64,000 nucleotides of DNA, taken from NCBI GenBank assembly GCA_937883785.1, contig CALGDE010000039.1, forward strand, positions 1-64,000. The letters are read 5' to 3'. Both the position numbers and the translations under genes were made by a program. Below, piece by piece: positions 1 through 64,000 of the stretch (positions are counted from its first letter, which is position 1; each line of letters starts with the position of its first letter). The notes beneath the pieces were generated by a model, which ran no database searches, was not told the DNA's origin, and saw nothing but the letters and a program-made list of their open reading frames with translations. Source of the stretch: an uncultured cyanobacterium. Its GTDB lineage: Bacteria; Cyanobacteriota; Cyanobacteriia; CACIAM-69d.

Positions 1-254
1 GCCATTGCTCAAAGTCTTAGACTGTTGTCCTAAGTCACTCCGTCGCCGCTATAGATGGGCAGGCGATAGGACATGGGCGGTGAGGAGTCGATGACATATG
101 TGGGCTTGCATCGGGGAAAGGGCGATCGCCGTCCTAACCCAATGAAAGAGTGTGGCAAAATGATTGGGATTTTTGGGCGCTGAAAAATTCCACCGTTCCA
201 GAAATTTTTTACGCCGATCACTTTTAATACCCAGCGTTAGGGTTCGCAAAATCT

Positions 255-3200
255 ATGCCCCGCCGTAACGATATCCAAAAGATTCTCCTGCTTGGCTCCG
301 GTCCCATCATCATCGGACAAGCTTGTGAGTTTGATTATTCCGGTACCCAGGCGTGTAAGGCGTTGCGGGCTGAAGGGTACGAAGTGGTGTTGGTAAACTC
401 CAACCCGGCGACAATTATGACGGACCCGGATACGGCGGATCGCACCTATATTGAGCCCCTAACGCCCGAAACCGTCGAAAAGATTATTGAAAAGGAGCGT
501 CCTGATGCCCTGTTGCCCACCATGGGGGGACAAACGGCGCTAAATATTGCCGTGGCCCTGGCGAAAAATGGGGCGTTGGCAAAGTATGGGGTAGAGCTGA
601 TTGGGGCGAAGTTGCCGGCGATCGAGATGGCGGAGGATCGTAAGCTCTTTAAAGAGGCCATGGAGCGCATTGGCGTGGGCGTGTGCCCTTCAGGATTGGC
701 AAATTCGCTGGAGGAGGCGCGGGAAATTGCCAAGGAAATCGGCACTTATCCGCTGATTATTCGCCCAGCATTTACCATGGGCGGCACCGGCGGCGGCATT
801 GCCTACAACCAAAAGGAATTTGAAGAAATTTCCATGTCGGGTATTGACGCCAGCCCGGTGGACCAAATTTTGATCGAGAAGTCCCTGTTGGGGTGGAAAG
901 AATATGAGTTGGAGGTGATGCGGGATCTCGCCGACAATGTGGTGATTATTTGCTCTATTGAAAACTTCGATCCCATGGGGGTTCACACCGGCGACTCCAT
1001 TACCGTTGCCCCTGCCCAGACCTTGACGGACAAGGAATACCAGCGGCTGAGGGATGCGTCCATCAAAATTATTCGCGAAATCGGCGTAGAAACGGGGGGA
1101 TCTAATATTCAGTTCTCGGTGAATCCCGACACCGGCGACATGATTGTGATTGAGATGAATCCGCGCGTGTCCCGCAGCTCGGCTTTGGCGTCGAAGGCCA
1201 CCGGATTCCCCATTGCTAAGTTTGCGGCGAAGCTGGCGGTGGGCTATACCCTGGACGAAATTTCCAACGATATTACCCAAAAAACACCGGCGTCCTTTGA
1301 GCCCACCATTGATTACGTGGTGACGAAAATTCCTCGGTTTGCCTTTGAAAAGTTTCCCAATAGCTCCAGCACCTTGACGACCCAAATGAAGTCGGTGGGT
1401 GAAGCGATGGCGATCGGGCGTACGTTCCAGGAGTCGTTCCAAAAGGCGCTGCGATCGCTCGAAACCGGCAGAGCGGGCTGGGGCTGCGACAAATCCGAAA
1501 CCTTGCCTAGCCTGAGCCAAATCCGCGCCGGCTTACGTACCCCCAGCCCAGATCGCGTCTTTACCCTGCGCCACGCGTTGAAAATGGGCATGGCGGTGGA
1601 AGAAATTTATGAGCTGACGGCGATCGACCCGTGGTTCCTGCACCAGCTATCGGCGCTGGTGGAAACGGAGAATTTCCTGAAGGTGACGCCGCTGAATAAG
1701 CTGGATGCGACCAAGATGATGGCGGTGAAGCAACAGGGGTTTAGCGATCGCCAAATCGCCTACGCCACCAAAACCGACGAGGACGAGGTACGGGCCTACC
1801 GCAAATCCCTAGACGTGATTCCTGTTTATAAAACCGTGGACACTTGCGCCGCCGAATTTGAAGCCTATACGCCCTACTACTATTCCGCCTACGAAACGGG
1901 AGCCATGCGGGTCACCGGCGACGGGGTGGAAATGGTGCCGCCGGAGTCGGAGCGGCTGCCGTCCGATAAGCCTAAGGTGATGATTTTGGGGGGCGGTCCT
2001 AATCGCATTGGACAGGGCATTGAGTTTGACTATTGCTGCTGTCACGCGTCCTTTGCCATGCAGGACAACGGCTACGAAACCATTATGGTGAACTCCAACC
2101 CGGAAACCGTTTCCACCGATTACGACACCAGCGATCGCCTATACTTCGAGCCGCTCACCAAGGAAGACGTGCTCAATATCATCGAAGCGGAGCAGCCCCG
2201 GGGAGTGGTGGTGCAGTTTGGGGGACAGACGCCGCTGAAGCTGGCAGTACCTTTACAAGAGGCGCTGGCTGCCAATGAGAACCTGCCCACGGAAATTTGG
2301 GGCACCAGTCCCGACTCCATCGATGCGGCGGAAGATCGGGAGCGGTTTGAGAAAATCCTGCGGGAGTTGGATATTAAGCAGCCCCCCAACGGCATTGCCC
2401 GCAGCAACAGTGAAGCGGTGAAAATTGCCCAGAAAATTAGCTATCCGGTGGTGGTGCGCCCCAGCTATGTGTTAGGCGGTCGAGCCATGGAAATTGTGTA
2501 TTCCGACTCGGAGCTGGATCGGTATATGACCTACGCGGTACAGGTGGAGCCGGACCATCCTATTTTGATTGATAAGTATTTGGTCAATGCCGTCGAGGTG
2601 GATGTGGATGCGATCGCCGACAAAGATGGCAACGTCACCATCGGCGGCATCATGGAGCACATTGAACAGGCGGGAATCCACTCCGGCGACTCAGCGTGTT
2701 CCTTGCCTCCCTTCTCCCTAACGGAATCTGCCCTAACCACCATTCGCCAGTGGACGATCGCCCTAGCAAAAGCGCTGAACGTCGTCGGCTTAATGAACAT
2801 TCAGTTTGCCGTAGTCACCGACCCCGACACCCAAACGCCCCAAGTTTATATTTTGGAAGCCAATCCCCGCGCCTCCCGCACCGTACCTTTCGTGTCTAAG
2901 GCGATCGGGGTGCCCCTGGCGAAAATGGCGGTGCGGGTGATGTCCGGTCAGGGTTTGCCGGAGCTGGACTATATGGAGGAAAGAATTCCCGACCATATTG
3001 CCCTGAAAGAAGCGGTGCTGCCCTTCAACAAATTTGCTGGCACTGACACCTTGCTGGGGCCCGAAATGCGATCCACCGGCGAGGTTATGGGCATTGACTC
3101 TAACTTTGGCACTGCCTTCGCCAAGGCAGAGCTGGGAGCCGGTCAGGAGCTACCCCTAGAAGGCACCGTATTTGTGTCCATGAACGATCGCGACAAAGCA

Positions 3201-3554
3201 GCCGTCATTCCCGTAGTCAAAGAATTTCTAGATTTAGGGTTCCGGGTCATTGCTACGGCGGGCACCTGGCGATCGCTCCATCAAGCGGGACTCGACCAGG
3301 TGGAAACAGTACTCAAAGTGCACGAGGGACGTCCCCATATTGTGGACGCGATCGTAAACGATCAAGTACAGCTCATTATCAACACCCCCGTGGGCGAAGT
3401 GGCCCAGTATGACGACCAACAAATTCGTCGTACCGCCCTTGACTACAAAGTGCCCACGGTGACTACCATTGCCGGCGCTAAGGCAACGGTGGCTGCCATT
3501 CGGGCCCTACGTTCAGAAGACTTTACCGTTAAGGCAATCCAAGATTTTATCTAA
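255..3554 (+). CDS. carB: Carbamoyl-phosphate synthase large subunit
   Basis: Complete 1099-residue CarB. With CarA (not in this window) it makes carbamoyl phosphate from bicarbonate, glutamine-derived ammonia and two ATP, feeding arginine and pyrimidine synthesis in the cytoplasm. The internal duplication is visible: the first ATP-grasp half opens with GSGPIIIGQ near residue 14 and the second with GGGPNRIGQ near residue 577. A methylglyoxal-synthase-like regulatory domain starts near residue 970 (VFVSMNDRD). Length matches the family. The ATG at 255 gives the expected [12 protein letters not shown] start, without a strong Shine-Dalgarno. It stands alone, followed by a long non-coding stretch. 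Several long antisense frames lie inside it but look like shadows. Confidence 0.98.
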
Positions 3555-3567
3555 AGCGCGTCATTGA

Positions 3568-3612
3568 CTATGACCAGTTCGTTTATGACCAGTTCGTCAA
3601 TGAACAGAACAG
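3568..3612. repeat. 15-bp tandem repeat (about 3 units)
   Basis: Two almost identical 15-bp units (TATGACCAGTTCGT core) at 3568-3582 and 3583-3597 are followed by a diverged third at 3598-3612. They lie just downstream of the carB stop codon. Four other 15-bp-period arrays are present in this window. Function unknown; probably slippage. Confidence 0.7.
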
Positions 3613-3688
3613 TCGGCGATCGCCCAGCGTAGTTGTTCGCCAAGCGTTGGCAAAGGTGCGGCTTTAGCTTTTGTCCAGCAGCCAAGAA

Positions 3689-3765
3689 TATCCTAACTGG
3701 TCATAACTGCCAAAAGCTTTACGCCGCGGGGAGTCTACGCCCTTCCAACACAACACAACACGAAG
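3689..3765 (-). mobile_element. Partial copy of MITE-like element (copy D)
   Basis: The segment AACTGCCAAAAGCTTTACG...GGGGAGTCTACGCCCTTCCA resembles the central part of the reverse complement of copies A (4293-4422) and B (15838-15965), and the plus strand of copy C (44327-44435). The shared core is GCCAGAAGCTYTAC followed by GGGGAGTMYAC. I cannot see convincing terminal inverted repeats here, so this is a decayed or partial copy. Confidence 0.5.
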
Positions 3766-3767
3766 AA

Positions 3768-3804
3768 CTAAGCCTCTCAAAGCTATTGGTTTTGAGGGGC
3801 TTAG
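3768..3804. terminator. Strong stem-loop, 14-bp stem
   Basis: CTAAGCCTCTCAAA (3768-3781) pairs with TTTGAGGGGCTTAG (3791-3804) over 14 positions with one G-T pair and a 9-nt loop. There is no T-run directly after it, so it may be a processing signal, part of a small RNA or the transcription end of carB rather than a classical intrinsic terminator. Confidence 0.5.
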
Positions 3805-4013
3805 CCTTGAATAACTGCCCTGAGAAGTTTGGATTCTACAGGTCATATTTCGAGTGACTTTTAAGCTTTTTCGGAAAAACCGTGTAATCATATACCGTTT
3901 TTTTAATCGTTGACGAAAAATATACGCGATCGCGAATTTGCGAATGTAAATATCGAAATGTGGAATTAAGCAGCAGCTTTGAGTTGTCGCAACTACCCAC
4001 CTCTTCACTCCCA

Positions 4014-4052
4014 GCTTTTAAAGATTAAAAGCAATAACTCAACGCAGTTGAG
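4014..4052 (+). promoter_or_regulatory. Two small hairpins upstream of small gene A
   Basis: GCTTTTA/TAAAAGC (4014-4020 with 4026-4032) and CTCAAC/GTTGAG (4038-4043 with 4047-4052) form adjacent perfect stems 40-80 bp before the start of the small gene at 4092. The segment AGCAATAACTCAAC recurs with one change (AGCAATTACTCAAC) at a similar place before the paralogous gene at 5110. That suggests a shared leader or promoter element (inference). Confidence 0.4.
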
Positions 4053-4091
4053 ACTGCTTCAAAACAACACCGTCATTTTAGGATTCGAGAT

Positions 4092-4295
4092 ATGCCCCGC
4101 AAGTTTGAGCTTCCTTCTGTTGATGCCGACGTAGCCAGCACTTTCTCCGAAGTCTGGGACTCAGGAAAGGTTACCAATCGCAACCGCCAGGAAATCAAGT
4201 CTGCACTGCTATGCGGCGGTTTAACCCACGATGACCATATGGCCATTGATCGTATGGTGCATGCCGTAAAGCGCGGCTGGCTTAGCCTCGACTAG
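4092..4295 (+). CDS. Small conserved protein, paralogue A (67 aa)
   Basis: I do not recognise a named family. This 67-residue acidic-basic protein shares 31 of 49 aligned C-terminal residues with the product at 5110-5313 and clearly resembles that at 5764-5982. The shared core runs from VTN..R..I.SALL.G.LT..D to a very conserved AIDRMVHAV.RGWL ending in LD or ID. It has no signal peptide, membrane segment or cysteine motif. The helical repeat-like pattern suggests a small DNA- or protein-binding adaptor (inference only). An AGGA at 4080-4083 lies 8 bp before the ATG. The TAG stop codon at 4293-4295 is also the first three bases of MITE-like copy A. Confidence 0.75.
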   Translation: MPRKFELPSVDADVASTFSEVWDSGKVTNRNRQEIKSALLCGGLTHDDHMAIDRMVHAVKRGWLSLD

Positions 4296-4422
4296 GGGAT
4301 GTGCTTAGTTAAATGCCAAATCCAATGGCGGCGAGGGTCACGGCCCTATGTTTTCAGCTCAAAAGAACGTGTACTCCCCACGACGTAAAGCTTCTGGCGT
4401 TTAACTGAGCACACGCCATAGG
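4293..4422 (+). mobile_element. MITE-like element, copy A
   Basis: About 130 bp bounded by imperfect terminal inverted repeats: TGTGCTTAGTTAAATGCCA (4300-4318) against TGGCGTTTAACTGAGCACA (4395-4413), 17 of 19 complementary, the two exceptions being G-T. It aligns over its full length with copy B at 15838-15965 and in inverted orientation with copy C at 44327-44435. It has no coding capacity. It begins on the stop codon of small gene A, so it could act as that gene's transcription end. Confidence 0.7.
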
Positions 4423-4431
4423 TCAAATACA

Positions 4432-4473
4432 GCATTCCAGTAATTCCTCTCACCTCACCGGAATCTGGAATGC
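4432..4473. other. Long nested hairpin
   Basis: GCATTCCAG (4432-4440) pairs perfectly with CTGGAATGC (4465-4473), and ATTCC (4443-4447) with GGAAT (4460-4464), giving a 14-bp stem with one bulge and a 12-nt loop. There is no T-run. It lies immediately after MITE copy A within the 814-bp spacer 4296-5109. The rest of that spacer holds only a weaker stem (ATGGGGC 4532-4538 with GCCCCAT 4552-4558) and no credible gene. Confidence 0.5.
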
Positions 4474-4982
4474 GGTTCGGGCATTGGGTCGAGAAAATTC
4501 CGTCAAAACATTCACTGAAATTTTCTGAGCTATGGGGCGATCGCTAAATTTGCCCCATGGCTTTTAGCTTCCTAGAACGTGTTGCCAACGATAAAAGCTT
4601 TGCTTAGTTGAATTTCAAACTTTCAGAGCTCAGCAAAATCCCAAGCATCCTCACCTCAAAGCTCTCTCACCAGGGGTAAAGTGCGTTTGGGGCTTGCGGC
4701 TCCATGTTACCTTTGCTTTTCTTCACTTCACAGCAATGGGAATTTCAGCCCCTAGTTTTCGCAGCGGATCACATCACTAGCTGTGGTTGCTTGTGGATCG
4801 TGCCTCAAAGCGTTCCGCCAACAAATTGAACCTTACCACCTTATTCACTTTTCCCACCCACTCCTCAGACAAAGATGACCCCAGCTTTCTACATCTATAC
4901 CGAAAGATATAAGCACTATAGAGTCGTATTTGAGACAATTGCAAAGAGTGATTAGAGAAGTCTTTTAAGCATCTTAGAACCA

Positions 4983-5043
4983 GCTATTAAATCTAGCTGT
5001 TGAATCGTTAACGGTTACCAAGGTTCAACTAGATTTAATTAGC
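4983..5043 (+). promoter_or_regulatory. Large imperfect hairpin before small gene B
   Basis: The arm GCTATTAAATCTAGCTGTTG (4983-5002, plus AA) is the imperfect reverse complement of TTCAACTAGATTTAATTAGC (5024-5043), with a 19-nt centre. It sits about 65-125 bp upstream of the gene at 5110. It could be a 5' leader structure, an operator or a terminator for unknown upstream transcription. Confidence 0.5.
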
Positions 5044-5109
5044 AATTACTCAACAGCTAACGCACTTAGCAGCTGAAGTCGTCTCTAGTATTCCAGGAGT
5101 TTTAAACAT

Positions 5110-5313
5110 ATGGCCATGCTGTTTGATCTGGTCTCTAATAATATTGATCTATCTGACATTTACTCAGAAGTTTGGGCATCTAGAAGAGTAACAAATGATA
5201 GTCGTGAAGTAATTAGATCTGCTTTATTAAGCGGTGACTTAACTAGTGAGGACTGTAAGGCAATTGATCGTATGGTTCATGCGATTAGACGGGGCTGGCT
5301 TGATATTGACTAG
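5110..5313 (+). CDS. Small conserved protein, paralogue B (67 aa)
   Basis: Second member of the small family described at 4092, of the same length. It keeps the core SALLSGDLT..D...AIDRMVHAIRRGWL and ends DID. A good ribosome-binding site, AGGAG at 5095-5099, lies 10 bp before the ATG. Codon use is clearly more AT-rich than in paralogue A (many AAT, AGA, TTA, ATT codons) although the proteins are close. The duplication is therefore either old or the copies came from different sources. The gene is not in an operon: about 800 bp of non-coding DNA precedes it and 450 bp follows. Function unknown. Confidence 0.8.
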   Translation: MAMLFDLVSNNIDLSDIYSEVWASRRVTNDSREVIRSALLSGDLTSEDCKAIDRMVHAIRRGWLDID

Positions 5314-5763
5314 AGTCAATGGACCTCCTGCATGAATCCTCGCCCTTACCCTAAATCCCCTCCCTGGGGAGAGAAACTTCAGACAAGTCCGTTTTTCCTT
5401 ATTCCTGCTCCCCTTCTCTTTAGTGAGAAGCATGTCCTGGGCATAGTTGCAGGGGGGCTGGAGGACGAGGGCTGCCAATACTTCTTAAGGGTCTAATGAC
5501 CCAGCTCAATTAAACTGATTAGGCTTGGATTCTTTACGGTCCCCCAAAGCACATATATTTAGTTTTTGGTTGTGACAGGCATTACACAACGAATTGTATT
5601 GTCACCCTTCTATGTGTGATGTTCGGCTTGGGGTAATGCTTTTTGCTTTTTCAAGCTTCTGCTTATCTCATTGTGCCTTCTCAGCGGTTTTCACACTGAT
5701 TGAAAAGCCGCGGAAGCAAGTTAGAGACTCAAAAAACACTTCGCACCAATTGGAATATGGACC
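5314..5763. other. Intergenic stretch between paralogues B and C
   Basis: No credible gene. There is a C-rich tract around 5340-5370 (CCTAAATCCCCTCCC) of a kind common in dispersed cyanobacterial repeats. A perfect 6-bp hairpin CTTCTC/GAGAAG lies at 5413-5430. A 70-codon frame at 5594-5806 overlaps the start of paralogue C in another frame and has no supporting feature. Confidence 0.5.
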
Positions 5764-5982
5764 ATGTATGAGCCGTTTGAAAAGCACCACCTCAACACTG
5801 ACGTAATCAATACTGGCGTAATCAATGTTTTCTTAGAAGCTCAGGAGCTTGGAAAGCTTTCCTTTCAAAATCGCCAAAAAATTCAGTCAGAGTTACTATA
5901 CGGCAGCTTGACTGAGCAAGATTACATAGCCATTAATCGAATAGTGCATGCTGTCAGACACGGCTGGCTGGAATTAGATTAG
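5764..5982 (+). CDS. Small conserved protein, paralogue C (72 aa)
   Basis: Third and most diverged member of the family at 4092 and 5110. The C-terminal half matches: I.SELLYG.LTE.D..AINRIVHAVRHGWLELD. The N-terminus is longer because of a 15-bp direct duplication (5794-5808 and 5809-5823) encoding NTDVI then NTGVI. That places gene C among the five loci with 15-bp tandem repeats. GGA at 5752-5754 gives only a weak ribosome-binding site. The stop codon TAG at 5980-5982 lies inside TTAGGGCGTGTCATC (5979-5993), which resembles the end of MITE copy C. Function unknown. Confidence 0.7.
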   Translation: MYEPFEKHHLNTDVINTGVINVFLEAQELGKLSFQNRQKIQSELLYGSLTEQDYIAINRIVHAVRHGWLELD

Positions 5983-5993
5983 GGCGTGTCATC
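5979..5993 (+). mobile_element. Solo MITE-end-like sequence
   Basis: TTAGGGCGTGTCATC differs at one position from the left end of copy C (TTAGAGCGTGTCATC at 44327). No matching right end is visible before the kinase gene that ends at 6235, so this may be a solo end, the relic of a larger insertion sequence, or chance. The following 240 bp (5994-6234) hold no recognisable gene. Confidence 0.35.
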
Positions 5994-6234
5994 TTTGAAT
6001 CGCGCAATTAAGCTAAATTCCCGCTATTGGCTTTGCCTGGTTTTCGCAAACGATGGCCCTCAGCGATCGCTGACTATTCCAACAATTCAAGGGCCAACCA
6101 TAAATGGTGGCAGCCCCGAGTCTTTTTACGCAGGACGATGCTTTGGTTTATTCAATAGCTGATCAACACAACAGGTGAGGCGTCCTTCTCGCGCATTCTT
6201 CACTTTTTAACCAGTCTTCCAATCAAACAGCACT

Positions 6235-8355
6235 TCAAGTTGACTGGACAATCTTGCGGTATTTTGCACGGATAGCTTCCCGAGATAAAGATACGGTGCT
6301 ATCGCTGACAGGCGCAGAATCTGAAGTGATCGCCGGAATAATTTCATCGGCGATCGGCACCAGCAAATGAAACTCGCTACCACACTCTCGACCTTCAGAT
6401 TCCGCCCAAACTCGACCGCCCAGCCCCTTCATAATCTGTCGGCAAATGGCAAGCCCTAAACCGGTACCACCTACGGTGCGTCGCAACGATCCTTCCGCCT
6501 GGTAAAACCGGTCAAACACCGCCTCTAGCTGATTTTCTTCAATACCGCGTCCCGTATCGGCGATCGTGATTTGCAGGTTATTGTCATCAACCTCGTAAGC
6601 CGTAACCACAATTTTGCCGTCATTGGGCGTAAATTTACAGGCATTATCTAATAGTTTAGATAGCACTTCCACCAGCCACTCTCCGTCAGATTCAATGGGG
6701 CTTAGGTGGGCTGGAATCTTGAGAATAATCGCCGGACGCACCGAAGCATCCAACCGAGTATAAATACCACTCAGGGCTAAATCCACACACTCTTGCACGG
6801 AAAGGGGTTCTAAATTCCACGGCACTCGCCCACTTTCCAGGCGCGATAGGGTCAAAAAGTCTTGCACCAGATACCGCATTCGATCCGCGTCATCTAGCGC
6901 CGTTTCTAACATTATCTGGCGCAATTCCTGGGCCATATCCGGCTCGCTTGCCAAGCTTTCTAAACACACCCGAATCGTGGACAAAGGCGTTCGCAACTCA
7001 TGTCCTGTAATCGCAATTAAGTTGCTTCGGGTTTGATTCAGCACCTCTAGCTGTTCACTGAAATTCTCTAGGTCTGCGTAGGCTTGGGCCTGCAACAACG
7101 CTCCCCCCAACTGAACCGCCACTGCCTCCACTAGGCTGACCTCATCCTGGGACCAGGTATGGGTAAAGCTGCCGCAGTGATGCAGTTCAATAACTCCCAA
7201 AAATTTATCTCGATAGCGCACCGGCACCAGCAGCCAAGAGGTGATATTCCACTGTTGCGCCACCTGTTGCGCCAGATTATCAGCGGGCTCCAAAAGCCGC
7301 TCATCACAGGCAGTATCCGCGATCGCCACAGCGGTCACATCGTCCTGGGCGATCGCCTGAAACAGAGGATTATCCTTCAACATCCATGAATTTCCCGCCA
7401 GAGCCGGCACATTTGCCGCCAGCGCTTCATGGACAATCTCCGTGGTCTCATCGCCTACTTGACAACGGTACACAAGGCAACGGCAAACTCGGAGTGCTTT
7501 GCTCAGTTCCTTGGTGGCGATCACCAACACCTCATCGGGATTTAAGGATTGGCGAATGGTGGACGAAATGGAATTAATCAGCCGTTCCCGCCGTTCCTTA
7601 TTGGCAATATTTTGATACGCCTTTGTCAGCTTGTTCTGCCCCGTTTGCAAATAGGTCATTAGCCGCTGGGCAAAAGGCTCCGGGTCACGGTGGCTAAAGG
7701 GCTTAGCAACGGATTCGGGAATGGCAGTAATTAGGGGGGTGAGGCGCTCCTTCAGATCGGGGCGATAGTGAATAATGCGCTCCAGCAAAATTAGCGCCGA
7801 TTGACAGGTGATCTTGCGATCAAAGGTCCAAATCCCCTCAAAGCGGCGGGTGCGACTTTCAATGGGCGACTCAGTCAAAGCCGACTTCTTACCCGTGGCG
7901 GCAGTTTCACTCGTTTCCCGCCGCTCAGCACAGATTAAACAGGCAGCATAGTTGTCGCCCAAAATCACCAGGTGCCACTCGTTGGCTAGCGCATCATCCG
8001 GCGTAAAAGGGATCGCTTCGTGGTTGCTGGGGCTGGCGATTAAATCTGTTTCTGGCGATGCCAGCACAAAAACGTGGGGCGATTTCCGTCCAATGCGCTC
8101 GTAGCGTTTTGCTTCCTGACGATAAAATCGCTCTTTCTGAAAGCAGGCAACAACAATGGGTTGCTCATCCTCCGCCCCGGAAAGCACCAAATCTTCCATG
8201 GCGTGGGACAGGGCGGTGAGGGAATTTTTGAAATAAATCTGCGATCGCAATCCAGGAAACTCAGCCAACACATCCCCTAAAACGGAATTGGGAAGGGCGG
8301 CTGATGACATACCTTTCCGGGGCGACACATCGATTTGAGCTAGTTCAGAACCCAC
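6235..8355 (-). CDS. DICT-GAF sensor histidine kinase
   Basis: A 706-residue soluble hybrid sensor. Residues about 15-165 form a DICT domain (a sensory domain of two-component and diguanylate cyclase proteins, with the pattern IYFKNSLTALSHAMED...EWHLVILGDNYAACLICAE). A GAF domain lies at about 265-425. HisKA follows, with the phospho-accepting His near residue 452 (GHELRTPLSTIR), then HATPase with N, G1 and G2 boxes (LLDNACKFTP, DTGRGIEE, GGTGLGLAI). It should autophosphorylate and pass phosphate to an unlinked response regulator; none is adjacent. The start is uncertain: GTG at 8355 has GGGAG 12 bp upstream, while ATG at 8310 would begin right at the DICT domain. A second DICT protein lies at 52630. 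Confidence 0.93.
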   Translation of the reverse strand: MGSELAQIDVSPRKGMSSAALPNSVLGDVLAEFPGLRSQIYFKNSLTALSHAMEDLVLSGAEDEQPIVVACFQKERFYRQEAKRYERIGRKSPHVFVLASPETDLIASPSNHEAIPFTPDDALANEWHLVILGDNYAACLICAERRETSETAATGKKSALTESPIESRTRRFEGIWTFDRKITCQSALILLERIIHYRPDLKERLTPLITAIPESVAKPFSHRDPEPFAQRLMTYLQTGQNKLTKAYQNIANKERRERLINSISSTIRQSLNPDEVLVIATKELSKALRVCRCLVYRCQVGDETTEIVHEALAANVPALAGNSWMLKDNPLFQAIAQDDVTAVAIADTACDERLLEPADNLAQQVAQQWNITSWLLVPVRYRDKFLGVIELHHCGSFTHTWSQDEVSLVEAVAVQLGGALLQAQAYADLENFSEQLEVLNQTRSNLIAITGHELRTPLSTIRVCLESLASEPDMAQELRQIMLETALDDADRMRYLVQDFLTLSRLESGRVPWNLEPLSVQECVDLALSGIYTRLDASVRPAIILKIPAHLSPIESDGEWLVEVLSKLLDNACKFTPNDGKIVVTAYEVDDNNLQITIADTGRGIEENQLEAVFDRFYQAEGSLRRTVGGTGLGLAICRQIMKGLGGRVWAESEGRECGSEFHLLVPIADEIIPAITSDSAPVSDSTVSLSREAIRAKYRKIVQST

Positions 8356-8663
8356 GGACGCTTATAACTCCCAACGGTCTTACTTAGGGCTTCCTAGACT
8401 GCCTATTGATAAGCCTTTAGTTCAGCTTTCAACAGCCTTCTAAAAACACGATGGCGTGGACTTTCTTGTACACGTTTTTATGGCTAGAAACGCGCTGAGA
8501 GCCACGCTATATCCCACTTAACTTACCAAGCCTAGCAGGTGTTCGGGGATTGGGGATCAGGCGGAAAGGAGATGTTACAGGGAAGATCCTTCGGCGAGAA
8601 TTTTTGTCACTTTGGGCAAATTTTTATCAACGAATCAGCCAGTAAATGGTCAATCCCACAGCT
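8356..8663. other. Intergenic stretch, kinase promoter side
   Basis: 308 bp between the kinase start and the cobD stop codon, both on the minus strand. It must hold the kinase promoter and the cobD 3' end. I see no clear terminator hairpin with a T-run, no RNA gene and no repeat. Confidence 0.4.
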
Positions 8664-9737
8664 TCACTGAAGAGCGTGAATCAACCGTTGATTTTCCGAG
8701 AGGGTACGCACGGCAATGCGGAAATAGTTGTCCCCCAGCTCCGGAAAGGTGGAGCAATTACGGATGGCAATGCGATCGCCCATCAATAGCGTTTGTTGAA
8801 TCTCCGCCGCCATTGCACTTTTTACCAGCAAATAATTTGCTGCACCTGGATACACGGTCATGCCTGGCAGTTTACTAATCCCATCTTGCAGTTGCCCTCG
8901 CGCCGTCGGCAGCCATTGCCAAGTTTGCCGGGCAAAATCGCGATCGCCCAGGGCTGCTATCCCCGCCACTTCCGCCAGGGCATTAACACACCAGGGATCT
9001 CGCCATTGCTGCCATCGTTTAAGGCGGTCTGGATGGGCGATCGCATACCCCAGCCGCAGCCCTGGAATGCTGTAGAACTTGGTGAGCGATCGCACGATTA
9101 CCAACGAGGGATACTCCGCCACCTGGTCAATCAAACTTTGCTGCTGATCTGGCGGCAAAAAATCTATAAATGCTTCATCGATCGCAACCAAATCCAGCGC
9201 CTCAGCAGTTTCGGCAAGCTGCCCACGGATAGCATCCGCAGACCAGAGACGACCGGTGGGGTTGTGGGGATTATTCAGCAGCAGGGCGCTGTGGGGTTGG
9301 GGTGATCGCGCCCAGGGTAGGTCAAAGTTATCCGGCTCCAGCGATAGGGGAATGGTTGTGATTGGGATATTGAGTGCTTTTAATGCCCGTTCGTAATCGG
9401 CGAAAGCGGGCACCGGTAGGTACACCGTGGCTAGATCGCTGCAATCTCGCGCAATCCAGGTGAAGAGTTCAGCTGCGCCGTTGCCGGGAAATATCCAATC
9501 CGGGTCGATATTGTGGTGTTGGGCGATCACTTCCCGCAGGCGTCTGTAGCTGGGGTCGGGATAGGCGGTTAAAGCCTGCTGACTTTCGATGGCGTTTCGC
9601 AGGGCATCAAGGACGGACTGGGGTGGTCCCAGAGGATTGATGCTGGCGGAGAAGTCGAGGATTTCATCGGGGGCACATTGGGCGATCGCCGCTGCCCAAC
9701 GCAAATTTCCCCCGTGGGTGGGTATGGCAGCCGTCAT
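8664..9737 (-). CDS. cobD: Threonine-phosphate decarboxylase, cobalamin synthesis
   Basis: 357-residue PLP enzyme of aminotransferase fold I. The opening THGGN...DFSASINPLGPP is typical of the CobD/CobC group, which makes aminopropanol phosphate for the nucleotide loop of cobalamin. The PLP lysine sits in RSLTKFYSIPGLRLGY, and the NNPHNPTGRLW motif is present. Histidinol-phosphate aminotransferase is the nearest alternative, but the N-terminal motif favours CobD. It lies 12 bp downstream of the membrane-protein gene at 9750 and is probably co-transcribed with it. No other cobalamin gene is in the window. Confidence 0.88.
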   Translation of the reverse strand: MTAAIPTHGGNLRWAAAIAQCAPDEILDFSASINPLGPPQSVLDALRNAIESQQALTAYPDPSYRRLREVIAQHHNIDPDWIFPGNGAAELFTWIARDCSDLATVYLPVPAFADYERALKALNIPITTIPLSLEPDNFDLPWARSPQPHSALLLNNPHNPTGRLWSADAIRGQLAETAEALDLVAIDEAFIDFLPPDQQQSLIDQVAEYPSLVIVRSLTKFYSIPGLRLGYAIAHPDRLKRWQQWRDPWCVNALAEVAGIAALGDRDFARQTWQWLPTARGQLQDGISKLPGMTVYPGAANYLLVKSAMAAEIQQTLLMGDRIAIRNCSTFPELGDNYFRIAVRTLSENQRLIHALQ

Positions 9738-9749
9738 AACCGTCGAGCC

Positions 9750-10220
9750 CTAGGAATCGCCCTCAGCCTTTCCCGTGCGCCGCCCCAGCTCATAGATGCC
9801 GCAGGACATCACCGCAATAATGCCAACGCTGACGGTCCAGCCAGTGCCTAAACTCCAGGCAATAAACCAGTTCGCGCCAATGCCTGCCAAGAAGAAGGGG
9901 AAAATGCTAAAAATTGACGCGTAAAAGGCGTTTTGGGCTTCGCGGTTTGTTCGGGTGCGCTCGAATTCTTCCTCGGTGGCGTAGAGCGATCGCTCAGCAA
10001 AATCAAACCAGCGGATAATTTGGTCCATCATCCAGTCGCCCACGGGAGATAAGCCCAGGTACAGCGCCAGTGACCAAAGGCAAACTCCAGCGATCGCCTC
10101 GCCGCTGACTTCCACAATAAAGGGCACCCAGTTCGGCAACGGCACCAAAAATCCAATTATATCCAGCGACCTAGCCAGCTCAAAACTACTCAAAACTACA
10201 AACCCCTCAACACTCTCCAC
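9750..10220 (-). CDS. Hypothetical membrane protein (156 aa)
   Basis: Unrecognised family. There are about three hydrophobic segments (roughly residues 35-60, 100-120 and 124-145), separated by a charged loop rich in Glu and Arg (about 75-98). The frame opens with GTG at 10220; no ATG is available before residue 63. It lies 12 bp upstream of cobD in the same direction and divergent from the symporter at 10331. Function unknown; the linkage to cobD may not be meaningful. Confidence 0.75.
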   Translation of the reverse strand: MESVEGFVVLSSFELARSLDIIGFLVPLPNWVPFIVEVSGEAIAGVCLWSLALYLGLSPVGDWMMDQIIRWFDFAERSLYATEEEFERTRTNREAQNAFYASIFSIFPFFLAGIGANWFIAWSLGTGWTVSVGIIAVMSCGIYELGRRTGKAEGDS

Positions 10221-10330
10221 TAGGCTACCGCTTTAATCCAAAACGGTGTGTGTCAATTGATCATGTTCACCGCCGGGATAGCGAACCGGAGTGATTAACT
10301 TGGTTAGCGCTGCTAGAAACGGAACCGCCC

Positions 10331-12094
10331 ATGCAACTCATTGACTGGATTGTTGTACTGCTCTACCTGCTGGCATCCTTGGGCATTGGGCTTTGGTTAT
10401 CCCGCAAGGCGTCGAACAGTTTGGAAGACTTTTTTGTGTCCGGGCGATCGCTCCCCTGGTGGCTATCGGGCACCAGCATGGCGGCCACCACCTTTTCCAT
10501 TGATACGCCGTTGTACGTAGCTGGAGTGGTGGCGACGCGGGGCATTGTGGGCAACTGGGAATGGTGGAGCTTTGCCGTTGCCCACCTGATTATGGTGTAC
10601 GTATTTGCACGGCTGTGGCGGCGATCAGAGGTGGTGACCGACGCGGAGCTGACGGAGCTGCGCTATGGCGGCAAAATGGCCGCGATATTGCGGGCGGTTA
10701 AAGCATTTCTGCTGGCGGTTCCCACCAACTGCATTGGTATTGGCTACGCCATGTTGGCCATGGTGAAGGTGGTGGATGCTCTAAATCTTTGGCAAAGCGT
10801 GGGCGTTGAACCGGCGGACAATTTAAAAGTGTTTAGCGTGGTGGGCGTCAGCTTATTTGTGCTAATTTACACCGGATTCTCCGGGTTATGGGGGGTGGTG
10901 GCGACGGATTTTATTCAGTTTTTCCTCGCCCTGTTTGGTGCAATTGTGGTGGCATGGTTTGCGATCACCGAAGTGGGCGGAATCCCTGAACTGCTGACCC
11001 AAGTGCAGGCAATTGGCACCCAAGACACCCTGGCATTTTTGCCGCTGCAATGGAATAACGGTCCTTTTACGATTCCTCAATGGAGTGACGCAGCGGGCAT
11101 TACGGCGGGCACCTTTGGCGCTTACGTGTTGCTGCAATGGTGGAGTTTTCGCCGCAGCGATGGGGGCGGAGAATTTATTCAGCGTTTGCTGGCTGCCAAG
11201 TCGGAAGCGGAGGCGGAAAAAGCGGCGTGGTGGTTCAATATCCTGCACTACGGCATCCGCACCTGGCCGTGGATTTTGGTGGCGCTTGCAGCAATGGTTT
11301 TGTACCCCAACCTGGAAGATCCTGAACTGGGCTACCCCACCCTAATGCTCGACTTCCTGCCCCCTGCGGTGCTCGGCTTGGTGGTCGCTTCCCTAATCGC
11401 CGCCTTTATGAGCACCGTCTCCACCTCCATCAACTGGGGCGCGTCATATTTAACCAACGACCTCTATCGGCGCTTTATTTCCCCCAACGCTAGCCAATCG
11501 GAGCTGGTGTGGGTGGGGCGGGGTATGTCGCTGCTGGTGACGGTGTTGGGGGCGATCGCCGCCTTTTTTACCGAAGATATTGCCACCGTTTTTCGGCTAG
11601 TGATTGCGATCGGTACCGGTCCTGGCGCGGTGCTAATCCTGCGCTGGTTCTGGTGGCGCGTCAACGCAGCCACAGAGCTAGCCGCCATGGTCGCCGGTTC
11701 CATGATCGGCTTTGCCACCAGCGTGGTGCCCATTTTAAAAATCGACGACTTCGGGCTGCGGCTTCTGGTCACCACCGGACTATCGGCGCTGATTTGGGGA
11801 ACCACCCTACTGCTCACCCCTCCCGAATCAGACGAAACCCTGGACCGCTTCTACGCCAAGGTTCGCCCCGGCGGTCCCGGCTGGTCTCGCCAGCGTCAGC
11901 GCACCAGCATCGTCCCCGCCCAATCCCTTAAGCTCGATCTTCAGCGAGTGGCCGCTAGCCTATTTGTCCTATTCGGCAGCATGTTTGCCCTCGGGGGATT
12001 TTTACTGCTCAAAGGAATAACAGGATTTGTTGCATTGGCGATCGCAGTTATCGCTTTTCAGTGGCTACGAACCCTAAGTCGTCGCGCCCATTAG
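10331..12094 (+). CDS. Sodium:solute symporter (SSS family)
   Basis: 587-residue inner-membrane transporter with about 13-14 hydrophobic segments. The start (WIVVLLYLLASLGIGLWLSRKASN) and the following DFFVSGRSLPWW.SGTSMAATTFSIDTP segment are diagnostic of the SSS family. These transporters import a solute with Na+; the substrate (amino acid, sugar, acetate, proline or urea class) cannot be told from the sequence. It is a single gene, with its promoter in the 110 bp shared with the divergent gene at 10220. Confidence 0.92.
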   Translation: MQLIDWIVVLLYLLASLGIGLWLSRKASNSLEDFFVSGRSLPWWLSGTSMAATTFSIDTPLYVAGVVATRGIVGNWEWWSFAVAHLIMVYVFARLWRRSEVVTDAELTELRYGGKMAAILRAVKAFLLAVPTNCIGIGYAMLAMVKVVDALNLWQSVGVEPADNLKVFSVVGVSLFVLIYTGFSGLWGVVATDFIQFFLALFGAIVVAWFAITEVGGIPELLTQVQAIGTQDTLAFLPLQWNNGPFTIPQWSDAAGITAGTFGAYVLLQWWSFRRSDGGGEFIQRLLAAKSEAEAEKAAWWFNILHYGIRTWPWILVALAAMVLYPNLEDPELGYPTLMLDFLPPAVLGLVVASLIAAFMSTVSTSINWGASYLTNDLYRRFISPNASQSELVWVGRGMSLLVTVLGAIAAFFTEDIATVFRLVIAIGTGPGAVLILRWFWWRVNAATELAAMVAGSMIGFATSVVPILKIDDFGLRLLVTTGLSALIWGTTLLLTPPESDETLDRFYAKVRPGGPGWSRQRQRTSIVPAQSLKLDLQRVAASLFVLFGSMFALGGFLLLKGITGFVALAIAVIAFQWLRTLSRRAH

Positions 12095-12670
12095 CAACCT
12101 TCAAGTCAAAGCTTTTCTCATTAAATTGACGAAAGTCTACATTGATTCTCAGTAAAACCGACGGATAGACAGGCTTAACCGAAAATCGTTGAAAGCCTTA
12201 AAATCCCAGCTATCCCTTGTTATTTTCTATATTCACCAGCTATTCATTTTGCCCTGAAGCAGGCGTAACATTAATCACGCGCCCACTCGTACTTTTATGC
12301 CCTCTACCCCCAAGGACCATTAAAATAGATCCAGCTAGCGCAGAAAAAATAATTAAACAACTTCCATGTTGTTTAACAAGTTTTGTGTTATTAATAAACA
12401 CCGTAACGTTTTGTCGTGACCTGTGCGGATCAACAGACAAGTAAGGATAAAAGCAGTTCGTTTAGACAAGCCTGCAGCCGTAAGGAAGTCTAGTCTAGGG
12501 CTGGAATGTCCGAACTATAGAAATAGTTTGAACTACATCTTTGCTGCTGGGGCGCTAACACGCCTGCGATTCCTAATGAGCGATAGTTACAGTTCACCAA
12601 TATCAATGGTTAGCTCTGGTGTCGAATGTGACATCGTTTCGCCTCCCAGAGTTCCTAACCCACAACAGTA
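12095..12670. other. 576-bp intergenic region before folE
   Basis: No convincing gene. The clearest structure is TTAAACAAC/GTTGTTTAA (12353-12361 with 12368-12376), a perfect 9-bp stem with a 6-nt loop. Read on the minus strand it is followed by a T-rich run, so it looks like a terminator in that direction. The folE promoter must lie in the right half. The region is long for a leader, and I recognise no known riboswitch in it. Confidence 0.45.
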
Positions 12671-13321
12671 ATGACTTTATCTACATCTCGTGAGCTTGCT
12701 CGCGCTGAAGAACTTGAAAAATCTTTGGCTGCGACGACCGAATCGCGTGTCACAGACGAGGATATGCGCCAGGCGGTGCGTACCCTATTAATTGGCTTAG
12801 GTGAAGATCCGGACCGCGAAGGGCTGGTTGGAACCCCCAATCGTGTGGTCAAGGCACTTCAGCATTTGACCTCCGGCTACAACCAATCTCTGGAAAAGTT
12901 GCTGAACAAAGCAATTTTCCACGAAGATTCGAACGAGATGGTGCTGGTGAGGGATATCGATCTATTCAGCTCTTGCGAACACCACATCTTGCCAATTATT
13001 GGCCGAGCCCATGTGGCCTACATTCCCAATGGCAAGGTTATTGGTTTGTCCAAAATCGCTCGAATCTGTGAGATGTACGCTCGTCGCTTGCAAGTTCAAG
13101 AACGTTTGACGTCTCAAATTGCTGATGCGCTGCAAGAGGTTCTACAGCCTCAGGGAGTCGCAGTGGTGGTTGAGGCGACTCACATGTGCATGGTGATGCG
13201 CGGTGTGCAAAAACCTGGTTCCTGGACCACGACCACAGCAATGCGGGGTGAGTTTACGACCAATCAGGACATCCGAAACGAGTACATGGGAATGATTCGC
13301 CACCAAGCGAGCTTCCACTAG
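12671..13321 (+). CDS. folE: GTP cyclohydrolase I
   Basis: 216-residue FolE, catalysing GTP to 7,8-dihydroneopterin triphosphate, the first step to folate and to cyanobacterial pterins. Zinc ligands are visible in [10 protein letters not shown] and in HMCMVMRGV, and the active-site blocks GLSKIARI and QERLT are intact. Length is normal for the type IA enzyme. Single gene, followed by two strong hairpins (13340-13379 and 13391-13451). Confidence 0.97.
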
Positions 13322-13339
13322 AAGAGTACTTAGTTGGAC

Positions 13340-13379
13340 TCTAAAACGCAGAAGCGCAATGGCTTTTCTACGTTTTAGA
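13340..13379 (+). terminator. Stem-loop after folE, first
   Basis: TCTAAAACG (13340-13348) pairs with CGTTTTAGA (13371-13379), and AGAAGC pairs with the interior GCTTTTCT with a bulge. It starts 19 bp after the folE stop. There is no T-run, so termination strength is uncertain. Confidence 0.5.
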
Positions 13380-13390
13380 CAGTGAAGATC

Positions 13391-13451
13391 TAAATAAACC
13401 TCGCTTGACACGGTTTTCAGGAGCAATGCCGGTTGAGCGAGGTTTTATTTA
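13391..13451 (+). terminator. Stem-loop after folE, second
   Basis: TAAATAAACCTCGCT (13391-13405) pairs with AGCGAGGTTTTATTTA (13436-13451), with one extra T on the right arm. The right arm itself carries the T-rich stretch. Together with the preceding hairpin it probably ends the folE transcript. Further right, to 13700, I see only a 12-bp tandem duplication (GCACCAGGTTTT twice, from 13561) and no credible gene. Confidence 0.6.
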
Positions 13452-13700
13452 GGAGATATGAAATAATGTTGGCAATCTTTGCGCCGTAATTATTCTTGGC
13501 GTAGTCGATATTCCGCTGTGGTTGAGTGCTAGCTGCAAATGTAAAAGCAGCGCCGGCTTTGCACCAGGTTTTGCACCAGGTTTTGTATTGCGTAACCCCA
13601 CCACACACAGCGTTGCTTAAAAGTGATTTTTGTTTGACCATTGGGCTCCCAGTACAAGCAGTCTGAATTGAGAGCCAGCCCTTCTATCCCCTCTTCTCAC

Positions 13701-14897
13701 ATGACCGTGCGATTTTCCTCCCGCCACCCCCAACGTATTATTTTTGCTGCCTGCCTAAGCCTAATTCCCGCCACTTTCACCCCAGCGATCGCCGCAGAGC
13801 CAGCAGATTCGGGGGCATCGAATATCGAGGTTCAAGCGGTGCCTGCTGATGGGGTGTTAGTGGGTCAGGAAAAGACGAACCAGGTTATCTACGTAGATAG
13901 CCGTGCGGGCAGCGATAGCAATATAGGCACCTTTGGTACACCGGTTCGCACCATTACCCAGGCGATCGCCAATGTGCGTCCGGGGATGGTTATTCAGCTA
14001 GCGCCAGGCACCTACAGCGCGGAGACAGGGGAGCAGTTTCCCTTGGAAATTCCCCAGGGAGTGACCTTGCGAGGCAGCGAAACTAGCCGGGGACAGGGGG
14101 TTGAAATTGTTGGCGGCGGGCGGTTTCTAAGTCGTACCCAAGCGGGGCAATCGGTGGCGATCGTCCTGGGGCAGGGTGCCCAGGCAAAAGGAATTACCGT
14201 ATCTAATCCCAACACCCGCGGCACTGGCATTTGGGTGGAAGGGGTAGCAGCGACGGTGACATCGTCCACCCTGTCCGGCAGCCATCGAGAGGGGCTGTTT
14301 ATGGCAGGCAATGCCGATGTAACGGTGCAGAACAGTATTTTTTACCAAAATGGCGGCAACGGCATTGCCGTTACCAAAGGCTCGCGCGGTTTAATTTCTG
14401 GCAATGTGTTTGAATCCACCGGCTACGGTATTGCCATCGGCGATCGCGCCCGCCCCACTCTGCAAAATAACCGCATCATCAATAACCGTGACGGCGTAAT
14501 TATCAACGGCTTTGCCCAGCCAATTTTGCGCGGCAACACCATTGAAAATAACCAAAACGACGGCGTGGTGGTCATTGGCGACGCGGTGCCCGACTTAGGC
14601 TCGGCAGGCAGTCCCGGAGGCAATCAAATCCAGGGCAATGGGCGCAATGCGGTCTTTAACGCCACCCGCAATCAAATTCAATTTCCGTTTTACGGCAACA
14701 CCATTGACGGTCCTGCGCCGGAACAGGTGGCATCCAGCTCTGCCCCTGCCCCCTTTGAAAGTTCCGTGCCGGCTTCAGCCCCCCAAGGTTCTTCCCCCGG
14801 TGACATCATTCCGGTGGTAGAAACAGTACCGGCGCAAGACAGTACGGTGCAAGACAGTGGCAATGATGCAGCAGATAACGGCGGCTGGATTCAGTAA
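13701..14897 (+). CDS. Exported right-handed beta-helix protein (DUF1565)
   Basis: About 398 residues when started at the ATG at 13701. An upstream ATG at 13641 would add 20 residues with no domain and would displace the signal peptide. From 13701 a classical signal peptide is visible (hydrophobic IIFAACLSLIPATFTPA, cleavage after AIA-A). Then come a DUF1565 opening (IYVDSRAGSDSNIGT, with VRTITQAIANVRPG) and repeated parallel beta-helix coils (GNADVTVQNS, GISGNVF-type, NNRDGVIINGF, NNQNDGVVVIGD). A low-complexity Pro/Ser/Ala/Val tail follows. Probably a periplasmic or surface carbohydrate-binding or scaffold protein; no catalytic site is evident. Confidence 0.85.
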   Translation: MTVRFSSRHPQRIIFAACLSLIPATFTPAIAAEPADSGASNIEVQAVPADGVLVGQEKTNQVIYVDSRAGSDSNIGTFGTPVRTITQAIANVRPGMVIQLAPGTYSAETGEQFPLEIPQGVTLRGSETSRGQGVEIVGGGRFLSRTQAGQSVAIVLGQGAQAKGITVSNPNTRGTGIWVEGVAATVTSSTLSGSHREGLFMAGNADVTVQNSIFYQNGGNGIAVTKGSRGLISGNVFESTGYGIAIGDRARPTLQNNRIINNRDGVIINGFAQPILRGNTIENNQNDGVVVIGDAVPDLGSAGSPGGNQIQGNGRNAVFNATRNQIQFPFYGNTIDGPAPEQVASSSAPAPFESSVPASAPQGSSPGDIIPVVETVPAQDSTVQDSGNDAADNGGWIQ

Positions 14898-14944
14898 TGA
14901 CCGCGTTGCTCCCAGCGGAGTGGCGGCGTTTAATAGCCGAGACT

Positions 14945-15682
14945 TTACGTCTGCTCTTCCGCTGGTTCTAGGGTGATTTGCGATCGCCGTGCCACAAAGT
15001 CGGGACCACGGGAGGTGCCCAAGCGAGTTGCGCCTGCCAACAATAAAGCAGCCGCTTCATAGGGATTATGGATGCCGCCAGCAGCTTTAATGCCAATACG
15101 ATCGCGCCCCAGCTCCTTCAGCATTCGCACCTGGTCAACGGTAACGCCCCCCTGCCAGCCAGTGTGAGTTTTAAGGAAAGAGACACCGGCATCCAGGGCA
15201 ATTTCTACGGCGAGCTGAATCTCGTCAGGATCCAACAAATTCATTTCTAAAATCGCTTTAACGCCGCCCTCTGCCGCCTCACAGATTTCTCCCAGCTCTC
15301 GATAAATGGTGTCACTTTGTCCCATCTTTAGCTGCCCTAGGTTAATCATCACGTCCAATTCCCGGGCACCGTTGGCGATCGCCTCCTGAGCCTCAAAAAT
15401 TTTTGCAGCGGAGGTGGTGGCACCGCTGGGAAATCCTATGACCGCGCACACTTGGGGAGACTTGCCCTGGAGTAGCGTCGCCGCCTTTTGAACATGCCAG
15501 GGCATAATGCACACCGTGGCAAAGCCGTACCGTTCCGCCTGCCCACACCACATTTCCAAATGCTCCTCTGTGGCCGCTGGGTGCAACATGGCGTGCTCAA
15601 TGGCGGAGGCAATATCTACCTGTTCCAAATCAATTTGAATCGAATCGTCTGAGCTGTAATCAGCGAAAGAAGGATCTGTCAC
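14945..15682 (-). CDS. deoC: Deoxyribose-phosphate aldolase
   Basis: 245-residue class I aldolase that cleaves 2-deoxyribose 5-phosphate to glyceraldehyde 3-phosphate and acetaldehyde in deoxynucleoside catabolism. The Schiff-base lysine lies in SFLKTHTGW, and the second lysine in GIKAAGGIHNP; MPWHV and ELDVMINLG are also typical. Complete, single gene, convergent with the beta-helix gene at 13701. Confidence 0.96.
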   Translation of the reverse strand: MTDPSFADYSSDDSIQIDLEQVDIASAIEHAMLHPAATEEHLEMWCGQAERYGFATVCIMPWHVQKAATLLQGKSPQVCAVIGFPSGATTSAAKIFEAQEAIANGARELDVMINLGQLKMGQSDTIYRELGEICEAAEGGVKAILEMNLLDPDEIQLAVEIALDAGVSFLKTHTGWQGGVTVDQVRMLKELGRDRIGIKAAGGIHNPYEAAALLLAGATRLGTSRGPDFVARRSQITLEPAEEQT

Positions 15683-15837
15683 GGCTGTGGTTTCAAAGAT
15701 AAAAGAAAGGAAGAGGTCAAGGTACTTTAAATACCTAAATTAAATGCCTAAATAAGCGCCTAAAGGCGAAAAGCTTTATGCAGTGATGAGTACATCAATC
15801 GCCCCACAAGAATCGCCCCACAAAAATCACAGCCAGC

Positions 15838-15965
15838 TAGGGGCTGTTCTCAGTCAAACTCCAAACCCAATCATAACGAGGATTACAGCCAGCCTGTTTG
15901 ATTTGAGAGGGGGTGTACTCCCCACTGTGTAGAGCTTCTGGCGCCTAGCTGAGCACATGCCCTAG
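15838..15965 (+). mobile_element. MITE-like element, copy B
   Basis: 128 bp aligned end to end with copy A. The left end is TAGGGGCTGTTCTCAGTCAA. The right end reads CTAGGGCATGTGCTCAGCTA on the minus strand. The most conserved block is GTGTACTCCCCAC and AGCTTCTGGCG. It lies upstream of deoC in the 719-bp non-coding region 15683-16401 and has no coding capacity. Confidence 0.7.
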
Positions 15966-15977
15966 AAGTTCAGTAGC

Positions 15978-16067
15978 GCTTGAGTTGCTGATACTTGGAT
16001 TGCGGGCGCTTGAATTACGGGCACTTGAATTACGGGCACTTGGGGCATAAGCGTTTGGATCGTAGCT
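15978..16067. repeat. 15-bp tandem repeat, six units
   Basis: Six consecutive 15-mers from 15978, with consensus ACTTGAATTACGGGC. The units at 16008-16022 and 16023-16037 differ at only one position, and the outer units are diverged. The array begins 12 bp after MITE copy B. It cannot encode protein because the unit contains stops in several frames. Confidence 0.75.
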
Positions 16068-16209
16068 TTAATTAATGACGCCCCTTAAGGTACCGAAAAC
16101 AGGATTACACTGAATCGCTGAAAACATGCAACAACATTGCAGGCAAGTCAGGGGAAATTGCGCCGCCTGCGGCGTAGTTATCAACGTCAGTTCAACGAAA
16201 AGCCACCGT

Positions 16210-16316
16210 TACCAAGGGGGGGATCCTCTGAGGCTTGAGCCGGTAGCGGGGAGTCTTGATAACGGGGCGTAAGGTAAGGATCCCCCCTCAGTCCTCCCTT
16301 GATAAGGGGGAAAGTA
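16210..16316 (+). repeat. REP-like palindromic repeat, copy 1
   Basis: An element with outward-facing related arms: ACCAAGGGGGGGATCCT on the left and GGATCCCCCCTCAGTCC then TCCCTTGATAAGGGGGAAAG on the right. The same arrangement recurs in the same orientation at about 18378-18488. Such GATCCCCC / AAGGGGG repeats are common between genes in cyanobacteria (established knowledge). Here it lies about 90 bp before the gene at 16402. Confidence 0.6.
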
Positions 16317-16401
16317 GAGTTGAGCTAATTTTGTGACAGCGAGCTGACGTTATCAGCTCCGCGTTGGAGCAATCAGATTGGCGACAGAAGGTTCACAGCA
16401 T

Positions 16402-16797
16402 ATGAAGGCAGCTAAATTCTTAGTTTATGCGGCGGGGCTTTTTTTTGTCCTTTACGGAGTCGCTTTCGCACTGTTCCCAGTGACACTGTCTGTGTGGGTA
16501 ACCGGCGGGAGCCCAAGCACCTCGTCCGGGGTCATTGATCTCAGAGCTACCTATGGAGGCATGTCCGTTGCTGTGGGAGCCATCCTCCTGATCCTTGGGT
16601 TTCATGGGGAGTGGATTTCACTGGGATTGTGGGCGATCGCCATTGTTCTTTTGGCGATGGCTGCCACCCGAATATTGGGAATTATTTTAGACGGATCGCC
16701 AAACCTAGTTATGTATATTTACCTCGCCGCCGAGTTGCTTTTTGCCAGTCTCGCTTTGTATCTGAGAAGCCACGCTCAGGATGGCAACGCAACCTAG
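16402..16797 (+). CDS. DUF4345-like small membrane protein
   Basis: About 131 residues with four predicted membrane helices, starting MKAAKFLVYAAGLFFVLYG. The pattern LRATYGGMSVAVGAILLILG is typical of DUF4345 proteins, whose function is unknown. I chose the ATG at 16402, with AGAAGG at 16386-16391 eleven bases upstream. A TTG at 16378 would add eight residues. It is convergent with the amidase gene at 16819. Confidence 0.8.
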   Translation: MKAAKFLVYAAGLFFVLYGVAFALFPVTLSVWVTGGSPSTSSGVIDLRATYGGMSVAVGAILLILGFHGEWISLGLWAIAIVLLAMAATRILGIILDGSPNLVMYIYLAAELLFASLALYLRSHAQDGNAT

Positions 16798-16818
16798 AAA
16801 ACGCAAAGCCCTTAGCCC

Positions 16819-18321
16819 CTAGCGTAGATAATTCAAGATACCGATGGCGATCGCCCGAGCCATCCGCGATCGCCATCGTGGATCCCGCAACCAAACGGAA
16901 TCTTGATTGCCGGTGACAAATCCCACCTCCACCAAGCTAGCGGGCATACGGGTACGACGAATAACAAAAAATCTGGCTCGCTTCACCCCGCGATCGCGCT
17001 GTTCAGGAAAGGTGCGGCGAATGCTTTGGTGGATGGACTGGGCCAGGGCGTTATTGGAAAAATAATAGGTCTCAACACCATTAACGTCGGGGCGGCTCAG
17101 GCTGATAGCGTTGGCGTGAATGCTCACAAAGGCAGCAGCATTGGTGCGGTTAGCCAACGCCGTGCGCCCCTGGAGGGAAATAAAGCGATCATCGCTACGG
17201 GTCATCACCACCGACACCCCCTGCTGTTGCAGCAAACTTGCCACCTGGCGAGAAATATCGAGCACAACGCCTTTTTCTTGCAGCCCGCCAATGCCGATCG
17301 CCCCCGGATCGCGCCCGCCGTGTCCAGGGTCAATAATGACCAACCGCTGCCCTTGAACCGTTGGCAGTTCCCCTGGAGGAAAACCACCGGGCTGGGGACG
17401 GGGACGGCGCACGGTACCGGGGACCGGGGTAATAACGACGGTGTTGTTGCGGTCCGTCTGAATATTAAAGTCAGTGCTGTTGGGCACTAAGTTCAGGGTG
17501 AGGCGCACACGATTGCGATCCACCTGGGACAAAATTGCCCGGGCTACCCCCAGGCGGTTTACCAGCCGATCAGCGGTGCCACGGAAGCTGGCGTTGGTAA
17601 GTTCAATAATTAGCTGACGCCCGCCGATGCCGTCATAAGTTTGCACCCGGGGCGTGCCGCCGGAGGTTTGCAAACGCAGAGCATCACTATCCACAGAAAA
17701 ATTGGTGACCGTAACGTCCGCCGAGGATCCTTCTGCCCCCGGTACGCCCCGCTGACGGTTACGCTCCATCACCTCCGCCAAGGCGCCCGGCACCCAGCGC
17801 TCCTGCCCTTGGGACCGTCGAGGGGGAGTGGTGCGAATGGGAGGCAGTTGGCGCGGCGGGGAGGAGCGCGGCGGCAAAGGACGGGGACGGGGTCGAGCTG
17901 CGATCGCCGTGGGCAACCCTTGAATAGTCCAGCGATTCCCCCCTAAATGCTGCACCCGCACCTGGTCCGAGCTGAGTTGCTCGTTGGGAGCCAGCTCCAC
18001 CACCAGCCGCGTTATCCCAGGCTCCACCTGTCCCACCCGCACAGAACGCACCGACCCCTGGAACAATCGCTCGGCGGTGCTTTGGGTCCAATTAATCCCC
18101 GGCAGATCAATGACCAAGCGCCGGGGATTGTTAATAATTCGCGCCTGGGGCTGAACCGGCTCGTCCGTGACAAAGGTTAGCTGTCCTCGGCTGCCGTCAA
18201 AATTCCAGCGCACTAGCCGGTCAGCGCGGGCGGGCAAGGCGATCGCTAAACTACCCAAAACGGCGATCGCCGTAGCCGCATAGGGAAAACGAAGGCACAA
18301 CGCCGAAATCTTAGGGACCAT
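16819..18321 (-). CDS. N-acetylmuramoyl-L-alanine amidase with AMIN domains
   Basis: About 500 residues from ATG 18321 (a TTG at 18333 would add four). A signal peptide is followed by two AMIN domains (about 35-125 and 205-300), which target such amidases to peptidoglycan. A proline/arginine-rich linker separates them. The C-terminal Amidase_3 domain (about 328-500) cuts the stem peptide from murein. The zinc and catalytic residues are intact: DPGHGG, LQEKG, SIHAN and VEVGF. This is the AmiC type, used in cell separation, and in filamentous cyanobacteria for septal nanopores (family knowledge). Single gene, minus strand. Confidence 0.95.
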   Translation of the reverse strand: MVPKISALCLRFPYAATAIAVLGSLAIALPARADRLVRWNFDGSRGQLTFVTDEPVQPQARIINNPRRLVIDLPGINWTQSTAERLFQGSVRSVRVGQVEPGITRLVVELAPNEQLSSDQVRVQHLGGNRWTIQGLPTAIAARPRPRPLPPRSSPPRQLPPIRTTPPRRSQGQERWVPGALAEVMERNRQRGVPGAEGSSADVTVTNFSVDSDALRLQTSGGTPRVQTYDGIGGRQLIIELTNASFRGTADRLVNRLGVARAILSQVDRNRVRLTLNLVPNSTDFNIQTDRNNTVVITPVPGTVRRPRPQPGGFPPGELPTVQGQRLVIIDPGHGGRDPGAIGIGGLQEKGVVLDISRQVASLLQQQGVSVVMTRSDDRFISLQGRTALANRTNAAAFVSIHANAISLSRPDVNGVETYYFSNNALAQSIHQSIRRTFPEQRDRGVKRARFFVIRRTRMPASLVEVGFVTGNQDSVWLRDPRWRSRMARAIAIGILNYLR

Positions 18322-18377
18322 GGACGGAGACAAAAAGCAATAAACAGGCGATCAGCACCAGTTCGAAACGAGCCCCA

Positions 18378-18488
18378 TTAACAAGGGGGTTAGGGAGATC
18401 CTCAGCAGCGATAGCTCGCGGCAAGATATTGATTCTGTGAGGGCGGGAGATGGTGAGGATCCCCCTCAGTCCCTCCCTATTAAGGGAA
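18378..18488 (+). repeat. REP-like palindromic repeat, copy 2
   Basis: The left arm TTAACAAGGGGGTTAGGGAG and right arm GGATCCCCCTCAGTCCC, then TCCCTATTAAGGGAAG, mirror copy 1 at 16210-16316. A similar 60-bp centre includes AAGATATTGATTC against AGTCTTGATAAC in copy 1. The two copies bracket the amidase gene. This one fills most of the 217-bp gap before the caspase-like gene's stop codon. Confidence 0.6.
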
Positions 18489-18538
18489 GTCGGAGCTGAT
18501 CGTAGGATTGGTGGAACTTTGCCCAAACCCCTACGACT

Positions 18539-20947
18539 TTACACCACCCGGTAGGACAGGCGTAGGGATACCCACTGGCGCAAGTTTAGCAGCGGGCGAT
18601 CGCCTCCGTCCCCATTGGGTAAGCCAAAAGCACAGGTGGCTGCCAGGTCGCTAATGGCGGCTCGCGCCAACGCCACAGGGTTTTCCAACGGCACCATCCC
18701 GGCTCCCCCCCCTGGACGTTTAACCATTTCCCATTGCTCCCGCACCTGCGTCCAAGGATGCTGACTTACCAGCACATAGCTATTGACCGTGGTTTGCTGA
18801 CTGGGCAATATCCATGGCGAGTCTTTAAATAGGGTTTGAACGGTGCCCGGCTCCAAGCTCCAGCTTTGACTAGGCACATAGCCAAAAGCGCCCCCCATGG
18901 CGTCAAAGGCAAACACTAGTGGGTACAAAGGGCGATCACACTCACTCGTAATATCGATACGAAGCGGCGCACCGACAGGCAACGTGGGCACCGTTAAACT
19001 GTGGGGACCGCTGCCGTCTTTTTGGGACTTTTTTAAGGTTTCCTGGGCAGGAGTCTTCGATATTTTTATTTTTCTTGCGGGTGTTCTACCGGCAGTTGTT
19101 TGCCCGGCGATCGCTGCGGCGCCATTAAAGGGAGGCGTTCCGGCGGCAAAAGGATAGCGAGCAGGCAACGGATCAGCGCCGTCGATAACCACGCGAGTCT
19201 GCAAGGGAATGGCACTTTGGTAGCAGTTATCCGTTAGATGCAGCCACTTTTCCGCCAGACGCGATTTAAGGGGCAAAGCCATCCGCTGCACCGCCACTTT
19301 TACCGCCTCATCCCCAGAAATCAGCGTCGACGGAATTACGGAGCCGTCCACGGAAAATAGCCCGTAGCGATTGGAGTAGGAGGCCCCTTCTTCGGTGCTT
19401 CCTGGCAGTGGTCCCTCCCGATGGCGACCAAAGGCAATATCAGCGGGGGCCTGGGCATCGGCGGCAATTTCCACATTGGCAACCCCCGTTAAGGCGCTAA
19501 TGGCGTCTACCCGCTCAATGCGCTCCAGACCGTTGTCCACCGCCACAACCACCGACAGGCTTGCGGGCATCAACCGCCCACACTCGCGAAACTGCTGCCC
19601 TTCCACCAGAGCACTATCGGGACCTTTTACCACCGGCACCAGGTTTCCTTTCAGTCCTTGGCGATCGCGCAGTAACCAGAGTTTCTCCACGCCATCGCCG
19701 TCAGCGACATTATTCTCTGGATCCGCGTTGCCATCTTGCGGGTCTTTTTTAGTCAGGGTGCCGCTGAAAAATGAGGTCCCGGACATTCCCTTTCCATCAG
19801 GGGCGATCGCCTCAAACACCGACCCGCTGCTGGTGTAATAAAGCATCAGCGGATCCAGCCCCGCCAATTGCACCCGAGGGGTATCACCACCATTGCCGAT
19901 CACCGAGCCCGCCGCCTCCGTGGGAATTGCCGTGGGCACCAAGGGAAAGTCCCCCGTACTCTGCTGGCTTCCCGACGGACCAGACGAATCAAAAGGAACC
20001 CGCCCCAACACTGACGGAATTTCGCGATCGCCCACCGTTAAACTAGCGTGGGCCAACGTGGGTCCCAAATCAATTTGCGTTGTTCGTGGCGGCACCAGTT
20101 GCCAAAACCCTTGCACCAACTGATAGGTAAGGGCACCCGCCCACACCTTTCCCCAGGGCAGTTCCACCGCATCGCCCCCTAACCCGGCCTCCACCACCAC
20201 CCCTTGAGGCCACTGCTTCCATGGCAGGGGGCGTCCTAAATTTTGCCCCTGGTAAATTTCCTCTAACGCACCGTCACAGGGCGCCAATCGCGATCGCCCC
20301 CGCCCAATCCCTGGCGTTAACACTCCACCGCCGCCCCCATAGCTAGCATCAATCACCGCGATCGCCCGACGACTGCCTACCGAATTGAGGGATCGCAACA
20401 CCTCCGCCACCGGTAAATCCTGAAAACGCTCCGTCGGTGATCCGGGCATCTGCCCATCCGCCGGTACCAACGCCCGCGCCCTTTCCGTAGAGTCACCCTG
20501 CCCCCACTGCCACTCGGTGCCGCAGCCGCTGAAATGGAACACCGCCGTATCTTGGGGGGATAACGAGCCAAAGGTTTGGGCGATCGCCTCCTGAATTTCC
20601 TCCCGCGTCGCTCCACTGTCGGTCAAGGTGACGATGTCCCCCGGCGCAAACCCAAATCGAGAAATTAACGTGTCCCGCACCAGCTCCACGTCGGTCAAGC
20701 AGCCCTTTAGCGGTGCCCCCCCTTCAACGGTCCAGTCCAGAGTGCCCTTGGGATACCGATTAATCCCCACCAGCACCGCTCGCTTTCGTCCAGATGATGC
20801 CGCTAATGCCTGCCCTGTTTTCAGAGTTGCCGTGTCTAAGTTTTCAGTGGTTGATCTGGCGGTGGGTATATCGGCGATCGCTCCTCCCCAAAGTCCTGCC
20901 AGGGCAGCGCCCCCGAGTTTCAATACCTCTCGCCTGGTCCACGCCAT
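18539..20947 (-). CDS. Tat-exported caspase-fold protein, catalytic dyad lost
   Basis: 802 residues. It begins with a twin-arginine signal (TRREVLKLGG, hydrophobic ALAGLWGGA), implying folded export. A caspase/p20 fold spans about residues 53-330: RKRAVLVGINRYP, then LTDVELVRDTLISRFGF, the position of the catalytic His, and VIDASYGGGG at the position of the catalytic Cys. In active family members these read SGHG and DSC. Here they read SGCG (Cys142) and DAS (Ser202), so neither catalytic residue is present. The C-terminal half has a beta-rich region of DUF4384-like type (LRIDITSECDRPLY). It probably acts as a binding or regulatory pseudo-orthocaspase. Downstream of ssrA, same strand. Confidence 0.88.
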   Translation of the reverse strand: MAWTRREVLKLGGAALAGLWGGAIADIPTARSTTENLDTATLKTGQALAASSGRKRAVLVGINRYPKGTLDWTVEGGAPLKGCLTDVELVRDTLISRFGFAPGDIVTLTDSGATREEIQEAIAQTFGSLSPQDTAVFHFSGCGTEWQWGQGDSTERARALVPADGQMPGSPTERFQDLPVAEVLRSLNSVGSRRAIAVIDASYGGGGGVLTPGIGRGRSRLAPCDGALEEIYQGQNLGRPLPWKQWPQGVVVEAGLGGDAVELPWGKVWAGALTYQLVQGFWQLVPPRTTQIDLGPTLAHASLTVGDREIPSVLGRVPFDSSGPSGSQQSTGDFPLVPTAIPTEAAGSVIGNGGDTPRVQLAGLDPLMLYYTSSGSVFEAIAPDGKGMSGTSFFSGTLTKKDPQDGNADPENNVADGDGVEKLWLLRDRQGLKGNLVPVVKGPDSALVEGQQFRECGRLMPASLSVVVAVDNGLERIERVDAISALTGVANVEIAADAQAPADIAFGRHREGPLPGSTEEGASYSNRYGLFSVDGSVIPSTLISGDEAVKVAVQRMALPLKSRLAEKWLHLTDNCYQSAIPLQTRVVIDGADPLPARYPFAAGTPPFNGAAAIAGQTTAGRTPARKIKISKTPAQETLKKSQKDGSGPHSLTVPTLPVGAPLRIDITSECDRPLYPLVFAFDAMGGAFGYVPSQSWSLEPGTVQTLFKDSPWILPSQQTTVNSYVLVSQHPWTQVREQWEMVKRPGGGAGMVPLENPVALARAAISDLAATCAFGLPNGDGGDRPLLNLRQWVSLRLSYRVV

Positions 20948-21330
20948 CGTGACTTGCCACCGTGCTAGTGAAGAACTAAAAGAAGAACCTAAAACCGTGC
21001 AAAAAATTGCAGAAGCTTACCGTTTGCCTAACCGTTGAGTGCGTTGGCAATTGCCACGGTCAACAAAACTGCCGTGATTAGCACACAGGACATTAGCCTT
21101 ATCAAAAATCCGGCTTTTAACGCCAACAAAGCCCCGACGATGCTATCTCCATCGTAATCGCTGGGGGGAAGCCTGTGATACCCCCAGGCAGACTTTTTCA
21201 GGGGGCTAGCCCACCAAAGTCGATCCATGGTTTGCCCACCGCCTCGCAGCCGCAGCCAGAGATTTCCACTGTACCTAGACGGAAAGCGCCTGTCACCCGT
21301 ATGGCGTTGAAAAATATTAAGTTAAAAGTA
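20948..21330. other. Intergenic stretch between tmRNA and caspase-like gene
   Basis: 383 bp with no feature I trust. A 66-codon minus-strand frame at 21028-21228 has a hydrophobic C-terminus (about 25 residues) but an implausible N-terminus and no ribosome-binding site. The promoter of the caspase-like gene and the 3' flank of ssrA must lie here. Confidence 0.4.
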
Positions 21331-21717
21331 TGGAGCTGGAGGGAATCGAACCCATCGTCCGCCCTGGGTATTGATACGCCACTCATTCACAGGTTTAGCC
21401 TTTTTAGTCCGCAAGGCGGGAACTGTTCCTTATCCCGAACAGTAGGATTCTTGAGTTAAAGGCTTAGCTAATTATCGAACCCAAGAACTATAATCAGCGC
21501 ATCCGTTGGGTTTTACCCGGTGACTTTAACGGAGTCCGTCAACGAGTGCTCGGACCTATAAGAGGTGTTTTTAAGCTACGGCAGCAGCCTTACGAGCGAA
21601 AGGAACGATGTTGTTCGCATTTACTTTGTTTTGAGCCATTGATTTCCGAGAGTTAGCTCGCTCTCGACCTGTATCACAACGTAGTTTTCGCCAACACGTC
21701 GAAACCATTACAGCCCC
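21331..21717 (-). ncRNA. ssrA: Transfer-messenger RNA (one-piece)
   Basis: On the minus strand the RNA begins GGGGCTGTAATGGTTTCGAC at 21717 and ends GGGTTCGATTCCCTCCAGCT then CCA at 21331. The two ends pair to form the tRNA-Ala-like acceptor (GGGGCTG with CAGCTCC). The genome does not encode an extra CCA. The tag reading frame runs from GCG at 21618 to the TAA at 21573-21571 and encodes ANNIVPFARKAAAVA, the form seen in cyanobacteria. It rescues stalled ribosomes with SmpB and marks products for ClpXP. A -10-like TACAAA sits at 21729-21724, correctly placed for a start at 21717. It is the standard one-piece form, not the permuted form known from marine picocyanobacteria. Confidence 0.95.
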
Positions 21718-21819
21718 GTGTGATTTGTACCCAACATACTAACGCACTTTTTACGGCGCTGAAACCCGTGAGGCCCAAACCCCTGACGATTTCTAAGAGA
21801 ATTAACGCCAGTAAGAGCA

Positions 21820-22197
21820 TCAGCGCCAGGGGGAAATCGCCAGGGCAATCCAGCCAACGATAAAGGCGGTGCCGCCCAAAGGGGCGATCGCCCCTAATAT
21901 TTTGATGCCGCTGAGGGCTAGCCCGTATAGGCTGCCGGAAAATAGCGCAATGCCGAGGCAGTAGCTCCAGCCGGAAATGGCGAGGGGGGTAGAAATTTCG
22001 TCGGTGCCCTGCTGTAGTGCCAGAAGGGCCACCAGAGCGATCGCCACCGCGTGAATCAGCTGATAGCGGGTGGCGGTTTCAAAAATAGCTAAGGCGCGAT
22101 TGTCCAGCTGTGCTTTCAGGGCGTGGACTCCAAAGGCTCCCAGGGCTACCCCCAAGGCACCAAACAGTCCCGCCAAGGTTAAAAATAATTTTGCCAT
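21820..22197 (-). CDS. DUF423 membrane protein
   Basis: 125 residues, four membrane helices, with the DUF423 signature AGLFGALGVALGAFGVHAL and FETATRYQLIHAVAI. Function is not established for the family. Its ATG overlaps the stop codon of the upstream gene by one base (TAATG at 22199-22195), so the two are probably translationally coupled. Confidence 0.9.
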   Translation of the reverse strand: MAKLFLTLAGLFGALGVALGAFGVHALKAQLDNRALAIFETATRYQLIHAVAIALVALLALQQGTDEISTPLAISGWSYCLGIALFSGSLYGLALSGIKILGAIAPLGGTAFIVGWIALAISPWR

Positions 22198-22682
22198 TAG
22201 GAATTGTATGGATTTTTGGAGTCGGGAAAGGAACGCCCCGGGGGTAAGTTAGGCGGCAAATCGCCGATGGGAAATTGATAGTAAATTTCGCCGCGATCAC
22301 CCACTCGAAACGACGCATTAAACTGCCCCGCCGCCTCGTCTAAAAACTCCCGCGCTTCCTCCGCCGGCAGCCGCGTTTCCATGGCAAAGCGCATTAGCGT
22401 TAGCTCGCCATTGTTACTTTCCAACAGGCGAAAAAACGTCTCTTGCACCTGATTTATTGTTGTCGTTTCGGTATTAATGCGCGCCTTTTTCTGTTCTTTG
22501 CTGAGGCCGCGATAAATAAAAAATCCCCACACCAGCGGCGGCAAGCCCAGCATCATACAGCCGGCAAAAGTGCTCACTGGATCATCTTCCGTTGAGTCAA
22601 AAGGGACCGTAACACCTGCAATGGTAAACACCAGCCCCCAGGTAACTAGAACTCCCGCAGCAATTTGCTTAAACAGGCGCAT
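22197..22682 (-). CDS. Hypothetical two-helix membrane protein (161 aa)
   Basis: Two hydrophobic segments at about residues 8-28 and 40-58 are followed by a soluble domain of about 100 residues. That domain includes INQVQETFFRLLESNNGELTL and AEEAREFLDEAA, resembling a small winged-helix-like or SHOCT-adjacent domain with a membrane anchor, as in several cyanobacterial hypothetical proteins. Ends in a proline-rich tail. Coupled to the DUF423 gene downstream. Function unknown. Confidence 0.8.
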   Translation of the reverse strand: MRLFKQIAAGVLVTWGLVFTIAGVTVPFDSTEDDPVSTFAGCMMLGLPPLVWGFFIYRGLSKEQKKARINTETTTINQVQETFFRLLESNNGELTLMRFAMETRLPAEEAREFLDEAAGQFNASFRVGDRGEIYYQFPIGDLPPNLPPGRSFPDSKNPYNS

Positions 22683-22774
22683 AATAGAGTCTTTTCGAAT
22701 CGATAAAGAACTAAAAGCCAGTGCGCCTCAAAAACCTAGAGGTCACAACCTTTGTTTATTCTTTTCACACTAAC

Positions 22775-23593
22775 CTAGGCGGCTTCAGCTTTTTCTTCCC
22801 CTGTCGCCTCAGCTTTAACAAATTCCATTAGGCGGGAGAAGTAGAAGCGGGTGGCGGTAAATTCACTGCGCGCCACTTCCCAACCCAGCTTGTTTAAAAT
22901 TGCTACCACTTCCTTTTCCCGGTGCAAATAGGCGCGGGTGGCTTTGCTGGGACCGGGGAAAAATTCGCCGATACGCTTGAGGGTGGCATAAAAACAGGTT
23001 TTTGGCGCAAAGCTCAAAATTAGCCGGGAGTCAGCACGGTTGGCTAAATGGGTTAGCATCGCTTCCATTTCTTCATCGGGGTAGTGAATCAACACATCCA
23101 AACAAATGACGCTATCGTAATTGCCCTCAATAGCTTCCAAATCCCGCGTTTCAAAGGTGGGCTGCTTATCTAGCTCTAGCGCCTCTGCACGAGCGATCGC
23201 CTCCCCTACCATTTTCTCTGAAATATCGCTGGCATATACGGTCACTCCCTGTTGGGCCAAGGGAATAGCCAACGCGCCTACCCCACAGCCAGCGTCACAC
23301 ACGGAGCGATCGCCAAAGCTTTTACCCGACTCCCCCTTTGCCTCTTCGGCAGCTTTTTTATCCGCTTCAAACCAATCCACCACCAAATCAATGGTGCGTT
23401 GGTGACCGGTGCGAATATCCCGCTGCACTTTGTTGATATCGTCGCCCTCCCCATAAATGCGCCGCCACCGGTCAAAGCCAGTGCTGTTGAAATAGTCGCG
23501 AACAACGGTTTTATCGTTGCTGTCCTGGGCGTTATTTGGGGAATTATCTTGAGACTCTTCCTTGGACTCAGGGGCGGGGGCAGTTGTGCTCAC
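22775..23593 (-). CDS. chlM: Magnesium-protoporphyrin IX methyltransferase
   Basis: 272 residues, SAM-dependent methyltransferase of the chlorophyll pathway, acting on Mg-protoporphyrin IX after Mg-chelatase. ChlM-specific features are VRDYFNSTGFDRWRRIYGEG near the start, the SAM site VCDAGCGVGALAIPLAQQG and a C-terminal Mg-protoporphyrin block (FYFSRLMEFV). The N-terminus is a low-complexity Glu/Asp/Ser/Asn tail of about 30 residues. Translation appears to begin at GTG 23593; a 28-bp tandem repeat lies directly upstream in the leader. Confidence 0.95.
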   Translation of the reverse strand: MSTTAPAPESKEESQDNSPNNAQDSNDKTVVRDYFNSTGFDRWRRIYGEGDDINKVQRDIRTGHQRTIDLVVDWFEADKKAAEEAKGESGKSFGDRSVCDAGCGVGALAIPLAQQGVTVYASDISEKMVGEAIARAEALELDKQPTFETRDLEAIEGNYDSVICLDVLIHYPDEEMEAMLTHLANRADSRLILSFAPKTCFYATLKRIGEFFPGPSKATRAYLHREKEVVAILNKLGWEVARSEFTATRFYFSRLMEFVKAEATGEEKAEAA

Positions 23594-23606
23594 GGGGACT
23601 CGCTAA

Positions 23607-23671
23607 AAAAGGTGGTGGGAAACAAACAGCGGACAAAAGGTGGTGGGAAACAAACAGCGGACAAAAGGTGG
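23607..23671. repeat. 28-bp tandem repeat in chlM leader
   Basis: Two perfect copies of a 28-bp unit beginning AAAAGGTGGTGGGAAACAAA (23607-23634 and 23635-23662) plus nine bases of a third. It starts 14 bp upstream of the chlM start codon, so it is within the 5' untranslated region or promoter. A change in copy number would alter leader length. Confidence 0.85.
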
Positions 23672-23755
23672 CTCGTTTGTCGTCACATATTTTAACCGCG
23701 TCGTATCAATATCTTGCGCCAGTTTGCAATTCCGTAAAAATTATTTGGGGGCAAA

Positions 23756-24556
23756 CTAACCTTTGCTGACAATGCCAGACCACTGCACGGTTTTGGTGCC
23801 GTCGCGGCGATAGGAGAAGAATCTGTCAGGCTCGCTATGGGTGCAGTGGGGGGCGATCGCCAACTGCTCCGGCTCCAGTCCCAACGCCAAAAGCTGCAAA
23901 AGATTCACATGGCGCACATCCAACCGAGCTTTTCCCGGCTCCGGGTCCGGCTGCACCGGCGTTAACCCCGCCCGCTGATCCGGCGAACCCTTTAACGTAG
24001 CCACAAGCTGATCCGCCACCTCTTGGTTCACCTGATACACCGCGCCGCTGATGGCCGGTCCCAGGGCAACGCGCAGGGTTTCCAGCTTTGCTCCCTGGTC
24101 AATTAGGCGCTCAATGGCTTTGGGCACAATTTTTTGCGCCGTTCCCCGCCAGCCCGCGTGCACTGCCGATACCATCCCGGTGGTCAAGTCTCCAATCAGC
24201 GCCGGGGTACAGTCTGCGGTACACACCCACGCCCCTTGATTGACGTCCTCCGCCAGTACGCCGTCCGCTGGGGGATAAATGGACTCGGGGGCGGGAGCCG
24301 CGTTGGCTATTTCGGTGGGGGTTAGGATGCGATCGCCGTGTACCTGTTTAACCCGCAGCACCGTGGCATTTTTCCCTAAAGCAGCAGTTAATTCCGCAGG
24401 GGCTTTTGGTAAAAATTTCCGCGTAAAAAAGCCGTGGCACCAGGGAGACAACAGGTCGCAAGTCAAATAATCCAACCCCTCCCATGATATCCAGGTCCAA
24501 CGGGCCCCTTGGAAGGTGGTTAGCTTTGACGATTCTGCGAAAGAAGGAGTTGTCAT
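23756..24556 (-). CDS. pgeF: Peptidoglycan editing factor / polyphenol oxidase-type protein
   Basis: 266 residues of the YfiH/LACC1 family, annotated as laccase-domain or PgeF. Metal and active-site residues are visible in VKQVHGD, CTADCTPALI and SAVHAGWRGTA. Bacterial members remove misincorporated L-serine from UDP-MurNAc precursors or act as purine nucleosidases (family knowledge). Length is normal. Neighbours rlpA and chlM are on the same strand with gaps of 81 and 162 bp, so co-transcription is possible but unproven. Confidence 0.92.
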   Translation of the reverse strand: MTTPSFAESSKLTTFQGARWTWISWEGLDYLTCDLLSPWCHGFFTRKFLPKAPAELTAALGKNATVLRVKQVHGDRILTPTEIANAAPAPESIYPPADGVLAEDVNQGAWVCTADCTPALIGDLTTGMVSAVHAGWRGTAQKIVPKAIERLIDQGAKLETLRVALGPAISGAVYQVNQEVADQLVATLKGSPDQRAGLTPVQPDPEPGKARLDVRHVNLLQLLALGLEPEQLAIAPHCTHSEPDRFFSYRRDGTKTVQWSGIVSKG

Positions 24557-24637
24557 CGCCTGATTCCACGGCTTTTGATGCTTGTTAGTGCGGGCACTTC
24601 AGTGGAGTACCCCACCTAAGCTTATTTCAGCACTAGC

Positions 24638-25693
24638 TTATTTCAGCACTTCCACACGCACTCGACCGATACCCATGCTGCGCAGGCCGATTTGGCCAGC
24701 AGCGGCGGAGGACAGGTCAATGATGCGACCGCGAATAAAGGGGCCGCGATCATTAATGCGCACGATGGTGGATTGCCCGTTGGATAGGTTCACCACCCGC
24801 ACCCGCGTGCCAAACGGCAAATGCCGGTGGGCAGCGGTCATGGCGTTTTGGTTGTAGCGCTCACCGCTGGCAGTGCGACGACCGTGGAAATAGCCGCCGT
24901 ACCAGGAGGCAATACCAAGCTGAGTGGACTGCACCGTGCCGCCAGCCACTGCCTCAGGGGCGGGAGCCGGAGCCGCGATCGCCACTGCCGGATTGGTCAG
25001 CGATCGCGAGCTAGTGTACTCAATGGGCTCAGCGCCGTAAACCAAGCGCCGTAGCCGGTTGGTAGTTTGCACTAGGTCGGAGTTTAAATCGGGGCTGGGC
25101 TGCACCGCCGTGGTTTGCTCATCCAAAGCCACGAGGGGGCGATCGCCCGCCGTGATCCAATATTGCTCGTCCTCGCTATCCCACTCCAAACGAATATCCG
25201 AAGCCGTTTCCGTTTGGATAAGCTGACCGTGCAAATTCTCTAGCTTCTGAGCCACAAGCTGGGCCCGCTCTAAGGGTGTGGTTACCAGCTCAGCGTTAGC
25301 ATCGTCGGCACGGGTCACAGACTCGGCGGCAGAATCTTCACCCGCTGGCTCGTCACCCAAGAAAGTCAAGACTGGAATATCACGCACGTAAAGGGTGACC
25401 GCGTCCTGATCGTCAATTTCGTGGGCGTAAACCTTAGTAATAACTGAGGCAGAGGTGGGCACACCGGTGCTGGCTTGAGTAGTGGAAGCCACATTGCCGT
25501 CCAGCGCTTGGGATGGAGAGGGAAGGCTGGCAGACTCGGAAGGGGTAATGCTCGGCTGCCATTGGGCAACGCGAATTGCTGATGATCCTTCGGAAGCACG
25601 ATTCAATACTTGACTCTGGGCAGGGGCGATCGCCAATAAACTTAAAGCGGCAGTTGCAGTGGCCCAAGGTCGAAGCAGCTTAAACGAACTCAT
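24638..25693 (-). CDS. rlpA: RlpA-like double-psi beta-barrel protein
   Basis: 351 residues: signal peptide (ATATAALSLLAIAPAQS), a long Ser/Thr/Ala/Glu-rich region and a C-terminal DPBB domain (about residues 258-351). The RlpA hallmarks GIASWYGGYFHGRRTASGE, MTAAHRHLPFGTRVRV and INDRGPF are intact. RlpA proteins are septal lytic transglycosylases or peptidoglycan binders. There is no SPOR domain. A perfect 16-bp tandem duplication (24619-24634 and 24635-24650) covers the stop codon, so the last codons are repeated downstream. Confidence 0.92.
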   Translation of the reverse strand: MSSFKLLRPWATATAALSLLAIAPAQSQVLNRASEGSSAIRVAQWQPSITPSESASLPSPSQALDGNVASTTQASTGVPTSASVITKVYAHEIDDQDAVTLYVRDIPVLTFLGDEPAGEDSAAESVTRADDANAELVTTPLERAQLVAQKLENLHGQLIQTETASDIRLEWDSEDEQYWITAGDRPLVALDEQTTAVQPSPDLNSDLVQTTNRLRRLVYGAEPIEYTSSRSLTNPAVAIAAPAPAPEAVAGGTVQSTQLGIASWYGGYFHGRRTASGERYNQNAMTAAHRHLPFGTRVRVVNLSNGQSTIVRINDRGPFIRGRIIDLSSAAAGQIGLRSMGIGRVRVEVLK

Positions 25694-26390
25694 ATGTCTA
25701 GGGGGTAAACAGCAAGTGCATCGGATGGATTTCTCCCCCGTAACGTTTCACCAGCGGTAAATCACCAACGTGAATCACCAGAGGCAAAAGAGGTTTACGC
25801 GGCACCCCTTCCAATCAGCGGTCGATCACCGACAACGAAAGGGCGTGCATCCAACGAAGAATGGCCATGGGCGGCGAGGGTCCTGTGAACCGACTTCACC
25901 AGCGGCAATTGCTCCGTGAGAGCGCTTTACTGACTTTCCAACAGAGGCTCAAAACCTTCAAACTTCCGTTGGACAAAGTCGCAGCAGCGTTTCCTGCACA
26001 ACAAACGCGAAACAGAAGTTAACAATCATTGAAGCCACAAAAGGCTATCACAGTTACCTGGAAATGCAAGCCACCTGTCCGGAGCGTTAGACATAACGGG
26101 GCATTGCTCCCCACCCAGATCCCGGCATCCAAAAACGTAAATCCCCCGAGTTACGGGCAAAGGGTCGCCTAAAGTCCCCACCCCTTCTGACGTTTGCGGC
26201 GATCGCACCCCTGCGTCTTTTCCCTGGCCGATGGGTCAAAATCGTTCCCCGACTTTAATTATTTTTTAATACTTAGGCGAGTGAGTACCACTGCCGGTAA
26301 GCAATCAAAATAATTTGATTGTTAATTCGAAGGCGCCCCACCCAGAAGATAAAATGGTCGGCGGCTAAAGAACGTAAGGAGGGCAAGCCG
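25694..26390. other. Intergenic region between divergent rlpA and purM
   Basis: About 700 bp that must hold both promoters. I find no RNA gene, clear repeat or credible coding frame. Frames at 26026-26208 (minus) and the upstream extension of purM from a TTG at 26319 are not convincing. Confidence 0.4.
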
Positions 26391-27413
26391 GTGGACTATC
26401 GCGAAGCTGGAGTGGATGTGGAAGCGGGGCGGGCGTTTGTGGACCGAATTCGCGATCGCGTTCAGCGCACTTTCCGACCGGAGGTTCTGGGGGGACTAGG
26501 GGGATTTGGGGGCTGTTTTGAAATTCCAGCGGGCTATACCCAGCCGGTATTGGTGTCAGGCACCGACGGCGTTGGCACCAAGCTAAAGCTGGCCCACGCC
26601 ACGGGAATCCACAACACCGTGGGCATTGACCTGGTGGCCATGTGCGTTAACGATGTGCTGACATCGGGGGCGGAGCCGCTGTTTTTCTTGGATTACGTGG
26701 CCACGGGCAAGCTGGAGCCAGAAGATTTAGCCAATGTGGTGGATGGGATTGCGGCCGGATGTGAAGCGTCGGGCTGTGCTCTGTTGGGGGGGGAAACGGC
26801 GGAGATGCCGGGTTTTTATGGGGCGGGGGAATATGATCTGGCGGGATTTTGCGTGGGCATTGTGGAAAAGTCAAAAATTTTAGATGGGTCACAGGTGAGC
26901 GTGGGGGATGTGGCGATCGCCCTGCCTAGCTCAGGCATCCATAGCAACGGCTTTAGTTTGGTGCGCAAAATTGTGGCAGATGCGGGGCTCGCCTGGGGTG
27001 ATTCCATTGACTCCTTAGGAAAAGCCACGTTAGGACAGGTGATGCTGACGCCCACGCATCTATATGTAAAGCCAATTTTGGCGCTGCTGAAATCAGCCGT
27101 TGACATCCACAGCATGGCCCACGTAACCGGGGGGGGCTTACCGGAGAATTTGCCCCGGTGTTTGCAGGACGGACAGGGATTTAAAATTCAAACCCAAAGT
27201 TGGCAGCCTTTGCCGGTATTTAACTGGCTGGAAAGCACGGGTAAAGTAGAACGCCTAGAAATGTTCAATACCTTTAATATGGGCGTTGGTTTTGTGGTGG
27301 TGGTTCCGGCGGATTCGGCGGACAAAGCGATGAAGATTTTGCGGCAGCAGAATACCAAGCCCTGGATTATTGGCGAAGTGGTGGCAGGGAACCGCACGGT
27401 AGCGCTGGCTTAG
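26391..27413 (+). CDS. purM: Phosphoribosylformylglycinamidine cyclo-ligase
   Basis: 340 residues when started at GTG 26391. This start is fixed by a near-perfect ribosome-binding site AAGGAGGG at 26376-26383, seven bases upstream, and by the normal PurM N-terminus ([13 protein letters not shown]). PurM closes the imidazole ring (FGAM to AIR, using ATP) in purine synthesis. The signature [14 protein letters not shown] and [11 protein letters not shown] are present. A TTG at 26319 would add 24 unrelated residues. Convergent with miaE. Confidence 0.97.
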
Positions 27414-27450
27414 GGGCGCACTAATGCCTCGCCACCCCATGGGCATCGCT

Positions 27451-28140
27451 TTAACTATGAACCCGAGGATGGTGATGCAAGGTAGATAAAATTTCGCTTT
27501 CTACGGTTGCCAGTTCATCCAGGCGTTGCTCAGCCGTCTCCGCATCAAATTCCCGCTTTGCCAATACCCAGTAGGCGCCATAGTGACGTGCCTCCGACGC
27601 CATTAACCCCCGATAGAAGGCTGCAAGTTTGGGATCCGGGCAGTGCTGCCCCAACAGCCCCAGCCGCTCATGGCTGCGAGCCTCAATTAATCCCGCCACT
27701 AGCAGGCTATCCAAAAAGCGGTGGGGATCCTGACGGCGAATCAGCGATCGCAAACGTCCCCCATAGGGAGGAGCCTTGGGAGCCCGAAGCTTCACTCCTC
27801 GCTTCCGCAGCCATCGATTTACCTGTTCAAAATGCTCCAGTTCCTCCTGGGCGATCGCCGTCAGCGCCTTCACCAACATCGGTTTCGCTGGATATTGGGA
27901 CATAATTTGAATCGCCACCGCCGCCGCCTTCCGCTCACACTGGGCATGGTCCAGCAAAATCTCGTCCATGTGGGCGATCGCCTGGTCCACCCAAGCCTGG
28001 GACGTGGCTGACTTGAGAAAGCGAATTTTGGGAAATTCGTTATCCGCCAGCATTCCCTCTGCCAACGGGGCATCGATGGGTGTTTCCCCGGGGGAAACAA
28101 CGGAGTTGGCGTTATTCGTACCGGTGTGAACTGCGGCCAT
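27451..28140 (-). CDS. miaE: tRNA-(ms2io6A) hydroxylase
   Basis: 229 residues, ferritin-like di-iron monooxygenase that hydroxylates 2-methylthio-N6-isopentenyladenosine at position 37 of tRNA. The carboxylate-bridged iron ligands are seen in DHAQCERKAA, QEELEHFEQV, IEARSHERL and SEARHYGAYW. Complete, single gene, convergent with purM (37-bp gap) and divergent from the holin-like gene. Confidence 0.94.
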   Translation of the reverse strand: MAAVHTGTNNANSVVSPGETPIDAPLAEGMLADNEFPKIRFLKSATSQAWVDQAIAHMDEILLDHAQCERKAAAVAIQIMSQYPAKPMLVKALTAIAQEELEHFEQVNRWLRKRGVKLRAPKAPPYGGRLRSLIRRQDPHRFLDSLLVAGLIEARSHERLGLLGQHCPDPKLAAFYRGLMASEARHYGAYWVLAKREFDAETAEQRLDELATVESEILSTLHHHPRVHS

Positions 28141-28331
28141 GGGTTAACGCAATAAGCTCAAAATACATTGATAGTTCAGTACGATAGACCGCCCCTTAAG
28201 CGGCAGTCACCGTAGAAAAAGACTGCGAAAAGTCCCCTAGAGGACAACTAAGAAATATCTCAATCCGGTGGGAAAGCGAGAAGCCAGCGGTTATCAAGAG
28301 GAAGCAGCAATCTATCCTATCCCCATTAATT

Positions 28332-28694
28332 ATGCCTGTATCCTTTATCATCACGGTCGTCATTACCGCCATTAGCCTGCTTATTATGAGCAAGCTGCCC
28401 CTGGGCATTCAAATTGACTCTCCCCTAAAAGCTCTGATTTCTGGATTTGTTATCGGGGTGTTTAACGCGATCGCCCAGCTGGTGCCCGGTTGGCTCACCC
28501 TTCCCTTCAAGGTTCTCACCCTAGGGCTATTTTCCTTTATTGTCAGCGTAATTATTTTTGGATTGTCTGCCTGGCTAATCAAAGGATTCCGCCTAAAGTG
28601 GGGCATTTGGAGCGCAATTTTAGGGGCAGCACTGCTCGCATTCCTAAACTCAGTTTTAGAGTATGTTCTGACAACAATTCTAAAGCTTGGCTAG
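28332..28694 (+). CDS. Phage-holin superfamily IV-like membrane protein
   Basis: 120 residues with four hydrophobic helices, the pattern of the Mycobacterial 4-TMS phage holin family (PF04020-type) that is widespread on bacterial chromosomes outside prophages. No phage gene is nearby, so a lytic role is not implied. Single gene; the 109 bp after it, before the cyclase stop codon, hold no clear terminator. Confidence 0.85.
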   Translation: MPVSFIITVVITAISLLIMSKLPLGIQIDSPLKALISGFVIGVFNAIAQLVPGWLTLPFKVLTLGLFSFIVSVIIFGLSAWLIKGFRLKWGIWSAILGAALLAFLNSVLEYVLTTILKLG

Positions 28695-28803
28695 GCTACA
28701 TCAGCCCTAAGCCAGTTAGCCTCAATGTTAGCTAATCAATTTAGCTAATCAATAAAAATCAAATTGTATAGAAGCCGAGTCGAGTCAACGGACGCCAGGA
28801 ACA

Positions 28804-31800
28804 CTACTTGTGGGTAAGCCGTAAAACGCCATCCCACTGTTCCCCAAGTCCCTCTCGCTCGGCTTCTTCTAATCGGTCCAAGTAATACAGCGCACAACTA
28901 TCGCCAGGATTAATATCTAACACTTCAGAAAAGCCCTGGCGAGAGTCTGCTAGCCGACCTTCGCAGTAGTCCCTAACCGCTTTTTCAAACGCGTCGCAGG
29001 TGGCAACCTTTAAATCAAATTCACTGGGACCATCCCCATCAAACACCTCATATAGCCCAGTTACATTTCGCTTTCCTTTAACGATCGCTGAGCCCAAAAA
29101 CCGTAGATGAAACGGATGATCAGAGCCTAACCAATTAACGGTTTCTTCCGATACCAAGAGGGACGCGCCATAAACTTTCGTTAGTCCTTCTAAACGAGCT
29201 GCTAAGTTGACGTTGTCGGATAGGGCATCCCCCTGCATTCGGTCTTTTTCGCCAATAATTCCCATCATAATTGGACCGCAGTGGATAGCGATTCCAATGC
29301 GGATAATGGCGTCTCCCCTGGAGAAATTACCGTTGCCATTTTCGCCGTTACTGACACCACTATTTAATTCGTCATGGGTGGCGTTGCTTTGCTCGAGAAC
29401 AGCTTTGCGACGGCGCTCTCTGACGGCTTTTAATTTGGCGATCGCCGCACTGATGGCATCCTGGGGACCATTGGGAAATACAGTCATCACGCCGTCTCCT
29501 AAGTACTTCATAATAATGCCGCCGTGACCGCGCAAAATCGGACTAACCAGCTGTAAATAGCGATTGATAAACTCAAACCCTTCCCGCGATGTCATGCCCT
29601 CCGCCATGCTGGTAAAACCGCGAATATCGCTAAACATAATCGCCATTTCTCGGTCCACATGATCCCCTAGCTTGACGTCCAAAATACTTTCCTTGTCTAG
29701 GAATTCTAAATAGGCGTGGGGGACAAATCTTTGGTAAGCCGAACTGATTTTTGAAAGATGAATATGGGTGTTAATTCGCATTAACAACTCATCTTTAATA
29801 AAGGGCTTTGTTAAATAATCATTGGCTCCACATTTAAAGCCCATAATTAAGTCGTCTAGACGATCCTTTGCGGTCAGCATAATTACCGGAAGCTGAGCCG
29901 CCAGGCGAGTTTCTCGGATTTTTTTACAGACGTCATAGCCCGATAGGTTAGGCATCATAATATCCAGCAACACCAGGTCAATAGGCTGGGCCAAAGTGTT
30001 TAAGACCTTTAGGGCTTCTTGACCACTGGCGGCAACGGTCACTGAATACCCCTCAAAGCTCAGGAAATTCTCCAGTACCCGCAAGTTCACCGGCTCGTCG
30101 TCGACGATTAAAATCTTGCCCTGGTGGCGACCATTGCTGGTGGGTTCAGAAGCCAGAGCGGGCAAGGATGTGGCGGGAGCAGGGGGGGCGATCGCCGATC
30201 CGTGGCGACGACGACGGAGCAGGCGCTTACTATCTAGCCCCGCAGCGGGACTGTCGGCAATGGGCAACGTGACGGTAAATGTGGACCCTTGTCCCAATGT
30301 GGAGCTTACGGCGATACTGCCCGAGTGCAAATCCACCAGTTGTTTAGTTACCGCCAGCCCCAGACCAGCACCGCCGTGACGACGGGAAGTGGACCCGTCT
30401 CCCTGCTCAAAGGACTCAAAGATTCGCTCGAGGTTTTTCTGGGCAATGCCCGGTCCCGTGTCCGACACGGCAATGGCGATCGCCTTCGTTGCCCCCCTGC
30501 CCTGGGTTACCGCTTTGGCCTTGACCTGCACCTTCCCCTTTTCCGTAAATTTAATGGCGTTGCCGATCAAGTTGTACAAAATTTGCTGAATTCGATCCTC
30601 GTCCCCCAATAGTGGAGGCAGCCCCATCGGACTATCATGAGTAACCGTAATCAGGCGATCGCCCACAAGCACCTGGGTCACCGCCAACACCGCATCAATA
30701 CAGCCTTTAACATCCACTGCCTTTAGCTCCAGCTCCAGGCGACCGTTTTTAAGCTGGGCAAAATCCAAAATATCGTCCACCAAATTGGCTAGCCGCCGCC
30801 CGCTGTCAGCAATTAGGCGCAGATTCTCCTCCTGGGGCTTATGCATCGGTCCGGCGGTGCCTTGGATCAGAGCCTCCGATAGTCCCACAATGCCGTGAAT
30901 GGGGGTCCGCAGCTCATGGGAAGTATTAGCCAGAAACTCGTCTTTAAGCTCATCCAGGCGTTTTAACTCCTGATTTTTCTCCTCCAGGGTCACCGCATAT
31001 TTACGCAAATCATCGCGCGATCGCTCCAAAGCATTCCACAGGCTAATAAACATGGCGGAGCCCGTGGACATGTTCCACACCAGCAACGGCGACACCGCCG
31101 GAATGGACCAGCCGCTATTAAAACTCAAGTAGGACACCGCCAAAATACTGGCGCTTCCCAGCAACATCACCCCGATTCCTTTGGAAATGCGCTGACGGTA
31201 GGTGCCATAAATAGCGCCGCCAATGCCCCACGCCAAAATCCACGCCAGCACCGCGCTTTTTACCGGAGCCTGCTGCATCACCCGTCCATCCAAGGCAGCG
31301 CTCACAATTTGGCTGGCGATATTGGCATGAATTACCACCCCGGGCATCAGGGGACGGCTGGGCAACAGGGCGCTGTTGTAGGGGGTTTGAAACTCGTCAT
31401 TGGTGCTGGGGGCAATGGGACCAATCAACACAATGCGATCGCGGAACAATCCCTCCGGCACCCGTCCAGCCACCACATCCGCCAAGGAAATATGCAAAAA
31501 GCTGTCCAAGGTGCCGCGATAGTTAAGAAAAATTTGATAGCCGCCACTATCCGGCATGTAATCCCCCACCTTGGGAGTAACGGGGCGAAACAGAGCCTGC
31601 CCGATTTTCAGGACCTGCTCCTTCGGGTCTATCACCCCCAATTCCAGCCCCTGATCTTCCAAATATTTCAACGCCAGCCGGGAGGCCAACCCCTCGCGAT
31701 ATACCCCATCGCTGCGAAAGATGCCCACAATACCGCGGCGCACTCGACCATCTAAATCCTGTACCGAATCGTTGGAGGTCACCCGGTCCACCCGGTCCAA

Positions 31801-32217
31801 GGTGGGCGGTGGCGCCACTGGCTGTCCCCCTACTTTTTCGATGCCGTAAAGGTTTTCCGTCTTCTCAAATAGCTCAACAAGTTCCGCATTTCCCGGCTCC
31901 ACGGGCAAGTCACGGTATAGATCCAATCCAATGGAGTGGGGATCTTGGGCGTCAATGGCGCGAATAACTTTGGTCAGAAACTCATCTGACGCCGGCCACT
32001 GACCAGCTAGCTGAATATCAGACTCGTCAATGGTGACAATAACAATGCGATCATCCTTAGGCTCGGGGATCCGCCACCGCACATAGGTATCCCTAAGGGC
32101 CCATTCCAAAAAGGCAAAGCCTCCGGAAAGGCTGCCAAGGATACCGACGGAGGACACGAGGGCTCCAATGATTAACCCACGTTGCCAAGGTTGAATCCGC
32201 TTAAAAGGTAGGGTCAT
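28804..32217 (-). CDS. CHASE2 histidine kinase-receiver-adenylate cyclase
   Basis: About 1137 residues from ATG 32217 (a TTG at 32271 would add 18). Order: N-terminal membrane helix, extracellular CHASE2 domain (DDRIVIVTIDESDI, SIGLDLYRDLP), three membrane helices (about 330-400), a coiled linker and HisKA (NTSHELRTPIHGIVG). HATPase follows (LIGNAIKFTEKG, DTGPGIAQ, GAGLGLAVT), then a receiver with the phospho-Asp in LVLLDIMMPNLSGYD and LTKPF. Last is a class III cyclase. Its metal-binding Asp residues lie in MFSDIRGFTSM and YLGDGVMTVF, and the Lys in IMKYLGD suggests ATP as substrate (inference). It combines phosphotransfer with a second-messenger output in one chain. It is the last of four co-directional genes from 40010. 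Confidence 0.93.
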   Translation of the reverse strand: MTLPFKRIQPWQRGLIIGALVSSVGILGSLSGGFAFLEWALRDTYVRWRIPEPKDDRIVIVTIDESDIQLAGQWPASDEFLTKVIRAIDAQDPHSIGLDLYRDLPVEPGNAELVELFEKTENLYGIEKVGGQPVAPPPTLDRVDRVTSNDSVQDLDGRVRRGIVGIFRSDGVYREGLASRLALKYLEDQGLELGVIDPKEQVLKIGQALFRPVTPKVGDYMPDSGGYQIFLNYRGTLDSFLHISLADVVAGRVPEGLFRDRIVLIGPIAPSTNDEFQTPYNSALLPSRPLMPGVVIHANIASQIVSAALDGRVMQQAPVKSAVLAWILAWGIGGAIYGTYRQRISKGIGVMLLGSASILAVSYLSFNSGWSIPAVSPLLVWNMSTGSAMFISLWNALERSRDDLRKYAVTLEEKNQELKRLDELKDEFLANTSHELRTPIHGIVGLSEALIQGTAGPMHKPQEENLRLIADSGRRLANLVDDILDFAQLKNGRLELELKAVDVKGCIDAVLAVTQVLVGDRLITVTHDSPMGLPPLLGDEDRIQQILYNLIGNAIKFTEKGKVQVKAKAVTQGRGATKAIAIAVSDTGPGIAQKNLERIFESFEQGDGSTSRRHGGAGLGLAVTKQLVDLHSGSIAVSSTLGQGSTFTVTLPIADSPAAGLDSKRLLRRRRHGSAIAPPAPATSLPALASEPTSNGRHQGKILIVDDEPVNLRVLENFLSFEGYSVTVAASGQEALKVLNTLAQPIDLVLLDIMMPNLSGYDVCKKIRETRLAAQLPVIMLTAKDRLDDLIMGFKCGANDYLTKPFIKDELLMRINTHIHLSKISSAYQRFVPHAYLEFLDKESILDVKLGDHVDREMAIMFSDIRGFTSMAEGMTSREGFEFINRYLQLVSPILRGHGGIIMKYLGDGVMTVFPNGPQDAISAAIAKLKAVRERRRKAVLEQSNATHDELNSGVSNGENGNGNFSRGDAIIRIGIAIHCGPIMMGIIGEKDRMQGDALSDNVNLAARLEGLTKVYGASLLVSEETVNWLGSDHPFHLRFLGSAIVKGKRNVTGLYEVFDGDGPSEFDLKVATCDAFEKAVRDYCEGRLADSRQGFSEVLDINPGDSCALYYLDRLEEAEREGLGEQWDGVLRLTHK

Positions 32218-32591
32218 GGGCAGTGTCTCAAAGCGCTCGCAGGACAATGCTGCAGGTAGCGCCCAGCTCAATCATGTAATGGCAATTGCACACCCTAAGT
32301 ATGGTCTACTTTTGATCCCCTTTCCGCCCTGGTTTTTAACAATCTGATGCCTGAAAAGCCTGAGTCATCTTGGGTGCGCTGGGAGCTTTCCAAAAGAATC
32401 AGCTTCAAAAGCTGAAGTAGAAATCACTGGCGTGGCAATTGACGTTAGAAAATCAACGTTAAAGCCAGAGGGACTGAGTCTTCGAAAAGTCCCAGCCCCT
32501 GTAATTTGTTCCTAGTCTGAACCGTTTTGCCAAGGCAAGTGTCGCCTGCTTTAATTTTGCGATGTTGGCGTTGCAGGGCTTTTGGCTGAGT
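32218..32591. other. Gap between DUF928 gene and CHASE2 gene
   Basis: 374 bp, both neighbours on the minus strand. I see no strong terminator hairpin or repeat. It is long enough to hold an independent promoter for the CHASE2 gene, so the four-gene run from 40010 to 28804 need not be one operon. Confidence 0.4.
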
Positions 32592-33659
32592 TTAGTTTTC
32601 AACCATGGCATCAACGGGCAGCAAGGGCGCCGACGCCACATCTCCCAAGCCCACTTGCACCAGCAAATCAGACCATTCTTCCGCAAGTTCAGCGTTATCG
32701 GGATTCAGTCGTCGAGCGTTGGCTAGCACCTGGAGGGTGTCGGTCCAAAGCCCTGCTTCGGCCAAGTCAACGGCTTGCTCTAGGGCGATCGCCGGAGTCA
32801 GCCCCTCCAAGGTGGCGTCATCTAAACTAGCCACGCCAATGGCAGCGTTATCCCCTACACGAGATATTAGAGTACGCAGCACAGGGGTGTCGGGAGCTAA
32901 CTGCTCTTCCGGTGCCAGGAACACCACTTGCCACAGATAATCCCGCCCTACTTCTAAATCGGGGGCGTCGCTAGGCAGAGACACTTCTACAATGCCGTTG
33001 TCCTCGGTCAAATTAACCTGGGTTTGGTGGTGATAGTCACCGTCCAAATCCTGGATGCTAACGAAGGCGCGATCAGCGCCCGTCTCCGGCAGGTACAGCA
33101 TTAACGATGGGCGGCTGTTGCGGGTTTGGGTGTAGCTACCCGGGGGCAACAACGCCAAGGCGTCATCGCTTACAGACTCGCGACTGCCGGTGCCCACGGT
33201 GGTGGTAGGTGCCGGAGCATTGGGGGGAGCAAATCGGACACGACCACGGCTGCCAGAACCCACGGTGGTGGTAGGCGCTGGGGCATTGGGGGGAGCAAAT
33301 CGAACGCGACCACGACTGCCAGAACCCACGGTGGTGCGGGGGCGAGCGTTATCTGGCGGAATAAAGCGGACGCGGCTGGATTTCGCTGCCACCGATAGGG
33401 ATTCTGATAGATCCCAGCTCAATGATTGAGTGTTGCCTGTTTCAACGCTGCTTTTCTCGACGCTGCTTTTTTCGACGTTGCCTTTTCCAACAGCAGGGGC
33501 TTCGGGAGCGGCGATCGCCTGAGGTGCCATTAACCCAACGCTCAAAACAGAGACGAACAAAGCGCTAAGGGAAAACTGCGATCGCCGGGAAGCCTTAACT
33601 AACCGCCCACGGGATACCGTAATTGGAGTGCGTTGGGGGAGTGTAAATAAACGAATCAT
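32592..33659 (-). CDS. DUF928 exported protein with internal repeats
   Basis: 355 residues. A signal peptide lies at about 30-51 (FSLSALFVSVLSVGLMAPQAIA-A). VEKSS-type pentads at 62-75 are encoded by a 15-bp tandem repeat, 33441-33485. A 22-residue repeat (RVRFAPPNAPAPTTTVGSGS-type) occurs nearly three times at 96-160. A DUF928 domain (about 165-300) includes ALLPPGSYTQTRNSRPSLMLY and DLEVGRDYLWQVVF. DUF928 is a cyanobacterial family of unknown function, usually encoded next to CHAT, CHASE2 or haemagglutinin-like genes, as here. Probably periplasmic or surface-exposed. Confidence 0.88.
   Translation of the reverse strand: MIRLFTLPQRTPITVSRGRLVKASRRSQFSLSALFVSVLSVGLMAPQAIAAPEAPAVGKGNVEKSSVEKSSVETGNTQSLSWDLSESLSVAAKSSRVRFIPPDNARPRTTVGSGSRGRVRFAPPNAPAPTTTVGSGSRGRVRFAPPNAPAPTTTVGTGSRESVSDDALALLPPGSYTQTRNSRPSLMLYLPETGADRAFVSIQDLDGDYHHQTQVNLTEDNGIVEVSLPSDAPDLEVGRDYLWQVVFLAPEEQLAPDTPVLRTLISRVGDNAAIGVASLDDATLEGLTPAIALEQAVDLAEAGLWTDTLQVLANARRLNPDNAELAEEWSDLLVQVGLGDVASAPLLPVDAMVEN
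33180..33374 (-). repeat. In-frame 66-bp tandem repeat in the DUF928 gene
   Basis: The coding region for residues 96-160 holds nearly three copies of a 66-bp unit. The two inner copies are almost identical at the nucleotide level (GGCATTGGGGGGAGCAAATC in both), indicating recent duplication or gene conversion. Confidence 0.85.
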
Positions 33660-34184
33660 GGTCGAGAAGGTGCGGTTGGAAGGAAACGAAGAACAGATAG
33701 TGCCTGCATAGAATACTTCGTAAAGATGCAGGATGCAGCAAAATTACTGACACATCGAAAGATAGAACTTAAACCTTACCCTTGTTTTAATTTTAACAGT
33801 TGCGAGGCTTATCGCCACTTAAGTAATGGGGTGGAACGGTTGAAAATCTGTGGGATCTTGAGTTTTTAAGGATAATTAATCCGCACTTAATATGAGTCTT
33901 ACTTAAGAATCCCCCTGGGGCTTGGATTTCAGCGATTAGGAATCAATAAACCCTCGCAAACATCAAGAAATATGAGGGAATGACGCCTGGCTGGGTTGGC
34001 ATAACAAACGTTACATTTTTATTGCGCAGCGGATTTCGTTTTTTATTTTGACTTTTATGTTCAGCTTTTTGGCTTGGCTTTTTGACTTGGCTTTTTACTC
34101 AGCTTCTGTGCTGTTTTTTGATCGCGTATTCTTGACTGCGTAAGTGCGTGTGTAGATGCCTTGAGTTCTCCTGTTCCCTTTGTA
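33660..34184. other. Gap between CHAT gene and DUF928 gene
   Basis: 525 bp between co-directional minus-strand genes. A diverged 13-bp tandem repeat (GCTTTTTGGCTTG, GCTTTTTGACTTG) occurs around 34067-34105. No gene or RNA is recognised. It probably contains the promoter of the DUF928 gene. Confidence 0.4.
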
Positions 34185-36899
34185 CTATTGCCAGTTGCCA
34201 ATAAGCACAAAAGCAGACCAGTAATAAGGGTGGCTGTATTGTTCGCTATTCAGAAGTTTTATCTGGGCTTGGCGCAGGGCTTCTGCTTTTCCAGATCCGG
34301 GGCGATCGCTGCCCACCGCGAGTTTTTTATAAAACTCTGTCATCAGGGCGGCGGTGGATTCGTCGTTGACGGACCACAAACTGGCTACGGTGCTGCGGGC
34401 TCCGGAGCGTAACGCAAAGCCCGCTAATCCCAACGTGGCCCGGTCGTCCCCCTTAGCAGTTTGACAGGCACTCATCACCAGCAGGTCAATGGGGGATAGC
34501 ACTCCCACCTGACGCTTACGAAATAGCTTATCGAAATCCTGAATATACAGGCGATCGCTCCAGGCCAATAAATAGGTTTCCTCGGGGGATGAGCTAAATT
34601 GCCCGTGGGTTGCCAGGTGAACAATGGGGAAGGATTTATTGTCTAGCTGGTTGAGAAACTCCCCGGAAGTGAAAGATTGATCCATCAAAATACGAGAGTC
34701 AAAATCCTGGGCAATGTTATCCACTTCCTGGGTTACTCCCGGCAAAGCATTAAATCCCTGGCGAGCTTCGCTTAACCCCGCAATGAAAATTTTGGACTTG
34801 GCGCGGCGGCGGGCGGGGGGCAATAGCTGTAGACCAGGGCTAATGGCAAATTGGTAGCGCTCCACCAGGTAGCGATCGCCGTCATAGATGGCACCAACGG
34901 GTACTTTCCGCAGAGGACCGTCGGGCACCATTACCAAGGTTTCAATGCCGGCGGCGTCTAGGTCCGACTGAATGGGGGTAATCAACCAGTCGTAAATGGT
35001 TTTGCCCAGGTTCTGCTGCCGCTCTACCAAATAGGCCGGATTGAGGGACGAATAAAATTCCTCCAGGACCGCGTTGATTTGGTCCAGGTTGGCGTTCACT
35101 CGGAAGTGGCGCAGGGGGCGATCGCCAATGGCCACAATCATATCCAGGCTGTCATCCACAAAAATGGGGTACAGCACCGCCGCTTTCGGGTCAAGGGATT
35201 CAATGGATTCAGGGCGGGCCGTTAAGCACGAGTCCCCAAAGAAATTATCCAGCTCTGCCACCTGTAAAGCTTCGATAACATTGCGCGCCTGGGCAATTTC
35301 CTCAGTGGTGGCTCCCGGCTGCAGCAGCAGGCTAATTAGCTGGCGATAGGCGGGTTCCACGCTTTCTCGAAAGTCAAACTGCACGTCGGTGCCGATGGCC
35401 ACCAAATCCTGGCGCAAGTATTGAAAAGACTGAATCGCCTGACCGTAGGCGCCGATGGCACCGTCTTGATCCCCTTGGGCACCTCGCACAGTACCAATTT
35501 GCAGGGCGGCACGGGCAGCAATATCGTCGGCGCCCAAGGACTGGGCGATCGCCAAGGATCGTTCCGCCAGCTTTTGGGATCCGGTCAATTTATTGTGGTC
35601 CTGGTACAGCCGGCTCAGGTGATAGAGCCCAAAGGCTTCAGCACGGGGGCTACCGAGAGTTTGGGCTAGCTGCACTGTTTCTCCCAAAAATAGGGATAGA
35701 TCCTTCGCCTCGTCCCGCTGAGTTTGCTTTGTTTGCGTCCTGGACAAGCGCAGCCAGCTATCGGCCAAATTGATGCGCCCGTAAAGGCTGTCGTGGGTCA
35801 GGGGCAGCGCTTCCAGCTCCGCCGCCAGGGGATCAATTTTTTTCGCCGCCGTGGGAGATTCCACCTCAATCAGCGTTTGTAGCTCATTGAGTTGACCGCG
35901 CAGGGCGATCGCCGGGGTGGCGGCAATATCAATGGCTTCGCCGTAGTATTCCAAAGCAAAATCGTTCGCCCGTTCCCGCCGCGCCAAATGTCCCAAATCA
36001 ATCCAGGCGGCGGCAGTATCGTCCGGGGAATTAATGATTTCAGCCACATCACGACTCTTTTGAAGAGCGAAATAAGCCTGGGCTGGATCCCCCACAATTT
36101 GAAACGCCTCTCCTAATCCCCGCAGGGCGATCGCCTTGATTTGGCTGGCAGGCTGATCCTTCAAGGACAAAATGGCATCTTCCAACAGTTCCTGCCCTTT
36201 ATGATGATGCCCCAACGCCTGAAGGGCCCGCGCCCGAGCCACCACACTACCAATGGCTCCGGTGGTATCGGCGATAGTTTGATAGGCTCCTTCCGCCAGC
36301 TGCCAAGTGTCCGCCGCCTGCTCCAACTGCCCCATGCCGTACAGCAAATGCCCGCGATGATTGAGAGCCTGGGCTTTAAGCCCCATCAAAGGCTTAAAAG
36401 GCTTAGTTTCATTGCCAGCGGTCATCGCCGAATCCAGTCGAGTCAGCACCATTTGGTTCAGCTCTTCAGCGTCGGTCAATCGCCCCAAATTTTGCCAGGT
36501 CAACGTTAGGTAATTCGCCGCCTGAATTTCCCCAATGAAATTATCGGCAGTGCTATAACGCTGTTGAGCCGCCTCCCACAGTTGAGCCGCCTGGGCTAGG
36601 TAACCCAGCTCGTAGCGCTCCTGTCCCTGGCGTAGCAATAGGTCGGGAGAACTGTTGGCCGCGATCGCCACGGACGGCAGGTTGTCAGCGGGAGTATCTG
36701 CTGCTTGGCTTAGTTCCCCAGCGCCCAGAACGATAGCGGCGATCGCCCCCACCGCCACCAACACGCCATAGATCGAAGCTTTGACTGTTTTCCGCTTGTT
36801 TTTGAACAACCGTTTCCAGCGATTCAAACGACTTAGAAATCGCTTTAAGGTAGATCGCTTTAAGGAGGCAATAAGACGGTAGAAGGCGCGGGAAGTCAT
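34185..36899 (-). CDS. TPR-CHAT domain protein with intact His/Cys dyad
   Basis: 904 residues: a basic cytoplasmic N-terminus, one membrane helix (about 42-64), a long tetratricopeptide array (about 85-520) and a C-terminal CHAT protease domain of the caspase-like superfamily (about 600-904). The catalytic dyad is intact: His765 in LATHGQF and Cys812 in MSACQTAKG. CHAT proteases cleave partner proteins; bacterial relatives act in immunity and cell death (family knowledge). The target here is unknown. Its neighbours, a haemagglutinin-like exoprotein (123 bp upstream) and a DUF928 protein, form a recurrent cyanobacterial neighbourhood, so the exoprotein is a candidate partner (inference). Confidence 0.93.
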   Translation of the reverse strand: MTSRAFYRLIASLKRSTLKRFLSRLNRWKRLFKNKRKTVKASIYGVLVAVGAIAAIVLGAGELSQAADTPADNLPSVAIAANSSPDLLLRQGQERYELGYLAQAAQLWEAAQQRYSTADNFIGEIQAANYLTLTWQNLGRLTDAEELNQMVLTRLDSAMTAGNETKPFKPLMGLKAQALNHRGHLLYGMGQLEQAADTWQLAEGAYQTIADTTGAIGSVVARARALQALGHHHKGQELLEDAILSLKDQPASQIKAIALRGLGEAFQIVGDPAQAYFALQKSRDVAEIINSPDDTAAAWIDLGHLARRERANDFALEYYGEAIDIAATPAIALRGQLNELQTLIEVESPTAAKKIDPLAAELEALPLTHDSLYGRINLADSWLRLSRTQTKQTQRDEAKDLSLFLGETVQLAQTLGSPRAEAFGLYHLSRLYQDHNKLTGSQKLAERSLAIAQSLGADDIAARAALQIGTVRGAQGDQDGAIGAYGQAIQSFQYLRQDLVAIGTDVQFDFRESVEPAYRQLISLLLQPGATTEEIAQARNVIEALQVAELDNFFGDSCLTARPESIESLDPKAAVLYPIFVDDSLDMIVAIGDRPLRHFRVNANLDQINAVLEEFYSSLNPAYLVERQQNLGKTIYDWLITPIQSDLDAAGIETLVMVPDGPLRKVPVGAIYDGDRYLVERYQFAISPGLQLLPPARRRAKSKIFIAGLSEARQGFNALPGVTQEVDNIAQDFDSRILMDQSFTSGEFLNQLDNKSFPIVHLATHGQFSSSPEETYLLAWSDRLYIQDFDKLFRKRQVGVLSPIDLLVMSACQTAKGDDRATLGLAGFALRSGARSTVASLWSVNDESTAALMTEFYKKLAVGSDRPGSGKAEALRQAQIKLLNSEQYSHPYYWSAFVLIGNWQ

Positions 36900-37022
36900 G
36901 GAGCAAAGGAAGAAGGTGAGGAACGGGGTGGCTAGGGGGGATTATTTCGCGGTTTTCTTGACGACTACGTTTAGCCGCTAACTTTGCAGCTAGATCTTTT
37001 TGTAGCTAATTGCAGCTAAATC

Positions 37023-40010
37023 CTAAAGCGAGGGCGTGGCGCTAAGTTGCTGACAGTTGGGCGTGGCCAGGGCAACCTCCTGAGCATTGTCCAGAAACAC
37101 ATCGCCATTATGGTTGCGATGCCATCCCGAGGCTTCCACTAGCCTGGCTTCTTTTTCCGTCGCCCTGGGTGAGTTGCTGAATACGGGGGCATTAGCGGGT
37201 CCATGGCTAAGAACACTCTCGTTAGCGCCACCTCGTTGACGAGGGGCCACCCGCGCTGTGGCTAGGGTACCCGTATGGTCCCGCCAATCTACCCAACCGG
37301 AGCGATCGCGCAACGCCACCGTAGGATCCGTCGGCAGCCCGCCTCGCCCCACGGCGACAAATTCACTGCCCAAAGCGGCACAGTGGTTAGTAATTTGCTG
37401 GGTGGGGTCCACCACGGTCATGGGTAGTTCCACTAGTCCTGCATCCGTATCTAGTTCAGGGGGCGTGATGCTCACCTGTCCCTGGAAGTCTGCCCCCAGT
37501 TCCGACGTGGCGGTGATATCGCTGGTGGGGGTGAGGCGATCGCGGAAAGTCAACCCAAACAATCCCTGGGTCACGATGGATACTTGACCACCGGCTCCAT
37601 TGACGGCATTAGCGGTGACATCGCTGTTCCCAAAGGCAGCCACCAGGTCAGCGTCCAGGAAAATATTGCCCCCGGTGGAGGTGCCGCTGGCGTTGGTGGT
37701 GATTTGGCTGCCGTCCCGTAGTTCCAGCAAGTTGGTTTGGATATTGACGTTGCCGCCGCTGCCGGTGGAGGGATCCGCCGTAATGCGCGAACCGTTTTCC
37801 AGCACTACCCGGTTCGCTCGCACCACCAAATCCCCCGCCTGGGACTGACCCAAGGAGTTATCTAGCGCCTCATTACTGACCGCTAATTCGCTACCGTCGC
37901 TGAGGCGCAGGGTGTCCACATTGATGGTCACATCTCCCGCGTTGCCCAGCCCCTCCCGCAGGGTACTTAAATCGCTAATGCCGACGATAAAGGCGGACCC
38001 TTCCAACACGCTGTTCACGCTGGCGTCGGAGCGAATGCCGCTGGGGAACGGCACGCCGCCCCGCTGGGTGCCGGGCGATCGCCCCACCAGCTCTAGGGAA
38101 TCGGCGTTAATGGTCACTTCCCCCGCATTGCCCGAATTAAGGGTGGACGAAAAAATTACGCCGCCGTCCGCCAGCACCACTCGCCCTGCATTAACCTCCA
38201 CATTGCCCGCCGGACCGGAACCTTGGGTGCGGGTATTCAAATTGGTTAGCTCGGTGCGGCTGCCTCGCAACTCCAGCAGCTCCGGCGCTTCCACCACCAC
38301 CGCGCCGCCCGCGCCCTCTCCAAACACCACCGCCACCGCCAGCCCCCCATCCAACAGGCGCACCACCGGAGCCCGCATTAGCACCAAGCCGCCGGTGCCG
38401 GTGGAATCAGGGTAGGAATTACTGGACAGTCCGCTGGCAAAGGAACCATCGGAGGTGGCACCGATAAATTCAATAGATTCCGTCGCCAAAATACGCAAAT
38501 CGCCGCCGTCGCCTCCCGCAAAGGTGGACGCAAAAAGACCGCCGCCGTTGATGCCGATAATGCGCCGGGCCCGCGCCGTAATATCCCCCGCCCGCCCGGA
38601 GCCAAAGGTGTCCGCAAACACCTCCGCTCCGTCCAACAGCAGGGTGTCAGCAATATTTAAATCCACCAGCCCCCCATTGCCGCCGCCAGAAGGCGCCACG
38701 GAGAGAAAGGCGCTAGTGGCCATGGTGAGATTGTTGGCGGTGACGGAAATATCGCCGGAGTCGCCGGTGTTAAAGCCCATGGCAAAAAAGCCGCTGCCCA
38801 ACAAGGACGGGTTTTGCACCGACATGGCAAATAGCTCGGTGAGGGCGTCTTGAAGGGGACGGGCTCCGGTGATGAAAATCTCGTTGCCGGTGATATTAAT
38901 ACTGCCGGCGTTGCCGCTGCTAAAGCTAACGCTGGACACAAAGGAACCGTCCACCAAGTTGATATTGGCTACGTCCACGTCTACGCCACGCCCATTTTGA
39001 GATCCCAGGGTGTCCGCCAGGATGATGGAGCGATCGCCCATAAAATACGAATCGCCAAAAATCTGCACCGCCCCGCCGCCGGGACCACTTACATCAATTA
39101 CGGTCCCCCGCTCCAACCGAATGGCACCTTCCCCCGTTGCACCGGTCACCGTGCCCACGCGCCAGCCCAGATCCGTGGGCACCAGGGAAACGTTGGCGTC
39201 TGCCCCCACCGCCGCCAAAACGCTTTGGCCGCCGGGGGTGGTTAGGTAAGCTCCGTCTAACTCGAGCGATCGCCCCACCAGCGCCAGGGTATGTCCTGGA
39301 TTAACGGACAATCCCCCTTCCGGCGTCGGCACGATATTTCGACTCACCGCCGCCCCCGCCGCCATTTCCGGCACCGGCAATGGGTCACTGCCCACCGCGC
39401 GAATGCCCCCGGATCGGCTCCCCCACTGCAGTCCCATGGGCACCGTCGCCGTTAACAACGGCGCGGACGCTTCACCGCCCATGCCCCAAATGGTGCCATC
39501 GGCAAAGGTAATTCGCTCCGCCGTGGTGGCAAAGAAAGAACCGCCAATATCTAGGCGAGCATTGGGACCAAAGAGCACCCCATTGGGATTGAGCAAAAAT
39601 AAGTCGGCGCTGCCCCCCGCCCGCAGGGTGCCGTCAATGTTGGAGGGTAAATCACCCGTTACGCGGGAAAAAATTCGGTCTACGCCGCCGTGTTGAAACA
39701 CCGCCGTTTGTCCCGTAGGCACCGAAAATTGTTCAAAGCTGTGGAATAAATTGCCGCCATTTTCCACACCGCCGGTAATATCCACCAAGTCCCCCTGGGA
39801 CTGCACCACGCTGGGGGTTGGCAGGGTACGATCCGGCACAATTTGCCCTTGGGCTGGCAGCCAAAACCCAGCGCCTGCTCCGAAGAGAACGGCTCCACAA
39901 CCAATTTGCCCAAGTCGTCCTAGGCTGGAGAATTTAAATAGGCTGGAAAATTTGAAATCGAGAAATGCTGATGCGATCACCCGAGGAGGCTGAAAGGGGA
40001 GTGCGCACAT
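37023..40010 (-). CDS. Filamentous haemagglutinin-type exoprotein (TPS domain)
   Basis: 995 residues. After a long signal region (about 55 residues, cleavage near AQG-Q) comes a two-partner-secretion domain at about 57-200. It has the usual marks: IVPDRTLPT, NLFHSFEQFSVPTG and the NPNG motif at 141-144. The rest is a beta-helix of degenerate repeats (GSAG.I.I, GNAGEVTINADSLEL, GSGGNVNI). It ends in a short acidic and Cys-containing tail (NCQQLSATPSL). Such proteins are exported through a TpsB (FhaC/ShlB) outer-membrane pore; no TpsB gene is present in this window. Likely a surface adhesin or matrix protein. Confidence 0.92.
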   Translation of the reverse strand: MCALPFQPPRVIASAFLDFKFSSLFKFSSLGRLGQIGCGAVLFGAGAGFWLPAQGQIVPDRTLPTPSVVQSQGDLVDITGGVENGGNLFHSFEQFSVPTGQTAVFQHGGVDRIFSRVTGDLPSNIDGTLRAGGSADLFLLNPNGVLFGPNARLDIGGSFFATTAERITFADGTIWGMGGEASAPLLTATVPMGLQWGSRSGGIRAVGSDPLPVPEMAAGAAVSRNIVPTPEGGLSVNPGHTLALVGRSLELDGAYLTTPGGQSVLAAVGADANVSLVPTDLGWRVGTVTGATGEGAIRLERGTVIDVSGPGGGAVQIFGDSYFMGDRSIILADTLGSQNGRGVDVDVANINLVDGSFVSSVSFSSGNAGSINITGNEIFITGARPLQDALTELFAMSVQNPSLLGSGFFAMGFNTGDSGDISVTANNLTMATSAFLSVAPSGGGNGGLVDLNIADTLLLDGAEVFADTFGSGRAGDITARARRIIGINGGGLFASTFAGGDGGDLRILATESIEFIGATSDGSFASGLSSNSYPDSTGTGGLVLMRAPVVRLLDGGLAVAVVFGEGAGGAVVVEAPELLELRGSRTELTNLNTRTQGSGPAGNVEVNAGRVVLADGGVIFSSTLNSGNAGEVTINADSLELVGRSPGTQRGGVPFPSGIRSDASVNSVLEGSAFIVGISDLSTLREGLGNAGDVTINVDTLRLSDGSELAVSNEALDNSLGQSQAGDLVVRANRVVLENGSRITADPSTGSGGNVNIQTNLLELRDGSQITTNASGTSTGGNIFLDADLVAAFGNSDVTANAVNGAGGQVSIVTQGLFGLTFRDRLTPTSDITATSELGADFQGQVSITPPELDTDAGLVELPMTVVDPTQQITNHCAALGSEFVAVGRGGLPTDPTVALRDRSGWVDWRDHTGTLATARVAPRQRGGANESVLSHGPANAPVFSNSPRATEKEARLVEASGWHRNHNGDVFLDNAQEVALATPNCQQLSATPSL

Positions 40011-40317
40011 GGAGGTTACCAGGGGAGTGACAGGCTCGCTGTTTCTTAAAATTAGCTCAACACAAGTTAATCAACCTAATTCGTCGACCTAACAAGTTAA
40101 ACAGCGATAATGGGTCCCTGATGTGCTTTTACTGACCTTTCATCAAAAATCAGGACAGCAATTCATTCTATAACGTTTTAAATAACACATAAATCTACGT
40201 ACAAACAAGCGTGCCATCCACAGCGATGTCCAGTGTATTAAGGCACCTGCTGAGCCATAAAACTGGGGGTCAAATGGCACCGTCACTGGGAGAAAACCGT
40301 TGGAGAGGTCATTAAAA
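40011..40317. other. Divergent promoter region, exoprotein and tyrA
   Basis: 307 bp between the divergent exoprotein and tyrA genes. It should hold both promoters. I see no repeat, RNA or strong palindrome. Confidence 0.4.
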
Positions 40318-41166
40318 ATGCAGGTGGGGATTGTGGGATTGGGGTCCATTGGCGGATCCCTGGGCTATGACCTGCGGGAACGTCAGTGCCGAGTGATTGG
40401 GGTCAGCCGCAAACAAGCCACCTGCAATCGCGCCGTGGAGTTGGGAATTGCGGATAAGGCAAGCTGCAATTTTGACGGGCTAAAATCCGCAGAGCTAGTT
40501 ATCCTTTGCACGCCCATCGGCAAGTTGGAGGCGATCGCCCGGCAGGTGATTCCCCATTTAAACCCTGACGCGGTGCTAACGGATGTGGGGTCGGTAAAAG
40601 GTCCCATCGTGGACGCCATTGAGCCCCTGTGGAAAAATTTTGTGGGCGGACATCCCATGGCGGGTACTCACCAGTCGGGTGTGGAAGCGGCCCAGCAATC
40701 GCTTTTTGTGGATCGCCCTTACGTGATTACGCCGACCGCAAAAACCCAGCCAGGGGCGATCGCCAAACTCGACCAGCTCATTACCCTGATCCAGGCAAGG
40801 CGCTACGAGTGCGGACCGGCCATTCACGATCAGGCGGTGGCGCGCATTTCCCACGGGCCGGTGATAATCAGCGCTGCGCTGGTGTCCACGGCGATCGCCC
40901 AGCACAATCCAGAGGAGGCCGCGGTGGTCAAGCTAGCCAAGCAGCTTGCCAGCTCTGGCTTTCGCGACACCAGTCGGGTGGGGGGCGGCAATCCGGAGCT
41001 AGGGCTGATGATGGCCCAATACAACAAGGATGCGATGGTGCAGTGTTTGCAGCAGTATCGCCGGGAACTGGACGGGGCGATCGCCGCCATTGAGTCGGAC
41101 AATTGGGACGCGCTGAACCAGTGGCTCATTAAAACCCAAACTGCCCGCCCCGATTTTGTGGATTGA
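40318..41166 (+). CDS. tyrA: Arogenate/prephenate dehydrogenase
   Basis: 282 residues from ATG 40318. The start is supported by GGAGAGG at 40302-40308, nine bases upstream, and because the Rossmann motif VGIVGLGSIGGSLG then begins at residue 3. A TTG at 40300 would add six residues. Catalyses the oxidative decarboxylation giving tyrosine (arogenate with NADP+ in cyanobacteria, by family knowledge). Motifs HPMAGTHQSG and GFRDTSRVGGGNPEL are present. It is 186 bp upstream of ccmP, with a 13-bp tandem repeat (GACCTAGGGAATG type) at 41165-41190 across the stop codon. Confidence 0.94.
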   Translation: MQVGIVGLGSIGGSLGYDLRERQCRVIGVSRKQATCNRAVELGIADKASCNFDGLKSAELVILCTPIGKLEAIARQVIPHLNPDAVLTDVGSVKGPIVDAIEPLWKNFVGGHPMAGTHQSGVEAAQQSLFVDRPYVITPTAKTQPGAIAKLDQLITLIQARRYECGPAIHDQAVARISHGPVIISAALVSTAIAQHNPEEAAVVKLAKQLASSGFRDTSRVGGGNPELGLMMAQYNKDAMVQCLQQYRRELDGAIAAIESDNWDALNQWLIKTQTARPDFVD

Positions 41167-41352
41167 CCTAGGGAATGGACCTAGGGATAGTTTTTTTGCG
41201 CACGTTGCCCCTTGTGTAACGGCGGGGACCTTGGGACAATTGGCGACGGCTGTGGCGATCGCTACAATTGATTGCTCTAACTATTGTTCTGAGTTTCGAA
41301 CAGGGATATAAGTCAAAACCTATGGGGATAACGCACCGGGGGACGCAAACGG

Positions 41353-41991
41353 GTGGCAATTGAACTGCGGAGTTACGTTTTTTTAGATCGATTGCAGCCC
41401 CAGCACGCGGCCTATATCGGTACCGTGGCGATCGGTTTCTTGCCGCTGCCGGGGGATAGCTCCCTGTGGATTGAGGTATCGCCAGGAATCCAAATTAACC
41501 GCATCACTGATGTGGCGCTGAAATCAACGGCGGTGCGCCCTGGCGTACAGTTTGTGGAGCGCTTGTACGGCTTGCTGGAAATTCACTCCACTCGCCAGGG
41601 GGAAACTTTGACGGCGGGTCAGGCAATTTTAGAGGCCCTGGGAGTTCGAGAGGGGGATCGCCTGCGTCCCCGGGTTATTTCCAGCCAAATTATTCGCAAT
41701 ATCGACGCCCACCAAGCTCAGTTGATTAACCGCAACAGCCGAGGCAATATGCTGCTGGCGGGGCAAACGTTGTATGTATTCGAGGTGGAGCCGGCAGCCT
41801 ATGCGGCTCTGGCAGCCAACGAAGCGGAAAAAGCGGCGCTTATTAATATTCTCCATATCACCGCTGTCGGCAGCTTTGGGCGGATGTATCTGGGGGGCGA
41901 AGAGCGGGATATTTTGGCCGCTGCCCGCGCGGTAATTGACGTAATAGAGCACGTTAGCGGTCGCGAACGCATAGACTTGCGCAAGGAGTAG
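41353..41991 (+). CDS. ccmP: Beta-carboxysome tandem-BMC shell protein
   Basis: 212 residues, the length of CcmP. It has two BMC domains in tandem (about 5-105 and 108-205), forming trimers that stack into a gated pore in the beta-carboxysome shell. The gating pair occurs at exactly the expected position, Glu69-Arg70 in QFVERLYG. The second half carries the matching TLYVFEVEP...[15 protein letters not shown]. Start is GTG at 41353, with only a weak GGGGGAC upstream. It lies apart from any other ccm gene, as is usual for ccmP. A pentapeptide-repeat gene follows after 115 bp in the same direction. Confidence 0.9.
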
Positions 41992-42106
41992 GGTCGGAAA
42001 GTCTGGGCAAAAAACTAAACAGAGAAATCTGGGCAGAAAAAACCGGACAACCAAAAAATTCAGACTCACAGAAATTTAAGTAAGAACGAGGAGAGATAGT
42101 ACAGCG

Positions 42107-42928
42107 GTGGCAGATGCGGTTCACATCATGCACTTGCAGCGGGGAGCAAACCTGTGGCAACGGTGGCGGCGGGAGAATCCTGAGCTATCGCCCGATTTGG
42201 CTGGCTTGGATTTATCCGGGATAAGGCTGGGCGATCGCCCCATGAACCACTGCCAACTGCACCGGGGCAACCTGCGCCAACTGCACGCTCCCACCAGCGA
42301 CTGGACCGGCACCCATGCCCTGGACAGCACCTGGGATGGGGCAAATTTGGAGCTGGCGACCCTGTATCAAATGGCAGCAGTGGGCAGCGAGTGGCGTGGA
42401 GCAAATTTACGCGGTGTCGATGCGCGGGAAGTGAACTGGTCAGCGGCGGATTTTCGCAACGCTACGTTAAGTCAGGCGAATTTATCACGGGCAATTTTAA
42501 ATCGCGCGAGCTTTTCCGGCGCGATCGCCCATGGAATTTTATTGATAGGTGCGATCGCCGACCGAGCAAACTTTTCCGACGGCAGCTTTTTAAAGGCGGC
42601 CGCCCAGGGACTGCAATGTCGCAACGGTCGCGGCCATCGCCTGCGGTTGGGGAGCGCGGACTGTAGCGAGTCTGATTGGAGCAGATCCGAGCTAGTGGAT
42701 CTACACGCCCCCTGGAGTCGCTGGGGTAACGCCAACTTGTCCCACGCCAATTTAAAGAACGCTAACTTTCGCGGCGCAAAGTTATGGCGGGTGAATTTCA
42801 CTGGCGCAAATTTAACGGGCGCTTGCCTACGGGGCGCAGACCTGCGGGGCGCCAATTTAGAGGGGGCAATTTTAAGCCCGGGGGCTTTGGATACGGCGAT
42901 TCCCCCTCAAGACTTTTTGAAGTGTTAA
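42107..42928 (+). CDS. Pentapeptide-repeat protein (273 aa)
   Basis: 273 residues with at least 25 A(N/D)L.. -type pentapeptides, forming a right-handed quadrilateral beta-helix. The clearest runs are ANLRGVDAREVNW, ATLSQANLSRAIL and, at the C-terminus, ANLTGACLRGADLRGANLEGA. GTG start at 42107 has AGGAGAG about 12 bases upstream (42090-42096). No signal peptide or membrane helix is visible, so it is cytoplasmic. Function unknown; such proteins are numerous in cyanobacteria. It follows ccmP, but a functional link is not shown. Confidence 0.88.
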   Translation: MADAVHIMHLQRGANLWQRWRRENPELSPDLAGLDLSGIRLGDRPMNHCQLHRGNLRQLHAPTSDWTGTHALDSTWDGANLELATLYQMAAVGSEWRGANLRGVDAREVNWSAADFRNATLSQANLSRAILNRASFSGAIAHGILLIGAIADRANFSDGSFLKAAAQGLQCRNGRGHRLRLGSADCSESDWSRSELVDLHAPWSRWGNANLSHANLKNANFRGAKLWRVNFTGANLTGACLRGADLRGANLEGAILSPGALDTAIPPQDFLKC

Positions 42929-43033
42929 TTTCTATTTAACTTATATATTGAAATTTTTAATCAGCGAGTGATTGCGAATCCTCCAGATTTTCGGCACAGT
43001 CAAGTTTGTCATATAAGACAATTCAGCAAAATG

Positions 43034-43064
43034 TCCCTCGCCTAGCCGGTGCGGGATTTTTTTT
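43034..43064 (+). terminator. Likely intrinsic terminator after pentapeptide gene
   Basis: CCCTCGC and GCGGG can pair with one bulge around CCTAGCCGGT, followed directly by eight T residues (43057-43064). It sits 106 bp after the stop codon of the pentapeptide gene and before the TRAP gene. Confidence 0.55.
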
Positions 43065-43196
43065 GCGATTTTTGTGGATTTTGAGTTAGGCGATCGCCCC
43101 CGCAGCCTTAAGCCGTATCCTAAACACGCAGGGACCCACGTAAAAATCCCTTAAGACAACCATCAAACCCCCTACGTCACGCCTCATTCAGCTCCT

Positions 43197-44306
43197 ATGA
43201 AACGCCGCCAAATTCTGGGCAACCTTGCCCTCAGCGCCTCTGCTGCCACCGTCGCCGCCTGCACCAACGGGGCAGAACCGGCCAGCTCCACCGGCGAAAG
43301 CAGCAGCCTTCCCAATGTGGAATGGCGCATGGCAACGAGTTGGCCCAAGTCTTTGGAAACCATCTTTGGTGGTGCTCAGGAAGTGTGCGATCGCGTGGCA
43401 GCCATGACCGGCGGCAAATTCCAAATCACCCCCTACGCCGCGGGGGAAATTGTCGGCGGGCTAGAAGTATTCGACGCCGTACAAAACGGCAGCGTGGAAT
43501 GTGGTCACACCTCTGGCTACTACTACACCGGCAAAAACCGCGCCCTCGCCTTCAGCACCTCCGTCCCCTTTGGCTTAACCGCCCAGCAGCAAAACGCCTG
43601 GCTTTATCAGGGGGGCGGGCTGGAACTAATGAACGAGGTGTATGCCAACTTCAATATGCTGGTGTTTCCCGCAGGCAACACGGGCGCTCAAATGGGGGGC
43701 TGGTATAAAAACGAAATCCAAAGCCTGTCGGACTTACAGGGGCTAAAAATGCGGCTGCCGGGCATTGGCGGCGACGTGATGAGCGGGCTGGGGGTCAACG
43801 TACAGGTACTCCCCGGCGGAGAAGTGTATTTGGCGTTGGAGCGGGGCACCATTGACGCCGCCGAGTGGGTGGGACCCGCCGACGATGAAAAGCTGGGGCT
43901 ACAGAACGCCGCCAAGTTTTATTACTATCCTGGCTGGTGGGAGCCCGGCGCGACGCTTGATGCCCAGGTAAACAAAGGGGCATGGGATCAGTTGCCGACG
44001 GAGTATCAGGAAATTTTCCGCACCGCCACCTACCAAGCCAACGCTAATATGCTGGCAAAGTACGAGTCCCTAAATCGAGAAGCCCTGAAACGGCTAATCG
44101 ATGGCGGCACCCAACTCAAAGCCTATTCTCCGGAAATTTTAAAGGCGGCCCAGAAAGGTTCAACGGACTTACTCAATCAATTCGCCAGCCAGGACGCCAC
44201 TTTTAAAAAGGTGTTTGACCAGTGGAGTGCATTTAAAGACCAAGTGTCCACCTGGAACGCCATCAACGAACTTAGCTACGAATCCTTCGTTGCCCCACCT
44301 TCGTAA
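43197..44306 (+). CDS. TRAP transporter substrate-binding protein (DctP type)
   Basis: 369 residues of the DctP/TakP class of periplasmic binding proteins. The N-terminus combines a twin-arginine-like start (KRRQILGNLALSAS) with a lipobox ending in Cys21 (TVAAC), so it is probably a Tat-exported lipoprotein. The family features WRMATSWPKS, FDAVQNGSVECGHTSGYYY, MRLPGIGGDVMSGLGV and DAAEWVGPADD match the group that binds 2-oxo acids, lactate or related carboxylates. The membrane subunits (small and large permease) are not adjacent, so they must be elsewhere. Confidence 0.92.
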   Translation: MKRRQILGNLALSASAATVAACTNGAEPASSTGESSSLPNVEWRMATSWPKSLETIFGGAQEVCDRVAAMTGGKFQITPYAAGEIVGGLEVFDAVQNGSVECGHTSGYYYTGKNRALAFSTSVPFGLTAQQQNAWLYQGGGLELMNEVYANFNMLVFPAGNTGAQMGGWYKNEIQSLSDLQGLKMRLPGIGGDVMSGLGVNVQVLPGGEVYLALERGTIDAAEWVGPADDEKLGLQNAAKFYYYPGWWEPGATLDAQVNKGAWDQLPTEYQEIFRTATYQANANMLAKYESLNREALKRLIDGGTQLKAYSPEILKAAQKGSTDLLNQFASQDATFKKVFDQWSAFKDQVSTWNAINELSYESFVAPPS

Positions 44307-44326
44307 GTGCACTGTTCTTAGGGTAG

Positions 44327-44435
44327 TTAGAGCGTGTCATCAATCGAGTGCCAGGACCCTCACACAGTGGGGAGTCCACACCCTTCCACAACAAAGAACA
44401 TTAGGGGGTGAAACCTTCGTGACGACAGCCCCTAA
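44327..44435 (-). mobile_element. MITE-like element, copy C
   Basis: 109 bp between the convergent TRAP and nblS genes. Ends: TTAGAGCGTGTCATCA on the left and, read on the minus strand, TTAGGGGCTGTCGTCA on the right (13 of 16 identical). The interior CACAGTGGGGAGTCCACACC matches the reverse complement of copy B. The ACAGCCCCTA end matches that of copy B exactly. Short, no coding capacity. Confidence 0.7.
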
Positions 44436-44461
44436 TTGCTGGTGGAGGCTAAGGTGGGCGA

Positions 44462-46627
44462 TCACTCCCCTCCATCGTCGCTATTACCCGAAACCGCTTC
44501 AGCCTCGTCCTGCTCGTCATCTAACTCGTCTTCTTTGCGATAAACCGCCAGGTCGAACCAAAAAATCGTGCCTACGCCCTCTTCGCTGGTGAGATTCACC
44601 TGACTTTGGTGCTTCTCCATAATATTGCGCACAATGGACAGCCCCAAGCCGGTGCCTTCTAGGGTATGCACCCGATTTTCCACCCGGAAAAACCGATCAA
44701 AAATCGCCGTCTGGTCGTCCTTACTAATACCCAGTCCCGTGTCAGCAATTTCAATCCGCACCAGCTCTAGCCCAGACATTTCCTCCTCAGAATCCGCCGA
44801 CTCCACCTTGCCTGCCACCGTACCGTTATGGTCGCGAGCTTCATGCACATCACAGGCGGGCCATAGGGTGGGATGGGCGTTTGGATGGGTGGGGTGGTAG
44901 GCGCGGATAGTTACTTTGCCCCCCTTTTCGGTGAATTTCAGGGCGTTGCCCACCAAGTTGGCAAACACCTGTAGCAACAAGTCATAGTTTCCTCGGACCG
45001 CCGGCAGGCTAGCATCCACCTCCTGGGTTAGCGTAATCCCCCGATCGCGGGCATTGAGCTGGCAGGTGCGCAACGTTTGCTCAATGGGGGCAGCGATATC
45101 GATTCCATCAAAGGCATAGCGTCGATTGGACTCCAACCGGGACAAATCCAACACATCGTTTACCAGCCGAGTGAGGCGATCCGTTTCATTGTTCGCCGTG
45201 GCCAAAAATTCCCGCTGCTGTTCCTTGCTCAAGTCGTCCCCATACTCATGCAGGGTTTCAATAAACGACTTGATATTAAACAGGGGCGTGCGCAGTTCGT
45301 GGGAGACGTTACTAATAAATTGGCTTTTTGCCTCGTTTAGCTCCACTTCCCGGGTAATGTCTTGCACCGTAATGGCGATCGCCTTCACGTTTTCGCTGTA
45401 GCGTACCGGCGGTCCCGGCGGCTGCTCGTCCAGTTCGGGGTACAAGGACAGGGGCAAAGGCAACAGGCGATCGCCATCCCCAGCTCCATTTAGCTCAATA
45501 TCGCCAAACAACCGCTGAGCCATCACCGTACTCAGCAAAATCCGCACTGTTCGCTTCACCGGATCTGTCATGGTGATGCGAAACTCTTCCGCCGTGGTTT
45601 CCCCCTCCGCTAGCTGAAATAGCGGGCGCGTCAGCTTGACCTGGATTTCCGGCGGCAAATGGTAAAGCACACTTTTACCGATAATGTCGTCCTCTTCCCA
45701 CCCTAAAATCCGCTTCGCCGTGGGATTCGCTAGCACCACCACCAGGTTGGGCGCCAGCAACACCGCCCCATCGGCGATCGTGGACACCAGCGTTTCCAGC
45801 TTGGCCTTATTAGCCGTCAACTCTTCAATATTTTGTTCTTCGTAGCGCTCCAACCGCTCCGCCATATCGTTGAAATTGACAATCAACTCCCCCAGCTCGC
45901 CGCCGAAGGGCAAATTAACCCGCTGCTGAAAATTTCCCGTGGCAATATTTTTAACCCCCACCAGCAGCTCCTTAATGGGCTTGGTGATAGTCAGCGCGTT
46001 AAACACCGCCCCCAAAATCACCATCACCCAAATGGACACAAATACGGCGATCGTCACATCGCGGGTCAAGCTGGAAGACGCCACCACCGTGGGATTGGGA
46101 TTGGTGCCCACCGCCAACACCCCTAAATATTCGCCACTTTGCTTCAGGGGCACAAACACGTCGGTCACCTGACCATCCGGGCTCGGGTGCTGGCGCGCCA
46201 CCGGCAAATCCCCATTGGCGTCATAGCCGTCGGGAAATTGAATTCGCCGCCGCAGGGTCAAGGTAGTTTGCACATCCTTGGAAAAGGGAATGCCGTAGAA
46301 AATCTTGCCGTCCTGATCCGCGTACAGCAAATAGCGCACGCTGGAGGTGCTGTTATAAAATCGCTCCGACAATTCCTCCAGCTCTTCCAGGTTGTTCTCC
46401 GCCACCAAAGGAGCCACGTTGGACGCAATCAGCAACCCCAAATCGCGCCCAAAGCGAGTATCGTTCAGCCGAGCATCTTGCTGAATCGTATTTACCGCCC
46501 AGAACGTTAAGGCGCTTGTTAACAGGGAGACCACTAGGGTTGCCACTGCCATCAATCGGGTTTGTAGGGTAAATTCCGACCACCATCGCCGGATAATTTC
46601 CCTAATCTTGTTCAGCAACACCAGCAT
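44462..46627 (-). CDS. nblS: NblS/Hik33/DspA-type sensor histidine kinase
   Basis: 721 residues. Two membrane helices (about 25-48 and 190-213) flank a periplasmic sensor domain. Then HAMP (ALTITKPIKELLVG), a coiled segment, PAS (about 285-400), HisKA with SHELRTPLFNIKSFIETL and HATPase (LVGNALKFTEKG, DTGLGISKD, GTGLGLSIV). This order and the phosphorylation-site sequence identify the cyanobacterial kinase that controls high-light, cold and nutrient-stress genes and phycobilisome breakdown through RpaB and related regulators (family knowledge). Its start codon lies 26 bp inside the 3' end of purD, so the two genes are probably co-transcribed and coupled. Confidence 0.92.
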   Translation of the reverse strand: MLVLLNKIREIIRRWWSEFTLQTRLMAVATLVVSLLTSALTFWAVNTIQQDARLNDTRFGRDLGLLIASNVAPLVAENNLEELEELSERFYNSTSSVRYLLYADQDGKIFYGIPFSKDVQTTLTLRRRIQFPDGYDANGDLPVARQHPSPDGQVTDVFVPLKQSGEYLGVLAVGTNPNPTVVASSSLTRDVTIAVFVSIWVMVILGAVFNALTITKPIKELLVGVKNIATGNFQQRVNLPFGGELGELIVNFNDMAERLERYEEQNIEELTANKAKLETLVSTIADGAVLLAPNLVVVLANPTAKRILGWEEDDIIGKSVLYHLPPEIQVKLTRPLFQLAEGETTAEEFRITMTDPVKRTVRILLSTVMAQRLFGDIELNGAGDGDRLLPLPLSLYPELDEQPPGPPVRYSENVKAIAITVQDITREVELNEAKSQFISNVSHELRTPLFNIKSFIETLHEYGDDLSKEQQREFLATANNETDRLTRLVNDVLDLSRLESNRRYAFDGIDIAAPIEQTLRTCQLNARDRGITLTQEVDASLPAVRGNYDLLLQVFANLVGNALKFTEKGGKVTIRAYHPTHPNAHPTLWPACDVHEARDHNGTVAGKVESADSEEEMSGLELVRIEIADTGLGISKDDQTAIFDRFFRVENRVHTLEGTGLGLSIVRNIMEKHQSQVNLTSEEGVGTIFWFDLAVYRKEDELDDEQDEAEAVSGNSDDGGE

Positions 46628-47933
46628 GGTCAGACTTAATCTCTGTGGTTGATCTTACCTGATAGCCAATATCTCGGCGATAATAGGCGCCGTCAAAGGC
46701 GATCGCCCCCAAACTTTTATAGGCCGCAGCAAACGCCTGGTCAAAATCCTCGCCCATACCGGTCACCGCCAATACCCGCCCCCCGTCCGTTGTCACCGTC
46801 GGGGAACCATCGCTGCTGGTGCTCTTGGTACCCGCATGAAACACCTGGGTTGACTCCGTTTCCGCCGCGTCCAGCCCCATAATTACCTTGCCTTTTTCGT
46901 AGGAGCCCGGGTATCCCCCCGAAGCCGACACCACACAGCCCGCACAGCCTGATCGCCACTGAAAGGGCGGTATCTGTCCCAACTTACCGTCAATGCAGGC
47001 CTGCATAATCTGGTGAAGGGGCGTCTCCAAAAGCGGCAACACCACCTGGGTTTCCGGATCCCCAAAGCGACAGTTAAACTCCACCACCTTCGGGCTACCG
47101 TCGGGGGTAATCATCAGCCCCGCATACACGATGCCGCAGTAGTCGATATTCCGCTTCGCCAGGGTTTGAATCACCGGCTCTAGAATCTTTGTCTCAACGG
47201 TTTTCATTAGCTCCGGTGTTACCAGAGGGGCGGGCCCATAGGCTCCCATGCCACCAGTGTTGGGTCCCGTGTCCCCTTCTCCCACCCGCTTGTGGTCCTG
47301 GGCTGCCACTAGGGGACGAATAGTTTTGCCGTCGGTAAAAGCCAGCACGGACGCCTCACGCCCCGCCATAAATTCTTCAATTAGAACGCTGCTGCCCGCC
47401 TCGCCGAATTTTCCCCCAAAGACTTCTTTAACGGCATCCTTAGCCGTTTCCAAGTCCATCGCCACAGTGACCCCTTTTCCGGCGGCGAGACCGTCCGCCT
47501 TAATCACGATGGGGGCTCCCTGCTGGTCCAAGTAAGCGATCGCCCCGTCCAAATCATCGAAAGAGGCGGATTGCGCCGTGGGAATGTTGGCTTCCGCCAT
47601 CAACTCCTTTGCCCAGGCTTTACTGGCTTCTAGCTGCGCCCCATCTTTGTTGGGACCAAACACGGCAATTCCTTGGGATCGCAAGGAATCAGCCACCCCC
47701 GCCGCCAACGGATCCTCAGGACCAATCACCACAAAACTAACGCCGTGGGTCAGGGCTAAACGGCTGATGCCGGTAAAATCCTTAACCCCCATGGCAATAT
47801 TTTGACAGCCGTCGGTAGTAGCTGTGCCACCGTTCCCTGGCACACACAACACTTGGGTAATGACAGGATTCCGCAGCAGCGTCTTAGCAATTGCGTGTTC
47901 CCGACCCCCGTTCCCAACGACCAAAATTTTCAC
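46602..47933 (-). CDS. purD: Phosphoribosylamine-glycine ligase
   Basis: 443 residues, GARS enzyme that joins glycine to phosphoribosylamine with ATP in purine synthesis. ATP-grasp protein with VVGNGGREHA, RFGDPETQ and EEFMAGREASVLAFTDG intact. GTG start at 47933 has GGAGA about nine bases upstream. The last 26 bp overlap the start of nblS. The C-terminus (after SLGAIAFDGAYYRRDIGYQ) has a short extra tail, which is what creates the overlap. Confidence 0.96.
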   Translation of the reverse strand: MKILVVGNGGREHAIAKTLLRNPVITQVLCVPGNGGTATTDGCQNIAMGVKDFTGISRLALTHGVSFVVIGPEDPLAAGVADSLRSQGIAVFGPNKDGAQLEASKAWAKELMAEANIPTAQSASFDDLDGAIAYLDQQGAPIVIKADGLAAGKGVTVAMDLETAKDAVKEVFGGKFGEAGSSVLIEEFMAGREASVLAFTDGKTIRPLVAAQDHKRVGEGDTGPNTGGMGAYGPAPLVTPELMKTVETKILEPVIQTLAKRNIDYCGIVYAGLMITPDGSPKVVEFNCRFGDPETQVVLPLLETPLHQIMQACIDGKLGQIPPFQWRSGCAGCVVSASGGYPGSYEKGKVIMGLDAAETESTQVFHAGTKSTSSDGSPTVTTDGGRVLAVTGMGEDFDQAFAAAYKSLGAIAFDGAYYRRDIGYQVRSTTEIKSDHAGVAEQD

Positions 47934-48408
47934 CGCTGACCGTCTCCTTTTGTCACCATCATTACTGACCTTCCATTAAAGCCTGTTCCTTTAAGTAGGA
48001 ACAACAGGGGCTGTCCCTCCCAACGGAGATCGCCCTCCATCGCCACATTGCTAGAGGTTTTGCCAGCTTATCTGACCTTCACCCTCTCCATAACCAAGAT
48101 GCTACCTTTCTAAAGGTTGTGCATTGCTGCCGTAGGTCTGTTCACAGCAAAAGTTGCAATCCATCAAACAATCCCGCTGAGCCAACCTTCGATTGACCTT
48201 TGAACGAAATCAATGGGTAATTAATAATGCTGTTTAAGATTCCCGAGAAAGTATGAAGGGCAATCTTGTAGAAGACAGTAGAACTCGGTCGTAGAGACTT
48301 GGGACCAAAGCCCGAAGCTTAGCCCAGCACTACCTCGGCTTTTCAGGTTAAACATCTGAAAAGCGCCCTGACCAGTTACGCAGACTTAACCAGATCTTAA
48401 GACGGACT
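47934..48408. other. Divergent promoter region with a perfect hairpin
   Basis: 475 bp between divergent purD and the epimerase gene. The clearest element is GCTTTTCAG/CTGAAAAGC (48338-48346 with 48356-48364), a perfect 9-bp stem with a 9-nt loop, 45 bp before the epimerase start. No T-run follows, so a leader structure or operator is more likely than a terminator. No gene or known RNA is recognised. Confidence 0.45.
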
Positions 48409-49368
48409 ATGCCAGCTATGACTACTTCGATTGTGACCGGCGCAGCAGGGTTTATTGGCTCCAACCTGGTGGATGCTTTGCTTGATCGGGGCGATCGCGT
48501 CATCGGCATCGACCAATTTAATAGTTATTACGACCCGTCCCAAAAGCGTCGAAATATTGCCCATTTGGACGGAAACGACGCGTTTGAACTAATCGAAGGC
48601 ACCATCGAAAAGTTGGACTGGGTGAGCCTGTTAAAGGATGTGGATGTGGTGTATCACCAGGCGGCTCAGGCCGGGGTTCGGGCAAGCTGGGGGGAAGGAT
48701 TCAAGGACTACACCGCCCGCAATATCACTGCTACCCAGTTAATTTTGGAAGCCGCCAAGGTGACCCCCACCCTTAAGCGCCTGGTTTATGCGTCCACGTC
48801 GTCTATTTATGGGGATGCTGAAACTCTGCCCACCAGCGAAAAGCTGTGCCCTAAGCCGGTCTCCCCCTACGGCATCACCAAGTTAGCCGCCGAGCAAATG
48901 TGCTGGCTTTATCACCGGAATTTCAATGTGCCGGTGACGGCCCTGCGCTATTTCACGGTGTATGGTCCCCGCCAGCGTCCAGATATGGCGTTTCATAAGT
49001 TTTTTAAGGCGGCGCTGGAAAATGGCACGATTCCCATCTATGGGGATGGGCTTCAGACTCGAGACTTTACCTTTGTGGCTGATGCGGTGGCGGCAAACCT
49101 ACAGGCGGCGGAGGCTCCTGGGGCGATCGGGGAGATGTTTAATATTGGCGGCGGCAGTCGGGTGGTGTTGAACGAGGTGTTGGATACGATTGATGCGATC
49201 GTGGGTCAGCCCATTAAGCGAGATTATCAGGGACGGGCGATGGGGGATGCTCGCCACACAGCAGCAGATGTGTCGAAGGCAAAGGAGATTTTGGGCTATC
49301 AGCCCAAGGTGTCCTTAAAAGAAGGCTTAGCAAAGGAGTGGGACTGGATTCAACAGTTTTACAGCTAA
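48409..49368 (+). CDS. NAD-dependent sugar-nucleotide epimerase
   Basis: 319 residues, extended SDR fold. The Rossmann motif GAAGFIGSN, the catalytic Ser/Tyr-Lys (STSSIYG and YGITKLAAE) and the substrate region RYFTVYGPRQRPDMA are typical of UDP-glucuronate 4-epimerase / UDP-glucose 4-epimerase-like proteins used in polysaccharide synthesis. The exact sugar cannot be told. Start at ATG 48409, or possibly the fifth codon ATG at 48421. Single gene. Confidence 0.9.
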   Translation: MPAMTTSIVTGAAGFIGSNLVDALLDRGDRVIGIDQFNSYYDPSQKRRNIAHLDGNDAFELIEGTIEKLDWVSLLKDVDVVYHQAAQAGVRASWGEGFKDYTARNITATQLILEAAKVTPTLKRLVYASTSSIYGDAETLPTSEKLCPKPVSPYGITKLAAEQMCWLYHRNFNVPVTALRYFTVYGPRQRPDMAFHKFFKAALENGTIPIYGDGLQTRDFTFVADAVAANLQAAEAPGAIGEMFNIGGGSRVVLNEVLDTIDAIVGQPIKRDYQGRAMGDARHTAADVSKAKEILGYQPKVSLKEGLAKEWDWIQQFYS

Positions 49369-49456
49369 GCCAGCGATCTGTAGGGTGTGTGGCTTGCCGC
49401 GCACCACTAAGAAATGAACGCCAAATAAAGCGGCGCGCCAACAAAGATAACTGTTG

Positions 49457-49471
49457 CTGAGAATATCTCAG
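49457..49471. other. Palindrome just after the EAD1-FGE gene
   Basis: CTGAGAATATCTCAG is a perfect 6-bp inverted repeat around ATA, four bases beyond the stop codon (49476-49478, minus strand). Some DGRs need a hairpin or cruciform just past the variable region for target recognition. It could equally be a weak transcription-end signal. Confidence 0.4.
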
Positions 49472-49475
49472 GGGA

Positions 49476-50741
49476 CTAACGTAACGTCGAGATACACACG
49501 AGACGGAAGCCGATAAAGTTAAAGCGATCTCCGCGTAAACGATCAACGCGAGATGCTGATCGGCAAAGTCTTGAATAATCTTGCCAAGAGCCGCCCCGTA
49601 ATGTGCGGCTCAATAAACTTTCGTCAACCCAAGGATCTCCGTTAACAGGAAGTTCTCTGTACGAATCACTCCAAGAATCCTCACACCATTCCCGCACGTT
49701 ACCGTGCATATCTTGCAAGCCCCAGGCGTTAGCAGGAAACTGTCCCACCTCTGTCGTTTCTTTTACGGGCTTGTGTCCAGAGCTCGATCTACCACCGTTG
49801 AATCTGCCACCATAGCTCGCCAAGGCTGGCGTCAAAATCTCGCCAAAAGCAAATGGGGTAGTTGTTCCTGCCCGACAAGCGTACTCCCACTGGGCTTCGC
49901 TAGGCAGTCTGAACTCTTCAGATAAAACTTGAGACAGACGAGTGCAAAATTCCCGAGCATCATCCCAAGACACCTTTTCTACCGGACGAGCGTTGCCCTT
50001 GAATCTTGAGGGAGCAGCATCAAGTTGTTGACTGACAACATCTAGTTTGGACACCCATTTCCACTGAGCTTGTGTTACGGGATAACGTCCCATCCAAAAT
50101 CCGCTAGTGAACGTTACCCGACGTCGCGGTCTTTCCTCATCATATCCTTCCCACTTAGGTGCCCCCATCAAAAAATCTCCAGTCGGAATCCATATCATCT
50201 CTAACGGCGTTCCCTCAAGATCAAAAGTGTGCCGTTGACCTTCACTCCGACGCTTCATAAGCTTTCCATTGGGAGTGACCGACGCAGTCATGAAAGTAAA
50301 TGACTTTTCGGACGGCGAGGGAGCAGGAGTCGGAGTGGGCTTCGGGAGAACTGGGTAATTAACAGAGAACTGAGCGAGATCGCTTTCGGCAATTCTCTCA
50401 TTACCCTTGCCATCGTTTTTGACCTCTGTCCCCTGTCGCGCCTGTCGATCAGAAACTCGTAGGTGATCCAACGATTGCAACTTTGCTTTCTCCTTCAACT
50501 GGAAAGTGTGGCTAGGATTCTCTTCTTGGAATGCCTTGTACACTTTCTGCAAAGTGCCATTTCCTTCAGCCCAATTAACTAGCTCAAACACAACAACATC
50601 TATTGATCGGCCATCAGCGACAATACTTTCCAGCTGCCAGCCCAGTTCCTCCGATACAAAAATTTTTAGTCTGCTGTAATCTCGATAGACGCCCTGTAAA
50701 GCCAAGCGAAACTGTTTCTTATCCTTGCGAGTCCAAACCAT
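49476..50741 (-). CDS. EAD1-FGE fusion, possible DGR variable protein
   Basis: 421 residues. Residues about 4-85 match effector-associated domain 1 (EAD1), a death-like adaptor of NTP-dependent conflict systems: FRLALQGVYRDYSRLKIFV, ELVNWAEGNGTLQKVY and NPSHTFQL. A Pro/Ser-rich linker follows. Residues about 150-416 form an FGE-sulfatase / C-type-lectin-like fold (GDFLMGAPK, YPVTQAQWKWV, PVEKVSWDDAREFC, RLPSEAQWEYACRAG, NVREWCEDSW). It ends with LRGGSW, CRSA and GFRLV around a hypervariable-looking segment. The Cys pair for true sulfatase activation is not evident, so it is more likely a ligand-binding module. Single gene, ATG at 50741. Confidence 0.9.
   Translation of the reverse strand: MVWTRKDKKQFRLALQGVYRDYSRLKIFVSEELGWQLESIVADGRSIDVVVFELVNWAEGNGTLQKVYKAFQEENPSHTFQLKEKAKLQSLDHLRVSDRQARQGTEVKNDGKGNERIAESDLAQFSVNYPVLPKPTPTPAPSPSEKSFTFMTASVTPNGKLMKRRSEGQRHTFDLEGTPLEMIWIPTGDFLMGAPKWEGYDEERPRRRVTFTSGFWMGRYPVTQAQWKWVSKLDVVSQQLDAAPSRFKGNARPVEKVSWDDAREFCTRLSQVLSEEFRLPSEAQWEYACRAGTTTPFAFGEILTPALASYGGRFNGGRSSSGHKPVKETTEVGQFPANAWGLQDMHGNVREWCEDSWSDSYRELPVNGDPWVDESLLSRTLRGGSWQDYSRLCRSASRVDRLRGDRFNFIGFRLVCISTLR
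49503..49592 (-). other. Candidate DGR variable region
   Basis: Codons between GGSW and GFR on the minus strand. Nine codons at positions where cyanobacterial DGR templates usually carry AAT or AAC are of the form NNT: GAT and TAT, then CTT, TCT, GTT, GAT and CGT, later GAT and TTT, with an AAC and another TTT. Invariant frame residues (C-R-S-A, R, I-G-F-R) lie between them. This is the pattern left by adenine-directed mutagenesis. No template repeat or reverse transcriptase is in this window, so the call is an inference. Confidence 0.5.
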
Positions 50742-51053
50742 AGCTCATCAAAATCGGCAGTGAATCTTTAGGATTGTAACCTCGTAGCTCCAGCTCTAAC
50801 CTCAGGGGCGATCCATTTTTCACTTTGTTCAGGGCAGCCTTATTCCGAACTTAGCGCCAACACAATTAAGCAACAGGCAAATCGCGGAGATGTCCCTACA
50901 TTTCTTTGGCGATCGCCCCCCTGCGGAACTTTTGGAGAAAGGGTTTAGAATAGGCGGGTTCGGTACGATTGCGGAACTTACTAACCTCTAGTAAAGGCAC
51001 CTTTCTACAATTTTTTCGTACCGTCATCTGTTGTGACCCCCTGTGGAGCAATC
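50742..51053. other. Divergent promoter region, EAD1-FGE and DAHP synthase
   Basis: 312 bp between divergent genes. A HIP1-containing segment lies at 50910-50922. I see no repeat, RNA gene or strong palindrome. Confidence 0.4.
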
Positions 51054-52106
51054 ATGGTATTGGCGCATCAAGGCATTACGAATACTCATATCGAGAACTG
51101 TACGGTTCTCCCGACGCCAAACGAAATCAAAGATTTTCTTCCCCTGAGCGATCGCGCAGAGCGCACCGTTCTGAAATTTCGTAGCCAAATTGAAAATATT
51201 CTTGACGGTAAGGACTCTCGCCAGTTTGTGGTGGTAGGTCCCTGCTCAATTCACGATATTGATTCGGCGATCGACTATGCCCGACGGTTACGGGTGCTGG
51301 CGGATAAGGTTAGCGATAAATTACTGCTAGTCATGCGGGTATATTTTGAAAAGCCTCGCACCACCGTTGGCTGGAAAGGGTTAATTAATGACCCCGATAT
51401 GGACGATTCTTTCCACGTGGAAAAGGGGCTGAAGCTGGCTCGACGGCTGCTTATTGAAATTGCCGAAATGGATTTGCCCGCCGCCACGGAAGCGTTGGAT
51501 CCCATCGTTCCCCAGTACATCAGCGATTTGATTACCTGGTCGGCGATCGGGGCACGCACCATTGAGTCCCAAACCCACCGGGAAATGGCCAGTGGTCTTT
51601 CCATGCCCGTGGGACTGAAAAACGGCACCAACGGCAATATCGGAGTAGCCTTAAATGCATTGAAAGCAGCGCGAGGATCCCACAGTTTTCTGGGCATCAA
51701 TGCCATGGGGCAGGTGAGTGTTTTCCGCACCAGCGGCAACCCCTATGGACACATCATTTTGCGGGGCGGCGGCGGCGAAACGAACTATGAGTCTGAAAAA
51801 ATCAGAGCCGTTGAGCAACAAATTAAGGACGCTGGATTACCCCCTCGTCTGGTGATTGACTGTAGCCACGGCAATTCCAAGAAAGACCATACTCGCCAGG
51901 GCGGCGTGTTCGGAGAAATTATTGAGCAGGTTAGGGCAGGGAACCGATCCATCGTGGGCACCATGCTTGAATCTCACCTCAATCCAGGGAACCAGCCCAT
52001 TGCCCCCAGCGTAGAAGCTCTAGAGTACGGGGTATCTATCACAGATAAGTGCATGGGCTGGGAAGAAACTGAAACGCTGCTAATGGATGCCTACCATCGC
52101 CTTTAG
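51054..52106 (+). CDS. aroG: 3-deoxy-7-phosphoheptulonate synthase (class I)
   Basis: 350 residues from ATG 51054 (GGAG at 51045-51048, five bases upstream). A GTG at 51033 would add seven residues. First enzyme of the shikimate pathway, joining phosphoenolpyruvate and erythrose 4-phosphate. Metal and substrate motifs of the AroF/G/H class are intact: VVVGPCSIHD, EKPRTTVGWKGL, LKNGTNG and DCSHGNSKKDH. The last codons overlap TTAGGGCTGTGTCAGCATC (52103-52121), so the stop codon TAG is shared with a sequence resembling a MITE end. Confidence 0.95.
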   Translation: MVLAHQGITNTHIENCTVLPTPNEIKDFLPLSDRAERTVLKFRSQIENILDGKDSRQFVVVGPCSIHDIDSAIDYARRLRVLADKVSDKLLLVMRVYFEKPRTTVGWKGLINDPDMDDSFHVEKGLKLARRLLIEIAEMDLPAATEALDPIVPQYISDLITWSAIGARTIESQTHREMASGLSMPVGLKNGTNGNIGVALNALKAARGSHSFLGINAMGQVSVFRTSGNPYGHIILRGGGGETNYESEKIRAVEQQIKDAGLPPRLVIDCSHGNSKKDHTRQGGVFGEIIEQVRAGNRSIVGTMLESHLNPGNQPIAPSVEALEYGVSITDKCMGWEETETLLMDAYHRL

Positions 52107-52212
52107 GGCTGTGTCAGCATCTTGTGCAATTCCTTGGGGGACTTTACCGTGGTGACGGCGACGGCATTCTGGTTAAGTCCCTATCCGAGCGTACACAACG
52201 GCGCAAACAACT

Positions 52213-52437
52213 ATGAATAAGAAACTGGTTTGGTACATCAAAGCCCAGGCGGGTGTGTTGCTGTTTCCTTTCGGACTGTGCCTATTTGGTCAGGCGGTGC
52301 AAAATCGTATTGCCGGTGATCCTTGGTTTTGGTGGGGCACTGGTAGCCTGGCGGTGATTAATGCCGGAATCGGCTTGATGATTGAAAGTGGTTTAATTGG
52401 TGGCTATCCGCGGGATCAGCAATCGGACGAGTCCTGA
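52213..52437 (+). CDS. Hypothetical small membrane protein (74 aa)
   Basis: 74 residues with two hydrophobic segments (about 12-30 and 40-60) and a charged tail. ATG at 52213 follows AACAACT without a clear ribosome-binding site. The composition (WFWWGTGSLAVINAGIGLMIESG) and good codon use support a real gene. It lies 106 bp after the DAHP synthase gene in the same direction. Function unknown. Confidence 0.7.
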   Translation: MNKKLVWYIKAQAGVLLFPFGLCLFGQAVQNRIAGDPWFWWGTGSLAVINAGIGLMIESGLIGGYPRDQQSDES

Positions 52438-52629
52438 GACGCCCGTTAAATGCTGTTGCTATTCCTTTCCAGGGGCAAGGGCAATGAATAAGATGAATTG
52501 GGGACAGTTATTCTGCATAGGTTCTATGTAATGGTGGCGATCGCCCACCGGAGTTGCCACTTCAAGTGGTTTAATCGATAGTACGAAAAGCCGTCCACCA
52601 GCGCCAAATAAGCACACTGAAAACGCACC

Positions 52630-54024
52630 ATGTTAAAGGGATCTGTACTGCAACAGCTCGTTGAACGCTGCCAACAAGGCTCCAGTCCTACCCCGTTTAA
52701 CTATGGCGTGTACTACAAAAATACGCTGGTGTCCTTGTGCCACGCATTGGAAGACAGCATTTTGGCTAACGGCTGTGAACCCATCGTGATGACTGCGTTT
52801 CAGCGGGGAAAATGGTATTTGCAAGAGGCGGATCGCTACGCCAGCATTGCTAAAAAAGCGCGTCACATTATGATTTTGGCGGCTCCCGATGCGGGCTTTG
52901 CCGACCATCCCACCGGTCAGCGGGACAATGTATCCCTGGTATCTTTGACGCCGGAGGACCCTGTGGCCCAAGAGTGGCACCTGGTGATTTTGTCCCCCAC
53001 CTACACTGCCATGGTGATGTGCCAGGAGTTGACGGAGGAAGACTACGGCGTCAGTGGAATTCCAGAGGTGGATATTGAGCGCAAATTTTACGGCTTCTGG
53101 ACCTTTGAAGCGGACCTGGTGCTACAAACGGTGGAGCTGATGTTGGACGCTTGCGATCGCTATAATCCGGAGCTGCGTAGCGCCCTGCAAGTCCAGGTAA
53201 ACGAAATTTCGGCGGCGTTGGCGGAGCGAGACACCACAGAGCAGCTGGGCAATACGGTGGATCGGGTGGTGACTTACCTGAAGGAAAGTCGCGCCATCTT
53301 GCCCGGTACGGATTTAAAGTTTGCGGCGGAGGCGGCGTTGGATCGCAACCTGGCGTCTAATGAGTTTCAGGCGTTTTTGCGGATGGCTCAGGCGATCGAC
53401 CTTAGCGATGCGGCAAATCCCATGGCGGGGTCTGAAGTGGCAGCTTTGTGTGAGGCGATCGCCCAGCTATTGGACCTACCAGCGTGGCAAATTAAGCGGC
53501 TGCGACTGGCGGCCCTTCTCCACCGCATTGATTATCTACCCGGCACCGGACACACCTTGGCTGACGAAGGTGGCGATAACAGCGACTCGGAAGGTCCCAG
53601 TTGTCCCCTTCGTTCTGGAGCCCAAGCCCTGCGCACCATGCCGAAGCTACGGGCGATCGCCCAAATTGTGAACCACCGCACTGAGCGCTGGGATGGACAG
53701 GGGTTGCCGGGGCAGCTAGAAGCCGACGCTATTCCCCTAGAGTCGCGCATTATTGGGCTGTTGGCAGAGTTTCAGCACTATGCCGCCAGCAGTGGGTTGC
53801 CCCATAACGAGGCGATCGCCGCTGCCCTTACCCATTGCCAAGGCGGCAGCGCCACCTTGTGGGATCCAAAGCTTGTGGAAACCCTGGGGCTACTAGCAAT
53901 GGGACTACAGCAGGGGCTAGGGCTACCCACCAGCCCTGTTAAGGTTAGTGCCGGACTTTGGACCTTAGACGACACCCCCATCTCCTCAACCGTTGACTCT
54001 CCAAACAACTTAGCCAACGTCTAG
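52630..54024 (+). CDS. DICT protein with degenerate HD-GYP domain
   Basis: 464 residues. Residues about 18-170 are a DICT domain clearly related to that of the kinase at 6235: YYKNTLVSLCHALEDSILANG, QRGKWYLQEADRY and EWHLVILSPTYTAMVM. After a helical linker, residues about 240-420 match an HD-GYP c-di-GMP phosphodiesterase fold but with key changes. The HDIGK motif reads HRIDY (His298, Arg299), and HHE..DG.GYP reads NHRTERWDGQGLP. Loss of the metal-binding Asp and the GYP Tyr suggests no hydrolysis. It may act as a c-di-GMP sensor or scaffold (inference). Single gene, no adjacent regulator. Confidence 0.88.
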   Translation: MLKGSVLQQLVERCQQGSSPTPFNYGVYYKNTLVSLCHALEDSILANGCEPIVMTAFQRGKWYLQEADRYASIAKKARHIMILAAPDAGFADHPTGQRDNVSLVSLTPEDPVAQEWHLVILSPTYTAMVMCQELTEEDYGVSGIPEVDIERKFYGFWTFEADLVLQTVELMLDACDRYNPELRSALQVQVNEISAALAERDTTEQLGNTVDRVVTYLKESRAILPGTDLKFAAEAALDRNLASNEFQAFLRMAQAIDLSDAANPMAGSEVAALCEAIAQLLDLPAWQIKRLRLAALLHRIDYLPGTGHTLADEGGDNSDSEGPSCPLRSGAQALRTMPKLRAIAQIVNHRTERWDGQGLPGQLEADAIPLESRIIGLLAEFQHYAASSGLPHNEAIAAALTHCQGGSATLWDPKLVETLGLLAMGLQQGLGLPTSPVKVSAGLWTLDDTPISSTVDSPNNLANV

Positions 54025-54109
54025 AACAAACTACTAACGGTAGTGCTGCAACGCCAAACGCTTTTATGGGCATGACATGGCTTGCGAGCAAACCTTACAA
54101 AGTCACGCC

Positions 54110-54352
54110 TGAAATTTTGCCTACCCGTGGGTTTTGGGGGTGCACCCCGAAGCCAAAGGGCAAGGGCTGGGTAAGCGGGTTTTGCGATCGGCGATGGAAG
54201 CGATGCGCCGCCGGGGGTATTCCTCTTGCTTTTTGCGGACGGAAAATCCCAATAACGTGGGGATGTACCAACATTTTGGATTTCAGCAGGTGTTGACTGC
54301 AACGCCTGCGGTCAGCGGGCATCAATATTGGTTAATGGCTCAAGATTTATAG
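54110..54352 (+). pseudogene. C-terminal fragment of a GNAT acetyltransferase
   Basis: The frame read from 54134 gives LGVHPEAKGQGLGKRVL, then RGYSSCFLRTENPNNVGMYQ and HFGFQQV. These are the acetyl-CoA-binding loop and the C-terminal half of a GNAT N-acetyltransferase. Upstream in the same frame there is a TGA at 54110, and no N-terminal half can be found in any frame between 54025 and 54133. About the first 100 residues are missing. It is either a decaying pseudogene or the tail of a gene lost by deletion. Confidence 0.7.
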
Positions 54353-54361
54353 CCATATTTT

Positions 54362-55027
54362 TTAAGGGCGCCGGGCTAGATAGCCACCCACTAAAATCGC
54401 AATGAAAATGGTGGAATACATCTGCCCGGCGATCGCTTCGAGGTTTGTTAACACCAATGCGAGGGGACTTTTAGGCACAATATCGCCGTAACCCAAGGTC
54501 GTTAAAGTCGTAAAACTAAAGTGCATTGCTGTTAACAAAGAGTCGTCTAGTCTCAAGGATGGGGAGAAAGCATTGTTATCTGCAAGGGACACCATTCCAT
54601 AAAGAAGGGCCCACACAAAGCCCAGTAATAAATAAACACTAACTCCGCCGCGAACCGTGTCTAAAGATGCTTTTGGATTTTCAAGAATATCGCGAGAAAT
54701 CCAGTATGCGGCTCCCCCTAAGTACAGCGCATAGATTCCTTCAATAATCATTCCCAATCCTCTGTAAAAGGTGGGAAATACATTTAAAATAGCGAGAATT
54801 TGCAAACTAAATGCTAGTACCGCGACCACAATATAAACTGACAGAAGCTTTCTAGGGAGCTCGATGGTTCGAAGGATTGCAATCAGAGTGTAAAACAGCA
54901 TTAATCCTGACAGAATCTCGCCTAATCCATGGTTTAAAAAGGGCGTAGATAAGAAAGTAAAGACGAGAACAAGTAATAATTGACGATACTTTTCAGGATG
55001 TACGTGAAATAGTCGTCTATTCTTCAT
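54362..55027 (-). CDS. Six-helix potassium channel protein
   Basis: 221 residues, about six hydrophobic segments, with a pore loop and K+ selectivity filter TTLTTLGYGDIVP near residue 170 before the last helix. There is no cytoplasmic RCK/TrkA domain and no obvious voltage-sensor arginine array. Codon use is AT-rich compared with most neighbours. Single gene, divergent from uvrB with about 208 bp between. Confidence 0.9.
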   Translation of the reverse strand: MKNRRLFHVHPEKYRQLLLVLVFTFLSTPFLNHGLGEILSGLMLFYTLIAILRTIELPRKLLSVYIVVAVLAFSLQILAILNVFPTFYRGLGMIIEGIYALYLGGAAYWISRDILENPKASLDTVRGGVSVYLLLGFVWALLYGMVSLADNNAFSPSLRLDDSLLTAMHFSFTTLTTLGYGDIVPKSPLALVLTNLEAIAGQMYSTIFIAILVGGYLARRP

Positions 55028-55235
55028 GTTTAAACAAAAAATAAGGTTAATTCTGCGGGCGTTTTTTAATGCTCTCTAAGCGAATCTCCTCCTTTACTTC
55101 GCAATAAAGAGCGCCATCAAATCGCCTCCCACCATAAACGACCTGCCAAAAATCATGGGACTCTCTCCTAATTTGCCAAATCTGGCCATAATGGAGGAAT
55201 TGCTGTCTTTCCCAGACCTTCGTAGATTCTCAGCT

Positions 55236-57248
55236 ATGGCCCTCTTTAACTTGCAAGCGCCCTTCAAGCCCACTGGAGACCAGCCCCAGGCGATCGCCAA
55301 GCTTGTGGAAAATGTAAATGCGGGGCAGAAATTCCAAACCTTGCGCGGAGCCACGGGCACGGGGAAAACGTTTACCATTGCTAGCGCGATCGCCCAGGTG
55401 GAACGTCCGACGCTGGTATTGGCCCACAACAAAACATTGGCGGCACAGCTTTGTAATGAACTAAGGCAGTTTTTTCCTAATAATGCCGTCGAGTATTTTA
55501 TTTCCTATTACGATTACTATCAACCAGAAGCTTATATTCCCGTTAGCGATACTTACATCGAGAAAACAGCGTCAATTAATGAAGAAATTGATATGCTGCG
55601 ACACTCGGCCACGCGATCGCTATTTGAGCGTCGGGATGTGGTTGTAGTTGCATCAATTAGCTGTATTTACGGCTTGGGAACACCATCGGAATATTTAAAA
55701 GCAGCGATTAAATTTGAGGTAGGAGAAGAGCTAAATCAACGGCAAGTTCTGCGCAGCTTAGCCTCAGTTCAGTACGAGCGAAATGATATTGAAATTGCCC
55801 GAGGACGCTTTCGAGTTAAAGGCGATGTGTTAGAAATTGGTCCCGCCTATGAAGATCGCACAATTCGCATTGAATTCTTTGGGGATGAAATTGATGCTAT
55901 TCGCTACGTGGATCCAGTTACTGGCGAAGTTTTACAAAGCCTGGACAAAGTCAATATTTACCCCGCTCGCCACTTTGTCACCCCAGAGGATCAGTTAGAG
56001 GCAGCAATTCAAGCTATTCGAAACGAACTTTCCCATCATAAAGTTGCTCTTGAAAATGAAAGTAAGTTATTAGAAGCTCAGCGCATTGATCAGCGAACTC
56101 GATACGATTTAGAGATGCTAGAGCAAGTGGGATATTGCAACGGCGTCGAGAACTATTCTCGCCATTTAACAGGACGTAAAGCTGGTCAGCCACCGGAATG
56201 TTTGGTGGATTATTTCCCAAAGGATTGGCTGTTGATTCTGGATGAGTCCCACGTCACAGTGCCTCAGATTCGAGGAATGTATAACGGCGACCAAGCTCGC
56301 AAGAAAGTACTCATTGATCACGGTTTTCGCTTGCCTTCTGCCGCTGATAATCGCCCTCTGAAATCTGACGAATTTTGGACTAAAAATAACCAGTGTATTT
56401 TCGTTTCGGCGACCCCCGGTAATTGGGAAATTGAGCAATCACCTGACAGCGTTGTAGAGCAAGTTATTCGTCCAACGGGAGTATTAGATCCCGAGGTGTT
56501 TGTGCGCCCCACAGAAGGTCAAGTGGACGATTTATTATCAGAAATTATTACTAGGGTAGACCGTCAAGAACGGGTTTTGGTAACCACTTTGACGAAGCGA
56601 ATGGCAGAGGATTTATCGGAATACTTCCTAGAGCGTAAAGTCAAAGTTCGCTATTTACACTCAGAAATTCAGTCCATTGAACGCATCGAAATTTTACAGT
56701 CTCTCCGAAGGGGAGAGTTTGATGTATTAATTGGAGTCAACCTTTTGCGGGAGGGATTGGATTTGCCAGAGGTTTCACTGGTGGCAATTTTGGATGCGGA
56801 TAAAGAAGGGTTTCTGCGGGCGGAGCGATCGCTAATCCAAACAATCGGGCGGGCAGCACGACACGTCAACGGTCAAGCGATTTTGTATGCTGATCGCCTT
56901 ACCGACAGCATGGACCGGGCGATTACAGAAACAGAGCGTCGTCGTAAAATCCAGCACGCCTATAACGAAAAACATGGCATTACGCCGAAGCCAATTATCC
57001 GTAAACAGTCCAACTCAATCTTAGAATTTTTGGATATTTCTCGCCGATTAAATTCTCAAGAATTAGAGGAAGTGTACGAAAAATCCTACGATTTAGACCT
57101 GGCAGAAATTCCAACTTTGATTGAAAAATTAGAAGCTCAAATGAAAGAAGCGGCTAAGGAATTGGAGTTTGAAGAGGCAGCTAAATATCGCGATCGCATC
57201 AAAAAGCTACGGGAAAGATTGCTAGGAAAATCTAAATCTGGCGGCTAG
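55236..57248 (+). CDS. uvrB: Excinuclease ABC subunit B
   Basis: About 670 residues from ATG 55236, the normal length and N-terminus ([20 protein letters not shown]). An in-frame start at 55155 would add 27 unlikely residues. UvrB is the helicase-like damage-verifying subunit of nucleotide excision repair. Walker [10 protein letters not shown], the beta-hairpin ([12 protein letters not shown]), [28 protein letters not shown] and the C-terminal UVR motif ([20 protein letters not shown]) are all present. AT-rich codon use. It ends nine bases before the convergent gene at 57258. Confidence 0.97.
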
Positions 57249-57257
57249 TATCTTTCG

Positions 57258-57791
57258 TCAATCGCGATAGTAATCGTAATTAGAAAAAGTGCGGAAACGA
57301 CAGCGACGCGCCCTGGGATACTTATACTGAGCTGCCCGTCCATTAGCGTCACGCCACTCCACACTCAGCACCTCTGCAATGCCGTCGGGAATATTAAACT
57401 GATTATTATTGCCATCAAATTCCCCCACGCCCCGACTTTCTAACTGCGACTCTTTTACACGCAAACCAGACCGCCGCGCCACTCGCATAGATCCCCCCCG
57501 ACGCTTTTCCACCACCTGGTACCGCACCACGATATTGCTCACTTTTTCCCCGGTGCGATTGGACACTTCTCCCCGAATATAACGGTAGCGATCGCCCCCA
57601 GTGGTGTTGCAAGCGGCGATCACCACCGCTTCCCGCGCATTGCTCACTTGATATTTATTGTTAGCGATCGCCCATGCTCCGTCGCCGCCGCCCACCGGAA
57701 TTGAGAAAGTGGAAAGTAAGACGGAAGCTGGAAACAGGGAAAGTTTGAAGCAACGATGCCAAGGACCAAGCTGCAATTTTGAAGTAGGCAC
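57258..57791 (-). CDS. Hypothetical exported protein (177 aa)
   Basis: A signal-peptide-like N-terminus (FKLSLFPASVLLSTFSIPVG, cleavage near AWA-I) is followed by a mature domain. That domain has YIRGEVSNRTGEKVSNIVVRY, ESRGVGEF and NFIPDGIAEVLSVEW-like beta strands. The fold resembles FxLYD-type or similar extracellular beta-sandwich modules, but I would not assign it. The C-terminus is rich in Arg and Tyr. GTG start at 57791. Single gene, convergent with uvrB. Confidence 0.7.
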   Translation of the reverse strand: MPTSKLQLGPWHRCFKLSLFPASVLLSTFSIPVGGGDGAWAIANNKYQVSNAREAVVIAACNTTGGDRYRYIRGEVSNRTGEKVSNIVVRYQVVEKRRGGSMRVARRSGLRVKESQLESRGVGEFDGNNNQFNIPDGIAEVLSVEWRDANGRAAQYKYPRARRCRFRTFSNYDYYRD

Positions 57792-57850
57792 AGGAGTGAC
57801 AGGTTAACAATAATGCTGCCTATCATCTCACGTTTCTAAGGGTTTCGACT

Positions 57851-58138
57851 TCAAAACCAGTGCTGGTGCATTTTTTGCATAAACTCCAAGGTGATGGGAA
57901 ATCCTGAGCGATCGCCAATCACCGAATCAATGCCACAGTAAGGACATAGTGCCGTTTCGCCGCCGTCGGGTTCATCAATCCACCGATCAATTGCCGACGG
58001 ATTAAAAATTTTGCAGCAATAGAAACAACCACACCAATCACTTTCTAGAAGTTGCGGTCGGTGTCGGATAGAAAACTGATGAGCGGCTTTGACATCCTCA
58101 GGCATGCTCGGAAATTCAGCCGCATTATTCGCGCTCAT
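57851..58138 (-). CDS. Small zinc-ribbon-like cytoplasmic protein (95 aa)
   Basis: 95 residues with CGCFYCC near residue 36 and CPYCGIDSVIGD near residue 68, likely a four-cysteine zinc site. Similar small proteins are annotated as cytoplasmic proteins of unknown function. Its ATG follows the thrC stop codon without a gap (TAG then ATG, 58141-58136), so it is very probably translated from the thrC transcript by coupling. Confidence 0.82.
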   Translation of the reverse strand: MSANNAAEFPSMPEDVKAAHQFSIRHRPQLLESDWCGCFYCCKIFNPSAIDRWIDEPDGGETALCPYCGIDSVIGDRSGFPITLEFMQKMHQHWF

Positions 58139-59296
58139 CTAGAAGCCCATTACTTTGGCAACAGTCTCTAAGTCTGCCTCTAATCCCTGATGATAATTAG
58201 CATTGCTAGAACTGTCGATCGCCGTTTGAGGATCTTTCAAACCATTACCAGTGAGCACGCACACAATCTTGGCGTTGGCAGGCACCTCATCTTTCACCTT
58301 CAATAAACCGGCAACGGAAGCGGCGCTGGCAGGTTCACAGAAAACCCCCTCTTCGCCCGCCAGAATCTTGTAAGCATCCAAAATTTCTTCGTCGGTAACG
58401 GAGTTAAATGCACCTTGGCTAGCTTCCCGAACGGCGATCGCCTTGTCATAGCTAGCGGGATTACCAATACGGATAGCAGTTGCGATAGTTTCGGGATTTT
58501 CGATGGGATGCCCCGCCACCATTGGAGCCGAACCCGCCGCCTGGAAGCCCATCATTCGGGGCAACTTACCGCAGCGCCCTTCCTGGTGATACTCACAAAA
58601 ACCCATCCAGTACGCCGTAATATTTCCCGCATTTCCCACAGGAATACACAGCCAATCGGGTGCATCCCCCAGGGCATCCACCACCTCAAAAGCCCCGGTC
58701 TTCTGCCCCTGCAATCGATAGGGATTCACCGAGTTCACCAGCTTAACGGGATACTTGTCGGAAATTTCCCGCACCATCGCTAGCGCCCGATCAAAGTTTC
58801 CTTTAATCGCCAACACTTCCGCCCCGTACATCAGCGCCTGGGCAAGCTTACCCATCGCCACGTAGCCATCGGGAATCACCACAAAGGCCTTCATGCGACC
58901 ACGCTTGGCAAATGCAGCAGCGGCGGCAGAAGTATTACCGGTGCTGGCACAAATGACCGCCTCAGCTCCCTCTTCTTTCGCCTTGGTCACCGCCATGGTC
59001 ATCCCCCGGTCTTTGAAGCTGCCGGTGGGGTTCAGCCCGTCGTATTTCACAAACACTTTCACGCCCTTGCCAATGCGATCACTTACAGCCGGCACTGGAA
59101 TCAACGGCGTATTTCCCTCGTGCAACGTCACCACAGGGGTACTATCGGTCACTGGCAAATAGCGACGATAGGCTTCAATCAATCCGGGCCAACCCTGGTG
59201 CAGCAAGCGACCATTGGTACTGGGCTGACTATCCGACCGATTGGGGACAGGTTGATTGTTGGGCTGGGCGGTGGCGATCGCGGCAGTGGAGGTCAT
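58139..59296 (-). CDS. thrC: Threonine synthase
   Basis: 385 residues, PLP enzyme turning O-phospho-L-homoserine into threonine. The PLP lysine is in [13 protein letters not shown], the phosphate/PLP loop is [14 protein letters not shown], and [15 protein letters not shown] is typical. The N-terminal 30 residues are low-complexity (Gln/Asn/Pro/Ser). It is the first gene of a two-gene unit with the small protein at 57851. Confidence 0.96.
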
Positions 59297-59717
59297 ATCT
59301 GCAAGTAACTTGAACTTGGATCGATGCCAATTACTAATGCTGATAACTCAGTAACCAACGGGCAACGATCACGACTAAATCGACTTTGAATGCAAAATTT
59401 TCCAGTACAAGTTTTTGAAGTACAAATTCTTAAACATAAAAGTCTTAGGGAAGCATAATCCAGTTTATCGTGGCGCGCTAGGGCCACAGCCCCTACAATC
59501 ACCAAGAAGACTTAATGAATCGCCAATTAAGTCAATACAGTGCAAAAATCTGCCGAATCCTAGGCAAAGCCAACCACCACAGACAGTCAAATGGCTGTAT
59601 TGTGAATTTTGGTGTAGAAAGCATGGCTAAGCCTTGCCAGATCGGCTTTTTACCTTCCCAAAACCCACCACGCTTGCTGATATTTTTTCTGTTTAAGACC
59701 TGCACGGATTACAACCC
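59297..59717. other. Divergent promoter region, thrC and desA
   Basis: 421 bp between divergent thrC and desA. Small frames here have no supporting feature. A self-complementary GGCGCGCTAGGGCC-like stretch lies near 59471-59486. No RNA gene is recognised. The desA leader probably lies in the last 150 bp. Confidence 0.4.
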
Positions 59718-60767
59718 ATGACAGTATCGACGCCCACTGCCCCCCCTAAAACATTTCCCAAAGATCCAGGTTTTGGATTGCGGGACGTCATCGCCACCAT
59801 TCCTCGTGAATGTTTCAAAAAAGATGCAAAAAAAGCTTGGGCGTCAGTTGTGCTAAGCATCGTCGCCAGCGCCATCGGCTATGTGGCGATCGCCTACTCT
59901 CCTTGGTTCCTTCTGCCTTTCGCCTGGTTCTTTACCGGCACCGCCCTCACCGGCTTCTTTGTGGTCGGTCACGATTGCGGTCACGGCTCCTTTTTCAAAG
60001 GCAGAAAACTCAACAACATCGTGGGTCATATTGCGTTCCTGCCTCTGATGTACCCGTACCATGCCTGGCGAGTGCTCCACGACACCCATCACATCAACAC
60101 CAACCGGATGGATTTAGACAACGCCTGGAAGCCCTTCACCGCTGAAGAAATGGAAGAAGCAGGTGCTATCCGTGCCAACGGCTACAAGGCAATCCGCGGC
60201 TGGTTCTGGTGGGTTGGCTCCGTCGCCCACTGGCTTTTAATGCACTTTGATTGGACAAAATTTGAAGGCAAAACTCGTCAGCAAATTAAGTTCTCATCCT
60301 TACTTGTAATTGGCACGGCAGCATTATTTTTCCCTACCCTAATTGCCACCACGGGCTTCTGGGGACTGATTAAGTTTTGGGTGATGCCCTGGCTTGGCTA
60401 TCATTTTTGGATGAGCACGTTCACCATCGTTCACCACACCGCCGAGCACATCCCTTTTCGCCAACCGGAAGATTGGAACGCAGCCCTAGCCCAACTGAGC
60501 GGTAGCGTGCACTGTGACTACCCCAAGTGGGTTGAGGTGCTGTGCCACGACATTAACGTTCACGTTCCCCATCATGTTTGCGTCGCCATTCCGTCCTATA
60601 ACCTTCGCAAGGCTCACGACAGCCTTCGTAAAAACTGGGGCGAATACCTGTGTGAGCGCAAGTTTAATTTGGAATTGATGAAGGAAATTGCCAACAACTG
60701 TCACGTTTACAACCCCGACAACGACTTGTATCTATCGTTTGAACAGTGTGAGCAAAACAAGGCTTAA
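59718..60767 (+). CDS. desA: Acyl-lipid delta-12 desaturase
   Basis: 349 residues, ferredoxin-dependent membrane desaturase that introduces the delta-12 double bond into glycerolipid-bound oleate; it matters for cold tolerance of photosynthesis. The three histidine boxes are complete: HDCGH (85-89), HDTHH (121-125) and HDINVHVPHH near residue 280. The segments VVGHDCGHG, FWMSTFTIVHHTAEHI and HCDYPKWVEVLCHDINVH match the DesA rather than the DesB or DesC type. Single gene with a textbook terminator after it. Confidence 0.93.
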   Translation: MTVSTPTAPPKTFPKDPGFGLRDVIATIPRECFKKDAKKAWASVVLSIVASAIGYVAIAYSPWFLLPFAWFFTGTALTGFFVVGHDCGHGSFFKGRKLNNIVGHIAFLPLMYPYHAWRVLHDTHHINTNRMDLDNAWKPFTAEEMEEAGAIRANGYKAIRGWFWWVGSVAHWLLMHFDWTKFEGKTRQQIKFSSLLVIGTAALFFPTLIATTGFWGLIKFWVMPWLGYHFWMSTFTIVHHTAEHIPFRQPEDWNAALAQLSGSVHCDYPKWVEVLCHDINVHVPHHVCVAIPSYNLRKAHDSLRKNWGEYLCERKFNLELMKEIANNCHVYNPDNDLYLSFEQCEQNKA

Positions 60768-60803
60768 CGATTGGCGGAAGGTCTGATTATTATTTTGGCT
60801 TTT

Positions 60804-60845
60804 ACTCCCTTTGCTGTCGAAAGTGCAGCAAAGGGAGTTATTTTT
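60804..60845 (+). terminator. Intrinsic terminator of desA
   Basis: ACTCCCTTTGCTG (60804-60816) pairs perfectly over 13 bp with CAGCAAAGGGAGT (60826-60838), has a 9-nt loop and is followed by TATTTTT. It lies 36 bp after the desA stop codon. Confidence 0.9.
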
Positions 60846-60914
60846 CCTTTGTTTACGTATTTTTGAAAACAGCTTTATTGGGTGCACCTAAGCTTCCACC
60901 CTCGAGCAATATTT

Positions 60915-60974
60915 ATGCCCGCACAAAGTATTCCCGCACTAAGTATGCCCGTACAAAATATGACCGGCATAATC
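60915..60974. repeat. 15-bp tandem repeat, four units
   Basis: Four 15-mers, consensus ATGCCCGCACAAAGT, at 60915, 60930, 60945 and 60960. On the minus strand the unit (ACTTTGTGCGGGCAT) resembles the unit of the array at 15978-16067 (ACTTGAATTACGGGC). It sits in the 546-bp gap 60768-61313 between desA and the diguanylate cyclase gene, which otherwise holds only the desA terminator. Confidence 0.7.
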
Positions 60975-61313
60975 GCTCCGAAGGAGTGCCCCGTGTAAAT
61001 GTCCAAAATAAACCCGTATTAAATACCCGCTAGGTTTCAATTTGGATTTCACCCTGGTTTGAGGTTTGAATCCAAAGCTCGGCATTAAACACAGAGGGAA
61101 AAAGACAGAAAGAGAGGATAACCACATTTGGATCCATCCTTCCAAATATTTTTATTAACTTTAATTGATTTGAAAGCCTTTGCCTTTGCCCTGTTTTTAT
61201 TCCATTACAGGTATTTCTATTTCCCGTTCACTACAGGTTTACTACAATTAACAAAACCCATTTCATATTTGCCTTAAAAATTCCCCGTCACCCCAGCTAG
61301 TTGTGTCGACTCC

Positions 61314-62372
61314 ATGAACGAATTTCACTCTCCTACGCCTAACTCTGGTAATGAGCTTGGCAGTGATTCCCTTGAGTCGTACAACCTGAGTGCTCAAGAG
61401 TTTCAGCCTCAGCAATTTTTGGTGCTGGTGGTGGACGACGCGGTGGGAAATTTAAATTTAGTGGGGCGAATTCTGGAGCAGGGAAACTACGAAACAACGT
61501 TTGCGTCCCACGGGGTTCAAGCTCTGGAGCAAATTCCAATGGTCCAGCCAGATTTAATTGTGCTGGATTTGATAATGCCTGATATTTCAGGTTTGGAAGT
61601 TTGTAGGAAGTTAAAGGAGAATCCTAAAACGAATAATATTCCCGTAATTTTTCTGACCGCTAGTGATAACAAAAAAGACCTGGTGGAAGCCTTTGCCTAT
61701 GGGGCGGTTGACTACATTACAAAGCCTTTTAGTGCGCCGGAATTATTAGCACGGGTCAAAAATCACCTGGAGCTAAAGCACTCCCGCGATCTTCTAAAGC
61801 AGGCGATCGCTAAGTTAGAGCGCTTGGCAAAAACCGACCCCCTAACGGGAATTGCCAATCGTCGTCACTGGCTAACCTTGGCAAATCAGGAGTTTAAGCG
61901 GGCGCAACGCTATGAGTCATCTTTTAGCATTTTGCTAATTGACTTAGACCACTTCAAAAGCGTCAACGATACTTATGGTCACCACGCAGGCGATCAGGTT
62001 CTAGTTACCACGATTAAAGCGATAAAAAGCAAACTGCGGCAACAGGATTTCTTTGGGCGATGGGGAGGGGAAGAGTTCGTTGTACTGCTGCCAGAAACCA
62101 GGTTAAAGTCGGCAGAAACTGTGGCAGAACGTCTTCGCGCCACCATTGAAGACCTCGTCAAGACTCCCCCTGAGGACCAGGTTTATCCTTACACTACCCT
62201 TAGCGTTGGCATTACAAGCTGTGGAGCGAAAGATATTAATCTGGACAGCATTATTCAGCGGGCAGACCAGGCTTTATACCAGGCAAAGGAAAGGGGGCGT
62301 AATCAAGGCGTAGCGATCGCCCCTCACGGCTTAGAGCACCTGCTGCGCAATAACAACGGCAGCGATCGCTAA
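61314..62372 (+). CDS. Response regulator diguanylate cyclase (REC-GGDEF)
   Basis: 352 residues: an N-terminal disordered 35, a receiver (about 40-155, phospho-Asp in LIVLDLIMPDISGLE, LTASD, ITKPF) and a GGDEF domain (about 180-340) with GGEEF in the active site and DLDHFKSVNDTYGH. An inhibitory site RQQD stands exactly five residues before GGEEF, so product feedback should work. It makes c-di-GMP from two GTP when phosphorylated. Partner kinase unknown. The stop codon lies inside a terminator stem. Confidence 0.95.
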   Translation: MNEFHSPTPNSGNELGSDSLESYNLSAQEFQPQQFLVLVVDDAVGNLNLVGRILEQGNYETTFASHGVQALEQIPMVQPDLIVLDLIMPDISGLEVCRKLKENPKTNNIPVIFLTASDNKKDLVEAFAYGAVDYITKPFSAPELLARVKNHLELKHSRDLLKQAIAKLERLAKTDPLTGIANRRHWLTLANQEFKRAQRYESSFSILLIDLDHFKSVNDTYGHHAGDQVLVTTIKAIKSKLRQQDFFGRWGGEEFVVLLPETRLKSAETVAERLRATIEDLVKTPPEDQVYPYTTLSVGITSCGAKDINLDSIIQRADQALYQAKERGRNQGVAIAPHGLEHLLRNNNGSDR

Positions 62373-62401
62373 CTTATTAGTGCTAATAAGTTAGCGATTT
62401 T
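62365..62401 (+). terminator. Terminator overlapping the GGDEF gene stop codon
   Basis: ATCGCTAACTTATTA (62365-62379) pairs perfectly over 15 bp with TAATAAGTTAGCGAT (62384-62398), with a GTGC loop and then TTT. The TAA stop at 62370-62372 is part of the left arm. Confidence 0.8.
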
Positions 62402-62469
62402 CCTGACAAACACTGGCGAGCTATGTGAAAAGATCTCACCGAAGATTCCGCCAATATTTGCCTGCGGCT

Positions 62470-63036
62470 CTAACGAACGGTGGAAAAGGGGCTGCGGCGA
62501 TCGCGGACACACAGCCCCAATACCAAAGCTCCTGTTAACAACTTCACCATTTCTAAGGCGAAATAAGCACCATGAAGCTGGTTCATCCCTTCAGGTACTG
62601 TTGACGCCAACGTGGGCCAATTTAATGTTGCCCCCAGGCTAACCATATGGGGCGTCAAGCCATAGGTGTCCACCAAAACCACTGCCAACAAAACCCCACC
62701 GAGGACAACGGTCCAGTGCTGCAGCCTGGGAGAAAATTCTTGCAAATATGAAGCGGCCAACAGTCCAGCCAGTGTGGTTCCAGCCAACAATAATTCCACT
62801 CGATTAAAGGTGCCAAACAGCACTGCGCCTGCGTCCATAAATCCCGGATCTGCCATCATTCCCGCCCAGTACAAACTGGGCATCACCACCAAGTCCAAAA
62901 CCAAGCTACCTCCTATCCACAGGGACAAGACTAGTATGGCGATCGCCTTCCAAGGACCTAAGGCTGATAGGGGCGGTGACGGTTGAAATTCTGCAAATCC
63001 CTCTAGGTGTCCTTGATTTACTTCTGATTGCTTCAT
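62470..63036 (-). CDS. Hypothetical four-helix membrane protein (188 aa)
   Basis: 188 residues with four membrane helices, resembling DUF4149-type proteins: LSLWIGGSLVLDLVVMPSL near the start, a middle FNRVELLLAGTTLAGLLAAS and a C-terminal HGAYFALEMVKLLTGALVLG. Function unknown. Single gene, convergent with the diguanylate cyclase gene. Confidence 0.75.
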   Translation of the reverse strand: MKQSEVNQGHLEGFAEFQPSPPLSALGPWKAIAILVLSLWIGGSLVLDLVVMPSLYWAGMMADPGFMDAGAVLFGTFNRVELLLAGTTLAGLLAASYLQEFSPRLQHWTVVLGGVLLAVVLVDTYGLTPHMVSLGATLNWPTLASTVPEGMNQLHGAYFALEMVKLLTGALVLGLCVRDRRSPFSTVR

Positions 63037-63439
63037 AATCGACTTCTCCTATCCGCTAGTTTTTATCCCCAGCATTTGTCAACTTATTTGCCACACTTAG
63101 ACGGGAAAGGAGTGCAGTTTTTTCACGATTTTTTCCACAGAATTCGCCCTTTCGCCGTGACGCCTTACCCAATTTAGATGTCTTGCTCAACGCCTCATTA
63201 AATGTGTCATTCAAAAGATGGCTGTCCTAATAGGTTAAACAGTCCATCCCTTCGAAACTTGGCGCCGTTGCCTTTTTTAACTAAATGACATTGCTCGGAA
63301 GGAAATACAGTCTTGAACATTAAAAAGCATTGGAAAATGTCAACTTAGATAAAGCATTTGGCGTCCAACGAAAAATGCTTAGGCACAAAAACCTAAGCAC
63401 AAAAACACGTTCTGAAAGGGGAAAATCGAATTAAAGCTA
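63037..63439. other. Intergenic stretch before MIF-like gene
   Basis: 403 bp; the flanking genes are both on the minus strand. A short tandem duplication (CTTAGGCACAAAAAC then CTAAGCACAAAAAC) lies at about 63379-63407. No gene, RNA or clear terminator is recognised. Confidence 0.4.
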
Positions 63440-63796
63440 TTATGCAAACGTTTTGCCATTCCAGCCCCATAGGTGGCGCTCAGCATCGGCAAATTCAATG
63501 TAGGTGCGCTGTTTAGCAATTCCCAGTTCTGACTCTAAATGCTGACAGAAAGTCTGGCTCATTATTTGGGTTTGGGTGGGCGTCATGGTGCCAATGTTTT
63601 TAATCTCCACAAAACAGGTGGGTTCGTCAGCGCTTCCCCCAAAGGTCATAGGAACGCCTGAGGTAAAAGAGGTCATGACGTAGGCTTCTGATTTACCAAG
63701 CTGTTGGGAAAGTTCCGCCGATAGCTTTTTAAGCAAGGCGTTAACTTCGGGGGCGCTTGGAGAAAGAAGGGAGGTTTGAATTTTAATTAAAGGCAT
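63440..63796 (-). CDS. MIF-like tautomerase-superfamily protein
   Basis: 118 residues of the macrophage migration inhibitory factor family. The catalytic amino-terminal Pro directly follows the initiator Met (MPLIKIQTSL). YVMTSFTSGVPMTFGGSADE and a C-terminal YIEFADAERHLWGWNGKTF are typical. Homologues show phenylpyruvate/dopachrome tautomerase activity; the physiological role in cyanobacteria is unknown. Single gene. Confidence 0.9.
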   Translation of the reverse strand: MPLIKIQTSLLSPSAPEVNALLKKLSAELSQQLGKSEAYVMTSFTSGVPMTFGGSADEPTCFVEIKNIGTMTPTQTQIMSQTFCQHLESELGIAKQRTYIEFADAERHLWGWNGKTFA

Positions 63797-63911
63797 GGTT
63801 TTAGAGGCTTACTTTGAATTTTGATTGTGATGGTTTCAATGGGGAATTATTGCCTGGAATGACTGACTAGAATTATTACGTTACTGGGGCTTGCGATGAG
63901 AGTTTTTAGGG

Positions 63912-64000
63912 CTAAAATTTGCCTTGCGATCGCAAATGTCCCAGCAGCCAATTGGCAATGGTGGCTCGGCGGGTTTTTCGAGGGGTTAATTCGTTGACTT
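63912..64000 (-). CDS. C-terminal part of a gene cut by the window edge
   Basis: On the minus strand a frame open from the window edge runs for 28 codons to a TAG at 63914-63912, ending TRRATIANWLLGHLRSQGKF. The mix of basic and hydrophobic residues looks like real coding sequence, but it is too short to identify. Confidence 0.35.
   Translation of the reverse strand, partial: VNELTPRKTRRATIANWLLGHLRSQGKF

What the first reader, a model, noticed from the sequence alone, without database searches (positions are those of the whole stretch)
4092..5982. Three paralogous tiny genes in a 2-kb gene-poor cluster
Products A, B and C share a core ending AI(D/N)R(M/I)VHAV.(R/H)GWL.LD. They are separated by unusually long spacers (814 and 450 bp) full of hairpins and repeats. 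Composition differs strongly between A and B despite 31 of 49 identical residues. Conservation of the protein but not of base composition implies selection on the product. Function is unknown; the family could be a class of small regulators.
Basis: seen in the sequence. Interest (0 to 1): 0.6.

Follow-up and report, generated by a model that had tools for sequence, protein, structure and literature searches.

The report
Tiny stand-alone relatives of CdgR domain
Three tiny neighbouring genes belong to a large, unnamed family of 65-residue cyanobacterial proteins that look like a cut-out piece of a known second-messenger receptor (CdgR), and many family members elsewhere share a distinctive promoter, which points to a hidden signalling network.

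Summary
In detail: A (4092-4295), B (5110-5313) and C (5764-5982) are paralogous genes between carB and a sensor-kinase gene. They belong to a cyanobacterial family of free-standing, about 65-aa proteins without a Pfam or NCBIfam model, found in 58 of 386 sampled genomes, with up to 15 scored copies each. Purifying selection is clear for A (dN 0.088, dS 0.99).

Two results go beyond the finding. (1) The family is homologous to the N-terminal domain of CdgR/ComFB, the cyanobacterial c-di-GMP/c-di-AMP receptor: profile-profile probability 95.6%, E 1e-8; the predicted fold matches PDB 8hja residues 1-57 (rmsd 1.6, 56 residues). (2) Many family genes share a promoter module: a GTGAN6TCAC site, then ATCAC half-sites every 22-23 nt, then ATA[CT]T 23-24 nt after the last. 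In 20 genomes, 26 of 51 triple arrays lie directly upstream of a family gene. The geometry matches published cyanobacterial CRP promoters.

A, B and C themselves lack the array; paralogs D and E in the same genome have it. Best reading: single-domain regulators that modulate CdgR-type signalling, many of them in a CRP-type regulon. Homology is well supported; function and regulator are inferred. B and C have long branches and may be diverging or decaying.

The parts
4092..4295 (+). gene A: free-standing CdgR-N-terminal-domain-like protein, 67 aa; the conserved member, ortholog in L068 at the same place
   Evidence: dN/dS 0.088/0.99 against L068
5110..5313 (+). gene B: same family, 67 aa, GC 0.39, long branch, no ortholog between A and C in L068; a second in-frame ATG at 5116 is a possible start
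5764..5982 (+). gene C: same family, 72 aa, longest branch; groups with the second copy of L068 (SH-aLRT 92)
4300..4425 (.). dispersed repeat element in the A-B spacer, at least 40 copies in this genome; explains part of the hairpins
3704..3744 (.). inverted partner of 4363-4403 (78% complementary), in the carB-A spacer
255..3554 (+). upstream flank, 1099-aa ORF recognised by eye as carB (large subunit of carbamoyl-phosphate synthase); syntenic in L068
   Evidence: name not from a family search
6235..8355 (-). downstream flank, 706-aa ORF recognised by eye as a GAF-type sensor histidine kinase; syntenic in L068
   Evidence: name not from a family search

Best explanation
A, B and C are members of a multi-copy family of single-domain proteins that descend from (or share ancestry with) the N-terminal domain of the cyanobacterial cyclic-dinucleotide receptor CdgR/ComFB, without the ligand-binding ComFB domain. 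SHOWN: real coding genes under purifying selection (A, D), family in cyanobacteria, homology to the CdgR N-terminal domain, no ComFB domain. SHOWN for many family members elsewhere and for paralogs D and E of this genome, but NOT for A, B and C: a shared promoter module, GTGAN6TCAC followed by ATCAC half-sites every 22-23 nt and, in about a third, a -10-like ATA[CT]T 23-24 nt after the last half-site. INFERRED: a CRP-family activator (cAMP-CRP of the SYCRP1 type is the first candidate) turns these genes on; the small proteins then act as protein-protein modules that mimic the CdgR N-terminal domain, competing for its partner (CdgR itself, DevH or another target) and so tuning its output. In this lineage the A-B-C cluster arose by local duplication, and its members left the array-type control.
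For: Homology: hhalign of the family (A1, 25 rows) with the CdgR N-terminal alignment (A3, 17 rows) prob 86.6, E 4.5e-6; with 108 rows (A4) prob 95.6, E 1.2e-8; 200 column-shuffled controls reached at most score 15.2 against 31.3, reversed 9.0. Two AlphaFold2 models (pLDDT 79 and 80) both match PDB 8hja (CdgR) residues 1-57: Z 7.8 and 7.9, rmsd 1.6, 56 aligned, next row Z 4.0 and 3.8; Foldseek prob 0.90 and 0.93. Sequence-only profile search of the PDB lists the same chain and region, E 1.4 then 0.046. In its own genome the family profile ranks the CdgR N-terminus 7th, E 0.048. A bridging free-standing protein (L240) is matched by both the CdgR-N profile and the family profile and carries the array. 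Family: 58 of 386 genomes; all 80 loci kept of 101 confirmed in the named collection are titled as cyanobacteria. Promoter: ATCAC mean 1.92 per upstream in 61 non-redundant family upstreams vs 0.24 in 325 controls, two or more in 62% vs 3%; 87 of 111 pair distances lie within 1.5 nt of a multiple of 22.4; distal unit has perfect GTGA in 18 of 36 chains vs 1 of 61 other units; ATCAC-N22-24-ATA[CT]T in 21 of 61 vs 1 of 325; genome scan 63 matches vs 1 for the reversed pattern, 26 of 51 merged arrays upstream of a family gene. PMC2633013 (passages seen) gives TGTGAN6TCACA and a TAN3T box about 22 bp downstream as the cyanobacterial CRP promoter.
Against: A, B and C have no array (chain P 0.62, 0.07, 0.23), so the promoter argument does not apply to the genes of the finding. 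B and C evolve fast. Foldseek E-values are above 0.4 and a Z below 8 can be a common arrangement by the tool's own note. The residues most conserved in the family (R61, W63) have no counterpart in CdgR, whose N-terminus is acidic (median pI 4.4 vs 6.8), so the contacts may differ. CdgR genes (0 of 17) and the related single-copy A5 genes (0 of 8) have no pair of ATCAC upstream, so nothing ties CdgR itself to the array. No partner, ligand, transcript or protein was observed. The role of the N-terminal domain inside CdgR was not found in any paper I could read.
Confidence: 0.45

Rival explanations
1. The proteins share ancestry with the CdgR N-terminal domain but now do an unrelated job, for example as small nucleic-acid-binding or enzyme-inhibiting proteins using the basic, Trp-containing end of helix 3 ((R/K)RGW).
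For: R54, R61 and G62 are the most conserved positions (107, 103 and 108 of 108) and W63 is present in 93 of 107; the equivalent positions of CdgR are not basic. The family is not acidic like the CdgR domain. Array targets include unrelated small proteins (DUF2949, DUF4278), so co-regulation does not need CdgR.
Against: No fold match to a nucleic-acid-binding protein stood out. Net charge of the family is about zero (median 0).
Confidence: 0.3
2. Only A (and D, E) is functional; B and C are diverging or decaying duplicates in a gene-poor, repeat-invaded stretch.
For: Long branches for B and C; closest relative has two, not three, copies at this place; no array upstream; repeat element in the spacer.
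Against: Both frames are intact and keep the signature AI(D/N)R(M/I)VHA; B scores E 7.5e-25 and C 6.4e-23 with the family profile.
Confidence: 0.2
3. The regulator of the array is not a cAMP-CRP but another CRP-family factor, for example DevH, which is the published partner of CdgR; CdgR would then sit above the genes of its own look-alikes.
For: GTGAN6TCAC is a CRP-family type site; PMC13075795 (passages) states that DevH is of the CRP family and that CdgR acts through it.
Against: [quoted passage not shown] the NtcA site GTAN8TAC (recalled consensus) occurs in 5 of 61 family upstreams vs 7 of 325 controls, far fewer than the CRP-like site, 23 of 61 vs 5 of 325.
Confidence: 0.15
4. Spurious open reading frames, not genes.
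For: Very short, no family model, no transcript data here.
Against: Conserved in many genomes with codon-position bias and dN/dS near 0.1.
Confidence: 0.02

Closest known systems
CdgR / ComFB (Slr1970 of Synechocystis, Alr3277 of Nostoc; PDB 8hja; Pfam PF10719 plus an N-terminal domain)
   Same: The 55-60-residue helix-strand-helix-helix-strand unit with the shared pattern I..(V/F)..A/V...G.LT...........L(S/T).E(E/D)..A(I/L)(D/N)RL..A....G.(V/L); profile-profile prob 95.6; fold Z 7.9
   Different: No ComFB (ligand) domain; free-standing; multi-copy; basic RRGW end of helix 3; different promoter
A5 family (own genome C27:49286, single copy, 23 of 146 genomes)
   Same: Free-standing, about 66 aa, profile-profile prob 97.7 with A4
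   Different: Single copy, GR instead of RGW, 0 of 8 with an ATCAC pair upstream; also unnamed in Pfam (one member scanned)
Cyanobacterial CRP (SYCRP1, AnCrpA) promoters, as described in PMC2633013
   Same: TGTGAN6TCACA-type site and TAN3T box about 22 bp downstream of the last unit
   Different: Here one palindrome is followed by directional half-sites every 22-23 nt; I saw no such array in the passages read
N-terminal-domain homologs of the orange carotenoid protein (HCPs; title and start of abstract of PMC12059629 seen)
   Same: Analogy only: free-standing versions of one domain of a cyanobacterial regulatory protein
   Different: Unrelated protein and function

Membership tests
CdgR / ComFB receptor | ComFB domain PF10719 | tested here: not met
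   No Pfam hit for A, B, C (B only two sub-threshold chance names) nor for any of 108 members at E 0.01; the host's CdgR gives 1.5e-21 in the same library
CdgR / ComFB receptor | N-terminal domain (residues 1-57 of 8hja) | tested here: met
CdgR / ComFB receptor | binds c-di-GMP / c-di-AMP | not testable with these tools
   published for the full protein (PMC12313861, section 1 part 1 read); not for this domain
CdgR / ComFB receptor | dimer; acts through DevH | not testable with these tools
   published for CdgR (PMC13075795, passages)
CRP-type regulon (family as a whole) | GTGAN6TCAC site upstream | tested here: met
   23 of 61 family upstreams vs 5 of 325 controls; full TGTGAN6TCACA 6 of 61 vs 0 of 325
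CRP-type regulon (family as a whole) | TAN3T-type -10 box about 22 bp downstream of the site | tested here: met
   ATA[CT]T 22-24 nt after ATCAC in 21 of 61 vs 1 of 325; spacing 23 (19 upstreams) or 24 (3)
CRP-type regulon (genes A, B, C) | array upstream | tested here: not met
   P 0.62, 0.07, 0.23; D, E and L069 0 of 300
CRP-type regulon | bound by CRP in a cAMP-dependent way | not testable with these tools
   -
Any named Pfam or NCBIfam family | match to the curated model | tested here: not met
   Pfam 0 of 108; NCBIfam only 2 of 108 with a weak CRISPR name, best E 0.0052

The most novel reading that the evidence does not exclude
Filamentous cyanobacteria run a regulon in which a CRP-family activator, nucleated at one palindrome and extended over phased half-sites, switches on a set of CdgR-domain microproteins (with DUF2949 and DUF4278 small proteins and sensor kinases), so that one second messenger (cAMP) resets the receptor of others (c-di-GMP, c-di-AMP) through domain mimicry.
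Probability: 0.2. Interest if true: 0.85.

Novelty: new variant of a known kind. Interest (0 to 1): 0.62.

Why it matters
CdgR decides cell size and viability in Anabaena (PMC13075795, passages), yet its downstream steps are only partly known. A large family of stand-alone copies of its N-terminal domain, up to 15 scored in one genome and often under one promoter design, gives a ready handle on that pathway: the proteins can be used as baits and as dominant modulators. The phased half-site array is itself unusual and gives a simple, testable DNA signature for a regulon that also collects other unnamed small proteins.

Tried and rejected
Family libraries: Pfam and NCBIfam gave nothing for A, B, C or the 108 members. 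PDB by sequence with A alone: one chance row, E 1.4. Plasmids: no match. Phages: six records of Microbacterium phages at E 0.07 inside a gene annotated as UDP-glucose dehydrogenase, judged chance. Rfam: only the tmRNA of the window. Sigma-70 and terminator scans of the region: chance level. The A3-A5 profile comparison alone is not convincing (prob 11.3). HIP1 (GCGATCGC) was enriched upstream in the k-mer count, but it is only modestly above control (19 of 61 from the 0.31 share vs 0.21) and is set aside. The conservation of the spacer between tandem Microcoleus genes (14 loci) cannot separate constraint from short divergence time. The GAGTTC element near the start (11 of 61 vs 20 of 325) was not followed. 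Neighbour genes of 80 loci were clustered and showed mainly orthologous synteny, no recurrent partner that I could name.

Limits of counts. In the phylum-wide profile search at most 15 candidates per genome were scored, so copy numbers are lower bounds. The named-collection scan used one motif and kept 80 of 101 confirmed relatives. The array was found on the same 61 upstreams on which it was then measured; 122 upstreams were reduced to 61 by dropping similar ones. Independent checks are the genome scans. In one search the 20 genomes were chosen because they have the family, so that scan cannot show association; (146 genomes drawn by the tool) can: 13 genomes have the triple array, 12 of these 13 are among the 26 of the 146 that have the family (my cross-count of the two outputs), but the reversed control pattern also occurs 4 times in 4 genomes against 34 matches, so single matches (G019, G027, G072, G089) may be chance. 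The 63 matches were merged by hand into 51 arrays; script 119 prints 53 and 28 because two loci each hold the same two arrays, hence 51 and 26.

Papers. Seen as passages: PMC13075795, PMC10519070, PMC13001216, PMC2633013. PMC12313861: section 1, part 1 of 3, and passages. The primary CdgR paper (PNAS 2023, e2221874120) and the DevH paper (Cell Rep 2025) are not held; what I know of their content is from citing papers or recall. I found no paper on this family or on the array in the searches; these cover open-licence PubMed Central text only, by words and not by sequence.

Full report
Observation. They lie between an ORF that I recognise as carB (255-3554, +) and a sensor-kinase ORF (6235-8355, -). 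In the same genome (4.84 Mb, 167 contigs) there are two more members, D on contig C113 and E on C46. The closest named relative, MAG SRR3401492_bin.38 (L068), keeps carB, A, one further copy and the kinase in the same order; its second copy groups with C (SH-aLRT 92), and A, B, C, D and the three L068/L069 copies form one clade (SH-aLRT 96, 66 columns, many open forks). So the cluster grew by duplication in this lineage; B is not present in L068 at that place.

Real genes. A against its L068 ortholog has dN 0.088 and dS 0.99, D against L069 0.119 and 0.894; differences fall mainly on third positions (11, 4, 22 and 12, 5, 24). B and C have no close ortholog set here, and their branches are about 20 times longer than that of A, so their state is open.

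The family. With one sequence 27 of 386 genomes of the phylum match, with the profile 58 of 386, up to 15 scored copies (at most 15 candidates per genome were scored). The named collection gave 101 confirmed relatives, 80 kept, all titled as cyanobacteria, mostly filamentous Oscillatoriales-type (Microcoleus, Oscillatoria, Laspinema, Tychonema, Okeania, Trichodesmium). Of 122 distinct members collected, 121 are 56-76 aa and one is 98 aa, so they are free-standing. Members stand apart: upstream gap median 588 nt (106 members) against 184 nt between other predicted genes (431 gaps; ORFs of 110 aa or more only). 22 of the 80 loci hold a second member within about 2 kb (my count), so gene-poor tandem clusters are a family habit and not a peculiarity of this window. 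The spacer repeat 4300-4425 is a genome-wide element (at least 40 copies) and not part of the family.

What the protein is. Neither Pfam nor NCBIfam has a model for it. AlphaFold2 on 25 and on 108 aligned sequences gives the same helix-strand-helix-helix-strand fold (pLDDT 79 and 80). [quoted passage not shown] Z of this size alone can be chance by the tool's own note, so I tested sequence. CdgR-type ORFs were collected through PF10719 and their N-terminal parts aligned (A3, 17 rows; they match 8hja 1-62 at 2.5e-33). Profile-profile comparison gives prob 86.6 and E 4.5e-6 with 25 family rows and 95.6 and 1.2e-8 with 108. 200 column shuffles reached score 15.2 at most against 31.3, the reversed alignment 9.0. 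The family profile picks the CdgR N-terminus out of its own genome (rank 7, E 0.048) and 8hja out of the PDB (E 0.046, below one chance row at 0.014). A free-standing 67-aa protein of genome G129 (L240) is matched by both profiles (5.3e-6 and 7.7e-5 in a small set). I take homology to the CdgR N-terminal domain as established. A second, single-copy family (A5) is related to A4 (prob 97.7).

What CdgR does. CdgR (ComFB, Slr1970, Alr3277) binds c-di-GMP and c-di-AMP as a dimer, controls cell size and viability in Anabaena in part through the CRP-family factor DevH, and competence in Synechocystis (PMC13075795 passages; PMC12313861). I found nothing on the role of its N-terminal domain. The small proteins lack the ComFB domain, so by known biology they should not form the published ligand site; whether the N-terminal domain takes part in binding could not be checked.

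The promoter module. A k-mer count on 61 non-redundant upstreams (of 122) showed AATCACA-type words. Against 325 non-redundant upstreams of neighbouring genes, ATCAC occurs 1.92 vs 0.24 times per 300 nt, at least twice in 62% vs 3%, while the opposite strand (GTGAT) is 0.61 vs 0.29. 87 of 111 pair distances lie within 1.5 nt of a multiple of 22.4. In 36 chains the unit farthest from the gene is GTGAN6TCAC (18 perfect, 29 with at most one mismatch), the other 61 units almost never (1 perfect). After the last ATCAC an ATA[CT]T box follows at 23 nt (19 upstreams) or 24 nt (3), in 21 of 61 upstreams vs 1 of 325 controls within 22-24 nt. Genome scan for three units in 20 chosen genomes: 63 matches in 16 genomes, 1 for the reversed control pattern; merged to 51 arrays, 26 lie within 420 nt upstream, same strand, of a family member, 15 of these 26 at 54-57 nt from the start codon. 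The other 25: DUF2949 (two), DUF4278 (one), GAF or PAS histidine kinases (four), TPR proteins (three), a glycosyltransferase, an M16 peptidase, others without a name or without a clear ORF. In 146 genomes drawn by the tool, 34 matches in 13 genomes against 4 control matches; 12 of the 13 have the family. Published cyanobacterial CRP promoters have TGTGAN6TCACA with a TAN3T box about 22 bp downstream (PMC2633013), which is this geometry. CdgR genes (0 of 17) and A5 genes (0 of 8) have no ATCAC pair.

The window genes lack it. By a position-weighted chain score D, E and L069 carry 3 to 5 units (0 of 300 simulated sequences as good), but A, B, C and both L068 copies do not (P 0.62, 0.07, 0.23, 0.51, 0.77). 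The cluster of the finding is therefore an offshoot that lost or never had the family's typical control.

Reading. The most economical account is a family of domain-mimic microproteins around CdgR-type signalling, many of them under a CRP-type activator. Steps shown: genes, family, homology, module. Steps inferred: that CRP (and which) binds it, that the proteins bind CdgR or its partners, and the sense of the effect. Rivals are an unrelated job of the same fold, and decay of B and C.

Noticed in passing
upstream of family genes in L-loci, e.g. L070:5852-5946 (+), L002 -215 to -149 and L005 -105 to -61 from the start: Array of one GTGAN6TCAC site plus ATCAC half-sites at 22-23 nt and a -10-like ATA[CT]T box 23-24 nt after the last; not in the window cluster.
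   Followed up: yes
L251:405-599, L257:426-713, L256:410-703: Other small unknown proteins, DUF2949 (two) and DUF4278 (one), stand behind the same array, as do GAF and PAS histidine kinases (L253, L261, L243, L223) and TPR proteins (L252, L229, L255).
   Followed up: partly
L226:1632-1829 and L227:1625-1822: A further unnamed 66-aa protein family (two members from different genomes, no Pfam match) behind the same array.
   Followed up: no
L240:1243-1443 (-): Free-standing protein closest to the CdgR N-terminal domain itself, with the array upstream; a bridge between CdgR and the family.
   Followed up: partly
G000:C27:49286-49483 (L210): Single-copy related family (A5), 23 of 146 genomes, without array and without Pfam name.
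   Followed up: partly
window 4300-4425; also 15913-15965 and 44328-44415: Dispersed repeat of about 120 nt, at least 40 copies in the genome; also in the closest relative (L068, L069).
   Followed up: partly
G000:C87:15816-15974 (L151), G135:C9:340413, G033:C10:90669: ComFB-domain match inside very long frames (987, 893, 877 aa): a possible large ComFB fusion protein.
   Followed up: no
G000:C113, L002:722-1141 (+), and L069:4616-5035 (+): A 139-aa protein with a likely signal peptide stands next to paralog D in both genomes.
   Followed up: no
G000:C85:1539-1588 (L237): The second triple array of the window's genome lies about 250 nt upstream of an M16 peptidase gene.
   Followed up: no
window 21328-21717 (-): tmRNA gene (Rfam RF00023).
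   Followed up: no

Follow-up and report, generated by a model that had tools for sequence, protein, structure and literature searches.

Four large genes lie in one direction on the minus strand of the window, that is, the whole 64,000-nucleotide stretch of cyanobacterial DNA that was analysed. In order of transcription, they encode a TpsA-like two-partner secretion (TPS) exoprotein of 995 residues (37023..40010, minus strand; Pfam TPS 5.5e-51, aa 56-316; NCBIfam adhes_NPXG), a TPR-CHAT protease of 904 residues (34185..36899, minus strand; Pfam CHAT 8e-64 and TPRs), a DUF928 protein of 355 residues predicted to be exported (32592..33659, minus strand; Pfam DUF928 5.2e-34) and a sensor combining CHASE2, HisKA, HATPase_c, receiver and class III cyclase domains (28804..32271, minus strand; Pfam CHASE2 1.7e-54). 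All four reading frames are open at these coordinates and, together with the Pfam matches, bear out the four same-direction genes that a first-pass annotation had proposed. With intergenic gaps of 123, 525 and 320 nt, the sequence alone does not establish a single operon. Scanning the region for promoters and terminators gave no signal above shuffled sequences. The other neighbours identified by Pfam are a prephenate dehydrogenase gene, MiaE and a holin-like gene.

The exoprotein begins with a hydrophobic N-terminus, which by reading ends in ...AQGQ and is predicted to be an export signal. It is followed by the TPS secretion domain (aa 55-306; 39093..39848, minus strand), delimited with our own HMM and with Pfam, by beta-helix repeats and by a C-terminal tail. 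AlphaFold2 prediction of the C-terminal 372 residues gave a beta-helix of regular strands, with pLDDT mostly >90, at about residues 100-230 of the fragment. The tail that follows is predicted to be mostly unstructured or of low confidence, with one hairpin, which is weak evidence for an accessible linker. The tail module, defined by an HMM, spans aa 844-995 (37026..37481, minus strand) and contains Cys877, a GRGGLP motif at residue 888 (37332..37349, minus strand), EASGW and Cys986. No Pfam model matches this module. Cys877 and Cys986 are the only cysteines of the mature chain, and GRGGLP is the region where recognition or cleavage by CHAT may take place.

In order to describe this tail across the family, we derived the consensus of unfused TPS proteins, C...F..TGRGG(L/I/V)P..P......W.D.......EA.GW..n..G.v.LvA......C. 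According to the tail profile, which was trained on 113 of the ORFs scored, 140 of 150 complete ORFs for unfused TPS proteins carry the tail; both TPS-TpsB fusions have it as well, and none of the 14 TPS-CHAT fusions does. The mature chain has exactly two cysteines in 127 of the 140 tail-bearing exoproteins; both are C-terminal, with a median spacing of 92 residues. Some tail-bearing exoproteins whose genes adjoin a CHAT gene carry degenerate motifs. The GRGG-type tail appears to be previously undescribed, as no description was found in the largely open-access literature. Close to the gene of another tail-bearing exoprotein of the window genome, three adjacent long proteins (L052:1102-9455, contig C48) share near-identical C-termini, FLLEPT..FDQLTL....STQIKFGDELL, possibly a different sorting or anchoring tail.

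The partner gene codes for a PF12770 protein with a hydrophobic export or anchor segment near aa 45-60 according to hydropathy. Its catalytic domain (34194..35012, minus strand) contains His765 and Cys812 at the positions given in the first-pass annotation. The dyad is thus intact, and peptidase activity is predicted. An N-terminal hydrophobic export segment is found in nearly all CHAT proteins of the cassettes described below, and, of the CHAT rows, a single poorly aligned match lacks the His-Cys dyad. A phylogenetic tree of 105 CHAT domains groups those linked to TPS in a single clade (58 rows, SH-aLRT 97), and most other CHATs fall outside it. This clade comprises a branch of CHATs fused to exoproteins (17 rows, SH-aLRT 100) and a branch of CHATs encoded by separate genes (40 rows, SH-aLRT 89), 32 rows of which adjoin a TPS gene. 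The window CHAT belongs to the separate-gene, or trans, branch, for which a diagnostic region (...QLAELDNFF..ACL...) was delimited by alignment at 34968..35537 (minus strand) and used in the search of 60 genomes.

Fusions of the two partners are common in the window genome, where a CHAT domain forms the C-terminus of 8 of the 11 TPS proteins, within the same ORF; all eight lack the tail. These single chains lie on contigs C105 (two), C27, C166, C23, C70 (two) and C16 (loci L053-L059), with the His-Cys pair intact; the C105 pair is in tandem. The remaining three exoproteins, which lack a CHAT domain, are precisely those that carry the three tails of this genome. A different arrangement is seen on plasmid pREC3 of Acaryochloris marina MBIC10699 (L378:5863-11187), where an annotated CDS of 1774 aa contains a TPS domain, a beta-helix, a GRGGLP half-tail, TPRs and CHAT, with a DUF928 gene just upstream. 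By its domain order, this ORF is the equivalent of the first two window genes in one chain. It is followed by genes for a lysine-acyltransferase and a calcium-binding protein. At locus L295, the exported N-terminus of a CHAT protein contains a GRGGVP half-tail.

The TPS tree shows an old split between fused and tail-bearing exoproteins that matches the split of the CHAT tree. As judged from these trees, the two families divided together, which counts as one event. The contrast between 140 tail-bearing proteins and 14 fusions thus represents essentially one old divergence and not many independent events. We also considered that tail and fused CHAT had repeatedly replaced each other, and rejected this idea because a single old split, together with one doubtful fusion at L308, is seen in the TPS tree. 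Since the replacement argument was weakened in this way, we turned to co-occurrence at the level of whole genomes.

The set of 60 genomes of the class was screened both for the tail and for the region that distinguishes separate CHATs, a CHAT being counted from 90 bits upwards, a threshold placed in the visible interval from 92 down to 70 bits. Part of the loci used to train these profiles have tail and CHAT side by side. With them, the tail was found in 29 genomes and the separate CHAT in 30, all 29 being included in the 30. Among the 60 genomes, 29 thus had both, 30 neither and 1 CHAT only. Restricting the count to the 47 TPS-bearing genomes gave 29 with both, 17 with neither, 1 with CHAT only and 0 with the tail only (Fisher 7e-12). 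The sole discordant genome, which has CHAT without a tail, is an assembly in 1230 contigs (G053). In five families where the tail is variable, CHAT varies exactly with it, and a sixth departs only at G053. When the data were shuffled within families, 231 of 100,000 shuffles matched the observed agreement between tail and CHAT. These data suggest that the tail is restricted to genomes with a matching exported CHAT and that this protease may trim or release the exoprotein.

We then asked how far the neighbourhood itself is conserved. The 60 genomes contain at least 661 CHAT and 262 TPS matches. Regions of up to 20 kb around 80 DUF928 genes from 31 genomes were annotated with our own HMMs, and expected counts were derived from genome-wide counts as the gene density of each genome. 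Within 5 kb of the 80 DUF928 genes, we found CHASE2 in 40 cases (expected 1.5), CHAT in 23 (expected 2.9), TPS in 21 (expected 1.3) and TpsB in 13 (expected 0.8); each count exceeds all 200,000 simulations. An independent set of 35 full-length TPS-centred named loci, chosen with a narrow TPS alignment regardless of the other families, gave CHAT in 14 (expected 1.75; P 5e-10), DUF928 in 8 (expected 0.63), CHASE2 in 7 (expected 0.90) and TpsB in 6 (expected 0.51). At least 8 other loci (L220, L280, L282, L293, L298, L306, L316 and L380) have TPS-CHAT-DUF928-CHASE2 in exactly this order and on one strand; among them are that of Nostoc sp. CHAB 5844 (L306), where TpsB precedes the set, and that of plasmid pA of Kovacikia minuta (L380). 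Existing annotation of plasmid ABRG53f of Pseudanabaena sp. ABRG5-3 gives TpsB-CHASE2-TPS-CHAT-DUF928 in one direction. Several copies of the cassette lie on plasmids. The recurrence of these families in cyanobacteria, already claimed in the first-pass annotation, is therefore substantiated: the clusters keep their order in distant families and extend far beyond close relatives, whereas conservation confined to close relatives had been named there as a refuting outcome. In Nostoc sp. C052, where the set otherwise runs TPS, CHAT, DUF928, CHASE2, two further genes, first that of a sigma-70 family factor and then DUF1822, separate DUF928 from CHASE2 (L377:13377-18551). A sigma factor and DUF1822 also directly precede a CHAT gene at L379.

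No TpsB (POTRA_2) gene was found in the window or in the rest of its contig, in line with the absence noted at first pass for the surroundings of the exoprotein gene. A search for an orphan TpsB was proposed at the same time. The window genome contains 11 TPS genes and three POTRA_2 proteins, two of which are ShlB-type TpsB encoded on other contigs and the third an Omp85 according to Pfam. With two TpsB genes for 11 exoprotein genes in this genome, the lack of an adjacent TpsB is ordinary. In the class sample, each of the 47 genomes with a TPS gene has two or more POTRA_2 genes, and many cyanobacterial TpsBs are reported to belong to a Hmw1B-type group (PMC4104836). At two loci (L284:2897-7222 and L296:1-4425), TpsA and TpsB form one ORF (TPS...tail...POTRA_2), a one-chain secretor made from a two-partner system. 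A fusion of a TpsB-like POTRA_2 protein with CHAT is found at L223:567-4970; its CHAT lies outside the TPS-linked clade.

The window DUF928 protein matches PF06051 with 118 bits for a curated cut-off of 26. Its predicted structure is an Ig/FN3-like sandwich with three helices. The Ig/FN3-like matches obtained by fold comparison were all weak, with E values no lower than 1e-3, and no sequence relatives were found in the PDB. Before the DUF928 domain, about three tandem 22-aa copies of RVRFAPPNAPAPTTTVGSGSRG are encoded at 33181..33374 (minus strand; TRF period 66, and alignment). The corresponding motif, F.PP....P.TT.G.GSRG, is present as a single copy in most DUF928 proteins and is also in tandem at L306, L309 and L282. 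The conserved Arg of the DUF928 GG..RG motif was considered as a second CHAT site and rejected, being equally frequent without a nearby CHAT or TPS gene. Whether or not the tail is present, DUF928 is found in 47/47 genomes with a TPS gene, compared with 3/13 of the others (Fisher 4e-9). It thus goes with TPS exoproteins in general, and may be tied to them.

Pfam resolves the window sensor into CHASE2, HisKA, HATPase_c, Response_reg and Guanylate_cyc, in that order. Its start is probably the in-frame ATG at 32217 rather than the TTG at 32271. By reading, the phosphorylatable His451 (SHELRTP) and the receiver Asp (LLDIMMP, 768) are intact, as are both metal motifs of the cyclase (FSDIRGF at 880 and YLGDGVM at 923), and the Lys/Asp pair points to an adenylate-type enzyme. 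However, in the other exact-order cassettes that were tested, the CHASE2 proteins are histidine kinases lacking a cyclase domain, which only the window sensor has. Two variants that depart from this order carry AAA-like or CHAT-like parts at the N-terminus instead. Production of cAMP, put forward in the first-pass annotation as the signalling step, is thus not a general output of the cassette.

These observations lead us to propose that the window genes represent one instance of a unit that is widespread in cyanobacteria and centred on two-partner secretion. A TpsB whose gene lies on another contig of the genome would let the exoprotein pass the outer membrane. The exoprotein would end in a flexible tail of ~100 residues, stapled by the only two cysteines of the chain and held in the periplasm like the anchors of HMW1 and HxuA, thus keeping the exoprotein in the TpsB pore. 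We infer both the disulfide and the periplasmic retention. The exported TPR-CHAT would then cut the tail, most likely at or near GRGGLP, so that the exoprotein is matured or released. In the sister branch, the exoprotein carries a fused CHAT instead of the tail, and this step may take place in cis. DUF928 would be an exported accessory protein, and the CHASE2 kinase would probably sense the envelope or the outside and control the unit. We give the whole model, in which an exported TPR-CHAT acts on the stapled periplasmic tail to mature or release the exoprotein with TpsB supplied in trans, a probability of roughly 0.5. More tentatively, a dedicated CHAT, in trans or fused in cis, could cut the stapled anchor while a CHASE2 envelope sensor times the maturation or release of the adhesin. 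The first-pass annotation had CHAT process a partner, which was too vague; the partner to which the evidence points is the Cys-GRGGLP tail of the exoprotein, and its cleavage would be the processing step. The cut sites of the studied Craspase orthologs are non-conserved (PMC11106740); hence GRGGLP may also be a docking or binding element, or be unrelated to cutting.

Could CHAT instead be a caspase-like effector of cell death, self/non-self recognition or phage response, switched on by the exoprotein acting as a sensor, with no processing involved? CHAT and caspase-like proteins are often effectors, as exemplified by Csx29 (PMC10028731). A phage-resistant strain of Nostoc 7120 is mutated in a filamentous-haemagglutinin-domain protein, and one of two mutations in a resistant strain hits a CHAT gene (PMC10811720). 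Fusion, adjacency and co-occurrence would moreover suit any tight partnership. We nevertheless consider this scenario unlikely, as the CHATs appear to be exported, which better suits an extracytoplasmic substrate than a cytoplasmic death programme, and as their co-dependence is with the C-terminal tail and not with exoproteins in general. The tail might also serve as a TpsB-docking anchor only, CHAT being directed at another protein, e.g. DUF928 or an envelope protein, and clustered through a shared surface programme. The resemblance of the two-cysteine tail to the HMW1/HxuA anchor, for which no need of a dedicated protease is reported in PMC5422565, speaks for this idea, as do the proximity of DUF928 to these genes and its presence in every TPS-bearing genome. 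It is made decidedly unlikely by the near-perfect co-occurrence of tail and separate CHAT across genomes and within families, and by the position of GRGGLP exactly at the junction of the one-chain Acaryochloris fusion; DUF928 and its GG..RG motif also occur without CHAT nearby.

The circuit drawn in the first-pass annotation, in which a cue sensed by CHASE2 raises cAMP to direct CHAT and the surface proteins, agrees with the intact metal sites of the window cyclase. The cyclase-free sensors of the sister cassettes and the two off-order variants make such a circuit very improbable. Finally, surface genes often cluster, and the plasmid copies would be expected if these genes simply co-travelled on plasmids or genomic islands without physical partnership. 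We give little credence to such neutral clustering in view of the fixed order in distant families, the dedicated CHAT clade, the co-occurrence of tail and CHAT, and the several kinds of fusion (TPS-CHAT, TPS-TpsB and TPS-tail-TPR-CHAT).

Bordetella FhaB is processed by proteases unrelated to CHAT. The candidate protease here, in contrast, is a caspase-like CHAT whose gene adjoins or is fused to that of the exoprotein. FhaB resembles our system in that a retained inner C-terminal part affects the mature exoprotein (cited in PMC5422565). The likeness to HMW1 and HxuA, of type Vb, resides in the TPS domain, the beta-helix exoprotein, the presence of TpsB in the genome and the sole C-terminal pair of cysteines. 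In these proteins, a disulfide-bonded C-terminal domain, expected to be periplasmic, locks the exoprotein in TpsB (PMC5422565). The tail described here differs by its ~92 residues between the cysteines, its conserved GRGG[LIV]P element and its association with a dedicated CHAT, DUF928 and CHASE2, partners absent from the accounts given in the available parts of the TPS papers.

Csx29 of Craspase shares TPRs, CHAT and the His-Cys dyad with the window protease. Recognition of the substrate by Csx29 involves a C-terminal domain, and the cut falls within a flexible loop (PMC10028731); by analogy, this is a precedent for substrate recognition at a C-terminal domain by a TPR-CHAT. The window CHAT differs in that it appears to be exported and belongs to the TPS-linked clade; no Cas7-11 gene was found among the neighbours of its gene. 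HetF is also a cyanobacterial protein of the CHAT family PF12770 (PMC8406250 and PMC10811720), but acts in cell division and heterocyst development; our CHAT tree was built without it. Among the largely open-access papers searched, only one dealing with DUF928 was found (PMC5587647). It reports closely arrayed CHASE2 and DUF928 genes in Nostoc punctiforme (NOSP7), with a link to WD40 proteins and in one species, whereas here CHASE2 lies within 5 kb of half of the 80 DUF928 genes, often with TPS and CHAT.

No report joining CHAT proteases to two-partner secretion was found in the largely open-access papers searched. The component families are known, and CHAT-linked two-partner secretion, with its proposed protease step, appears to be a previously undescribed form. 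CHAT proteases and TPS exoproteins are numerous in cyanobacteria. Our model, if true, would provide a whole CHAT clade with a substrate and a compartment, and the undescribed conserved tail with a function. It may also bear on phage adsorption, given the haemagglutinin-domain mutation in the phage-resistant Nostoc 7120 strain (PMC10811720). Compared with the known systems, it would add a protease to an anchor of the HMW1 type.
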